From positions 1 through 36,432 of the IMG/VR virus record IMGVR_UViG_3300043100_000046: DNA of 36,432 nucleotides; one strand, given 5' to 3'. The notes below the pieces were generated by a model that saw nothing but the letters and a program-made list of their open reading frames with translations, was not told the DNA's origin and did no database searches. This document shows, one piece after another, positions 1-36,432 of this stretch. Every line of letters starts with the position of its first letter. Positions within the stretch are counted from its first letter, which is position 1. The DNA comes from a virus. Both the position numbers and the translations under genes were made by a program.

Positions 1-17
1 CTGAGCACCTAGCGGCA

Positions 18-605
18 ATGGCTGAGGGACGCCGCCGTGCTGCTGCGGAGCGAGATGCGGTCGTTTCCCCGATCCGACCACCGCCCCGACCAGTTCCAGA
101 AGAATCGTGGAACGCCGCGATGCTCACCGAACTCCGCGCGAGCCGCACGCTCCTCGAAGCAATTCGCGCGCTCCTAGAAACGAGGTTGCCTAGTTGGACG
201 GTTGCCGCGCCAAGTACAGTCGCACGCGACATGAACCGCGAGACCAGCAGACAGTTCGCCACCGCAAAGCTCGACCGCGCCAAAGAGGCCGTTCGCCAAT
301 TCACCAACACCAAGACCAGCGACGGCAATCAATGGAACGACACGAAATCACCCAGCGCGGTCCCAGCTGTCGAGCCCGATGGCGCAGAGGACGTATTCGA
401 TCTCGGTGATGAATTGACTGAACTCAATCGCGAGATCGCCGACGAATTGCCCCCGCCCCCATCACTCGATGAGCAGTGGGTCAGCCGATTGGATAAGTTC
501 AAGCGATTTGGGATGTGGCTCCCAGAGTGGTCTGGTCGCCCTGGTCAAGCAGATTGCGATGCGCCAGTCGAACTCCTAGAAGAATACGGCTTTGTCAAGC
601 GATAG
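18..605 (+). CDS. Hypothetical protein upstream of terminase genes
   Basis: Encodes about 195 aa from the first ATG, but the frame is open to the left edge of the window, so the true start may lie outside. The N-terminus is basic and proline-rich, the middle is hydrophilic (KLDRAKEAVRQF region, then an acidic stretch around residues 120-140), and the end is a more conserved-looking segment ending in EEYGFVKR. I recognise no domain. Its place upstream of three small genes and the large terminase makes a packaging-accessory or small-terminase role conceivable, but no helix-turn-helix is evident and no function is assigned. Confidence 0.6.
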   Translation: MAEGRRRAAAERDAVVSPIRPPPRPVPEESWNAAMLTELRASRTLLEAIRALLETRLPSWTVAAPSTVARDMNRETSRQFATAKLDRAKEAVRQFTNTKTSDGNQWNDTKSPSAVPAVEPDGAEDVFDLGDELTELNREIADELPPPPSLDEQWVSRLDKFKRFGMWLPEWSGRPGQADCDAPVELLEEYGFVKR

Positions 606-674
606 GTTCATTGGGTGCTGGAGTATTTCGACGTTGTGTTGGCCGGAGGGACACCGCATCTAGGCAAGGTAACC

Positions 675-893
675 ATGACACCACGAACGGCAGCGGAGTC
701 GCTGAGAGCAAACATTGCCGCACCAAGAGCAGCGGTGACCGTGTGGGCGTGGCATGAGGATGATGGTTCGGTACGCCTGATAGTTCGTGTAAACCCACGC
801 TATGCGATCGATATAACTCGCATTCCGAGGACCTTTGCCGGATATCCGGTCAGTGTGGAAAGACGAAATACGGCGATAGCGTTACGTTTGTAG
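675..893 (+). CDS. Small hypothetical protein
   Basis: A 72-aa frame starting at ATG 675, with an AAGG Shine-Dalgarno about 7 nt upstream; a GTG at 615 would add 20 residues but has no clear ribosome site. The product has a beta-strand-rich feel (VTVWAWHEDDGSVRLIVRVNP) and no recognisable motif. It sits 11 nt before the next gene in the same direction, so it is probably co-transcribed with it. Function unknown. Confidence 0.5.
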   Translation: MTPRTAAESLRANIAAPRAAVTVWAWHEDDGSVRLIVRVNPRYAIDITRIPRTFAGYPVSVERRNTAIALRL

Positions 894-904
894 GGAAGAG
901 AACC

Positions 905-1168
905 ATGCTTAGGGTCAAAATACAGCGGCTAAGACAAGGACTGCACCCGAGCGAGGTTATCGTGGCGGTCTCGACCGCTGATGGGTTGCGTGAGGAACTC
1001 ATTGTGGACAAGCGATCGTTGCGCAACGACACAATCCGCATCGGGTATCCGGTCGGTGGTGATGACAAAAATCATTTGCTTATCGAATTGCCACGCGAGA
1101 CATTTCGCGGCACGAAGCGTGTCTGGGTTTCGAGCGACTCGCTTGTTCCCGATGAGGCGGCGGCGTGA
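905..1168 (+). CDS. Small hypothetical protein
   Basis: An 87-aa frame with ATG at 905 preceded by a purine-rich GGGAAGAG site. Composition is mixed and charged, predicted mostly beta strand, without cysteines or a signal peptide. Its stop overlaps the GTG start of the next gene (GTGA arrangement), which suggests translational coupling within the pre-terminase operon. No homology recognised. Confidence 0.6.
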   Translation: MLRVKIQRLRQGLHPSEVIVAVSTADGLREELIVDKRSLRNDTIRIGYPVGGDDKNHLLIELPRETFRGTKRVWVSSDSLVPDEAAA

Positions 1169-1524
1169 TCCTGACGGATCGGGGAATAAGGACACATTTG
1201 GCGCGTGGGACAATAATTATTGACCCCGCGCCCGTCGTGTATGATTCAACTGCAGTTGACCTAACACTTGACCCACTGCCGTTCATTGTAGCTTGGCGAT
1301 TTCCGCGCGACGATCGGCATCGGACACTAGACCATGCACTCGCCGCTGGCGCAATCGAACGCCAGCGATGGCACGATCAGAACCCTGACCACAAACTCGG
1401 CGCATTGTGTGCTCAGTGCAGTAGCGCCAATGAGTGGATTGTGTCGGCTTCCGTTCTTGGCACACCCGTACTAAATCTGGTGCGTGAAGAGCAAGGAACG
1501 ACCTCTAGCGGGCAAAGGCACTAG
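1165..1524 (+). CDS. dCTP deaminase N-terminal-like small protein
   Basis: A 119-aa product starting at GTG 1165, coupled to the preceding gene. Residues 1-40 (MILTDRGIRTHLARG, then IIIDPAP and a DSTAVDLTLD segment) resemble the N-terminus of the dCTP deaminase/dUTPase family, whose members begin MILSDxxI, carry an I/VDP motif and an SxDLxL motif. The rest, from about residue 42, does not show the family core with its catalytic Glu and Gly-rich Ser-Ser-Arg segment, so this is either a truncated or a refashioned relative with no expected deaminase activity. A C-terminal CAQC pair is present. It overlaps the terminase start by 41 nt. Confidence 0.5.
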   Translation: MILTDRGIRTHLARGTIIIDPAPVVYDSTAVDLTLDPLPFIVAWRFPRDDRHRTLDHALAAGAIERQRWHDQNPDHKLGALCAQCSSANEWIVSASVLGTPVLNLVREEQGTTSSGQRH

Positions 1525-3352
1525 ACGCCAATCCCCCGTCCTGCGGCTAGGCGACGAGGCAATACCGCCTGAGTTGCGCCATCTCCGCAATCACCCGGCC
1601 TTCGAACTCGCCTACCGCTTCCCAAAGGAAGGACTAAAGCATTTCGAGCGGCTGCGGTGCGAGCAGTCGCTGCTGGCGTTTTTTGAGCGGGCGTGGCGCG
1701 AATTCGATCCGGCTGCGGTCAAGATCAATTGGCACCATGAGGCGATCTGTGAACACCTTATGGCTGTAACACGCGGAGAAATTCGCCGTTTAATCATTAA
1801 CGTGCCACCTAGGGCTTCAAAAAGCAATTTAGTGAACATTATATGGCCCGCATGGACGTGGGTGCAAAAGCCGCGCGAAGCCTGGCTGTCTGGGCCGCAG
1901 ATAAAATTCATGTGCATCTCTTACGGTCAAAAACTCTCAAGTGAGATCGCGACATTAGCTCGACATCTGGTTTTGTCGGAATGGTATCAGGGGAATTGGG
2001 GAGAGAAGACCAAGCTATACGACGACCAATCGCGCATTGATAATTTTGGCAACATCTCAGGCGGCGTGCGCATTGCCACCTCGATGACTGGGTCCACCCT
2101 TGGCCGGGGCGGCGACATAAGAATCATCGACGATGCCCAAAATGTTGAAGATGCCAACTCACCGATCGAGACGGATCGTGTGGTCCGCACTTATCGTGAA
2201 TCGTTGCAAACTCGTGAAACCGATCCGCAGACCTCAGCCGAGGTCATCATCATGCAGCGGCTCAATGAAAACGATTTGACTGGTTACATCCTGTCAGAGG
2301 CGTCGGATGATGTTGTGCATCTGGTCTACCCAATGCGGCATGATCCGACGCGTCACTGCACCACGCGGTGGTTCGATGATCCTCGGACGGAGGATCAGGA
2401 ATTGCTGTGGCCGGCACAATTTCCAGAAGAGGTTGTCGCCGATCGCGAACGGCGGATGGGACCTTTTGCGGTAGCCGGGCAATATCAACAGGCCCCCGAG
2501 CCGCGCGGCGGCGGCATCTTCAAGCGCGATTGGTTTCAAGCATGGCCCGTCGTTGATGAGTATGGCGAGGTGCCCGCTGGTTCGATCATCAATGGTCGTA
2601 TCATCTATCCAGCTCTCGAATATATCGTGGCCTCGGTTGACACGGCGCATACGGCTAAAGAAGAGAATGATTACTGTGCAATGATCATTCTTGGCGTCTT
2701 CCGCGCCGAAGGCAAGGGAAGGATCGAGCGACAGGCTGACGGTCAGTATATTAGGATCGCTGACGATCAGGGCTATCCCAAAGTATTGTTGTTGCATGGA
2801 TGGATGAAAAGGTTGACAATCCATGGGCCACCAGAAGAACTGCCAGCAGGCATTGATCTTAAACTATGGAACAGCGCGAGCTATCTCCCAGAGCGACAAA
2901 AGACATGGGGACTAGTTGAGTGGGTTCATCACAGTTGTCGGCGATATAAGGTCGATCACTTGATTATTGAAACTCAGGCAGCAGGGCATGCCTTGGATGC
3001 CGAGTTACATCGCCTACACTCCGACAGCACATGGAGTGTGGAGTTGTCTCCCGCGCGTGGAGATAAAGTGGCCCGTGGCTATAAGGTGCAAGGCATGTTC
3101 TCAAGTCATCAGTTCTATGCCCCGACGTATCAAGATGGTACTTATCCGACCTGGTGCGAACCTATTATTGACCAGTTATGTGTCTTTCCCAAGGGCAGAC
3201 ACGATGACGCTGTCGATGCCTGTACCCAGGCTCTAGCCCATCTCCGTGACATCGGTATCTTCGAGCGGCGTGGCGAATACGAGATTGCTGAGGAGCAATC
3301 CAGGATTTGGATACCTGGGCAGCAGCGGCTCGAATTGCCCTACGATCTCTGA
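1484..3352 (+). CDS. terL: Terminase large subunit (packaging ATPase/nuclease)
   Basis: A 622-aa protein that would drive ATP-dependent packaging of phage DNA into the prohead and cut the concatemer. The ATPase part carries a Walker A-like loop (PPRASKS, Lys113-Ser114) and a Walker B strand ending IIDD. The C-terminal RNase H-fold nuclease is marked by an acidic SVDTAH motif near residue 385, an IIETQAAG strand, and a RHDDAVDA motif near residue 572, as usual in this family. Length is normal (500-650 aa). GTG 1484 was taken as the start because it is the first in-frame start ahead of the conserved region; its Shine-Dalgarno is weak and the start could be later. Portal follows three genes downstream. 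Confidence 0.93.
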   Translation: MKSKERPLAGKGTRRQSPVLRLGDEAIPPELRHLRNHPAFELAYRFPKEGLKHFERLRCEQSLLAFFERAWREFDPAAVKINWHHEAICEHLMAVTRGEIRRLIINVPPRASKSNLVNIIWPAWTWVQKPREAWLSGPQIKFMCISYGQKLSSEIATLARHLVLSEWYQGNWGEKTKLYDDQSRIDNFGNISGGVRIATSMTGSTLGRGGDIRIIDDAQNVEDANSPIETDRVVRTYRESLQTRETDPQTSAEVIIMQRLNENDLTGYILSEASDDVVHLVYPMRHDPTRHCTTRWFDDPRTEDQELLWPAQFPEEVVADRERRMGPFAVAGQYQQAPEPRGGGIFKRDWFQAWPVVDEYGEVPAGSIINGRIIYPALEYIVASVDTAHTAKEENDYCAMIILGVFRAEGKGRIERQADGQYIRIADDQGYPKVLLLHGWMKRLTIHGPPEELPAGIDLKLWNSASYLPERQKTWGLVEWVHHSCRRYKVDHLIIETQAAGHALDAELHRLHSDSTWSVELSPARGDKVARGYKVQGMFSSHQFYAPTYQDGTYPTWCEPIIDQLCVFPKGRHDDAVDACTQALAHLRDIGIFERRGEYEIAEEQSRIWIPGQQRLELPYDL

Positions 3353-3394
3353 TAAAAGGCTTGACGCCCCGCGGTTTGTGCGCTTCAATTGCGC

Positions 3395-3616
3395 ATGAAG
3401 CGCACCCCAAACCATCGCCTGCACTTCGAAGTCTCGGAAACCCTGGATGCCGAACTCCGGGCCATCGCCGAGGATCAGGGGGTTAGCTTAGCTACCGTGC
3501 TGCGCGCCGGGATCGCGCTGGTCAAGATTTACCACCGCACGAAGCAGACCAAACGCCATCTCGGGATTGTTTCCGACCCGGCGGTTCTCGACACCGAGAT
3601 CATCGGGCTTTTTTAA
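3395..3616 (+). CDS. Small ribbon-helix-helix-like protein
   Basis: A 73-aa protein; ATG 3395 is preferred over an upstream TTG at 3389. The segment LHFEVSETLDAELRAIAEDQGVS has the pattern of a ribbon-helix-helix DNA-binding fold: a short amphipathic strand, then two helices separated by a Gly-Val-Ser turn. Proteins of this type act as small repressors. It lies between terminase and portal, so it may regulate the packaging operon, but the assignment rests on pattern only. Confidence 0.6.
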   Translation: MKRTPNHRLHFEVSETLDAELRAIAEDQGVSLATVLRAGIALVKIYHRTKQTKRHLGIVSDPAVLDTEIIGLF

Positions 3617-3631
3617 CCCTCGGAGGACGAC

Positions 3632-4108
3632 ATGGAAGTGCCCGAAATCATCACCAAGCGGCTTCTGCCCGAAATCATCACCAAGCGGCTTGCCGAGTTG
3701 AATCGCTACATCAGCGAGTTGGAAGAGCAGCTTGGACCGTTTCTCGAAGAGCGCGAAGCGCTACAGATCGCAATTGATGCGATCCGCAGTAAGGGTGCCC
3801 CGGCAGGCACGCAAGAAGACTTCGAGCGAGTCGCCGCTACACACCAGGATGTGCTTGCGGCAAAGGCTTGGGCGTCTGCTGAGCCGATCCCGCATCTGCG
3901 AAATACAGACAAGGGCGAACCTCCAGAGGGGTTGCTGCCAACGATTTCTGAGAGGATTCTGGGGGCGCTCACCGAGCCGATGACCGCGCTGCAAATCGCG
4001 CACGTGCTCGATGTCCCGGTCGAAAGGGTTTCGCCGCGACTGACGACATTGTATCAGCGCGGTCGACTGACCCATGAAGGGAATTTGTGGGGTCCGACTG
4101 CTGGCTGA
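3632..4108 (+). CDS. Coiled-coil plus winged-helix-like protein
   Basis: A 158-aa protein starting at ATG 3632 with a GGAGG ribosome site. Residues 1-20 hold a tandem duplicated EIITKRL peptide caused by a 27-bp direct repeat in the DNA. Residues 20-55 form a heptad-like coiled coil (ELNRYISELEEQLGPF). The C-terminal third (ISERILGALTEPMTALQIAHVLDVPVERV, then an RLTTLYQRGRL wing) looks like a winged-helix DNA-binding domain. A DNA-binding role near the packaging genes is plausible, but it is not a recognised small terminase. Confidence 0.65.
   Translation: MEVPEIITKRLLPEIITKRLAELNRYISELEEQLGPFLEEREALQIAIDAIRSKGAPAGTQEDFERVAATHQDVLAAKAWASAEPIPHLRNTDKGEPPEGLLPTISERILGALTEPMTALQIAHVLDVPVERVSPRLTTLYQRGRLTHEGNLWGPTAG
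3639..3692 (+). repeat. 27-bp in-frame tandem duplication
   Basis: The 26 nt beginning at 3639 recur exactly at 3666, a unit step of 27 bp, so nine codons (containing EIITKRL) are duplicated near the start of the coiled-coil protein. The reading frame is kept. Confidence 0.9.
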
Positions 4109-4242
4109 ATTAGAGCCGCGAGTGATCGCTCGGAAGACAAGAACGACCGCCGAGTAAATCGTGATATAAACTAGGGGCCAGCCGAGATCGCTGGCCTGAT
4201 CCGCATCCAGCCTCGGGGTCGTGGCGTGCGCAAAGGCACGTC

Positions 4243-6597
4243 ATGCCCGACGATCTGGCGCATGGGTTCTCCCGTATCCCGCCTCCCGATGAGCCCGAGG
4301 GTCTCCCCGAGGACGAGGGCGGCGAGGTCTCGGTTCTCACCGACGACCCATCAATCAAGCCTAGGCTTGACCCCAAGACTGGGGCCTTGTCGATTGACAC
4401 CGAGGATGGCGGGGTTGTTGTCCAGTTCAACCCGCCAAAGCCGCAAGCCGATACCGGCGACGACAAGTTTTTCGCCAATCTCGCCGACAAGATCAGCGCC
4501 GAGGCCCGCAACGAAATCGTCAGCGAACTCCTAGAGGGGATCGCAGCCGATGACCAGTCGCGCACGCAATGGCTCGACATGCGTGCCGAAGGGATCAAGA
4601 TGCTCGGCATCGCGCTGGAAAAGCCGCGCGCCGATGCTGGCAACACGACCGAGCCGTTCGAGGGGATGTCGACAATCCGGCATCCGCTGCTATCCGAAGC
4701 CATCGCCCGGTTCCAAGCCAATGCCGCCGCCGAACTCTACCCGCCGAGCGGCCCCGTCAAGGTCCGCGACGATCGGCCTTCGAAGCCGAGTGGCGCTAAT
4801 GACATCCCCGGTATCGGCGACAATGGCGGCCCGCCTCTCGATGACGGTAGCCCGCCCGTTCAGGCGACCCGTGAGGAACTCGCCGAGGCACTGGAAAAGG
4901 GCTTCAACCACAATCTAACGGTGGTTGACCGCGGTTACCGTCCCGACAGCGTGCGGATGCTGTTCGAGATCGGGTTCTCCGGCTGTGCCTTTAAAAAGGT
5001 CTACGACTGCCCAATCCGCGAACGCCCGATCAGCCGCTTTGTCAAGGCGACCGACATCATCGTCGCCGACGCCACTTCGGACGCGCGCGATGCCGGCCGG
5101 CTGACGCACCGCATTGTGATGCGGCAGAGCGTGGTCAGGCGGATGCAGATCCTCGGCGTCTACCGCGATATCGAACTGCATGAGCCATTCTTCGAGCCCA
5201 ATGCTGCGGAACAAGCGACCGCCCGCGCTCAGGGGCTCGAAGACAAGCCCCAGCGCCAAGAGGACCAGCCGCGCACGATTTACGAATCCTATGTCGAACT
5301 CGACATCGAGGGGTTTGAGCACAAACGGCACGGGAAGCCGACGGGGCTACCGTTGCCCTACAAGGTCACGATCGACAAAGACAGCCGCGAGATGCTCGAA
5401 CTGCGGCGCAATTGGGAGGAAGACGACGACACCTTTCAGCCGCGCACCGTGTTCGTCAAATTCGGATTTATCCCGGCGCTCGGATTTTACGACATTGGTC
5501 TGTTGCACCTGTTGGGTAACGGCGACAAAGCCCTGACCGCTGCGTGGCGCGAGGCGCTCGACACCGGGATGTTCAATAACTTTCCGGGGTTCATGTATAA
5601 TGAAGGCGTCATCCGCAACTGGACGAATCAGAACCGCATCCCGCCTGGCGGGGGGCTTGGGATCAAGGGAGTACCTCCCAATGTTCCGCTGCGCAATGTC
5701 TTGGAACCGCTGCCGTACAAGGATGTCAGCGCCGGACTCGTCGGCATCACGACCCACATCGAGCAGCGCATGGATCGGGTCGCCAGCATGGGCGAATTGC
5801 CGGTTGGCGAGGGCGTGCAAAACGCCCCGGTGGGAACCACTTTGGCTTTGCTCGACCAAGCCCAGAAGTTATTGGCTGCGGTGCATATCGGTCTGCACGC
5901 CAGTCAAGCCGAGGAATTTGCCTTATTAAAAGAGCGCTACAAGCAGAACCCAGAATCGTTCTGGCGGTGGAACAAGAAGGGCTATGCGTGGGAGGAGAGC
6001 CTGTTCCTCCAGGCCCTCGATGATTGCGAGATCGTTCCGGCGGCCGATCCGAATACCGCATCGCATACCCTACGGCTGATCAAGTGCCAAGCGGTCAAGC
6101 TGGTGGCGCAGATGAACCCGCAGATGTACGACATGAAGAAGGTTGACGAGTGGGTCTTCAAGATGATCGGGGTCGCCGATTCCGACTCGTTCTTTGCACC
6201 GCCGCCAGACCCTAACGCCCCGCCGCCCGCGATCCCGGTTGACCCCAACAAGCAGGCGCAGGTTCAGCAAAAGCAGGATCAGGTGCAGACTGAGAATCAG
6301 GCCAAAATCGCAGCGCTCCAGCTCAAAGGGCAGCAGCAGGAGCAGGACAACGCTGCCAAGATGGCCGAGATGCAGACCGGACAAGCGGCAGAAGCCCGCG
6401 CCGCCCAACTTCAAGCACAACAAAGCGTTGTGGAAAGCGCCGACCGCGAGGCTGACCGCGCGTCGCGAGAACGGGTCGCGGCGATGCGTGAGCAAACCGA
6501 GCAGGCCAAATTGCAACACGAGGCAACGCAAAACACCATGGACCGCGCCCACGAAGCGCTAACCGCACCTCCGCCCGGCGCCCCTGAAACGCCATAA
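4243..6597 (+). CDS. Portal (head-tail connector) protein
   Basis: A 784-aa protein of the size and layout of podovirus-type portal proteins, which form the dodecameric ring through which DNA enters the head. Visible marks are the N-terminal helix-rich part with NTTEPFEGMSTIRHPLLSEA, the central membrane-of-ring segment with GVQNAPVGTTLALLDQAQK, and a C-terminal coiled region (residues about 660-770) very rich in Gln, Ala and Glu, followed by a proline-rich tail. Such a Gln-rich barrel-like end is seen in large portals. It follows the terminase with only two small genes between. ATG 4243 has an AAGG site about 8 nt upstream. Confidence 0.85.
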   Translation: MPDDLAHGFSRIPPPDEPEGLPEDEGGEVSVLTDDPSIKPRLDPKTGALSIDTEDGGVVVQFNPPKPQADTGDDKFFANLADKISAEARNEIVSELLEGIAADDQSRTQWLDMRAEGIKMLGIALEKPRADAGNTTEPFEGMSTIRHPLLSEAIARFQANAAAELYPPSGPVKVRDDRPSKPSGANDIPGIGDNGGPPLDDGSPPVQATREELAEALEKGFNHNLTVVDRGYRPDSVRMLFEIGFSGCAFKKVYDCPIRERPISRFVKATDIIVADATSDARDAGRLTHRIVMRQSVVRRMQILGVYRDIELHEPFFEPNAAEQATARAQGLEDKPQRQEDQPRTIYESYVELDIEGFEHKRHGKPTGLPLPYKVTIDKDSREMLELRRNWEEDDDTFQPRTVFVKFGFIPALGFYDIGLLHLLGNGDKALTAAWREALDTGMFNNFPGFMYNEGVIRNWTNQNRIPPGGGLGIKGVPPNVPLRNVLEPLPYKDVSAGLVGITTHIEQRMDRVASMGELPVGEGVQNAPVGTTLALLDQAQKLLAAVHIGLHASQAEEFALLKERYKQNPESFWRWNKKGYAWEESLFLQALDDCEIVPAADPNTASHTLRLIKCQAVKLVAQMNPQMYDMKKVDEWVFKMIGVADSDSFFAPPPDPNAPPPAIPVDPNKQAQVQQKQDQVQTENQAKIAALQLKGQQQEQDNAAKMAEMQTGQAAEARAAQLQAQQSVVESADREADRASRERVAAMREQTEQAKLQHEATQNTMDRAHEALTAPPPGAPETP

Positions 6598-6667
6598 AGG
6601 GGCTTGCATTTGTCGCGGCATTGTTTAAATGTTCAACACACAGCCGTCGCGGTCACGGCGGTTGCGG

Positions 6668-6696
6668 TAGGGGGATAGGCCCCTCCCTTTTTGGCC
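6668..6696 (+). terminator. Possible rho-independent terminator after portal
   Basis: A short stem AGGGG/CCCCT with a six-base loop is followed three bases later by a run of T. It sits between the portal stop and the next start, where an operon break would fit, but the stem is only 5 bp. Confidence 0.4.
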
Positions 6697-6710
6697 GACG
6701 GGAGACGCAA

Positions 6711-7001
6711 ATGCGAAACTTATTGCTCGCGGCGACCGCAATCGCCGCGCTCGCTGTCGCTGCCCCAGCCTATGCTCTGTCCCCTTGTCTCGCCGGTCTA
6801 GGCGCCGGCGCGGTCGCGGGTCATTACGGGCATCACACCTTTATTGGGGCAATTGGTGGCTGCATGACGGCCAAAGTGCTGGTTTCCGACTGGAAGCGAT
6901 ATAAGGCTGCCCACCCCAATGCTTCCGTCAGCGAGTTTCTCGATGAAAAGAAACAAGAGATGGAAGGTTTGCTGAACGCCGAGAACGGAGGCAACCAGTG
7001 A
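6711..7001 (+). CDS. Small secreted/periplasmic hypothetical protein
   Basis: A 96-aa protein from ATG 6711 (GGGAG site 7 nt upstream; a longer frame from 6621 lacks a site). Residues 1-22 form a classical signal peptide ending AYALS. The mature part has a glycine-rich hydrophobic stretch (GAGAVAGHYGHHTFIGAIGGCMTA in two parts) that could associate with membrane, then a charged helix (SEFLDEKKQEM). Its stop overlaps the next start (GTGA), so the pair is coupled. A role in the host envelope is inferred. Confidence 0.7.
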   Translation: MRNLLLAATAIAALAVAAPAYALSPCLAGLGAGAVAGHYGHHTFIGAIGGCMTAKVLVSDWKRYKAAHPNASVSEFLDEKKQEMEGLLNAENGGNQ

Positions 7002-7255
7002 AGAAGCTTATTATGGCTGTTGGCCTAGCTGGAGTTGTGCTGGCCGGCGCAGCATCAACCGCCTCAGCTGGCTGCTACGACTGGGGGGCGCGCCACTGGT
7101 ACTCAAGCGGCTGGTGGTGGGGGCACGCGTGCATGCATGACGTGTATCACGCTTACGGACCGCCGCGCTCAAATTACTACAGTGGTCGGCCGCCCACGGT
7201 GGTGCACGTCTACCACGCGCCGAGCGGCCCGGTGGTTGTTCACCACCATTACTAA
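6998..7255 (+). CDS. Small secreted His/Tyr/Trp-rich protein
   Basis: An 85-aa protein from GTG 6998, coupled to the previous gene. Residues 1-24 are a signal peptide ending STASAG. The mature part is unusually rich in Tyr, Trp and His (including SGWWWGHACMHDVYHAYG) and ends HHHY, giving a metal-binding look. Two cysteines could form a disulphide outside the cytoplasm. No family was recognised. Confidence 0.7.
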   Translation: MKKLIMAVGLAGVVLAGAASTASAGCYDWGARHWYSSGWWWGHACMHDVYHAYGPPRSNYYSGRPPTVVHVYHAPSGPVVVHHHY

Positions 7256-7261
7256 GCGGCT

Positions 7262-7290
7262 GGGGCTTGGGAAACCAGGCCCCGTCTTTA
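7262..7290 (+). terminator. Stem-loop with GAAA loop, likely terminator
   Basis: A 9-bp stem (GGGGCTTGG with CCAGGCCCC, one G-T pair) is capped by a GAAA tetraloop and followed by GTCTTT. It lies just behind the secreted-protein pair. The T-run is short, so termination may be partial. Confidence 0.5.
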
Positions 7291-7378
7291 ACAGGGTTGT
7301 CGCCATTGCGACTATAGTTCTCACCTGTCTTTGGGCCGTCGCGCACTGGCACGCCTTCTACTAGAAAGGAAACTTGTT

Positions 7379-7849
7379 ATGCATCTCACACGCATGGGCT
7401 TTAACGCCTTAGTCATCGTCTGGCTGGCACCTCTTGTTATGCTGGATTTTGTCGGCAACACGATTTCAACTGGGTTCTGGTCGGACGTGTTTTTCTACAA
7501 GATGCTCGCTGATGGGCTCTTGGTCGGATACGCATTCTGGGAATGCAGCCATGGTCAGACGACGAGTCTAGCGAATGCTAAGGCGCGTGTGGCCGACAGA
7601 CACGATGATGTTGTCAGCTTCGAGAACATCGGCGCGATCGAGTATGTTTACTGCGTCGTGCTCTGTGTTTATGCAATCGCGAACTTTGTCGTTCTGCACG
7701 GCATGAACAAAGAGTCGACTGGTCTGGAGTCAATCGCGACGCTGGCGTGGTCCTTCGTCTCGCTTGCGGTGGCAATCCTCGCGGCGGTGCAGTTCTGGCA
7801 CTTGAAGAGCGGTAAGATTGTCGAGTTGACGCACAAAGTCGTCAACTGA
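7379..7849 (+). CDS. Small polytopic membrane protein
   Basis: A 156-aa protein from ATG 7379, preceded by AGAAAGGAA. Hydrophobic segments near residues 7-27, 38-55, 85-105 and 117-138 predict about four membrane spans, with a charged loop around residues 60-80 (KARVADRHDDVVSFEN). No family recognised. It begins a run of three membrane proteins that leads into the SPFH gene, so the four products may act together at the host inner membrane. Confidence 0.75.
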   Translation: MHLTRMGFNALVIVWLAPLVMLDFVGNTISTGFWSDVFFYKMLADGLLVGYAFWECSHGQTTSLANAKARVADRHDDVVSFENIGAIEYVYCVVLCVYAIANFVVLHGMNKESTGLESIATLAWSFVSLAVAILAAVQFWHLKSGKIVELTHKVVN

Positions 7850-7860
7850 GGGGTTCGGTC

Positions 7861-8148
7861 ATGGGGTGGTTGTCGGGATGGGTCGGTCACCGACATTGGT
7901 CGGCCTACATGATCCTGATCGGCCTGATAGGGTTCGGAGTTGCAACGCACCCTTCCCTCTTCGGCTCTTTGCTGATTCTGCTTTTGGCAGCGTGGCTGTT
8001 CTTTATGCGCGAGGTGGCGCACGCCGAAGGCGCGGCAGCGGTCAACGACCAACGCCCAGCGATTGACCGCCGTGCGCTGATTGCGGCGGCGGTCATCACT
8101 ATCGTAACGATCGTTGCCATGTCAAAGATCAACTGGCTGGCCATTTAA
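7861..8148 (+). CDS. Small two/three-span membrane protein
   Basis: A 95-aa product with hydrophobic spans at about residues 15-30, 35-50 and 73-92 separated by a hydrophilic loop (HAEGAAAVNDQRPAIDRR). It starts 11 nt after the previous gene. No homology recognised; placed with the flotillin-like operon by spacing. Confidence 0.7.
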   Translation: MGWLSGWVGHRHWSAYMILIGLIGFGVATHPSLFGSLLILLLAAWLFFMREVAHAEGAAAVNDQRPAIDRRALIAAAVITIVTIVAMSKINWLAI

Positions 8149-8166
8149 TCCAAGCGCGAGCGCGAC

Positions 8167-8283
8167 ATGACCGGTCTGTGGCTGCTCGGTTTGTTGGCAA
8201 TCTACATTCTGGTTGTTGCCGGTCTTCGTGAGAGCAAGAAGATAACGGACAATCCAGAGAGAAAGGGGAACGACGATGTTTGA
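8167..8283 (+). CDS. Single-span membrane peptide, 38 aa
   Basis: The frame encodes 38 residues: one hydrophobic helix at residues 4-20 (LWLLGLLAIYILVVAGL) and a charged tail (RESKKITDNPERKGNDDV). Its last 8 nt overlap the start of the SPFH gene, and the SPFH ribosome site (GAGAAAGGGG) lies inside it, a layout that indicates translational coupling. Plausible as a small partner of the SPFH protein. Confidence 0.55.
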   Translation: MTGLWLLGLLAIYILVVAGLRESKKITDNPERKGNDDV

Positions 8284-9658
8284 AACACTCGGCCTAGCTT
8301 TTGCTATCGCTATCGGGGTGGTCATCTTTGGGGTAGCGTCTTCGAGATTCCGAATAGTCGTGCCGACCAACGATGTCCATGTGGTTCAGCACGCCAGCAA
8401 GACGACCACATACGGCAAGGACCAGCCAGGCGGGAATGTTTACTATCACTGGCCCGCATGGATTCCTCACATCGGCGTTAGGGTAACTTCGTTGCCATCG
8501 TCGGTGTTCCCGTTGAAGCTGGGAGATTACCCAGCTTACGACAAAGGGCGCGTGCCGTTCATTCTCGATGTGATCGGGTTCTTTCGGCTGATTGACTTTG
8601 GCGAAGCCTCGTCTCGGGTCAGCGACATGAGAAACCTTCAAGATCAGGTGGACGGCATTTTGAAGGGCGCAATGCGATCAATCTTGGCCTCGTCCGAGAT
8701 CGAGGAGATTCTGGAGGGGCGCAGTCAGTTTGGCGAGAGGTTCACAACCGCAGTGGACCAACAGTTGACTCAGTGGGGCGTCACCAGTGTCAAGGCCATC
8801 GAGTTGATGGACATCAGGGACGCAGAGGGCAGTAAGGTCATTGCTAACATCATGGCCAAGAAAAAATCGCTGATCGAGCGCGAAAGCCGGATCGCGGTCG
8901 CCGAGAACATACGAGCTGCTCAGGTCGCGGAAATCGAAGCGCAACAGGCCGTTGAGATTCGCGCGCGAGAACAAGAGGAGATGGTTGGCAGGCGGGCCGC
9001 AGAGCGTGATCAGGCAATCGGCATCAGTCAACAGCAGGCCACGCAGGCGGTTCAGGAAGAGGCGGCGAAAACCGCGACGGCGCAAATGGCAGTGACGCGC
9101 GTCAATACGGTCCGGGCGGCCGAGATCGCCAGAGACGCACAACTTATTACCGCAGACCAGCAGAGACAGATTACGGTTATCAGCGCTGATGCGGCAAAAC
9201 AGAAACAGGTCATTGATGCCGAGGCGTCGAAGCAGAATACGATTCTGGTCGCCGAGGGCTTCTTGGAGCAGCAGAAAAAGACTGCGGAGGCGACACAGTT
9301 GGTCGGCGACGCCAAAGGTGCCGCAGAGACCGCTATTCTGATGGCTCCAGTGAATTCGCAGATCGCGCTGGCGAAAGAGATTGGCGAGAACCAAGGTTAC
9401 CAGAGCTATCTGATCACCCTCAGACAGATCGAGTCTGGTCAGACGGTCGGCGTCGAGGCTGCCAAGGCTCTGGCCGCTGCCGACATCAAAATCGTAAGCA
9501 CATCTGGCACTCCAATGCAGGGCATGAAATCCGCAATGGATCTCGTGACGCCCGCAGGCGCGGCGCAACTCGGGGCGGCACTGGAAACGCTTTCCCAAGT
9601 GCCCGCCGTGCGGCAGGTATTGGCTCGCCTGAATGGTGGGGCAACCACTCAACCCTGA
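8276..9658 (+). CDS. SPFH/Band 7 (flotillin-like) membrane protein
   Basis: A 460-aa protein with one N-terminal membrane hairpin/span (residues 5-24), a Band 7 domain (about residues 25-190, including VVPTNDVHVVQHAS, FILDVIGFFRLIDFGEASSRV and VKAIELMDIRD), and a long Ala/Glu/Gln-rich coiled coil (about 190-350) that includes DAEASKQNTILVAEG, typical of flotillins and their bacterial YqiK/FloA relatives. Such proteins oligomerise into membrane scaffolds that organise microdomains and protease access. Flotillin-like genes are not routine phage genes. It is preceded by three small membrane proteins and followed by a Gly/Pro-rich protein. Confidence 0.85.
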   Translation: MFETLGLAFAIAIGVVIFGVASSRFRIVVPTNDVHVVQHASKTTTYGKDQPGGNVYYHWPAWIPHIGVRVTSLPSSVFPLKLGDYPAYDKGRVPFILDVIGFFRLIDFGEASSRVSDMRNLQDQVDGILKGAMRSILASSEIEEILEGRSQFGERFTTAVDQQLTQWGVTSVKAIELMDIRDAEGSKVIANIMAKKKSLIERESRIAVAENIRAAQVAEIEAQQAVEIRAREQEEMVGRRAAERDQAIGISQQQATQAVQEEAAKTATAQMAVTRVNTVRAAEIARDAQLITADQQRQITVISADAAKQKQVIDAEASKQNTILVAEGFLEQQKKTAEATQLVGDAKGAAETAILMAPVNSQIALAKEIGENQGYQSYLITLRQIESGQTVGVEAAKALAAADIKIVSTSGTPMQGMKSAMDLVTPAGAAQLGAALETLSQVPAVRQVLARLNGGATTQP

Positions 9659-9721
9659 CCCAATGGTATTGAGCTAATCGGTGTGCTAGACTGCGGCTCT
9701 CTGTCTATGGGAGCCGCCAGT

Positions 9722-10801
9722 ATGGCCAACTCGCACGACCACTCTCATCTGCGCCACATGGCGGTGCAGCAGCACGCCGAGCGGATTCATGAAATCCAGC
9801 GCGACCACCGCGCACATGGCGGTCGTGGCGACGAAGCCGCTGATAAAATTCTTGTGACGAAAGGCGTGCATGATCATGAGCGCGCACTGCACAAGGGATC
9901 GCCGCTCACTCACTTAAATCTCCGCGATGGCGGTCACGCTGAAGGTCACTCAGGCAGGCATCGGCTTGATCGGGCAAGACGCGCTGACGGCGGCAAGGTT
10001 GATTCGATCTACCGCGACCGCAATGGTGGTGAGGGGGCGTCGAACAGCGGCAAGGGACGTGACGCGTCGGGCGAGAAAGATGCCGCTCGTATGCGTGCCG
10101 AACAGAAGCGCGATGTTGACCATTACGCTCGCGATCGGTTTGCCGATGGTGGCCACACAAAGCGTGGCGGCAAGGCCAGCCACGTCAATGTCATCGTCGC
10201 ACCTGGGCAAGGTCCGGCGCGCCCGGTGCCGATCCCGGTTCCTGCGGCTGGGATTGGCGGCGCGCCACCGCCTCGACCACCGATGCCCCCAATGGGCGCG
10301 GGCGGACCCCCAATGGGCGGTCCTCCTCCGGGTGGTATGCCGGGGGCGGGGATGCCACCGCGCCCAGGCATGCCCATGCCGATGGCGCCTGGCGGGATTC
10401 GCCGCAATGGCGGGCGTGCTGGGCGAGCCGATGGCGGTGGCGCAGACGATCGTAGATTAGTGCCAAGACCTATAGTTGCTGGTCCAGGCGCTGGTGGCGG
10501 TGACGGGCCGAGCGCTCCCCTATCTAGTGGAACGGGAGTTGGTCCCGTCACCAGTAAGCCCGGCCTTCCTGGCAATTTCGGCGGGGGCCAATATCAAAAA
10601 ATGCCTGGCGACAAGTCGGGTGGCCGAGTTGGGCGTCATAAGCGGGCCGATGGCGGTAGTATCGAGAAAGAGGCGGGTGAGCCGCATCCGCCGTTTAGCG
10701 CTGACCCAGAGATGCGTGGCGGCGCGCAGGGTGCGCTCGGCCGTCTCGAAAAGACCAAAAGCGCTCGCAAGATTGGTTCTGCCGCTGTGGCGGGAGACTA
10801 A
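9722..10801 (+). CDS. Low-complexity Gly/Pro/His-rich protein
   Basis: About 359 aa from ATG 9722 (GGGAG site upstream; ATG 9707 also possible). The N-terminus is His-rich (HDHSHLRHM), followed by repeated RADGG-type motifs (for example RARRADGGK, GGRAGRADGGG, KRADGGS) and a Gly/Pro/Met-rich middle around residues 195-245. Similar basic DGG-rich proteins occur among virion genes of rhizobial and other alphaproteobacterial phages, and related short ones recur at 19.2-20.1 kb here. Possibly a disordered virion-interior or decoration protein. Confidence 0.7.
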   Translation: MANSHDHSHLRHMAVQQHAERIHEIQRDHRAHGGRGDEAADKILVTKGVHDHERALHKGSPLTHLNLRDGGHAEGHSGRHRLDRARRADGGKVDSIYRDRNGGEGASNSGKGRDASGEKDAARMRAEQKRDVDHYARDRFADGGHTKRGGKASHVNVIVAPGQGPARPVPIPVPAAGIGGAPPPRPPMPPMGAGGPPMGGPPPGGMPGAGMPPRPGMPMPMAPGGIRRNGGRAGRADGGGADDRRLVPRPIVAGPGAGGGDGPSAPLSSGTGVGPVTSKPGLPGNFGGGQYQKMPGDKSGGRVGRHKRADGGSIEKEAGEPHPPFSADPEMRGGAQGALGRLEKTKSARKIGSAAVAGD

Positions 10802-10815
10802 AAGGAGAGCCCGTC

Positions 10816-11073
10816 ATGCGGGCGTTGGTACTGACGCATGCGGGCGAATTGTCGGCGATGGAAAAACGTCGAGACCGCCGCGGTGCCGCTCCTGGTCATC
10901 AGCAGTGCGATGGTCTGATCGAGCCGCATATCGAATATGACCGTGAGCAGGGCTGGCGCATTACCCATCGGTGCAAATGTGGCAATGTCACCCGTAGCGA
11001 TGGGTGGCACAGCGAATTGAGCACGATCGAGCATGGTTTTTGGCGGAGGTTACGGGATGACGGAGCAAAGTAG
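10816..11073 (+). CDS. Small hypothetical protein with Cys residues
   Basis: An 85-aa product beginning 14 nt after the previous stop with AAGGAGA upstream. A CDGLIEPHIEY segment and a HRCKCGNVTR motif give three cysteines and several histidines, compatible with a small zinc-binding fold; no family is recognised. Its 3' end overlaps the start of the next gene by 17 nt. Confidence 0.6.
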   Translation: MRALVLTHAGELSAMEKRRDRRGAAPGHQQCDGLIEPHIEYDREQGWRITHRCKCGNVTRSDGWHSELSTIEHGFWRRLRDDGAK

Positions 11074-11338
11074 ACCGCGTCAATTCAATGGATTTGTCAT
11101 TGACATTCACGCGCTGGAGAAAGCTCTTGGAATTCCGCGCGATCACCGCATCGTTCGAGTGTCCACGACGACTGACGACTACGTTCCTGGCATTAAAATC
11201 ATCATCGAAGGTCCAGCGTGTTATCTTCTTGCTGGCTCGCGAGCCCCAGTCGCATATGACGATTTTGAGCGATGGTTGCAAAATGTTGATGAAATCAGAG
11301 AGGCGGGGATTGATCGCTATGGACCTTACGAGTGGTAG
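11057..11338 (+). CDS. Small hypothetical protein
   Basis: A 93-aa protein. ATG 11057 is chosen over ATG 11033 because a GGAGG site lies about 9 nt upstream of it. Sequence features: an N-terminal charged strand-helix pattern and a C-terminal YDDFERWLQNVDEIRE helix. No domain recognised. The parS-like palindrome begins 3 nt after its stop. Confidence 0.6.
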   Translation: MTEQSRPRQFNGFVIDIHALEKALGIPRDHRIVRVSTTTDDYVPGIKIIIEGPACYLLAGSRAPVAYDDFERWLQNVDEIREAGIDRYGPYEW

Positions 11339-11341
11339 GGG

Positions 11342-11357
11342 TGTTTCACGTGAAACA
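11342..11357. promoter_or_regulatory. Canonical parS-type ParB binding site
   Basis: The 16-bp sequence TGTTTCACGTGAAACA is a perfect inverted repeat and equals the canonical chromosomal parS site recognised by ParB/Spo0J (consensus TGTTNCACGTGAAACA); flanking G and C extend the palindrome to 18 bp. It lies in the 159-bp gap between genes at 11338 and 11498. No parA or parB gene is seen in the window, so binding by host or elsewhere-encoded ParB is inferred. Confidence 0.85.
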
Positions 11358-11497
11358 CCGAGCCGCCGCTTGACAATGGCGCAATTGATTCGTAATTAGC
11401 ATCGGTACTGGCGAACCTCAGCCACGAATGCTGGGAAAGCCGCGCTCTGGTAGCGCATAGCGGTTCGACGGACTGATCCCAGAACCGCAAGGCGGCA

Positions 11498-12061
11498 TTG
11501 CCCTCAGATGAGGCGCGCGATGGGATTCTCCGCGATTCTACTCTGACCGTCATAGCATTTCGGGACGGAATCTTAGCTGGCGACAGACTTGTAACGTCCA
11601 ACTATGGCGGTCGCGTCGGTCACCGCAGTAAAATCTTCCGCACTTCGGCCGAAGGCAGTCACTACGGCTTTTCTGGTCCTATCGGAGCTGCGGCGATATT
11701 TACGCGTTGGCTTGCTGAGGGAGGCACCCTGAAAGACGCTCCCGATCTCGATGAGCACCAAGCAATCGAAATTCGATCGGGCAATCGGGTTGCGCTGTCC
11801 TCCGGCAAGAGGCCAATTTTTATTGAGGTTGAAGCGCCGTTTTACGCCATCGGTTCGGGTTGGCAATTGGCGCTTGGGGCCATGGAAATGGGGGCGACCG
11901 CCGAGCAGGCGGTCGAGGTGGCGATACGTCATGACGAGGGCTGCGGGGGTCAGATTGATGTGATCCGGTGCTACGAGCAGGCGATGCAGTTTGCCCCGCA
12001 GGCGGCGGCGGTGACCTTCCCAAACCGCATTGATCCGATCCACCTCGGGGGACCGCGATGA
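11498..12061 (+). CDS. HslV/proteasome-beta-like Ntn hydrolase
   Basis: A 187-aa protein resembling HslV and proteasome beta subunits. Supporting segments are STLTVIAFRDGILAGDRL (family: TTIVxxRxxGxVxxAGDxx), KIFR before the conserved hydrophobic strand, FSGPIGAAAIFTRWLAEG, and FYAIGSGWQLALGAMEMG matching the AIGSGGxYAxAAA signature, followed by AEQAVEVAIRHDEGCGGQIDVI. The candidate catalytic threonine follows Ser at about residue 15, so a short propeptide would have to be removed. TTG 11498 with an AAGG site is the best in-frame start; no ATG is available. No unfoldase partner (HslU) is present in the window. Confidence 0.75.
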   Translation: MPSDEARDGILRDSTLTVIAFRDGILAGDRLVTSNYGGRVGHRSKIFRTSAEGSHYGFSGPIGAAAIFTRWLAEGGTLKDAPDLDEHQAIEIRSGNRVALSSGKRPIFIEVEAPFYAIGSGWQLALGAMEMGATAEQAVEVAIRHDEGCGGQIDVIRCYEQAMQFAPQAAAVTFPNRIDPIHLGGPR

Positions 12062-12447
12062 TTGAATATCTAACGGTCAAGACGTTTGATGAAGCCCTAG
12101 CCGCAATCAAGGCGCGGTTTGAGTGTGTGCCGTTTGAGAATACCGATCGGCCAGCGTACTCGCCTACAGGTCGTCGATATTTTGAACTGATGTGCGGCGA
12201 AAGGATAACAGAAGGCGGTGCCACCAAAACAATTCATTTGTCGGAGCAGGCGGCAGCTCAGGCATGGCTGGACGCCATGTTGCGGTTTGGCGCTGGAAAA
12301 CGAAAGCTATATTGGCGCATTGAGCCAGAACTCGATCATTTCGGCTTTAAGATATGGCGTGAAGAAGTATCTATAGTGCCAGGGCAGCAATACGGGTTGT
12401 TTGGATATCCGGTCTATCGCATCTACAGCCGTCAGGATTTCGACTGA
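12058..12447 (+). CDS. Hypothetical protein
   Basis: A 129-aa protein whose ATG overlaps the stop of the Ntn hydrolase (ATGA). It opens with a helix containing DEALAAIKARFECVP and has a central AAQAWLDAML helix and a beta-rich C-terminus. No cysteine motif or domain recognised. Coupling suggests a shared expression programme with the hydrolase. Confidence 0.65.
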   Translation: MIEYLTVKTFDEALAAIKARFECVPFENTDRPAYSPTGRRYFELMCGERITEGGATKTIHLSEQAAAQAWLDAMLRFGAGKRKLYWRIEPELDHFGFKIWREEVSIVPGQQYGLFGYPVYRIYSRQDFD

Positions 12448-12650
12448 TGATTGGTGGCGGTTATAATCCCTGGTTTGTGGACGAGTTGATTCGGCGAATT
12501 GACACCGATCGCCGCGACAAAGCTTCCGATCTCGGGAATGGGATTGCCCCTGATTTCGGCGCCTACCAGTACGCTTGTGGGGTGATCGAGGGATTGCGGC
12601 TTGGGGCCGAGCACGCCGAAGATATTAAAAGAGAGCAGGACCGGCAATGA
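12447..12650 (+). CDS. Small hypothetical protein
   Basis: A 67-aa product whose ATG uses the last base of the preceding stop codon. It is hydrophilic and mostly helical (WFVDELIRRIDTDRRDKAS and a charged C-terminus), without recognisable motif. Its stop overlaps the start of the GroES-like gene, completing a four-gene coupled run. Confidence 0.6.
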   Translation: MIGGGYNPWFVDELIRRIDTDRRDKASDLGNGIAPDFGAYQYACGVIEGLRLGAEHAEDIKREQDRQ

Positions 12651-13132
12651 ATACCAGTTTTTTAATGCCTGAACGGGCGTTGGTGACGCCGAGCGGCGTG
12701 CGTCCCGCAGAGCATCGGGTGACATTCTCTGAGGAAAACGAAGCCAAGGAGCAAGCCTATCGGCTATTGGGCGACCTCGATGACATTGAGTTGTTCTTCA
12801 ACGACGTTCTGATCCTGAAATACATTCGCACCCAATTGAGCGAGAATCTGACGGCCTCAGCCGAGACGCAGAAAGAAGATAAGTGGCAAAGCAGCATTGG
12901 TTTGGTGCTCAAGGTCGGCCCGACCGCTTTTGTTGATGACGAACACACCAAGTTCCACGGCGCCACTGTGGCTCGTGGTGATTGGGTAATGTTTCGCGAC
13001 AGCGACGGCTGGAACCGTGGCATTCAGGAACTCTACGGGTTTCACCGGTTTGCGCATTGCCGGGTACTGCAGGACGCGCACATCCGGGGGCGGGTCAAAT
13101 ACCCCGGTCGATTTATGGCACTGGAATGGTGA
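12647..13132 (+). CDS. GroES-like co-chaperonin fold protein
   Basis: A 161-aa protein. Residues about 50-150 follow the Cpn10 pattern: a first strand FFNDVLILKYI (family: DRVLVK), SSIGLVLKVGPTAF (family: GVVLAVGPG), GDWVMFRDSDGWNRG (family: GDxVLFxxYxG) and a terminal CRVLQDAHIRGRV strand. Phages use such co-chaperonins to adapt host GroEL for capsid protein folding (T4 gp31 is the precedent). The N-terminal 45 residues and the long mobile-loop region differ from bacterial GroES. Its place just before the scaffold and capsid genes supports this role. Confidence 0.65.
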   Translation: MNTSFLMPERALVTPSGVRPAEHRVTFSEENEAKEQAYRLLGDLDDIELFFNDVLILKYIRTQLSENLTASAETQKEDKWQSSIGLVLKVGPTAFVDDEHTKFHGATVARGDWVMFRDSDGWNRGIQELYGFHRFAHCRVLQDAHIRGRVKYPGRFMALEW

Positions 13133-13140
13133 TCTAGCCC

Positions 13141-14160
13141 ATGTCTGAAACTCGGGTCACTGACCCCAATACCGATGTTGATCAGAAAAATCGCGAGATT
13201 GAGATCGTCGACGAGCCGATTGACGATCAGACCGGCATCGTCGAGGAGATGAAGCGGCAGCTGGCTGAACTTGAGGAGCGGGATCGGAAGCGCGAAGATG
13301 AGATCAAGGCTGAGCGCCAGCGCGCCGCCGATGCGCAGCGCGCCCGCGAGGCGGCCGAGGCTCGGGCGCGTGATGCCGATGCCCGTGCTCGCGATGGCGC
13401 CGACACCGCTGCTCGGTCGGTTGATGACGCTCAGTTCGAGGCAATCTCAACGTCGCTGACGGCGGCAACCGATCAGATGAACGGTCTGAAAGGGCAGTAC
13501 AAGACGGCGTTCACCGAGGGTGATGCCGACAAACTGGCCGAGATTCAGGCTAATATGGCGTTGCTTGGATCGAAGATTACAACACTCGAAGCTGGCAAGC
13601 GGGCATTGGAGGCACGCAAGGCAACCCCCGATGCGCAGCGGCGACAAGAGACGCAATCCGAGCCAAGTGAATCCGAACGCCAAGAAACCTTTATCCGCGG
13701 GCAACCTCCGCGCGTCCAAGACTGGCTGCGCGCCAATCGCGAGCGCTATTTCAATGACACCGATTTCCAGCAGCAGGTCGCCGCTGCCGCTGGGTATGCA
13801 CAGCGCATCAAGCGCCTAGACCCCGGCAGTCAGGAATATATTGACTATGTTGATTACGAACTTGGTTTGCGTCAGCGGCCAGAGCCGGTTGCGGCGCAAA
13901 CCAATGAGCGGACCAATCAGCCAGCAGGACGCAATCCCGAGGATCGCGACAACCGCAATGACCGGCGCATGGTGACCGCTCCGGCTGGCGGGAGTGTGCC
14001 GAACACCGCGCAGGCGAGCGGCGGCACCGAGCAGGTCTATCTGACCCGCGAGGAAAAGGAGCAGGCCCGCCGCGACGGAATCACCGAGGCGGAGTGGGCC
14101 AAGGCCAAGCTCGAACTGATCCGCGAGGGTCAGTTGGGGCCGAACCGGAGAAACCGATGA
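13141..14160 (+). CDS. Scaffold-like acidic coiled-coil protein
   Basis: A 339-aa protein with an acidic N-terminus, a long Glu/Arg/Ala coiled coil (residues about 35-90), a second helical stretch, and a basic C-terminus (EGQLGPNRRNR). Such acidic, helical proteins placed before the major capsid gene are usually scaffolding proteins that direct prohead assembly, and a helical basic tail that touches the capsid is typical. It includes a conserved-looking segment around residues 185-240 (PRVQDWLRANRERYFND). No protease motif is seen. Confidence 0.65.
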   Translation: MSETRVTDPNTDVDQKNREIEIVDEPIDDQTGIVEEMKRQLAELEERDRKREDEIKAERQRAADAQRAREAAEARARDADARARDGADTAARSVDDAQFEAISTSLTAATDQMNGLKGQYKTAFTEGDADKLAEIQANMALLGSKITTLEAGKRALEARKATPDAQRRQETQSEPSESERQETFIRGQPPRVQDWLRANRERYFNDTDFQQQVAAAAGYAQRIKRLDPGSQEYIDYVDYELGLRQRPEPVAAQTNERTNQPAGRNPEDRDNRNDRRMVTAPAGGSVPNTAQASGGTEQVYLTREEKEQARRDGITEAEWAKAKLELIREGQLGPNRRNR

Positions 14161-14423
14161 ATCCCCGGATCATTTGCGAAGCTGACAAGGCGACGCGCAC
14201 GATCACGTTTTACGTGCGTGAGGGATTTGGTGACGGCAGGGATTTCCGAGGATTGCTCCTCGCCGATCCTGAGCAAGAACGTGCCGTGGCAATGAGAACG
14301 TTTGGCGAAGCCATCGATGTCATCACGGGTAAGAAGCGGTCAGCGGTCGCTGTCGAAAAGTGGTGCACGATGACCTATCTCGATGATGGGTCTCCGACTG
14401 ACGGGAGTTTGGCTCATGAATGA
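14157..14423 (+). CDS. Small hypothetical protein
   Basis: An 88-aa product starting at ATG 14157, overlapping the stop of the scaffold-like gene (ATGA). It contains RTITFYVREGFGDGRDFRG and ends in a charged tail. No domain recognised. Co-translated with its neighbours in the head operon. Confidence 0.6.
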   Translation: MNPRIICEADKATRTITFYVREGFGDGRDFRGLLLADPEQERAVAMRTFGEAIDVITGKKRSAVAVEKWCTMTYLDDGSPTDGSLAHE

Positions 14424-14958
14424 CGCAGGCTACCAATCTGAGGCGCGGGCTACCGATCGCGCTCTCCGCCCTTCGCCGCGCGACAGCAATCCGCGTCTTG
14501 CCAGCACCCCGACCGATGGCCCGCGCTTGCAGCGCCGCCGGCATCAGGTCAACATCATGGAGTCGCCCAAGCCTCCGCCCGGCTTCACCTATGAGTGGAA
14601 GGCCGAAAAAATTTACGGTGAGCCACAGAACGAGCATATCATCGACATCCGCGAGAACCATTGGAAGCAGGTGCCGGCCTCGCGCCACCCGGAATACGCC
14701 ATGGGCAGCGACACCGTAATTCGCCGCAAGGACACTGTACTTTATGAGCGCCCGACCTATCTGGTCGATGAGGCGCGCATGGAGCAGATCGAGGATGCGA
14801 TGAAGCCAGTGCTGCACCAGGAGCAGATCATGTATGGGGGTGCTCCGGATCAATTGACCCGCGATCACCCTTCGGTGCGGCGCATCTCAAAAATCAATCA
14901 GCAATACGCGCCGGGAGCCCCCATATCAGATGACGGCCCCCTATCATCGGAGCCATGA
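14416..14958 (+). CDS. Hypothetical head-module protein
   Basis: A 180-aa protein; ATG 14416 overlaps the stop of the previous gene. The N-terminal 50 residues are basic and likely disordered. Residues about 50-110 contain PPPGFTYEWKAEKIYGEPQ and the HPEYAMGSDTVIRRKDTVLYERP segment, a beta-strand pattern seen in small phage head proteins. Function not recognised. Confidence 0.6.
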   Translation: MNDAGYQSEARATDRALRPSPRDSNPRLASTPTDGPRLQRRRHQVNIMESPKPPPGFTYEWKAEKIYGEPQNEHIIDIRENHWKQVPASRHPEYAMGSDTVIRRKDTVLYERPTYLVDEARMEQIEDAMKPVLHQEQIMYGGAPDQLTRDHPSVRRISKINQQYAPGAPISDDGPLSSEP

Positions 14959-15065
14959 GTGACCATGCGCTAGACGGCGAGTGCGCTTGCCCATAGGGCT
15001 AAATAACCCCGTCCGGCGGCAGGAGAAAACGTTACGTCGTCCCCGTTCTCCGTGGCCGCCAATTC

Positions 15066-15102
15066 CAGTGCGTCAAGTTTCTTAAACCAGCTTGACGCAC
15101 TG
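15066..15102. promoter_or_regulatory. 12-bp perfect inverted repeat overlapping -35 box
   Basis: CAGTGCGTCAAG at 15066-15077 pairs perfectly with CTTGACGCACTG at 15091-15102 across a 13-nt loop. The right arm contains the TTGACG -35 box of the capsid promoter. It could be an operator for a repressor or activator, or an upstream terminator that overlaps the promoter; no T-run follows it. Confidence 0.6.
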
Positions 15103-15120
15103 CCCGTAGTTACTTTATAG
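15092..15120 (+). promoter_or_regulatory. Sigma70-like promoter of the capsid operon
   Basis: TTGACG at 15092-15097 and TTATAG at 15115-15120 with 17-bp spacing, in the only long gap (14959-15273) of the head module, upstream of the decoration and major capsid genes. The remaining leader holds short hairpins, one being GGACTT/AAGTCC, and no gene. Confidence 0.6.
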
Positions 15121-15273
15121 AGTCACAATTAACGGACTTGCGGGAAGTCCGAGAGACGATCCCCCAGCGCGACGGGCGCTGCTGACGGGATTGAGAGCGC
15201 GATCGGCGGGTCGATCGCAAACCCCCGCAAACCCAGATCGGTCGAGGGTTGAGGGCCAAGTCGGGAAGTCCCG

Positions 15274-15894
15274 ATGGCCAATATCTTCGCGCCGAACGGG
15301 TTTCAGGACTCAGGGCTCCAGATCGGAGCTGCGTGGTCCGCGAACCAGACGCGCTATCAGATCCTCTATTCGAACACCCACACCATTTTCCAGGGTGACC
15401 CAGTCACCTTGCTGTCGTCGGGCTACATCGACACTCTGACTCCAGGGTCGGTCAGTTCGACGGTGATGCCGGTCGGCATCTTCAATGGCTGCTACTACAT
15501 CTCGGCCTCCCAAGGCCGTCTGGTGTGGAGCGCTTGGTATCCAGGCGGCGACCAGTTGACCAACGGGGTCGTCTACGCCTCGATCGTAGACGACCCCAAT
15601 GTCACATTTGTCGTCCAGACCGGGTGGAGCACTGGCTCGCCAGTTCCCGCTACCCAGGCCATGGTCGGGATGAATGCGACCTACGCCTACGGCACTGGCA
15701 ACCAGCTAAACGGCCAGTCGGGCGCTTATCTCGATCTCAATACGACCCCGGCGACCACCGCCGCCTTTCCGTTTCGCATCCTATCGCTGGTCACTGACCC
15801 GCCAGGCTCGAACGGGTCCGATGTCACTACTGCCTACAACAAAGTTCTGGTGATGTGGAACAATGAGTTCTACCGCCAGCTGACGGGAGTGTAA
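15274..15894 (+). CDS. Capsid decoration-like protein
   Basis: A 206-aa protein starting ATG 15274, four codons-scale away from the major capsid gene (3-bp gap). It is beta-rich with many Thr, Ser, Gly and Tyr residues and no charged tail; MANIFAPNGFQDSGLQ resembles openings of minor head or decoration proteins that precede gpT-like capsid genes. Its ribosome site is weak (GGGAAG). Role inferred from position and composition. Confidence 0.65.
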   Translation: MANIFAPNGFQDSGLQIGAAWSANQTRYQILYSNTHTIFQGDPVTLLSSGYIDTLTPGSVSSTVMPVGIFNGCYYISASQGRLVWSAWYPGGDQLTNGVVYASIVDDPNVTFVVQTGWSTGSPVPATQAMVGMNATYAYGTGNQLNGQSGAYLDLNTTPATTAAFPFRILSLVTDPPGSNGSDVTTAYNKVLVMWNNEFYRQLTGV

Positions 15895-15897
15895 CCG

Positions 15898-16812
15898 ATG
15901 CCAGTCGCACTCTCATCGATCCACGACATGCTGCTGCCGGGGCTACGCGCGGTCACCGGCAAATACCAGCAAATCCCCCGCCAATACGACAAGATATTCC
16001 AATACATCAAGTCGGAGCAGGCGGTCGAGCGCACGATTGAAAACCGTTACCTGCCCTTGGCGCGACTGAAGAATGAAGGCGCCACGACGGTTTTCGACAA
16101 CCGCGCCGGTCAGCGTTTCACGTGGAACCAATCGCATCTGGAAATCGCCCTCGGCTACGCGATCACCCGGCCGGCGATTGACGACAACCTCTACAAGACC
16201 CAGTTCAATCCGTCGAACCTCGGTCTGCAAGAGAGCTTCAACCAGACCAAGGAAATCTACGCCGCCTCGGTCTTCAATCTCGGCTTCGTCTACCAGCAGG
16301 CCGTCGGCGGCGACGGTCAGCCGTTGTTCTCGACGGTTCACCCGATCGACGGCGGTTCCTACGCCAATGCCTTCACGACCGCAGCCGATCTGTCCGAGAC
16401 GACACTGCTGTCGGCAATGATCTCGATCCGCCGTCAGTTTGTCGATCAAGCGGCATTGAAGCTCTATGCGCGCGCCAAGATGCTGCTGATCCCACCGGAA
16501 CTCGAACCAGTGGCGATCCGGCTATTGGAGACCCAACTGCGGCCCGGCACTGGCGACAACGATGTCAATGCCATCCGCTCAACCACTGGCGGTCTAAAGG
16601 AAGGGTATTTCGTCAACGACTACCTGACCTCGGCCTATTCGTGGTTCCTGCTGACCAACGTTCCGGGGTTGGCGTATATGGAACGTATCCCCTTCGAGAT
16701 GTCGATGGAGGTAGAATTTTCTACCGACAATTTATTGGTCAAAGGCTACGAGCGTTATTCATTATCATATTACAACCCTCGCTCTGCCTATGGCACCAAC
16801 CCGACCAGTTAA
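15898..16812 (+). CDS. Major capsid protein (Mu gpT-like)
   Basis: A 304-aa protein of the Mu-like major head subunit family. Supporting features are the N-terminal helix, the FSTVHPIDGGSYANAF segment, the AKMLLIPPELEPVAIRLLET strand-helix pair that is diagnostic of gpT-type HK97-fold capsids, and a C-terminal LLTNVPGLAYMERIPFE segment. It assembles into the icosahedral shell. It directly follows the decoration-like gene and shares its promoter. Length is typical for the family. Confidence 0.85.
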   Translation: MPVALSSIHDMLLPGLRAVTGKYQQIPRQYDKIFQYIKSEQAVERTIENRYLPLARLKNEGATTVFDNRAGQRFTWNQSHLEIALGYAITRPAIDDNLYKTQFNPSNLGLQESFNQTKEIYAASVFNLGFVYQQAVGGDGQPLFSTVHPIDGGSYANAFTTAADLSETTLLSAMISIRRQFVDQAALKLYARAKMLLIPPELEPVAIRLLETQLRPGTGDNDVNAIRSTTGGLKEGYFVNDYLTSAYSWFLLTNVPGLAYMERIPFEMSMEVEFSTDNLLVKGYERYSLSYYNPRSAYGTNPTS

Positions 16813-16911
16813 AGTTGCATATAGGCCGTGTAGGCGTTTGTGATTATGAGCTTGCACACGTCGCTACGCTCTGATAATGTATTGTCGTATCCTCATTTGG
16901 AGACGACGACG

Positions 16912-18198
16912 ATGAAACAGAGCACGCTTGGGCTGGAGTTCGTTCGGCAGGTGTTGAGCTATGATCCCGCAACTGGGATTTTCCGATGGCTGCAGCCCGT
17001 TAATCGGAACACGGCGATAGGTCAGATCGCGGGCGTTGTTGCGAGCAACGGGCGGCGGTACATAGGACTCCTTGGTGAGAAGCACTCAGCCCATCGCCTC
17101 GCGTGGTTCCATTACTATGGTGTGTGGCCGACTGGCAATGTCCGCCAAGAAAACGGCAACTACGACGATTGCGGCATCGGGAACCTCGCGGAAGAATCCG
17201 TGGTCGAAACCGCCCGTCGCGGCGCGATCCGCGTTTCGAACAAAAGCGGCGTACAGGGCGTAAGCTGGAGTTCGGCTAAGAAAAAGTGGGTTGCGGTCAT
17301 TACGCGTGATTACCGACGCGTCCACCTTGGGTATTTTGCATCGAAAGATGATGCGGCAACCGCATATGCCGCAGCGCTCGCAGAGATGCCAACGGGCGGT
17401 TCTACCGTCATCCCAGCAGAGACCATCGCGCATCGGCGTCGCTTACGGGCGATTTGGAAACGGGCGCTGCGTCAGCATCACAACAAAACCGGGTGGTCAT
17501 CATTTCCGGCATTCGTCGCCAGCGTTGGTGACCCGCCAGGAACAAATTTCTTTGTTCAACCTGACGACGAAGCGCAGGTCATAGGGCCAACGAATTTTCG
17601 TTGGGTTGAATTTATTCCAACCCCAAAATCAACCGAAAATCGGCGGTACCGTCAGCGTAACCGCGATGTTCTGCAGGCGCGCGACCGTGAGCGCAAATTC
17701 GGCGTGTCTGATGCGCTTTATCAGAGACTGCTCGTTGAGCAAGATGGTTTGTGTATCGTCTGCGGTGAGCCTGAGACAAGCGAACGTGACGGAGCAGTGA
17801 AGGCATTGGCCATTGATCACGATCATGAGTCCCTGGTCGTTCGTGGCCTTATGTGTTCGAATTGCAATCCGATGATCGGATACGCAAAAGAAAAATCATC
17901 GAGACTGAGGTCCGCGGCTGATTTCCTTGACCTAATACGGGAAATTTTCAAAGCTCAAGACGGGCGTTGCGCAATCTGCAAAACGTCAGAGCGGTTGATC
18001 ATTGATCGTACCCGAGAGGGTAATATCCGAGGACTACTTTGTGTGGGGTGCAAGGAGGCGCTGGTTCTCTGTGACGATAACCCCGAAATTATGGGCCGTG
18101 CGGTCGAATTCCTAGGCCGCTATCGGCGCGTTCCTGGGTCGTCAATCGAGGATAATTTATGGGAACCGCTCCCCGCTTCGGAAAAGGACGGCGCCTGA
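16912..18198 (+). CDS. HNH/AP2/Endo VII-like homing endonuclease
   Basis: A 428-aa protein; ATG 16912 has a GGAG site 9 nt upstream. Residues about 20-90 resemble the HNH_3 fold (SYDPATGIFRW, SAHRLAWFHYYG, NGNYDDCGIGNL). Residues about 105-145 resemble an AP2 DNA-binding domain (SGVQGVSWSSAKKKWVAVI). The C-terminal third has an Endonuclease VII-type motif CIVCG, then LAIDHDH, RGLMCSNCN, followed by a second, partly degenerate copy (CAICK, LIIDRTREGNIRGLLCVGCK). Such chimeric enzymes are self-spreading free-standing endonucleases. It interrupts the capsid operon and overlaps nothing, as typical for an inserted homing gene. Confidence 0.8.
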   Translation: MKQSTLGLEFVRQVLSYDPATGIFRWLQPVNRNTAIGQIAGVVASNGRRYIGLLGEKHSAHRLAWFHYYGVWPTGNVRQENGNYDDCGIGNLAEESVVETARRGAIRVSNKSGVQGVSWSSAKKKWVAVITRDYRRVHLGYFASKDDAATAYAAALAEMPTGGSTVIPAETIAHRRRLRAIWKRALRQHHNKTGWSSFPAFVASVGDPPGTNFFVQPDDEAQVIGPTNFRWVEFIPTPKSTENRRYRQRNRDVLQARDRERKFGVSDALYQRLLVEQDGLCIVCGEPETSERDGAVKALAIDHDHESLVVRGLMCSNCNPMIGYAKEKSSRLRSAADFLDLIREIFKAQDGRCAICKTSERLIIDRTREGNIRGLLCVGCKEALVLCDDNPEIMGRAVEFLGRYRRVPGSSIEDNLWEPLPASEKDGA

Positions 18199-19113
18199 AT
18201 GGCTCGCACTGATTTCACTGGCCCAGTAATAGCGTTTGGCAAGGGGCGCAGTCCTGGCGGCATTGGGTTTTCTCAGGACAACAACCCTGACGATCCCTCT
18301 CCGTCGCTGGGCAATAGGGGCTGGGGGTGGCTTGATCCACGTCCGCCGTTCACCTATCAGCCGGGGATGAGCGCGACGGAGCCGTTCTACGGGTTTGCGG
18401 CCGGCGAACTCACTCTGATTGACCAAGCGCCTTCAGCGTTGGCGGCCAACAACATCGCGGCATCGCAGGCAGTAACTGCCGGCACTGCGGCGACATTGGT
18501 TGCGACTAGCGGTGCCGGCATTACGGTCGGCGCTTCGGTGGTCAATGCGCTGACCGGGCAACTGGTCACTGGTTTGTTGGCGATCGACGGCACGCATGGC
18601 GGGGTGGCATTTGGTGCCAATGCTGCTGCCAATTCGTGGAATCCGGCAACGGCGATAAGCCGCTGTCTGGTTGTCGCTGGTCTTACCGGAACGATGCTGA
18701 TTTCGGGTTACGACCTCTACGGTTACCCGATGACGCAGTTGGTGACGGGCGCTGCAACGACATTGAAGGCGTTCAAGTACGTGGCGTCAGCGGTGCCGCA
18801 AGCCGGGTCAAGCGGCAGCGCGCTGACGATCGGCACGACCGACGTATATGGCATTCCGCTGGCGGTGTCGGCTTTCGGGTACCTCACGGTTTATTGGAAC
18901 AACGCGCTGATCGCGGTTGCTGGGACGGGTGTCGCATTTGTCCCGGCGGTAACGACCTCGCCGAGCACCAATCTGCTTGGTGACATTCGCGGCACGCTGA
19001 ATATCGGCACCGGCACGCCGTCGAACGGCACTGTCGCAATGCAATTGTTCTGGCGTCCCAATGTGAATAATATGCTGACTCAAGCTGGCATCTTCGGAGT
19101 CCAGCAGGTCTAG
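18199..19113 (+). CDS. Virion structural protein (Ala/Gly/Thr-rich)
   Basis: A 304-aa protein starting immediately after the endonuclease stop, with no gap. The N-terminus (FGKGRSPGGIGFSQDNNPDDPS) is Gly-rich; the rest is a beta-rich Ala/Thr/Gly/Val series with few charges. It has the look of a capsid head-fibre or minor head protein downstream of the major capsid gene. Since the endonuclease lies between them, the original order was probably capsid protein followed by this gene. Confidence 0.65.
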   Translation: MARTDFTGPVIAFGKGRSPGGIGFSQDNNPDDPSPSLGNRGWGWLDPRPPFTYQPGMSATEPFYGFAAGELTLIDQAPSALAANNIAASQAVTAGTAATLVATSGAGITVGASVVNALTGQLVTGLLAIDGTHGGVAFGANAAANSWNPATAISRCLVVAGLTGTMLISGYDLYGYPMTQLVTGAATTLKAFKYVASAVPQAGSSGSALTIGTTDVYGIPLAVSAFGYLTVYWNNALIAVAGTGVAFVPAVTTSPSTNLLGDIRGTLNIGTGTPSNGTVAMQLFWRPNVNNMLTQAGIFGVQQV

Positions 19114-19215
19114 CCAATACCGCCGCCAATGCGGCAGTAGCCTCGCCCCTTTACCGGGACGGGTCCCAGCTGGGAAACCGGCGGCGCGGATCGCCGAGAT
19201 TGAAGGAGACTAGCG

Positions 19216-19614
19216 ATGGCCGGAAGAGGACATCACAGACGTAAGGGCGGCGAAGTTGACATGCCAGAGGAGCATGGCGGCAAGCCAATGAGCTACACGG
19301 CGGACAACAACGTCGAGAAAGAGGCTGAGGGCGAAGAGCGCAGCAAGGGCGGTCGTGCGAAGCGCGCTCGCGGCGGCGCTGCCAAGCATCACGTCGAGCA
19401 CCATCAGGCCGAGCATGTCGAGCACCACCACTACAAGCGGGGTGGCGGCATGAAAGAGGCCGAGATGGAAGGCGGCAAGACCAAGCATCGCCGGATGGAC
19501 CGCCCCGGCCGCAAGCGCGGTGGCGGTATTGGTGCTGATGCGACGCCACTGTCAACGGCGGCCCGTACCAAGCAAGAAGGCCACATGGCCGATAACGACG
19601 AACTCGCGTCTTAG
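19216..19614 (+). CDS. Basic His/Gly-rich small protein
   Basis: A 132-aa product from ATG 19216 with AAGGAGA upstream. Composition is dominated by Lys, Arg, Gly, His and Glu with KRGGG and HHVEHHQAEHVEHHHYKR stretches, clearly low complexity and disordered. It shares style with the protein at 9722-10801 and the next gene. A DNA- or capsid-binding disordered virion protein is a guess. Confidence 0.6.
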   Translation: MAGRGHHRRKGGEVDMPEEHGGKPMSYTADNNVEKEAEGEERSKGGRAKRARGGAAKHHVEHHQAEHVEHHHYKRGGGMKEAEMEGGKTKHRRMDRPGRKRGGGIGADATPLSTAARTKQEGHMADNDELAS

Positions 19615-19632
19615 TTGCGGCGGGTAATTCTG

Positions 19633-20079
19633 ATGGCCAAGAAGGGCCGTGAGGCGGATTGCGACGATGTGACTCTGCCGTCAATCCCAGATGCCCCTGG
19701 GGTCGGCAAGATGCCGCATTACAAGCGCGGTGGTGCTGCCAATGGCATTGGGCCATTGCCGCACTACAGCCGTGGGGGGAAAACCAAGCATGTTGAAGAA
19801 GACGGCGGCTCTAAGGGCCGTCGCCGCCTCGATCGCGGGGGATGGAAGAAAGGCGGTCGCCTGACTTACGGCGAGCGCGAGAAAATGCCCAGCAGTGAAT
19901 TTGCATTGCCCGGCAAGGGATCTGGCCCCAAGGGTAAGGGCGGAGGCTCTTACCCGATTCCAGACGAGAGTCATGGACGGAACGCGTTGGCCAGAGTCGC
20001 GCAACACGGTTCGCCAGCTGAAAAAGCTGAGGTTCGCCGCAAGGTGCACGCCAAATTCCCAGACATTGGCAAAGAGTGA
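19633..20079 (+). CDS. Basic protein with DUF6582-like C-terminal domain
   Basis: A 148-aa product; ATG 19633 preferred to a TTG at 19615. The N-terminal half is basic and Gly-rich with repeated HYKRGG-type motifs. The C-terminal 55 residues (EKMPSSEFALPGKGSGPKG, then YPIPDESHGRNALARVAQHG and AEKAEVRRKVHAKFP) match a short domain common in phage and mobile-element proteins (DUF6582-like). The domain's function is not established. The neighbours are virion genes. Confidence 0.65.
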   Translation: MAKKGREADCDDVTLPSIPDAPGVGKMPHYKRGGAANGIGPLPHYSRGGKTKHVEEDGGSKGRRRLDRGGWKKGGRLTYGEREKMPSSEFALPGKGSGPKGKGGGSYPIPDESHGRNALARVAQHGSPAEKAEVRRKVHAKFPDIGKE

Positions 20080-20145
20080 CGCACTGCGCTGTCTCGCAAT
20101 CGTCACTGGCATATTGGGTCAATAAATGATAATTAGGACACTGCA

Positions 20146-20574
20146 ATGAGTGATCCGCCCGACGCACTGAGCCAGCCGATCAATATCTTCAATTTCGGCA
20201 GCTACCTTGGGCAAGTGCTGGCGATCGTGCAGGACATCGCGCAGTCGGTTGCCGCAATAATTTTCACTCAGAACGAAGCAACCGTCACCGAAAATCTGCT
20301 GGCCACCAATCAGGCAGCATTGCAGAACCAGGTCACGCTGTTGACGCAACAGGTCGCCGCACTGGCAGCCACTGTTGGGAACACCGTCAATCTGCTGCTG
20401 GTGACGATTGATGGGCTGGGCAACGTTGCCACTGCCCCATTGCAGCAGGAGGAGATCACCCTGCTCGAAGAGATCGCGCAGAACGTCGCTCCAACCCGGC
20501 CGGTCGAACTGGGGTTGGATTTCACCAATGTCGCTTCGACCAAACAATCCGCGCCAACCGACGCGGGTCCGTGA
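20146..20574 (+). CDS. Hypothetical virion-region protein
   Basis: A 142-aa, mostly helical protein (residues about 15-95) with Gln/Leu-rich heptads (LLATNQAALQNQVTLLTQQ) suggesting a trimeric coiled coil. The last 20 residues (VELGLDFTNVASTKQSAP and a GP end) recur almost unchanged at the end of the next gene product. ATG 20146 lies behind a weak site. Function unknown; a fibre or assembly factor is possible. Confidence 0.65.
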   Translation: MSDPPDALSQPINIFNFGSYLGQVLAIVQDIAQSVAAIIFTQNEATVTENLLATNQAALQNQVTLLTQQVAALAATVGNTVNLLLVTIDGLGNVATAPLQQEEITLLEEIAQNVAPTRPVELGLDFTNVASTKQSAPTDAGP

Positions 20575-20592
20575 AGCCAATAGGAGCTTTTG

Positions 20593-21012
20593 ATGGCAAC
20601 TCTCACCACCCTACCCAATGGCCACTTGGCGCTGCCAAGCGACGAGGTCACCGCAATCGCTCTGGTTGCCCTCGACGCATCCGGCACTCAAGTGCCGATG
20701 CCTGCCAGCAACGTCTCGACGGTTGTAACCACCGGCACCTTTGCCGCCAGCCTCGGCGCCGCAATTGGTGTCATGCCGGGCACGACCAACGCTGCTGTAA
20801 TCCTGACCCCGCTCGTACTCGAAAGCGATGCGGGCAATTCGGGCGGCGGCATCGGGCTCACGATCACCGACACGGCCGGCTTGCCGATCACAACGGGGAC
20901 GACCGCTGCGTTGTTCGACATCGTTGTTGATGCGACACCGGCAGCCGAGGGTCTTGACCTTACGAATGTCGTTTCGACCCCGCAGACGGCACCAGTCGCG
21001 CCTGGCCCGTAA
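20593..21012 (+). CDS. Hypothetical Ig-like or virion protein
   Basis: A 139-aa product from ATG 20593 (a TTG precedes it) with TAGGAG upstream. It is a beta-rich Ala/Thr/Val protein with an Ig-like pattern (EVTAIALVALDASGTQVPMP, then VILTPLVLESDAG). The final segment LDLTNVVSTPQTAPVAPGP matches the tail of the preceding protein (LDFTNVASTKQ and a GP end), hinting at a shared C-terminal interaction tag. Confidence 0.65.
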   Translation: MATLTTLPNGHLALPSDEVTAIALVALDASGTQVPMPASNVSTVVTTGTFAASLGAAIGVMPGTTNAAVILTPLVLESDAGNSGGGIGLTITDTAGLPITTGTTAALFDIVVDATPAAEGLDLTNVVSTPQTAPVAPGP

Positions 21013-21019
21013 TCGGAGC

Positions 21020-21046
21020 GATAGGGCGGCTCAATGCCGCCCTATC
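21020..21046. terminator. Strong 11-bp hairpin after virion genes
   Basis: GATAGGGCGGC and GCCGCCCTATC form a perfect 11-bp stem with a 5-nt loop, eight bases after the preceding stop. No T-run follows, so it may be a rho-independent-like block on either strand or an RNA 3' end. Confidence 0.5.
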
Positions 21047-21060
21047 ACCATTCCAGGCCG

Positions 21061-21195
21061 ATGCCCGCCCCTCCTTCCCTCGCCATTCCGCGCCTGCGCT
21101 GCCATGCGCAGCCGTACCCTGCGATGCCCTGCGTGGCGACGCCACCGACCACTCTAACTGCACCCGTTGAGAGCGTCAACAAATCGCGGGATTAG
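21061..21195 (+). CDS. Possible short ORF, low confidence
   Basis: A 44-codon open frame starting ATG 21061 fills most of the gap up to the next gene (MPAPPSLAIPRL, and a tail VNKSRD). It has only a weak AGG ribosome site, and its Pro/Ala/Cys composition could arise by chance in GC-rich DNA. Confidence 0.2.
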   Translation: MPAPPSLAIPRLRCHAQPYPAMPCVATPPTTLTAPVESVNKSRD

Positions 21196-21204
21196 GAGAG
21201 CCTG

Positions 21205-21411
21205 ATGATCGGCTTGTTGATCCAAATTCTTATACTATGTCTTGTTTTAGGATTAATTTTGTATATTTTTGGGGCGGTGCCAATCTTGGCACCGTTCCGC
21301 TGGCTCGCGCAGATCATCTGCGTCGTCATCGTGGTGATTTTCCTGATCGAGATCCTGCTCGGCATCTCGGGTGGCGGGGTGAGCTTCCCCGCTTTCCATT
21401 CGATCAGATGA
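21205..21411 (+). CDS. Small two-span membrane protein
   Basis: A 68-aa product from ATG 21205 with a GGAGA site. Two hydrophobic helices (residues about 3-23 and 34-56) sit around a short PFRW loop; few charges. Holins and small membrane factors share this layout, but nothing specific shows lysis function. It ends head-on with the PurA gene, overlapping it by 8 nt. Confidence 0.65.
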   Translation: MIGLLIQILILCLVLGLILYIFGAVPILAPFRWLAQIICVVIVVIFLIEILLGISGGGVSFPAFHSIR

Positions 21412-22522
21412 CCGTTTCAGTTTGATCGCGGCGTGGGCCAAACCCGCGATAGCCGATCGCTAACCCGACATCGGGCATGTCGATCGTAACCTGATCGCAG
21501 CAGGTCAGGGCGAGATGCGCGGACGATACTGAGCGACCGCCAATCGCTAGGTCGTGGCTTACCCTTTCTTTGAGGCCACGCGGATCGAGATGACCAAAGC
21601 GCAAGGTGCCTTGGTAGGGATGACTTTGATTGGTTGCATCTATCGGGATCGGGTTCGGGACAAATTCGTTTTTGATCGGCCCAGCGCCGTGGCGCGTCAA
21701 ATAGGTGCGCGAGACGTAAACAACCTCAAGTTCGAGGGCGAGTGCGCGGGCGATCGGCACGACATTTTTGAGCCCCGTGCTCGATCGGGTCACATGCGGG
21801 AACTCGCCGTATTCCTGGTCTAGCAGCAACCCCTGTGCGCCCTCGAAGATGATCTGCGAACTCTGGATGTATTCCAGTCCCGCTGAGGGTACAGCATGAT
21901 CGAACTTCCGCACGGCGGCGATGAACGCGTCAATCCAGTTGTTGCCGAGATGCGTGTCGTCTCCAACCAGTGGCGGGACGCCAAGTTGGTGCAGTCGCGC
22001 GGGCATCCAGTTGTCGCGGATGTTGATCAGTTTCTGCTTCAATAATTTGTCAGGAGCTGACAGGTCGTCCTTTAACAGGCGAAACGCCGGATAGTTGTTG
22101 CGCTCGATGGTCTCGCCGAATCCGATCCCGCAACTGCCGTGTCGTGCGGCAGCGCGGTGGTCTTCGACTATTTGGTTGATCAGCATGTCGTAAGGTGTCG
22201 TCACGTAGCAGCGCGGGTCAGCCGCGACTGGGGGCGCTAGCCGAACCTCCAGAAACTCGGCGTATTCATGCCAAAACAAGATCGGATTAAGCACAAAGTG
22301 CTTGGCGAGGTAGGTCTTGGCCCCAGCGAGGGTGCCGGAGCCAAGATGGTGGAACACACGCCGCCGATCATCAGGCGTGACGACGGTGTGCCCAGCTTGG
22401 GCTCCGCCATTAAAGCGCACGACAGCGCAATCGGCCGAGAGGCCAGATGCGAGGTAATCAACCATCCGCCCTTTGGCCTCGTCGCCGTAGTTGGCCCCGA
22501 TAACGGCTGTCGCGCGCCTCAT
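21404..22522 (-). CDS. Adenylosuccinate synthetase (PurA family)
   Basis: A 372-aa protein that would join IMP and aspartate using GTP. The P-loop region GANYGDEAKG (Asp14, Lys17) matches GDEGKG of PurA, with Asp14 at the catalytic place; AGHT (His45) is the catalytic-histidine motif; GIGFGETIER and RTYLTRHGAGPIKNE also fit. It is about 60 aa shorter than bacterial PurA, notably around the substrate loop (GTLRFGHLD instead of GTTTGRxRRxGWxD). The phage family PurZ, used for aminoadenine DNA, is reported to replace the Asp with Ser/Gly; here Asp is kept, so ordinary AMP synthesis is likelier. ATG 22522 has a GGAGG site 9 nt upstream; it shares an operon with the VWA gene. Confidence 0.8.
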   Translation of the reverse strand: MRRATAVIGANYGDEAKGRMVDYLASGLSADCAVVRFNGGAQAGHTVVTPDDRRRVFHHLGSGTLAGAKTYLAKHFVLNPILFWHEYAEFLEVRLAPPVAADPRCYVTTPYDMLINQIVEDHRAAARHGSCGIGFGETIERNNYPAFRLLKDDLSAPDKLLKQKLINIRDNWMPARLHQLGVPPLVGDDTHLGNNWIDAFIAAVRKFDHAVPSAGLEYIQSSQIIFEGAQGLLLDQEYGEFPHVTRSSTGLKNVVPIARALALELEVVYVSRTYLTRHGAGPIKNEFVPNPIPIDATNQSHPYQGTLRFGHLDPRGLKERVSHDLAIGGRSVSSAHLALTCCDQVTIDMPDVGLAIGYRGFGPRRDQTETVI

Positions 22523-22537
22523 GGGTCGAGCCTCCAG

Positions 22538-23464
22538 TTAGTAGTTGAGCCTGACGGCTCCCTCGCGGTGCTCGCCGGCAACGATATCGCGGATCGCATT
22601 GGCGACCACGACTGACGTGGCGCCAGACCACGACCCGGCGACGGCATCTTTGTCGCGACCCTCGGCAACCTCGATTGCGGAGACGATCACTTCAGCGAGT
22701 TTTCTGTGATCAGCGAGAGGCAGAACATGCTGACCCAAGGTCTTGACCCATTCGCGGCGGACCTGATCGGGATGCGACCGCGCGTGGCTACCTTCCTCGA
22801 CGATGACGTGGAAGATGTCATATGTCGCGGAGGCCAATTTCAGGATTTCGGGTCCGGTCAGATCCTTGACCTCGTCGAGACCGAGGAATTGCTTGATGTG
22901 CTTGGCGTACAGGATCGGGGTCGGCTGTTCGTCGCCGACGGTGAACAGATACCCGCGTTTGCCGCGTTTCTCGAAGCAGTCGATCGAGGTCTTGGTTGCC
23001 GCGAACAGCCAAGCGGCGGCGTAGGATTCGTAGTGGTTGCCACCGCCGCCGCGCTCTAGGTGGATTTTCTCCATCTGCTCGACGAGCGGTTTGTTCTCGG
23101 CTTCGAACTGGGTTGCCTGCACCGGCGAGCGATCACATTCGAAATCGCCGATTCCCATGATCATAATGTGTGGGTCGGTGATCGGTCGGCGTTCGTAGAT
23201 CGAGGCAACGAGCGTGCCGAGGCTGTCGCGCGCCATCACGTCGAGAACTTTGTCCATCGACCCGGTGACATCGAGCGCGACGATCAGCGCCGTCGAGTTC
23301 GGATTGGACGCCGAGTCTCGCGATTCGCGCAGCTTGATATCGGCAGGCGCGAGGTCGGGGGCCAAGCGGCTCGACCGAAAGATGTGATCAACGGTCGGGT
23401 TTGATGCCGAATATGACGCTCGGGTGCTCGACCAAGCTTTCGGGTCCCACCTGCCATCGCCCAT
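22538..23464 (-). CDS. VWA-domain protein with MIDAS motif
   Basis: A 308-aa protein with one von Willebrand A domain. The metal-ion-dependent adhesion site shows as LDVTGSMD (Asp65, Thr67, Ser69), with further acidic residues in MGIGDFECD and FTVGDEQPT. No other domain is recognised. ATG 23464 has AGAGGAG 6-12 nt upstream. It is first in the two-gene minus operon with PurA, with a 15-nt gap to that gene. VWA proteins bind partners through the metal; the partner here is unknown, and a second VWA protein (Ro60) lies elsewhere in the window. Confidence 0.8.
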   Translation of the reverse strand: MGDGRWDPKAWSSTRASYSASNPTVDHIFRSSRLAPDLAPADIKLRESRDSASNPNSTALIVALDVTGSMDKVLDVMARDSLGTLVASIYERRPITDPHIMIMGIGDFECDRSPVQATQFEAENKPLVEQMEKIHLERGGGGNHYESYAAAWLFAATKTSIDCFEKRGKRGYLFTVGDEQPTPILYAKHIKQFLGLDEVKDLTGPEILKLASATYDIFHVIVEEGSHARSHPDQVRREWVKTLGQHVLPLADHRKLAEVIVSAIEVAEGRDKDAVAGSWSGATSVVVANAIRDIVAGEHREGAVRLNY

Positions 23465-23495
23465 GATTTTCTCCTCTGGTTAAGTGAACGCCTTG

Positions 23496-23523
23496 AGAAT
23501 AGGGTCTCTGTTGGAAAAATCAA
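23496..23523 (-). promoter_or_regulatory. Probable promoter of VWA-purA operon
   Basis: On the minus strand TTGATT (23523-23518) and TATTCT (23101 is not meant; 23501-23496) are spaced by 16 bp, about 32 nt before the VWA start codon. Weak to moderate match. Confidence 0.45.
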
Positions 23524-23542
23524 CGGGGTCGATAAAAAGGGA

Positions 23543-23571
23543 TTGACAGACCCTGTTGGGGTCGCCATCAT
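23543..23571 (+). promoter_or_regulatory. Candidate + strand promoter in intergenic region
   Basis: A perfect -35 TTGACA (23543-23548) is followed after 17 bp by CATCAT (23566-23571, four of six consensus bases). It would drive a short transcript ending at the terminator at 23739-23760. Confidence 0.4.
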
Positions 23572-23581
23572 CTCCCTCGTC

Positions 23582-23680
23582 ATGCAGCGAATTGCCGTCA
23601 CACAAGGCTTAGAACGAGCGGATCATCTCCGTTGGTTCGGCATGTGTGCGTACCCATCCTTGGGGAATCCGCAAGCATGA
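23582..23680 (+). CDS. Possible 32-aa peptide in the candidate transcript
   Basis: The frame begins ATG 23582 and reads MQRIAVTQGLERADHLRWFG, ending TGA 23680. Its ribosome site is weak. If the candidate transcript is real it may be a small RNA instead. Listed as tentative. Confidence 0.2.
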   Translation: MQRIAVTQGLERADHLRWFGMCAYPSLGNPQA

Positions 23681-23738
23681 GGTAGGGGTTGTTCGGCAGT
23701 TGCCGATAGGATCGCGAGATCGTCAGCCCCCGCCAGTT

Positions 23739-23760
23739 CCCCCTGAGCGGGGGTTTTGTT
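23739..23760 (+). terminator. Rho-independent terminator
   Basis: A CCCCC/GGGGG stem with loop TGAGC is followed by TTTTGTT. It faces + and lies about 170 nt downstream of the TTGACA promoter, with no protein gene directly before it. Confidence 0.7.
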
Positions 23761-23885
23761 ACCGGTGGATCACCGACCGGGATAGCACAAGGTGAGACCG
23801 CATCCTTAACAGGGCGGGTCACGGATAGGCGGTCAGGCATCGGCTTGATCGGGTTGTCGGCAGCGATCTATTTTGTGTATTCATT

Positions 23886-23953
23886 TTTCGCCTAACGTCG
23901 GCCCGGTGAAGGTTTCTAGGGCTGGAGGGCAGCGCAAGCGACGTTAGGCGAAA
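23886..23953. repeat. 15-bp inverted repeat, attC-like
   Basis: TTTCGCCTAACGTCG at 23886-23900 pairs perfectly with CGACGTTAGGCGAAA at 23939-23953. The arms contain GCCTAAC and GTTAGGC, which fit the RYYYAAC and GTTRRRY core sites of integron attC sites, spaced within attC lengths. The inner L-box spacing is irregular, so it may be just a strong hairpin. Confidence 0.35.
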
Positions 23954-23980
23954 GCGGAATACATGGGCCTGAGCTGTGGA

Positions 23981-24529
23981 TCAGCGGTGCTGCTTTGCAA
24001 GCAGATCGTCATGGGTTTCGACTACCCACAGGTCCACCAGTCGATGACTGCGGTGCACTTTGGCATGGCATGTTGGGCAGAGGACAACCAGATTTTCCGC
24101 AGCGTTGTTAGTTCTGTCTTTATCGCGATGATGGACTTCGAGAACGTCATCGTATGCGCAATATCCGCATCCGAAGCACTTCCTGCCATGCGTCTCAAAC
24201 GCCAATTTGCGATAGTCGATGTAATCTCCATTCCCATAATGGGCTGGTTGGATTTCTTTCATTCCGCCAATGCGCTGTGCTCTGTCCTTGCACTCGCGCG
24301 AACAGAATCGCAATCCGCTCTTCGATTTACGGAGGTGAGCTTTGTACCTTTTGAAGGTGTAGCCGCAGAAAGCGCAGGTTACTTCAACTTGAGCCCATCC
24401 GCGCGTTTGGCGCTGGTATTCCCAACCGCACATGCGGCTACAAAATATGCCTTGATTGCGGGCCAAATATTTGGTTTCAGCTAGATAGGGTTTGCCACAA
24501 GAGGCGCAGAGGCGCTCAATTTTCATCAT
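23981..24529 (-). CDS. HNH endonuclease (zinc-finger HNH)
   Basis: A 182-aa protein read from ATG 24529 (tandem MM start at 24529/24526; no strong ribosome site). It has a CxxC finger (CASCGKPYL), further Cys pairs (FCSRMC, CAFCG, FCSREC), and an HNH nuclease: KCFGCGY, LEVHHRDKDRTNNAAENLVV, LCPTCHAKVH. Such genes are usual selfish or homing nucleases in phage. It points away from the PD-(D/E)XK gene at 24636 and the tRNA-Val half gene between them. Confidence 0.8.
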   Translation of the reverse strand: MMKIERLCASCGKPYLAETKYLARNQGIFCSRMCGWEYQRQTRGWAQVEVTCAFCGYTFKRYKAHLRKSKSGLRFCSRECKDRAQRIGGMKEIQPAHYGNGDYIDYRKLAFETHGRKCFGCGYCAYDDVLEVHHRDKDRTNNAAENLVVLCPTCHAKVHRSHRLVDLWVVETHDDLLAKQHR

Positions 24530-24574
24530 CGAACGATACGTGATTTGCGCAGGACAATCAAGGTCCACCAACAC

Positions 24575-24612
24575 GCGGCTATAGCTCAACGGCAGAGCAT
24601 CAGGTTGACTCC
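24575..24612 (+). pseudogene. 5' half of tRNA-Val(GAC), 3' half absent
   Basis: The 38 nt read as acceptor GCGGCTA, TA, D-arm GCTC/GAGC with loop AACGGCA, then anticodon stem TCAGG and loop TTGACTC holding GAC. The sequence then departs from any tRNA and runs into the endonuclease gene 23 nt later. No matching T-arm plus TAGCCGC acceptor was found within 1 kb. ACTCC here pairs with GGAGT just upstream of the ATG, as the P1 helix of a group I intron would. Confidence 0.5.
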
Positions 24613-24635
24613 GCATAGGTATCAAATATGATGGA

Positions 24636-25316
24636 GTGATGAAAAATACCACGCACATCGGAGATTTAGCCGTTGCTATGGTAACCGGCGCTCTCCTTGC
24701 TTCTGGGAAACAGGTCCTCAAGCCATTGAGTGACGGTCTCAGATACGATTTGGCGGTCGACGATGGTTCTGAAATTTTGCGGGTACAATGCAAAAGCGCC
24801 GTTTTCCGACATGGTGCCGTTGTCTTTCATGCGAACTCATCTACCGGCAGAAAACGGGTCGGATACCGAGGTGAGGCTGATTTTTTCGGCGTATATTGTG
24901 CAGAAATACATAGATGTTATCTGATACCAGTGGCGGCGGTCGGCTTAACTTCGGTGCGGCTTCGGGTTGAAAGTCCCAAAAATAACCAAAAGACAGGATT
25001 GCGCGATGCCGCCGCATACGAAATCCCGATTCGCGGGCCTAGCACCACTCCGGTCTATACTATCCACGCGTGCCCAGACTGCGGTGCTCAGGTTACCTCT
25101 AAAGGCCGCAGGTGCGTCAACTGCCGGCGGAGTCGCCATCAGTCATTCAAAATAGAGTGGCCAGACCATCACGAACTTCTCCTCCGATTGGAGGGAATGT
25201 CCTTGCGGGCGCTGGCGCGCGAACTTGGCGTGACCGATTCGGCAATAAAAGGCCATCTTGCTACCATGGGTGTAACGTACAAGAAGAGGACGGCTTCCCA
25301 AGCCCCGCTATCATAA
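24636..25316 (+). CDS. PD-(D/E)XK homing-type endonuclease
   Basis: A 226-aa protein (start at one of two adjacent ATGs). The N-terminus GDLAVAMVTGALLASGKQVL then RYDLAVDD and EILRVQCKSA follow the PD-(D/E)XK signature (Asp38, Gln51, Lys53) of group I intron-associated endonucleases such as I-Ssp6803I. A zinc ribbon CPDCGAQ ... CVNC lies near residues 147-164, and the C-terminal MSLRALARELGVTDSAIKG is a helix-turn-helix. That family is known to nest in tRNA introns, which fits the tRNA-Val half gene directly upstream. Confidence 0.75.
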   Translation: MMKNTTHIGDLAVAMVTGALLASGKQVLKPLSDGLRYDLAVDDGSEILRVQCKSAVFRHGAVVFHANSSTGRKRVGYRGEADFFGVYCAEIHRCYLIPVAAVGLTSVRLRVESPKNNQKTGLRDAAAYEIPIRGPSTTPVYTIHACPDCGAQVTSKGRRCVNCRRSRHQSFKIEWPDHHELLLRLEGMSLRALARELGVTDSAIKGHLATMGVTYKKRTASQAPLS

Positions 25317-25502
25317 AAATGGGCGAGATGATGGGTTTGCTCCAATACGGGACCACTGGTTTAATTCGCGCCGTTAAGCGCGTGACCCGTAACGCTGTTA
25401 GCGACAAGACGGTGAGTGTCGCGGGCTCCATTTCCCGAACAACCCCGTCAGCCGACGGATGGTCGTGGAAACCTGTGGAGCACCATCGTGGTCGGCACCC
25501 TT

Positions 25503-25580
25503 TGCGCGGGATCGACCGGCGTAGCCCCCGTAGCGAGTATGGGCCTCGCTAAGGTCTCCCCGGCCGGTCGATCCCGCGCA
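25503..25580. other. Long closed-stem structured element (A)
   Basis: An 18-bp perfect stem (25503-25520 with 25563-25580) encloses 42 nt with an inner TAGCGAG/CTCGCTA hairpin. It occupies the 287-bp gap after the endonuclease gene that otherwise has no gene, and ends 23 nt before the next start. Probably an RNA structure or regulatory cruciform. Confidence 0.6.
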
Positions 25581-25603
25581 GAACCCGCAACCCGGAGGAT
25601 GAG

Positions 25604-25801
25604 ATGGCATCTGACGCCAAATCCGGTGATAAATGCCAAACCTGTGGTGGTTCTGGATGGAACCCCGCGATTCGGGAGAAGCCGGTTCACATAGAGGGGT
25701 TGATCGACGGCGACCGCCGCGCCCTCGAAACCCTGCACGATTATCTCAAGCGGCGGTTGTGCTGCCCCGATTGCGGCGGCAGCGGGCACCGCGCAGAGTA
25801 G
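25604..25801 (+). CDS. Small protein with two CxxCGGSG zinc-binding motifs
   Basis: A 65-aa product from ATG 25604 with a GGAGG site. CQTCGGSGW and CPDCGGSGH are DnaJ-type zinc-finger half-motifs, so the protein likely folds as one zinc ribbon. The middle is charged and helical. Its stop lies 10 nt inside the following tRNA gene. Confidence 0.7.
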   Translation: MASDAKSGDKCQTCGGSGWNPAIREKPVHIEGLIDGDRRALETLHDYLKRRLCCPDCGGSGHRAE

Positions 25802-25866
25802 TTCAGTGGCAGAACGGCGTGCTCATAACGCGCAAGTCGGAGGTTCGATCCCTCCCTCTGCGACCA
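25792..25866 (+). tRNA. tRNA-Met(CAT), C1-G72
   Basis: 75 nt with CCA encoded. Acceptor CGCAGAG/CTCTGCG, anticodon loop CTCATAA, canonical T-loop TTCGATC. First pair is C1-G72, unlike usual elongator G1-C72. CAT could also decode AUA if modified to lysidine. Confidence 0.9.
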
Positions 25867-25873
25867 GCATTGA

Positions 25874-25949
25874 CGCGGGAGGCAAGGGCCAGTGCCCTGG
25901 TCCGGCTCATAACCGGACAACCCGGAGGCAGCATCCGGTCCCGCCACCA
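25874..25949 (+). tRNA. tRNA-fMet-like (CAT) with altered elbow
   Basis: 76 nt with CCA. Acceptor CGCGGGA pairs from position 2 with TCCCGCC, leaving C1-C72 mismatched, the initiator signature. Anticodon stem TCCGG/CCGGA with loop CTCATAA. T-loop is GGCAGCA (C56 kept) and the D-loop is short (CCAGTG). Confidence 0.75.
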
Positions 25950-25951
25950 AC

Positions 25952-26044
25952 CCACTGGGATCGCCGACCCCCAACGGCGAGGCTTTCGTGACGCGCCGGG
26001 GCAACGTCCACCTGTCCTCCCCATGCCACCCCGGTTCCCAGTGG
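25952..26044. ncRNA. Closed-stem tRNA-sized element (B)
   Basis: CCACTGGGA (25952-25960) pairs perfectly with TCCCAGTGG (26036-26044). Inside lie a TCGCC/GGCGA hairpin and a CCGGGG/CCCCGG stem. It starts 3 nt after the tRNA-fMet CCA, is 93 nt long and has no CCA of its own. Role unknown. Confidence 0.45.
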
Positions 26045-26083
26045 CCCTATCCCACGTTGGCGTCAATCTTGTCGTCAACGTCT

Positions 26084-26159
26084 GCCAAGATAGCCAACGC
26101 GGTCAAGGCATCCGGTCGAAGCCCGGACTATGTGGGTTCAACTCCTACTCTTGGCACCA
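26084..26159 (+). tRNA. tRNA-Phe(GAA) with C33
   Basis: 76 nt with CCA. GCCAAGA/TCTTGGC acceptor, anticodon stem TCCGG/CCGGA, loop TCGAAGC so U33 is replaced by C; anticodon GAA at 26118-26120. T-loop TTCAACT. Confidence 0.88.
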
Positions 26160-26163
26160 GTTT

Positions 26164-26237
26164 GCGTCCATCGTCCAAAGGAAGGGCCTCAGATTTCCAT
26201 TCTGAAGATCTCGGTTCGAGTCCGTGTGGACGCTCCA
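26164..26237 (+). tRNA. tRNA-Gly(TCC)
   Basis: 74 nt with CCA. Acceptor GCGTCCA/TGGACGC, D-stem GTCC/GGGC, loop TTTCCAT with TCC at 26196-26198, T-arm CTCGG with loop TTCGAGT (one T-T mismatch). Confidence 0.9.
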
Positions 26238-26256
26238 GATACAAGGGGAACGCGCG

Positions 26257-26568
26257 ATGATGAAGCACAGCGACTTTCGGATCGGTGTCGAATTCACGAC
26301 TGGCGCTGGGCGCTGGCGATGCACCGATATCGGGACGCGGGTCATTACCGCGATCCGCCTTGATGAGGTGCGGATCGCGACGGTCAGCGGCGGTGTGAAA
26401 TCCATGCGGGCTCTGTGCTATGCTGAGGCCAATGCCGAGGGTTGGTTCAACGGGCCACCCTATGCCGTCGCTGAGAGCGTATTTGACGAGGACGGCCAAG
26501 AGGGATGTACGTTTTATGCGGGTCCCCAAGGGGATAGCGAGCCCGAGAGTCGATCGCTCCCTCGGTAG
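26257..26568 (+). CDS. Hypothetical small protein
   Basis: A 103-aa protein; tandem ATGs at 26257 and 26260 with GGGGAA upstream. The body is beta-rich (EFTTGAGRWRCTDIGTRVITAI) with an AEGWFNGPPYAVAESVFDEDGQ segment that I have seen in small phage proteins of unknown role. It is inserted between tRNA-Gly and tRNA-Asn. Confidence 0.65.
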   Translation: MMKHSDFRIGVEFTTGAGRWRCTDIGTRVITAIRLDEVRIATVSGGVKSMRALCYAEANAEGWFNGPPYAVAESVFDEDGQEGCTFYAGPQGDSEPESRSLPR

Positions 26569-26617
26569 TAGCGAATGCGCCGGTCCCTGCTCCCTCGGCC
26601 CAGCCCGCTCCAAACTT

Positions 26618-26695
26618 TGGCAGGTAGCACTCAGGGCGAGCGCGCTCGGCTGTTAACCGAGAATGAGGTCGGTTCGATCCCGACCCTGCCAGCCA
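26618..26695 (+). tRNA. tRNA-Asn(GTT)
   Basis: 78 nt with CCA. TGGCAGG/CCTGCCA acceptor, anticodon arm CTCGG-CTGTTAA-CCGAG (GTT at 26652-26654), T-arm GTCGG-TTCGATC-CCGAC. D-stem has one A-C mismatch. Confidence 0.9.
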
Positions 26696-26766
26696 GTCTT
26701 CGTGCGCACGGAGCCGGAACGCCACGGGGTCGGCGTGACAGCCAGGAGAGCACTGGCAACTGAATT

Positions 26767-26839
26767 GCGGACGAGCAGCGGTCTGCCTGCGGGTCTCCAA
26801 AACCTGTCAGAGAGGGTTCGACGCCTTCCGTCCGTGCCA
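26767..26839 (+). tRNA. tRNA-Trp(CCA)
   Basis: 73 nt with CCA. Acceptor GCGGACG/CGTCCGT with G1-T72 wobble; anticodon loop CTCCAAA; T-loop TTCGACG. The D-stem is only 3 bp (CAG/CTG). Confidence 0.85.
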
Positions 26840-26983
26840 GTTCCGCATGGCGGCGCGGGTACCGCGTGACTGCTCCGCGGCCAGTAGGAATGTTGCCTTT
26901 ATACTTACTGGAGAATGGCGGGTAAGGCTGTCGGGGCATGGCAACTAGGCTCCCGCCATGCGGATATCTGCGGAGGAATGACG

Positions 26984-27274
26984 ATGGCTGATCCGAAATC
27001 TGAGAAACCGTTCGGCGACGATCCGCTGATCTACAGCGAGACCGCGAAACGGCAAATCGCGGAAGACCCGGAGTTGGCGGACGCGATGAAGGATGTCGCG
27101 GCGATGATGCGGCAGGCGCTCCACGCATGGCAAAGTGGTCAGTACCCAAACTTCGAGACCGCGATGGCGGCGCTCGGTTGCGATATTGCGGAGGTTTTCC
27201 CTGGGGACGAGGATTATGAGGCAGTCTTCGACGGGATTGCGATCGAAAATATCCGCAAGGGGAACGCGAAATAA
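26984..27274 (+). CDS. Hypothetical small acidic protein
   Basis: A 96-aa product; ATG 26984 has a GGAGG site 7 nt upstream, better placed than for ATG 26978. Acidic and helical (AKRQIAEDPELADAMKDVAA, GQYPNFETAMAALG). No domain recognised. It lies between tRNA-Trp and tRNA-Cys. Upstream DNA (26840-26983) holds two short hairpins (CCAGTA/TACTGG, ATGGCGGG/CCCGCCAT) and no gene. Confidence 0.65.
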   Translation: MADPKSEKPFGDDPLIYSETAKRQIAEDPELADAMKDVAAMMRQALHAWQSGQYPNFETAMAALGCDIAEVFPGDEDYEAVFDGIAIENIRKGNAK

Positions 27275-27282
27275 TTTCAATC

Positions 27283-27358
27283 GTGCCGCGAGCCAGCTAG
27301 GGAAGGCGTCGAGTTGCAACCTCGATTCAGCAGGGTGCGATCCCCTGGCGGCACTCCA
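27283..27358 (+). tRNA. tRNA-Cys(GCA)
   Basis: 76 nt with CCA. GTGCCGC/GCGGCAC acceptor, D-stem GCC/GGC, anticodon loop TTGCAAC (GCA at 27316-27318), T-loop TGCGATC with G at position 55. Confidence 0.88.
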
Positions 27359-27360
27359 GT

Positions 27361-27470
27361 TTCGTGCGGGTTATCGGGTGGGCGGGTCGGTTTGGATTTG
27401 TGTTGCTCCTGGCCGGGAAGCAGCGCAGACGCCGGTCTCTGGGAAGTTGAACCGTTCCCAGACGCACGAA
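27361..27470. ncRNA. Closed-stem tRNA-sized element (D)
   Basis: TTCGTGCG (27361-27368) pairs with CGCACGAA (27463-27470). An inner TCTGGGAA/TTCCCAGA hairpin sits next to the 3' arm. It begins 2 nt after the tRNA-Cys CCA and has no CCA; 110 nt. Confidence 0.45.
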
Positions 27471-27542
27471 GCCCTCGGGGCCTCTGCCGTGCGGTGGTGA
27501 ACCAATCATATCGTGGCGGTATGCCCTAGGGCAGCATCTTGG

Positions 27543-27588
27543 CGTGCGGCGGTGTGGTGGGTACACATCTTAATGTGACGCGCGAGGG
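27543..27588. other. Hairpin in a gene-free stretch
   Basis: CGTGCG pairs with CGCGCG around an inner CACAT/ATGTG stem. The surrounding DNA from 27471 to 27774 has no gene; at 27738-27754 lies an orphan T-arm (GTCGG with loop TTCGAAT and CCGAC), followed by CCGCACG without a matching 5' acceptor or CCA, likely a tRNA remnant. Confidence 0.3.
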
Positions 27589-27737
27589 GGTTACTGTCGG
27601 GTTACTCGGTTGTCCGTGAGAGGATGTGAGGGCTGAAACCTAGCCATCCTTGGCAATCACGGCAATAAAGTCCGGTCATACTGTCTCGCAGAAGCCCTGG
27701 GGAAGGTGGAGCGGTGGTCACGACCGAAGGCTCCCAT

Positions 27738-27761
27738 GTCGGTTCGAATCCGACCCGCACG
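27738..27761 (+). pseudogene. Orphan tRNA T-arm and acceptor strand
   Basis: A perfect T-arm (5-bp stem, loop TTCGAAT) followed by CCGCACG then AAAA rather than CCA. No matching CGTGCGG 5' acceptor is found at tRNA distance. Read as a remnant of a tRNA. Confidence 0.4.
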
Positions 27762-27774
27762 AAAACATCTCGAT

Positions 27775-27849
27775 GGCGTTCGTCGTCCAATGGCAGGACA
27801 TGAGAATGTGGATCTCAGAACGCGGGTTCGATCCCCGCCGATCGCCCCA
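27775..27849 (+). tRNA. tRNA-His(GTG) with encoded G-1
   Basis: 75 nt counting the extra 5' G (27775) that pairs with C73, a hallmark of tRNA-His. Anticodon arm TGAGA-ATGTGGA-TCTCA (GTG 27808-27810), T-loop TTCGATC, CCA encoded. One T-T pair in the acceptor. Confidence 0.92.
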
Positions 27850-27855
27850 GAACCT

Positions 27856-27953
27856 GAAACCGCGCCGAAAGGTCGAGCCTGATAACAACAGGCGATGGCT
27901 TCGCTCCTCCCCTCTTTGGTCGGAACAGTGAGGGTTGGCTGCCACGCGGTTTC
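27856..27953. ncRNA. Closed-stem tRNA-sized element (E)
   Basis: GAAACCGCG (27856-27864) pairs perfectly with CGCGGTTTC (27945-27953). Inside is a GCCTG/CAGGC hairpin with 7-nt loop ATAACAA, like an anticodon arm. It follows tRNA-His by 6 nt, 98 nt long, no CCA. Confidence 0.45.
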
Positions 27954-27963
27954 GGTCCTATAT

Positions 27964-28038
27964 GCCGGTTTCGTTCAGTGGCAGGACAGCGGGCCTGTAC
28001 CCCGCCAACGGCAGTTCGATTCTAGCCAGCCGGCACCA
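27964..28038 (+). tRNA. tRNA-Thr(TGT), C33
   Basis: 75 nt with CCA. GCCGGTT/AGCCGGC acceptor, anticodon stem GCGGG/CCCGC, loop CCTGTAC. By position 34-36 the anticodon is TGT with C at 33. T-stem has one bulged A; T-loop TTCGATT. Confidence 0.75.
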
Positions 28039-28057
28039 CTCTGAGGAGAGGCGAGAG

Positions 28058-28492
28058 ATGCGCACTGTAATATTCGACATTGACGGGACTCTCGCTAATG
28101 GCACACACCGTCAGCATCATTTGACCACCCTGAAAAAGGACTGGGATGCCTTCTACGCCGCGATGGGCGAGGACACGGCTATCCAGCCGATCATCGACTT
28201 GGCCAATCAACTCGCTTGCGACTACCACATTGTCCTCTGCACTGGGCGTCCCTCCAATTATCGCGAGGTGACCGAGCGCTGGCTCTACGACCACGATGTC
28301 CCGCGATCAGCTCTCTACATGCGAGCCGAGGGCGACTTTCGCGACGACGCCATTGTGAAACGCGAGATGCTGGCGCAGATGCGGAAGGCTGGGTTTGAGC
28401 CGTGCTTGGTCGTTGACGATCGGAATCGCGTCGTGAAGATGTGGCGTGAGGAAGGATTGGTCTGTCTGCAATGTGCCGAGGGTGATTTCTGA
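28058..28492 (+). CDS. HAD phosphatase like Pnkp 3'-phosphatase domain
   Basis: A 144-aa protein closely patterned on the 3'-phosphatase half of T4 polynucleotide kinase. Motifs in order: FDIDGTLANGTHR (catalytic Asp pair), DWDAFYAAMGED, HIVLCTGRPSNYREVTERWL, LYMRAEGDFRDDAIVKREML, LVVDDRNRVVKMWREEGLVCLQ. It lacks a kinase domain. This activity removes 3' phosphates left on cleaved tRNA, which precedes ligation. ATG 28058 has GAGGAG upstream; tRNA-Gln(CTG) starts at the base after its stop. A role in tRNA repair is inferred from family and place. Confidence 0.8.
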   Translation: MRTVIFDIDGTLANGTHRQHHLTTLKKDWDAFYAAMGEDTAIQPIIDLANQLACDYHIVLCTGRPSNYREVTERWLYDHDVPRSALYMRAEGDFRDDAIVKREMLAQMRKAGFEPCLVVDDRNRVVKMWREEGLVCLQCAEGDF

Positions 28493-28567
28493 TGGGGATT
28501 AGCTCACTGGCTAGAGCGGCCGGCTCTGACCCGGCAGAAGTCGGATCGTAACCGGCATCCCCTACCA
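28493..28567 (+). tRNA. tRNA-Gln(CTG), altered T-loop
   Basis: 75 nt with CCA; begins directly after the previous stop. Acceptor TGGGGAT/ATCCCCT has a T1-T72 mismatch. Anticodon arm GCCGG-CTCTGAC-CCGGC (CTG 28526-28528). T-loop ATCGTAA: positions 54/58 are A/T rather than T/A. Confidence 0.85.
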
Positions 28568-28653
28568 ATCGCGGGCAGAGCTTCGGGCTGTCGGTAACGG
28601 ACAGTCAACAGTTTTGCCTTGGCTCTGGGCAACGCGCCTACCCGCCCCGCGAT
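28568..28653. ncRNA. Closed-stem tRNA-sized element (F)
   Basis: ATCGCGG (28568-28574) pairs with CCGCGAT (28647-28653); an inner CAGAGC/GCTCTG stem and a CTGTC/GACAG hairpin with 7-nt loop GGTAACG lie within. It starts on the base after tRNA-Gln CCA. 86 nt, no CCA. Confidence 0.45.
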
Positions 28654-28674
28654 ACACAACAGAAAGGAGCGCAC

Positions 28675-28992
28675 ATGGAAAAGTTTACAACAGGTCTACC
28701 GGGGCAAGAATACACGACTGGAACAGGGCAACTCATCGTCGGAGTTCATTCGCGCGAACAGTGCCTTGGCAAGCATTGTGTGATCCACAACCCATCAGAC
28801 CATTGCATGCGGGATTTCCCGACCCACTGGCGTGCTGACCGCAAGTTGATGGAGCGCATCTGTCCGCACGGCATCGGCCATCCCGACCCCGACGACATCG
28901 CTTTCAAGCGCGCCACCCGCGGCGACAAGTTTGCCGATACCGAGGAGGTTCACGGTTGCGACGGTTGCTGTTCGCCTCGGGGATTTGTCTGA
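28675..28992 (+). CDS. Conserved hypothetical Cys/His-rich phage protein
   Basis: A 105-aa protein from ATG 28675 with AAAGGAG upstream. The motif set HCVIHNPSDHCMRDFPTHWR, ICPHGIGHPDPDD and HGCDGCC is shared by many phage proteins of unknown role; the ordered Cys and His suggest zinc binding. tRNA-Gln(TTG) begins directly after its stop. Confidence 0.75.
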   Translation: MEKFTTGLPGQEYTTGTGQLIVGVHSREQCLGKHCVIHNPSDHCMRDFPTHWRADRKLMERICPHGIGHPDPDDIAFKRATRGDKFADTEEVHGCDGCCSPRGFV

Positions 28993-29065
28993 GGCGGGTG
29001 GCCCAGGTGGGTACCGCCGGCTTTGACCCGGCGCGTGTTCGGATCGTGCCCGAAGCCCGCTTCCA
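28993..29065 (+). tRNA. tRNA-Gln(TTG), altered elbow
   Basis: 73 nt with CCA. GGCGGGT/GCCCGCT acceptor (G1-T72). Anticodon arm GCCGG-CTTTGAC-CCGGC (TTG 29023-29025). T-loop ATCGTGC (54/58 A/T). D-arm shortened to CCC-AGGT-GGG. Confidence 0.85.
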
Positions 29066-29066
29066 A

Positions 29067-29141
29067 CGCCCATTCCGCTACCGGCTAGGCGACCCGGTTC
29101 TCAGCCGGGCAAAGCGAGTTCGACCCTCGCATGGGCGACCA
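29067..29141 (+). tRNA. tRNA-Glu(CTC)
   Basis: 75 nt with CCA. CGCCCAT/ATGGGCG acceptor, loop TTCTCAG with CTC at 29100-29102, T-arm GCGAG-TTCGACC-CTCGC. D-stem CGC/GCG. Confidence 0.9.
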
Positions 29142-29145
29142 AAAC

Positions 29146-29164
29146 CCCGCGCCTCGGGGGTTTC
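29146..29164 (+). terminator. Possible rho-independent terminator
   Basis: An AACCCC/GGGGGTT stem with short GCGCCT loop and a brief T-run, right behind tRNA-Glu. Modest strength. Confidence 0.45.
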
Positions 29165-29183
29165 TCGGGGGCCGAGAAAGACG

Positions 29184-29489
29184 ATGACCAATCACCCGCA
29201 CCGCAAAAAACGTCTGTCGCCCAGCGAGCAGATGGTGGTGAGATTGAAGTTGGCGCTTACGCCATCGGCGCGCGGCGCTCTAACGAAGAGCGAGGCATAC
29301 CGTCTTATTTTCGAGAGCGCCCGAGCTCTAAGCCAGGGGGTTAGCGTTGATTATGCCATTGGCGGGATACTGGATGACTTATTCGGTCCTGGCGAAATCC
29401 ATGGATTTGGAGATGGGTGGCGTAAGCAGATCGAGGCAGCTTACGCATCGGAACTAGAGAGACAGCAGGCGGGCGTGGGGGAACGGTAG
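29184..29489 (+). CDS. Hypothetical helical protein
   Basis: A 101-aa product from ATG 29184 with GAGAAAG upstream. The sequence is basic at the start (HPHRKKRLSPSEQM) and helical (ARGALTKSEAYRLIFESARALS), followed by a GGILDDLFGPGE region. The last 7 codons lie inside tRNA-Leu(TAA). Function unknown. Confidence 0.65.
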   Translation: MTNHPHRKKRLSPSEQMVVRLKLALTPSARGALTKSEAYRLIFESARALSQGVSVDYAIGGILDDLFGPGEIHGFGDGWRKQIEAAYASELERQQAGVGER

Positions 29490-29551
29490 ACCTAGCGAGC
29501 TTAAACCTCGCCGCCATTGGCATGCGCGTTCGATTCGCGCCGCCCGCACCA
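29469..29551 (+). tRNA. tRNA-Leu(TAA)
   Basis: 83 nt with CCA. GCGGGCG/CGCCCGC acceptor, anticodon arm GCGAG-CTTAAAC-CTCGC (TAA 29502-29504), type II variable arm GCCATTGGC, T-loop TTCGATT. It overlaps the end of the previous protein gene by 21 nt. Confidence 0.92.
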
Positions 29552-29556
29552 GACAC

Positions 29557-29635
29557 GCCCCCGTAGACCAATTTGGCAGGAGTCATCTCGCTTAGAACGA
29601 GAGCAGTGTCAGTTCGAATCTGACCGGGGGTACCA
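29557..29635 (+). tRNA. tRNA-Leu(TAG) with short variable loop
   Basis: 79 nt with CCA. Acceptor GCCCCCG/CGGGGGT (G1-T72). Anticodon arm TCTCG-CTTAGAA-CGAGA (TAG 29593-29595). T-loop TTCGAAT. The variable loop is only 5 nt where bacterial tRNA-Leu has a long arm. Confidence 0.8.
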
Positions 29636-29640
29636 GTTCA

Positions 29641-29730
29641 GGGCGGCTAACCGGACAAGCGCACCGGCACCGGTCGGAAACCGGTTGGAGCCTTCATGGG
29701 CTTGTGGAGCGTGACCACAGCCGCCCGCCA
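29641..29730 (+). tRNA. tRNA-Ser(GGA), C33, altered T-loop
   Basis: 90 nt with CCA. GGGCGGC/GCCGCCC acceptor, loop TCGGAAA (C33, GGA 29676-29678), long variable arm, T-arm TGTGG-AGCGTGA-CCACA with 54/58 A/T. Confidence 0.88.
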
Positions 29731-29736
29731 CACTAC

Positions 29737-29824
29737 GGTTGGGTATCCGAGCCGGCGCTCGGCCTCGTCTTGAAAGCGAGTGGCACGGAGACGTGTGCGG
29801 GTCGGCACCAGCACCCAACCGCCA
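29737..29824 (+). tRNA. tRNA-Ser(TGA), no canonical T-loop
   Basis: 88 nt with CCA. GGTTGGG/CCCAACC acceptor, loop CTTGAAA (TGA 29771-29773), type II variable region. The T-arm folds as GTGC, GGT, CGGC loop, ACC, GCAC: a tetraloop rather than the seven-base TTCGAAT type. D-stem is 5 bp. Confidence 0.8.
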
Positions 29825-29828
29825 ATAC

Positions 29829-29917
29829 GGGCAGTCAACCGCGAGGGCTCGCGGCCCAGCTTCGAAACCTGGTGGTGCGTGAAAGCGCATGGGACTCGGA
29901 ATCTCGGCTGCCCGCCA
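29829..29917 (+). tRNA. tRNA-Ser(CGA), altered T-loop
   Basis: 89 nt with CCA. GGGCAGT/GCTGCCC acceptor, loop TTCGAAA (CGA 29863-29865) with a C31-C39 mismatch. T-loop CTCGGAA (54/58 C/G). D-arm extended to 6 bp with GGGC tetraloop. Confidence 0.8.
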
Positions 29918-29921
29918 GTTT

Positions 29922-30010
29922 GGGGCGCGCAAGCAGACAGGTGCACTGCGCTGGATTGCTAATCCGGGCGTACCTTCGGGTATCGGTTTCGAATACCGGC
30001 CGCCCCGCCA
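29922..30010 (+). tRNA. tRNA-Ser(GCT)
   Basis: 89 nt with CCA. GGGGCGC/CCGCCCC acceptor, loop TTGCTAA (GCT 29958-29960), variable arm GTACC/GGGTAT, canonical T-loop TTCGAAT. Confidence 0.9.
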
Positions 30011-30024
30011 CTTTCACCAACATA

Positions 30025-30112
30025 GGGTCGGGAAAGCTGGCAGCTTCCAGCAGCGGGACTGTAAATCCCGTCTACGACCGTAGGAGAGGGGCAGCACCTC
30101 ACCGACCCCCCA
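30025..30112 (+). tRNA. tRNA-Tyr(GTA), altered elbow
   Basis: 88 nt with CCA. GGGTCGG/CCGACCC acceptor, anticodon loop CTGTAAA (GTA 30061-30063), type II variable arm. T-loop GGCAGCA as in the fMet-like tRNA; D-loop CAGCTT on a 5-bp stem; discriminator C. Confidence 0.85.
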
Positions 30113-30114
30113 AT

Positions 30115-30188
30115 GCCCTCGTAGCTCAAAGGTAGAGCATTCGGTTGATAACCGGACGACCCCTGGTCAGTACAGGGCTGGGGCACCA
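30115..30188 (+). tRNA. tRNA-Ile(GAT), altered T-loop
   Basis: 74 nt with CCA. GCCCTCG/CTGGGGC acceptor with a C-T mismatch, D-arm GCTC/GAGC, loop TTGATAA (GAT 30147-30149), T-arm CCCTG-GTCAGTA-CAGGG. Confidence 0.85.
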
Positions 30189-30203
30189 GAACAGGAGACG
30201 ACG

Positions 30204-30431
30204 ATGCGCACAGCTTTCAAGATTTATATTGGACTTCTTGTCTTCCTCATTCTTGCGGCTGCGCCGCTTATGTTTGCGGTGGGGACGACAGCCGCATGGC
30301 TCATCGTGAACTTCGGGACACTCGCGGTCATCTTCGGTTTTCTGGGGTATGCGGTCGTTGACTCGCGGGGACGCTGGCCCAACGATTCGTGGTTCGCCCG
30401 TCTCGGCAAAATTGTCACCTTCACGCGGTAG
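30204..30431 (+). CDS. Small two-span membrane protein
   Basis: A 75-aa product from ATG 30204 with an AGGAGA site. Residues 6-25 and 31-50 are hydrophobic, probably two membrane helices, with a charged C-terminus (DSRGRWPNDSWFARL). Function not recognised. Confidence 0.7.
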   Translation: MRTAFKIYIGLLVFLILAAAPLMFAVGTTAAWLIVNFGTLAVIFGFLGYAVVDSRGRWPNDSWFARLGKIVTFTR

Positions 30432-30443
30432 CAGGAGGCGACG

Positions 30444-30704
30444 ATGACATGGAACCACCGCGTGATGCGGGTGGACTATCCTCTCCGCGCTACGTCTGGC
30501 ACGGAGACGCAATTCGAGATTCACGAGGTCCACTACAGCGCCGACGGCTTGCCTCGCGCTTATACCAAGGACGCGGTCGGCGTTGCCGCCGATGATCTCG
30601 CTGGTCTGGAGTGGACGCTCAAGGCGATGCTGGCGGCGCTCGAAAAACCTGTGCTGACGCCAGGCGATTTCCCCGATGGAGGCAAATCGTGCCCCACTTC
30701 ATGA
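30444..30704 (+). CDS. Hypothetical small protein
   Basis: An 86-aa product from ATG 30444 with AGGAGG upstream. A beta-sheet-like front half (VMRVDYPLRATSGTETQFEI) with a helical end (DLAGLEWTLKAMLAALEKP). This domain layout is common in small phage proteins; no function known. Confidence 0.7.
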   Translation: MTWNHRVMRVDYPLRATSGTETQFEIHEVHYSADGLPRAYTKDAVGVAADDLAGLEWTLKAMLAALEKPVLTPGDFPDGGKSCPTS

Positions 30705-30754
30705 TCAACATTGAATCTTGGCCAAAAGAGGATTGGTTTGCCAGATTGAGTTGA

Positions 30755-30828
30755 GGGGGTATAGCTCAGAGGGAGAGCAGTCGGCCCTTAACCGATCGAT
30801 CAGGGTTCGAGCCCCTGTGCCCCTACCA
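30755..30828 (+). tRNA. tRNA-Lys(CTT), C33
   Basis: 74 nt with CCA. GGGGGTA/TGCCCCT acceptor (G1-T72), loop CCCTTAA, so C33 and CTT at 30787-30789; T-arm CAGGG-TTCGAGC-CCCTG. Confidence 0.9.
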
Positions 30829-30846
30829 ACTGAAAGGATATAGCCG

Positions 30847-31077
30847 ATGGCGTGGCGGCTTCTGGTTTACAGCGCAGAGACTGACCGACTGACAGCGTCG
30901 CTGGACATTCCAGAGTTGTTCTCGCCCGATGTCGAATTCCTTGCTGGGGTGAATCCAGGGGACGACAAATTGGGGGAGTATCCGCTGACCGCACTTCAGG
31001 CCGGTTCGATAGCCGAACGCGCTGGTCTGATTTTGCCAGTTGCCGAATCGGCCTATTCGGTCGAACTAATTGTCTAG
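30847..31077 (+). CDS. Hypothetical small protein
   Basis: A 76-aa product from ATG 30847 with AAAGGA upstream. It is acidic with an N-terminal beta segment (WRLLVYSAETDRLTASLDIPE) and a helical tail. No family recognised. tRNA-Asp begins 2 nt after its stop. Confidence 0.65.
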   Translation: MAWRLLVYSAETDRLTASLDIPELFSPDVEFLAGVNPGDDKLGEYPLTALQAGSIAERAGLILPVAESAYSVELIV

Positions 31078-31078
31078 T

Positions 31079-31152
31079 GGGCGTGTCTTCCAACGACAGG
31101 AAAGTCGGTTGTCTCCCGGCAAATCGGGGTTTGACTCCCCGCACGCTCGCCA
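31079..31152 (+). tRNA. tRNA-Asp(GTC)
   Basis: 74 nt with CCA. GGGCGTG/CACGCTC acceptor, loop TTGTCTC (GTC 31111-31113; U at 37), T-arm CGGGG-TTTGACT-CCCCG. Confidence 0.88.
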
Positions 31153-31158
31153 GTTTCT

Positions 31159-31234
31159 CCAGGTGTGGGCAAGCAGCTAAGCTACCGCCCTTGGAAGGCG
31201 GGGATCGTGAGTGCAATTCTCACCACCTGGACCA
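31159..31234 (+). tRNA. tRNA-Pro(TGG)
   Basis: 76 nt with CCA. CCAGGTG/CACCTGG acceptor (C1-G72), anticodon arm CCGCC-CTTGGAA-GGCGG (TGG 31192-31194), T-loop TGCAATT with G55. Confidence 0.88.
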
Positions 31235-31295
31235 CCTTTTCCCTTTACAACCGCCGTTAGTTATCCTAACATGGCTTATCTGAGAGGGACGCAGC

Positions 31296-31967
31296 ATGAC
31301 CATGGAAGTAAGTTTGCGACGGGCGTCGCAGATCATCAACGCGATTCAGAGGCGCGTTGAGCCGCCACGTGAGGAGCCAGAGGAAGACTCGTATGGTCGT
31401 CGTCGGCGCCGCCACGCCAAGAGCGTAAACCCGCTGGCGTCGGTCGCGCCGGTCGATGTTGACACGACGGTTGCGGCGGGGGTGCTCGCGCGCCGCGACG
31501 AGTTGCGCCGCAAAATGGAGGCGACTTGGCGGCTGATGGAAGTGCTGACGGCACTGCGTAACGCGGTCGGTGCCGCCAATCATCAGTATGGCATCGCGAA
31601 TCTTGTGACATCCCGCGCTGGCTTACTTCGCAAGCAGCAAATCCTCGACGGCATGATCAAGGAACTGGCTGCTGCTGGCACACTCGACGAGGACGAGTTG
31701 GAGAGGAAACTGTACGCGTTACGTGATCGGGTCGCCGCTATGGCCGCTCGTCCATCATCGCGCTATGGCGAACCGGAAACGCCCGCCGACAAACTGTCGG
31801 TGCCGTTGCTGACGGTTGCCGATCATCGGGAACTGCAGCGCGACTTGCTGGCGGTCAATCGCCGTTTGGTCGAGATTGACGATCAGTTGTCTGCCAAGAA
31901 TGCGAGCAACAAGATCGTGATCGACGATGGCGATGCCGAGGTATTGGAGGCGGAAGGCATCATTTGA
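31296..31967 (+). CDS. Hypothetical coiled-coil protein
   Basis: A 223-aa product from ATG 31296 with GAGAGG upstream. Basic-rich near residues 35-41 (GRRRRRHA), then helical coiled-coil segments (LARRDELRRKMEATWRLMEVL, LDEDELERKLYALRDRV). The middle QYGIANLVTSRAG contains a small conserved block. The next structured element begins directly after its stop. Function unknown. Confidence 0.7.
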   Translation: MTMEVSLRRASQIINAIQRRVEPPREEPEEDSYGRRRRRHAKSVNPLASVAPVDVDTTVAAGVLARRDELRRKMEATWRLMEVLTALRNAVGAANHQYGIANLVTSRAGLLRKQQILDGMIKELAAAGTLDEDELERKLYALRDRVAAMAARPSSRYGEPETPADKLSVPLLTVADHRELQRDLLAVNRRLVEIDDQLSAKNASNKIVIDDGDAEVLEAEGII

Positions 31968-32052
31968 GATCGGGGGTTCGCCCCTGATGGGCGGGCGGGT
32001 GAGTGAGTAGAGAAGCGGGCAAAATCTGTAACTCCGGGGTCGCCCACCGATC
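31968..32052. ncRNA. Closed-stem element (G) after CDS stop
   Basis: GATCGG (31968-31973) pairs with CCGATC (32047-32052), the same outer stem as Y RNA element 1 but without its CGGCGTA core. Inside are a GGGG-TTCG-CCCC hairpin and a TGGGCGG/TCGCCCA stem. It starts on the base after the previous stop, 85 nt. Confidence 0.45.
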
Positions 32053-32213
32053 GTGTCTTTGGTAACCGCGCCGGTTTCCGTTACGACGGACGATGACGTG
32101 GTGATCCTGGCACACCGGGCGTGCTGGTTGTGGGTTGCTGATTGCTGTTTGATCCGTCCAATTCTCTGTTCCTCCCCGCCCGTTTCCCTTGCTGGATAAA
32201 GGATGTCGGTAAA

Positions 32214-32471
32214 ATGGAAAGAACACTCACGCTATCAGTGATGCCAGTAGGCACGCCTGTGTGGCTGATGACTACGAACTGGCAGATCCATGCCACCTTC
32301 ATCAAGAAAATCACGATTGCGGTGGAAAGTGAGTGGGGCGCTCCCATGATCACCTATGACACCTATCACGATGATTTTTGGGGTCAGCATGCTCAGATAG
32401 GTCAGACCATTTTCCTCAGTGAGGATGAGGCGCGCGAGGAGGTTGATCGACGGAAGAAGTTGGGCCGCTAG
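32214..32471 (+). CDS. Hypothetical small protein
   Basis: An 85-aa product; ATG 32214 has AAAGGA upstream (ATG 32202 lies too close to it). Beta-rich N-terminus (MERTLTLSVMPVGTPVWLM) and an acidic helical end (EDEAREEVDRRKKLG). Its last 10 nt overlap tRNA-Val. No function recognised. Confidence 0.65.
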   Translation: MERTLTLSVMPVGTPVWLMTTNWQIHATFIKKITIAVESEWGAPMITYDTYHDDFWGQHAQIGQTIFLSEDEAREEVDRRKKLGR

Positions 32472-32537
32472 TAGACCGGCTTAGAACGGCGCGCCTACAC
32501 CGCGCAGAACGGGGTTCGACTCCTCGGCGGCCTACCA
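32462..32537 (+). tRNA. tRNA-Val(TAC), C33
   Basis: 76 nt with CCA. GGGCCGC/GCGGCCT acceptor (G1-T72), anticodon stem GCGCG/CGCGC, loop CCTACAC (C33, TAC 32496-32498), T-arm CGGGG-TTCGACT-CCTCG. The D-stem is poorly paired. Confidence 0.82.
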
Positions 32538-32571
32538 ATCGCACACGGCTTGCGTTGGCGGCGGCAACGCT

Positions 32572-32931
32572 ATGACAGAACTTGAGGCGTGTACCTATGC
32601 TGCCGATCTTCTCAAAAGAGTTGGGTTCGAGCATCGGTACACCTCGATGCAGAGCGAGGCGTGTTACTATGGGCTCCCGGGGCGACGTGAGGTCGTCAGA
32701 ATTGCAGGGCATCGATATGGTGGTGCCGAATACGGGTTGGCCCCTGTTGTCACATGCCTGACAATCACCGCGAGCAAGGAATGGTCAGAGGTACAAATTT
32801 GTAATCTGACCGCCAGCGCTATCGGCAGTTATTTGCTTCGGTGCGCGGGGATCATGCCCCTTAGCGCTAAAGAGCGCGCCCGTCGGCAACATCGCGCGCG
32901 GCTAACCCAGAAGGAGGTTCCGATGACGTGA
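32572..32931 (+). CDS. Hypothetical protein
   Basis: A 119-aa product from ATG 32572. Helical N-terminus (ELEACTYAADLLKRVGFEHR) and a basic C-terminus (AKERARRQHRARLTQ). It has four cysteines. The ribosome site is weak. No domain recognised. Confidence 0.6.
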   Translation: MTELEACTYAADLLKRVGFEHRYTSMQSEACYYGLPGRREVVRIAGHRYGGAEYGLAPVVTCLTITASKEWSEVQICNLTASAIGSYLLRCAGIMPLSAKERARRQHRARLTQKEVPMT

Positions 32932-32953
32932 CGCTCAACATCGGAGGGTAATC

Positions 32954-33676
32954 ATGCGCTACGACATGCACGAGGTCGTCATCGAGCGCCCCCGGCGCGG
33001 CGGATTTCGCACTTATCACGACCATCGGCCGCGGATTGGAAAAGACCCAGAGCAACTGGAGAATCTGCCTGCAAAGCAGGGGATGTTCCGTCCGCATATC
33101 TACGGCGGCGAGCACAAGGAGTTTTCTGATCTGCTGGGACCGTTGCAGAGATTTTTAGTCAGACAGGTCGGTCGGACGTGGAACGATGTCTACTCCGAAA
33201 TCCGGCAGCGGATCAGCCCGCGTTCGACGGTGCAAATCCACATTCTCGGGCACCTCGATGGCATGGTTTCGACCAAGCTGATCGAGCGTGATGGTAAACT
33301 TTTTGTGTTCGGTCCGTACTGGGTCCACGAGGTATTTCCTGGCGATCTCTACGTCAATCCGCGCACTGGCATTTTGTGTCGGATGCCGGAACGGCGGCGC
33401 TATCCAAGACCGACCCCACCGACCGATGTCGTGGTTCTAGCTCCAGAGAGCGAGCTGCGCTTGGTCAATGGGATTTGGTACTGGGCGGTGTTCGCCGCCG
33501 TGCCCGCGCCTTCTGTCGATGCCGAGGGTCGGACGATTCGCAGCATCGCGGTCGATTGCTTTACCGGCAAGGAAATCCCCTATCCGGGGCGCTATCGGAT
33601 CGGCAAGCGGCAAGCCAACCACGCCGATCTCAAACGCCACGGTCTCGAAAACAACGACGCGTTACGCTTCCGGTGA
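32954..33676 (+). CDS. Conserved hypothetical protein next to Ro60 locus
   Basis: A 240-aa product from ATG 32954 with GGAGGG upstream. A conserved-looking N-terminal block (RPRRGGFRTYHDHRPRIGKD, GGEHKEFSDLLGPLQRFL, RTWNDVYSEIRQRI) is followed by VQIHILGHLDGMV. Similar proteins are found in large phages with tRNA arrays, but the family has no known role as far as I can say. Its last 21 nt overlap tRNA-Glu(TTC). Confidence 0.7.
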   Translation: MRYDMHEVVIERPRRGGFRTYHDHRPRIGKDPEQLENLPAKQGMFRPHIYGGEHKEFSDLLGPLQRFLVRQVGRTWNDVYSEIRQRISPRSTVQIHILGHLDGMVSTKLIERDGKLFVFGPYWVHEVFPGDLYVNPRTGILCRMPERRRYPRPTPPTDVVVLAPESELRLVNGIWYWAVFAAVPAPSVDAEGRTIRSIAVDCFTGKEIPYPGRYRIGKRQANHADLKRHGLENNDALRFR

Positions 33677-33731
33677 GGCGCCCCGTCTTTCAAGCGGGAG
33701 AGGCTCGGTTCGACTCCGGCACGCGTCACCA
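33656..33731 (+). tRNA. tRNA-Glu(TTC)
   Basis: 76 nt with CCA. GACGCGT/ACGCGTC acceptor, anticodon arm CCCGT-CTTTCAA-GCGGG (TTC 33689-33691), T-loop TTCGACT. Its 5' end lies inside the preceding coding sequence. Confidence 0.9.
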
Positions 33732-33751
33732 AACCAAGCAGGAGGACGACG

Positions 33752-34063
33752 ATGCCCATCTCTCGACCACCACCAGTGTCGGATGTGCCCGAGGCTGAAA
33801 TCACCCACTGGCAAATACGACAGTTGGAAAATGGCGATCGGCATCTCGTCGGCGTCGTCCAGAACAGCGGTCACGATGGCCGGGTGTCGTCAAAGATCAT
33901 GGAGATGGACGGCCGTATCGTGACCACGCGGAGCGGGCGCAAATACCACCTTGTGGGGGCGTCAGGTTCTGATTCCGATGCCGAGTATGTCTGGCAAATG
34001 TGGTGCCGATACAACGGGGTTGACCCTGAGACGACGGTTGACGTGACCAAAGATTTTTCTTGA
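33752..34063 (+). CDS. Hypothetical small protein
   Basis: A 103-aa product from ATG 33752 with a strong AGGAGG site. It opens with a proline-rich stretch, then beta-rich (THWQIRQLENGDRHLVGVV, SGRKYHLVGASG). The Y-RNA promoter -35 box overlaps its stop codon. No family recognised. Confidence 0.65.
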   Translation: MPISRPPPVSDVPEAEITHWQIRQLENGDRHLVGVVQNSGHDGRVSSKIMEMDGRIVTTRSGRKYHLVGASGSDSDAEYVWQMWCRYNGVDPETTVDVTKDFS

Positions 34064-34089
34064 CACCATAGGTCAGGGCGTCCTATATT
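34060..34089 (+). promoter_or_regulatory. Sigma70 promoter of the Y RNA-Ro60 unit
   Basis: TTGACA (34060-34065) and TATATT (34084-34089), 18-bp spacing, is the best promoter in the window. The expected start near 34096-34098 lies just before the first base of Y RNA element 1 (34100). Confidence 0.8.
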
Positions 34090-34099
34090 CCCCCCACAA

Positions 34100-34186
34100 G
34101 ATCGGCGGCGTAGGGTAACGGTTACTTCGCTGCTGTGAACGACGATGGGCTTCGGCCCAGTTCCCGTTCCCGCCTGTTCCCCGATC
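34100..34186 (+). ncRNA. Y RNA-like element 1
   Basis: 87 nt. Outer stem GATCGG/CCGATC, inner stem GGGTAACGG/CCGTTCCC with a bulged T, between them the internal loop CGGCGTA opposite GCCTGTTCC. A TGGGC-TTCG-GCCCA hairpin lies in the apical part. It is the first RNA behind the promoter. Matched by elements 2 and 3 with compensatory changes. Confidence 0.75.
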
Positions 34187-34204
34187 GCGTGAAATAGAGG
34201 TTTT

Positions 34205-34311
34205 GACCGGCGGCGTTAGGCAACGGCTACTTCGAGTTCGACTCTCGATATCCCCGCCACCCTATGGGGATAGGGCTTTAGGGCCTTTCCGTTTCCGCTT
34301 GTTCCCCGGTC
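34205..34311 (+). ncRNA. Y RNA-like element 2
   Basis: 107 nt. Outer stem GACCGG/CCGGTC, inner stem GGCAACGG/CCGTTTCC, internal loop CGGCGTTA opposite GCTTGTTCC. TACTTCG follows the inner stem, as in the other two. Apical part has a CGAG-TTCGACT-CTCG T-arm-like hairpin and a TATCCCC/GGGGATA stem. Confidence 0.72.
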
Positions 34312-34326
34312 GCAGTTCTGATTGAC

Positions 34327-34458
34327 GGCAGACGGCGTAGGGCAGAGGTACTTCGTAGCTCAACTGGTAGAGCATCAGTCTATCAAACTGACGGTAGTTG
34401 GTTCGAATCCAACCGACCCCGCAAGGGGTTAGCTCCTCTTCCCGCTTATTCCTCTGCC
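34327..34458 (+). ncRNA. Y RNA-like element 3 with tRNA-like module
   Basis: 132 nt. Outer stem GGCAGA/TCTGCC, inner stem GGGCAGAGG/CCTCTTCCC, internal loop CGGCGTA opposite GCTTATTCC. The apical part (about 34349-34434) has a D-arm (GCTC/GAGC), an anticodon-like arm TCAGT-CTATCAA-ACTGA, a perfect T-arm GTTGG-TTCGAAT-CCAAC, and a GNRA hairpin (CCCC-GCAA-GGGG), but only a 3-bp acceptor. This matches YrlA-type bacterial Y RNAs. As a tRNA its anticodon would be ATC, and no acceptor or CCA is present. Confidence 0.75.
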
Positions 34459-34502
34459 GCCTATCCCTGCGATCGGTTCCTTTCAACAGAGGAGTAGGTC
34501 GT

Positions 34503-35906
34503 ATGGCACGATTGAACGTTGCGGCCAGGAAGCCGCAAACTCCACCACAGGCCACCAACCCAATCTATCCGTCGAATGTCCAGCGTACCCATGAGGGCGC
34601 GCCTGCGGCAGAGATCCCGGTGGAACTCCAACTGCGCCGTGCTGTGTGTTCCTGCCTGTTGTGGGAGGACACCCACTACGAGAGCGGCAAGGACATCGGC
34701 GACCGCATTGTCGAACTCGTCGGCAAGGTGCCGGTGGGAGTCGCGACCAACTTGGCGATGGATGCCCGCAGTCATTTCCATTTGCGGCATGCGCCGCTGC
34801 TGGTCATGGCGGCTGTCGCGGCGCCGGGTCGCGGTGGTTCACGGGTGATCGGCGAGGCGCTGGCGAACGTGATCCAGCGGCCTGACGAATTGACCGAATT
34901 CCTGGCGATCTATGCCAAGGTCTACGGCGTGCCGCCAAATGCTGTCCGCAAGCGGCTGTCGGCGCAGGTCAAGAAGGGTATCGCAGCGGCGTTCGGCAAG
35001 TTCGATCGCTATCAGCTCGGCAAGTATTTCTCGCCCTCTGGTGAGAAGGGTCAGCCGATCCGCGCCCGCGATGCAATGTTCTTGACGCACCCAAAGCCGC
35101 TCGACGAAGAGCAAGCTGCTCATTGGAAGCAGCTTATCGCCAAAAAGATCGTCGAGGAGGGCGGGGCTGACACTTGGGAAACCAAGCTGTCGAGCGGCAA
35201 GGACAAGAAGGAGCTCTTCGAAGAGCAGTTGCGTGCTGGGAAGCTCGGCTATCTCGCCCTATTGCGCAATTTGCGCAACATGACGCAGGCTGGGGTTGAT
35301 GAAACCCTGATTGACGACGCAATCGTCGGTCGTCGTGGGGCTCGACGGGTGTTGCCATTCCGCTATGTCACGGCGGCACGCGCTTGCCCGCAGATGGCAA
35401 AGCCGCTTGATCAAGCACTGCAGCAAGCGATTCTTGATCTTCCGGTATTGCCAGGGCGCACCGTGGTGCTGGTCGATGTCTCAGGTTCGATGGACGCGCC
35501 AATCTCAGGCAAGTCCGAACTGAACCGCATTGACGTGGCGGCGACATTGGGAGCGATCGTACCGGGCGACTGTCAGACATTCTCGTTCTCGCACTCGGTA
35601 GTTGCAGTTGGCCAGCCACGCGGTCTCTCTGGCATTGAGGCGATCAAGCGCAGTCAGCAGCACGGCGGGACGTATCTCGGTCAGGCTGTCGATTTCGTGA
35701 ACAGGATTGATCATGATCGGCTCATCGTGATCACCGATGAACAGAGTCATGACCATGTGCCGGCGCCAAAGGCGAGCAAGGCTTACATCATCAACGTCGC
35801 CTCATATCGAAACGGCGTCGGCTATGGCAACGGCTGGTGTCACGTAGATGGATTCTCCGAGCAGACACTCCGCTTCATTGCTGAGTTCGAGAAAATCCTG
35901 AATTGA
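34503..35906 (+). CDS. rsr: Ro60/Rsr protein (TROVE plus VWA)
   Basis: A 467-aa protein starting ATG 34503 with GAGGAG upstream. The N-terminal 300 residues follow the TROVE ring of HEAT-like helices (ELQLRRAVCSCLLWEDTHYESGKDI, HFHLRHAPLLVMAAVA, KLGYLALLRNLRNMTQAG). The C-terminal VWA domain has the MIDAS DVSGSMD (Asp325, Ser327, Ser329), HGGTYLG and VITDEQSHDH. Ro60 binds Y RNAs on the ring outside and misfolded RNA ends in its centre, and in bacteria works with exonucleases in RNA decay and quality control. Three Y-like RNAs lie directly upstream in the same transcript. Confidence 0.92.
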   Translation: MARLNVAARKPQTPPQATNPIYPSNVQRTHEGAPAAEIPVELQLRRAVCSCLLWEDTHYESGKDIGDRIVELVGKVPVGVATNLAMDARSHFHLRHAPLLVMAAVAAPGRGGSRVIGEALANVIQRPDELTEFLAIYAKVYGVPPNAVRKRLSAQVKKGIAAAFGKFDRYQLGKYFSPSGEKGQPIRARDAMFLTHPKPLDEEQAAHWKQLIAKKIVEEGGADTWETKLSSGKDKKELFEEQLRAGKLGYLALLRNLRNMTQAGVDETLIDDAIVGRRGARRVLPFRYVTAARACPQMAKPLDQALQQAILDLPVLPGRTVVLVDVSGSMDAPISGKSELNRIDVAATLGAIVPGDCQTFSFSHSVVAVGQPRGLSGIEAIKRSQQHGGTYLGQAVDFVNRIDHDRLIVITDEQSHDHVPAPKASKAYIINVASYRNGVGYGNGWCHVDGFSEQTLRFIAEFEKILN

Positions 35907-36133
35907 CCCCTGACGATCTCCGGGAGGCTGGGCTCTATCTCTATGGTTGGGGATGGCAGACCCGGCTTTCCGAGACGCTTGATGTCGCGGATCGCACCGT
36001 GCGGCGGTGGGCATCAGGTGCCGTCGAGGTCCCCGGTCCAGCGCGGTGCGCGATTCGCTGCCTCGTCGAGAGCAAAAAGTTACGCGCCAGCAGCACGATG
36101 GACCGTGCGTCTGACTCCGGATCAGAAGGTTGA
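35903..36133 (+). CDS. Small helix-turn-helix protein
   Basis: A 76-aa product from TTG 35903 (overlapping the Ro60 stop). ADRTVRRWASGAVEVPGPAR following LYLYGWGWQTRLSETLDV is a compact HTH pattern common in small phage regulators. Its C-terminal third overlaps tRNA-Arg(CCG), so the true stop may matter. A regulator of the Ro60/tRNA unit is a guess. Confidence 0.55.
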   Translation: MTPDDLREAGLYLYGWGWQTRLSETLDVADRTVRRWASGAVEVPGPARCAIRCLVESKKLRASSTMDRASDSGSEG

Positions 36134-36159
36134 AGGTTCGACTCCTTTCTGGCGCTCCA
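36084..36159 (+). tRNA. tRNA-Arg(CCG)
   Basis: 76 nt with CCA. GCGCCAG/CTGGCGC acceptor, D-stem GCAC/GTGC, anticodon arm TCTGA-CTCCGGA-TCAGA (CCG 36117-36119), T-loop TTCGACT. Overlaps the end of the HTH gene by 50 nt. Confidence 0.9.
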
Positions 36160-36163
36160 TTTC

Positions 36164-36240
36164 GGCCGCGTGGTCCAACTGGATGGGCACCCGCCTTCTA
36201 AGCGGGGACAATGCAGGTTCGAGCCCTGTCGCGGTCACCA
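36164..36240 (+). tRNA. tRNA-Arg(TCT)
   Basis: 77 nt with CCA. GGCCGCG/CGCGGTC acceptor, D-stem GTCC/GGGC, anticodon arm CCCGC-CTTCTAA-GCGGG (TCT 36197-36199), T-loop TTCGAGC. Confidence 0.9.
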
Positions 36241-36259
36241 CTTCGGGGGGGAAAGGACA

Positions 36260-36432
36260 ATGAGCGATCCGAATCTGTGGACCGGGATGTACCGAGAATG
36301 GGATCGCGAAACTCGCGCGCGATACCCGATCGAGCCTAAGCCAGAGTGGCTGTGGCGGGAGGAGTGGGACCGAATGATCTGGGGCACCCGAGATGCCATG
36401 AAAGCTGCTATGCAGGCAGCGGTACGGAGAAA
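36260..36432 (+). CDS. Hypothetical protein, 3' end beyond window
   Basis: Starts ATG 36260 with GGAAAGGA upstream and runs open to the right edge (at least 57 codons). It is rich in Trp, Arg and Glu (LWTGMYREWDRETRARYPIE). Product unknown; the end lies outside the window. Confidence 0.6.
   Translation, partial: MSDPNLWTGMYREWDRETRARYPIEPKPEWLWREEWDRMIWGTRDAMKAAMQAAVRR

Follow-up and report, generated by a model that had tools for sequence, protein, structure and literature searches.

Free-standing SegB-type endonucleases are already known from phage tRNA clusters, and PD-(D/E)XK endonucleases from group I introns in tRNA genes (PMC1995217). The latter arrangement is represented by I-Ssp6803I of Synechocystis (PF11645; structure 2OST), which is encoded by a 655-nt self-splicing group I intron in tRNA-fMet (PMC1995217). 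For the former, T4 SegB offers an experimental precedent, as a free-standing endonuclease in a tRNA cluster that promotes inheritance of the region (PMC2988022, PMC13096335). As for phage introns, a 2014 review found every one then known in a protein gene, despite the many tRNA genes that phages carry (PMC3984707). Among the open-access papers searched, none was found to describe PD-(D/E)XK genes placed directly in phage tRNAs, or inserts whose ends pair with an anticodon.

Here we describe such a gene in a viral metagenomic contig, IMG/VR record IMGVR_UViG_3300043100_000046, analyzed over positions 1 to 36,432 (36,432 nt; hereafter the window). Its product matches PF11645 (PDDEXK_5) over aa 4–130 (E 2e-28), and the closest solved structure is 2OST (E 6.5e-7). 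Residues D37, Q50 and K52 are invariant among nine phage proteins and align with the catalytic D and QxK of 2OST. These matches bear out the I-Ssp6803I-like endonuclease proposed in the initial annotation, and by them the protein is a predicted PD-(D/E)XK homing endonuclease of the I-Ssp6803I/PF11645 family. With I-Ssp6803I it shares the nuclease family, the catalytic D...QxK and a site in the anticodon region of a tRNA. It differs from that enzyme in being intronless, whereas I-Ssp6803I lies inside its self-splicing intron, and also in having an extra C-terminal tail and in residing in a phage tRNA whose 3′ half is lost. The tail comprises the C-terminal 90 residues and is zinc-ribbon-like and HTH-like, with weak Pfam matches. 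Like T4 SegB, the window gene is free-standing in a phage tRNA array; unlike it, SegB is a GIY-YIG enzyme of an unrelated family that sits between tRNA genes and splits none of them. Searches for close homologues of the window protein returned one distant relative in viral contigs and none in genome contigs, and because the best identity to any relative is 34–36%, the insertion is not traceable through intermediates.

Upstream of the endonuclease ORF lies the 5′ half of a tRNA, AGAGCATCAGGTTGACTCC, which had no exact match among viral contigs. From 5′ to 3′, it consists of the acceptor strand GCGGCTA, then TA, a closed D-arm with the stem GCTC/GAGC around AACGGCA, a single A, positions 27–31 (TCAGG) and the loop TTGAC, which ends in the Val-like anticodon GAC (24607–24609). 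The half scores just 20.8 bits in cmscan, under the cut-off, because the 3′ part of the tRNA is missing, and ARAGORN called no tRNA at 24575–24609. The break falls at the boundary between nt 36 and nt 37, directly after the anticodon. Counted from nt 37 up to the right flank, the insert measures 729 nt, made up of a leader, a 678-nt ORF and a tail (Table 1), and the start codon follows nt 36 after 29 nt rather than the 23 nt first reported.

Table 1. Coordinates of the broken tRNA, its insert and the adjacent genes in the window.
Feature	Position	Strand	Evidence
tRNA 5′ half, nt 1–36	24575..24609	+	cmscan 20.8 bits; intact tRNA-Gly(GCC) at G001 site
Insert leader, 29 nt	24610..24638	+	Forms hairpin with 24608–24609
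PD-(D/E)XK homing endonuclease ORF (predicted), 225 aa	24639..25316	+	PF11645, 2OST, invariant residues
Insert tail, 22 nt, in the place expected for the 3′ tRNA half	25317..25338	+	G001 comparison
GCTCCA, final six bases of the old tRNA; common right flank begins	25339..25344	+	G001 alignment
HNH endonuclease gene, separate insertion beside the broken tRNA	23981..24529	-	PF01844; absent there in G001 and G002
tRNA-Ala(TGC)-like gene, unannotated, short D-arm	23965..24039	+	Read from sequence

That the 3′ exon is missing, as the initial annotation had noted, stands for the whole window: three TAGCCGC/T sites occur in it, with a T-arm at none, and no acceptor end of this kind is accompanied by a T-arm anywhere. 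Two candidates for a surviving 3′ half were rejected. A 7-nt match (GAGATGA) between the tail and the 3′ half of the corresponding tRNA in the relative G001 is at chance level (381 of 5000 and 473 of 10000 shuffles), and a full tRNA at 24575–24674 (20.8 bits) would have to use a TAGCCGT inside the ORF, in a stretch that codes for GDLAVA in the nuclease domain and comes without a T-arm. Because the 3′ half is gone except for its last six bases, the window tRNA is dead and non-functional.

Two contigs of about 120 kb each, G001 and G002, are close relatives in which the genes around the site are about 98% (96–99%) identical to those of the window. The flanks align with G001 up to 24597 and again from 25339. 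At this site G001 carries an intact tRNA-Gly(GCC) (L025:929–1004) and lacks the endonuclease; 34 nt of the window (24564–24597) match the G001 tRNA site (94%, E 3e-8), and the first 19 nt of the 5′ half are identical to the tRNA-Gly. The match indicates that the 5′ half is more than a chance resemblance, and the intact G001 tRNA disposes of the objection, foreseen in the initial annotation, that relatives might lack this half altogether. The “tRNA-Val” of that annotation thus holds as a tRNA half; its valine identity does not carry over in the same way, as it depends on the anticodon with the stem partner lost, and the intact G001 gene is tRNA-Gly(GCC). G002 has neither tRNA nor endonuclease at the site, and the CCA of its tRNA-Cys runs directly into the right flank, which is consistent with a deletion between CCAATACG repeats. 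The endonuclease protein is encoded in neither genome. The window ORF thus lies outside any intron or intein and has an empty allele in both G001 and G002. The anticodon arm of the window half is unlike that of G001, the two sequences diverging past about nt 20. The tRNA presently carried by G001 may thus not be the invaded one: the target was possibly a different isoacceptor, or donor sequence possibly entered along with the gene.

The neighboring slot of the array differs as well. The unrelated HNH gene described as lying just outside the broken tRNA does face the opposite strand; rather than lying outside, however, it and a tRNA-Ala(TGC)-like gene occupy the slot that holds tRNA-Cys in G001 and G002. 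The tRNA-Ala-like gene, called by neither ARAGORN nor Rfam, overlaps the last part of the HNH gene on the opposite strand. A second copy of the tRNA 3′ end, AGGTCCACCA, stands across the HNH gene at 24561–24570, an arrangement that insertion of the HNH element at the 3′ end of the tRNA-Ala-like gene could have left. Compared with G001 and G002, the array slots of the window between 24000 and 32000 differ in isoacceptor (Cys versus Ala; Gly versus Val half versus none), and the comparison points to rapid tRNA turnover in the array slots of near-identical phages. Elsewhere in the window, a 76-nt hairpin at 25504–25579 has a long stem of 17 perfect base pairs and an inner stem of 7 bp; in G002 a C-G pair of the long stem has become T-A by compensatory change, and the hairpin is possibly a structured RNA. 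A phage adenylosuccinate synthetase, possibly PurZ-like, is encoded at 21404–22522 on the minus strand (PF00709, E 1.5e-40).

By tblastn and collection scans, we gathered about 60 phage or viral loci of the endonuclease family; an alignment of the full set of phage proteins proved too heterogeneous to scan a collection with. tRNAs are present in 40 of 43 representative loci, and a distance of at most 70 nt separates the endonuclease gene from a tRNA in 27 of 43 cases, compared to 33 of 114 for the remaining ORFs of these loci (Fisher p 2e-4). The genes occur in three arrangements. In the first, the gene adjoins a full tRNA and in many cases overlaps the end of it, as in Sf-FR1, My1, phi-pp2, Navo, KoPa-4 and Talia1610; comparison of phi-pp2 with KVP40 shows that the gene arrived with a divergent tRNA-Met. 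In the second, seen in HSTV-4 relative to HRTV-21, the gene comes after a full tRNA (tRNA-Asn in HSTV-4) whose anticodon arm is altered, and behind the gene remains the old 3′ half. In the third, the gene lies inside the tRNA. Enterococcus phage EFP01 (EFP01_109) carries a 463-nt insert, including a 423-nt ORF, exactly between T36 and A37 of tRNA-Asn, a gene that is intact in the sister phage 21C1 and that many further Enterococcus phages have annotated at this place. The arrangement recurs in at least 14 divergent contigs (L114–L122, L125, L126, L128, L129 and L073/L081) and is likewise seen in L005. Matches from the intron mode of ARAGORN often fused halves of two intact tRNAs and were discarded.

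Several other features were seen in or near these loci. The endonuclease ORFs of L119/L065 and L114 contain in-frame TAG codons, which these phages may read as an amino acid. ROOL RNAs lie near endonuclease-bearing tRNA arrays in L005 (2936–3522), L122 (3413–4002) and L128 (12–620), as does a partial OLE match in L064 (3141–3290), and L114, a 160-kb viral contig, has a tmRNA match of 80 bits (3534–3870) near its split tRNA. In L123 (about 1950–2460), a relative of the split-tRNA inserts is flanked by just an anticodon-stem-like inverted repeat (TCTGCTTTGTC/GACAAAGCAGA), the rest of the tRNA being absent.

The EFP01-type inserts (EFP01_109; L114–L129, L073/L081) resemble that of the window in protein family, in the site after nt 36 and in being nearly all ORF. 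They differ from it in keeping both tRNA halves and in having ends that pair with the anticodon, neither of which the window copy has. L077 is like the window in keeping the 5′ half and the gene and not the 3′ half; L078–L080 share the gene arrangement of L077, and no split tRNA was found in them. We regard the window as most likely a truncated case of the third arrangement. The initial annotation had listed a new mode of insertion among its options, and this is the one upheld, as the gene stands directly at nt 36/37 without an intron, with EFP01 and many viral contigs alike.

We conclude that an intronless homing endonuclease of the I-Ssp6803I family probably invaded a tRNA of the array at position 36/37. 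During co-infection, the enzyme would cleave, in the anticodon arm, the tRNA gene still intact in a phage without the endonuclease, and repair from the carrier would copy the endonuclease gene, together with some flanking sequence, into the cut. Insertion would destroy the target in the carrier. We infer the nuclease activity and the homing of the window protein, and the predicted cutting of the empty allele in its anticodon region is deduced from the insertion site and the relatives. Ordinary recombination of the tRNA array could instead have brought in the gene and merely truncated the tRNA, with neither homing nor a cut in the anticodon arm. tRNA content does differ strongly among the three near-identical genomes, G002 lacks the tRNA, and the micro-repeats CTCC and CCAATACG occur at the junctions. 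However, the break lies exactly at 36/37, where relatives are inserted in at least eight tRNA species, and the gene belongs to a homing family with conserved catalytic residues, and we consider recombination of this sort unlikely.

The inserts that leave both tRNA halves in place have a further property. Both halves are kept in 16 loci, and joining nt 36 to nt 37 yields a canonical tRNA in all 16; the tRNAs split are Asn GTT, Ser GCT, Ile GAT, Thr TGT, Pro TGG, Lys TTT, Arg ACG, Glu TTC and Pro AGG. Over the 15 of these loci that entered the pairing statistic, the final trinucleotide of each insert is paired to its own tRNA's anticodon, at 44 of 45 positions in all, while ends swapped between loci pair at 41–60% per position. 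The helix extends between the two insert ends for about 10 bp (90% of cells paired versus 56% when shuffled), with two-sided changes at 10 of 10 pairs and a covariation score of 0.868, compared to 0.230 for shuffled ends and at most 0.249 when slid by 1–3 columns; the loci fall into about seven anticodon lineages with shared ancestry, and the permutation p-values ignore this kinship. G-U pairs make up 12 of the 23 non-Watson-Crick cells, where 1 in 6 would be expected (p 1e-4, kinship ignored), an excess that favors an RNA helix over a DNA repeat. Past the helix, the 5′ side has CAAAYT and the 3′ side CATTG in most members. The putative splice points, between nt 36 and the first insert base and between the last insert base and nt 37, stand at a 3-bp stagger within one continuous helix. 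Throughout the GTT/GCT/GAT lineage, AGC is retained as the insert end, and the pairing may thus owe something to target choice and not to adaptation alone. From these comparisons, the anticodon-pairing helix is a well-supported prediction.

Protein-spliced tRNA introns of archaea and eukaryotes also sit in the anticodon loop, with intron bases paired to the anticodon region. Their canonical site is one nucleotide 3′ of the anticodon (PMC4090602). The EFP01-type inserts share the anticodon-loop site and the pairing with the anticodon region, but differ in that no bulge-helix-bulge was seen, in their 36/37 site, in being filled by an ORF and in their carriers, which are phages mostly of bacteria. 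The ends of the split-tRNA inserts hint at an undescribed, ribozyme-free kind of tRNA intron. We put forward tentatively, as a possibility that we hold less likely than its opposite, that phages carry a class of such introns. In each, an endonuclease ORF would sit at 36/37 of one of many tRNAs, the final three bases of the insert being complementary to the anticodon of the interrupted tRNA and the two ends forming a covarying helix on the anticodon stem, so that cleavage of the precursor at a 3-nt stagger, and its rejoining, would be possible. On this view, the window would hold a decayed, 3′-truncated copy of the family.

If so, the window insert itself could be the 3′-truncated remnant of a non-group-I tRNA intron. 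Introns of this class would be 36/37 inserts filled by an ORF, their ends paired both to the anticodon and to each other, and would be excised by proteins. The pre-tRNA would be cut by a host or phage RNase, possibly the encoded nuclease, and then sealed by an RNA ligase. The canonical tRNAs, covarying helix and G-U excess of the 16 other loci speak for this, as does the finding that no intact tRNA with the same anticodon occurs in the available DNA around any of them. Against it, the window shares the 36/37 position and has neither a 3′ half nor a matching insert end; its tail AAATGGGCGAGATGATGGGTTT is unpaired with GACTCC, the sole partner of which is the local hairpin before the ATG. In the tree, the window protein stands beside L066 and L110, outside the main split-tRNA clade, a placement with weak support. 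The split-tRNA loci are related to one another, there is no known splicing enzyme, and an association with RNA ligases is not general: of 19 records, many of them fragments, two have a T4 Rnl1-type ligase and two have RtcB. We judge this remnant reading quite improbable for the window.

A group I intron carrying the endonuclease in the tRNA, intact or decayed, was the lead of the initial annotation, and despite the precedent of I-Ssp6803I and of cellular relatives whose ribozyme core adjoins the ORF, we reject it as very improbable: the core (P3–P8) and the 3′ exon are both absent, cmscan of the window returned no Intron_gpI even at E ≤ 5, and the non-ORF insert between the homologous flanks is 51 nt (29 + 22), leaving no room for a core because 678 of the 729 insert nucleotides are ORF. 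The same search found a group I core (RF00028) beside 13 of 20 cellular (bacterial) I-Ssp6803I relatives, and in 0 of the 35 phage-family loci scanned, window included. The pairing of ACTCC (24608–24612) with GGAGT (24633–24637), once likened to a P1 helix, persists as a pairing (z -2.06; 8 of 200 shuffles as stable); with no group I core, it is not a P1. It overlaps the Shine-Dalgarno sequence of the ORF, and we read it as a Shine-Dalgarno hairpin instead. In the intron endonucleases of T4 such hairpins serve late translation (PMC2988022), and by analogy the window hairpin would delay translation of the endonuclease.

Together, these loci mean that an endonuclease family known from a tRNA group I intron occurs throughout phage tRNA arrays without an intron, directly in the anticodon loop. 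For the window, where an intronless endonuclease has probably invaded, this amounts to a dead tRNA and a selfish gene. The anticodon-pairing ends of its relatives raise the question of whether there are protein-spliced tRNA introns in bacteriophages, and a further question is whether endonucleases of this kind preceded the mobile group I introns of tRNA genes.
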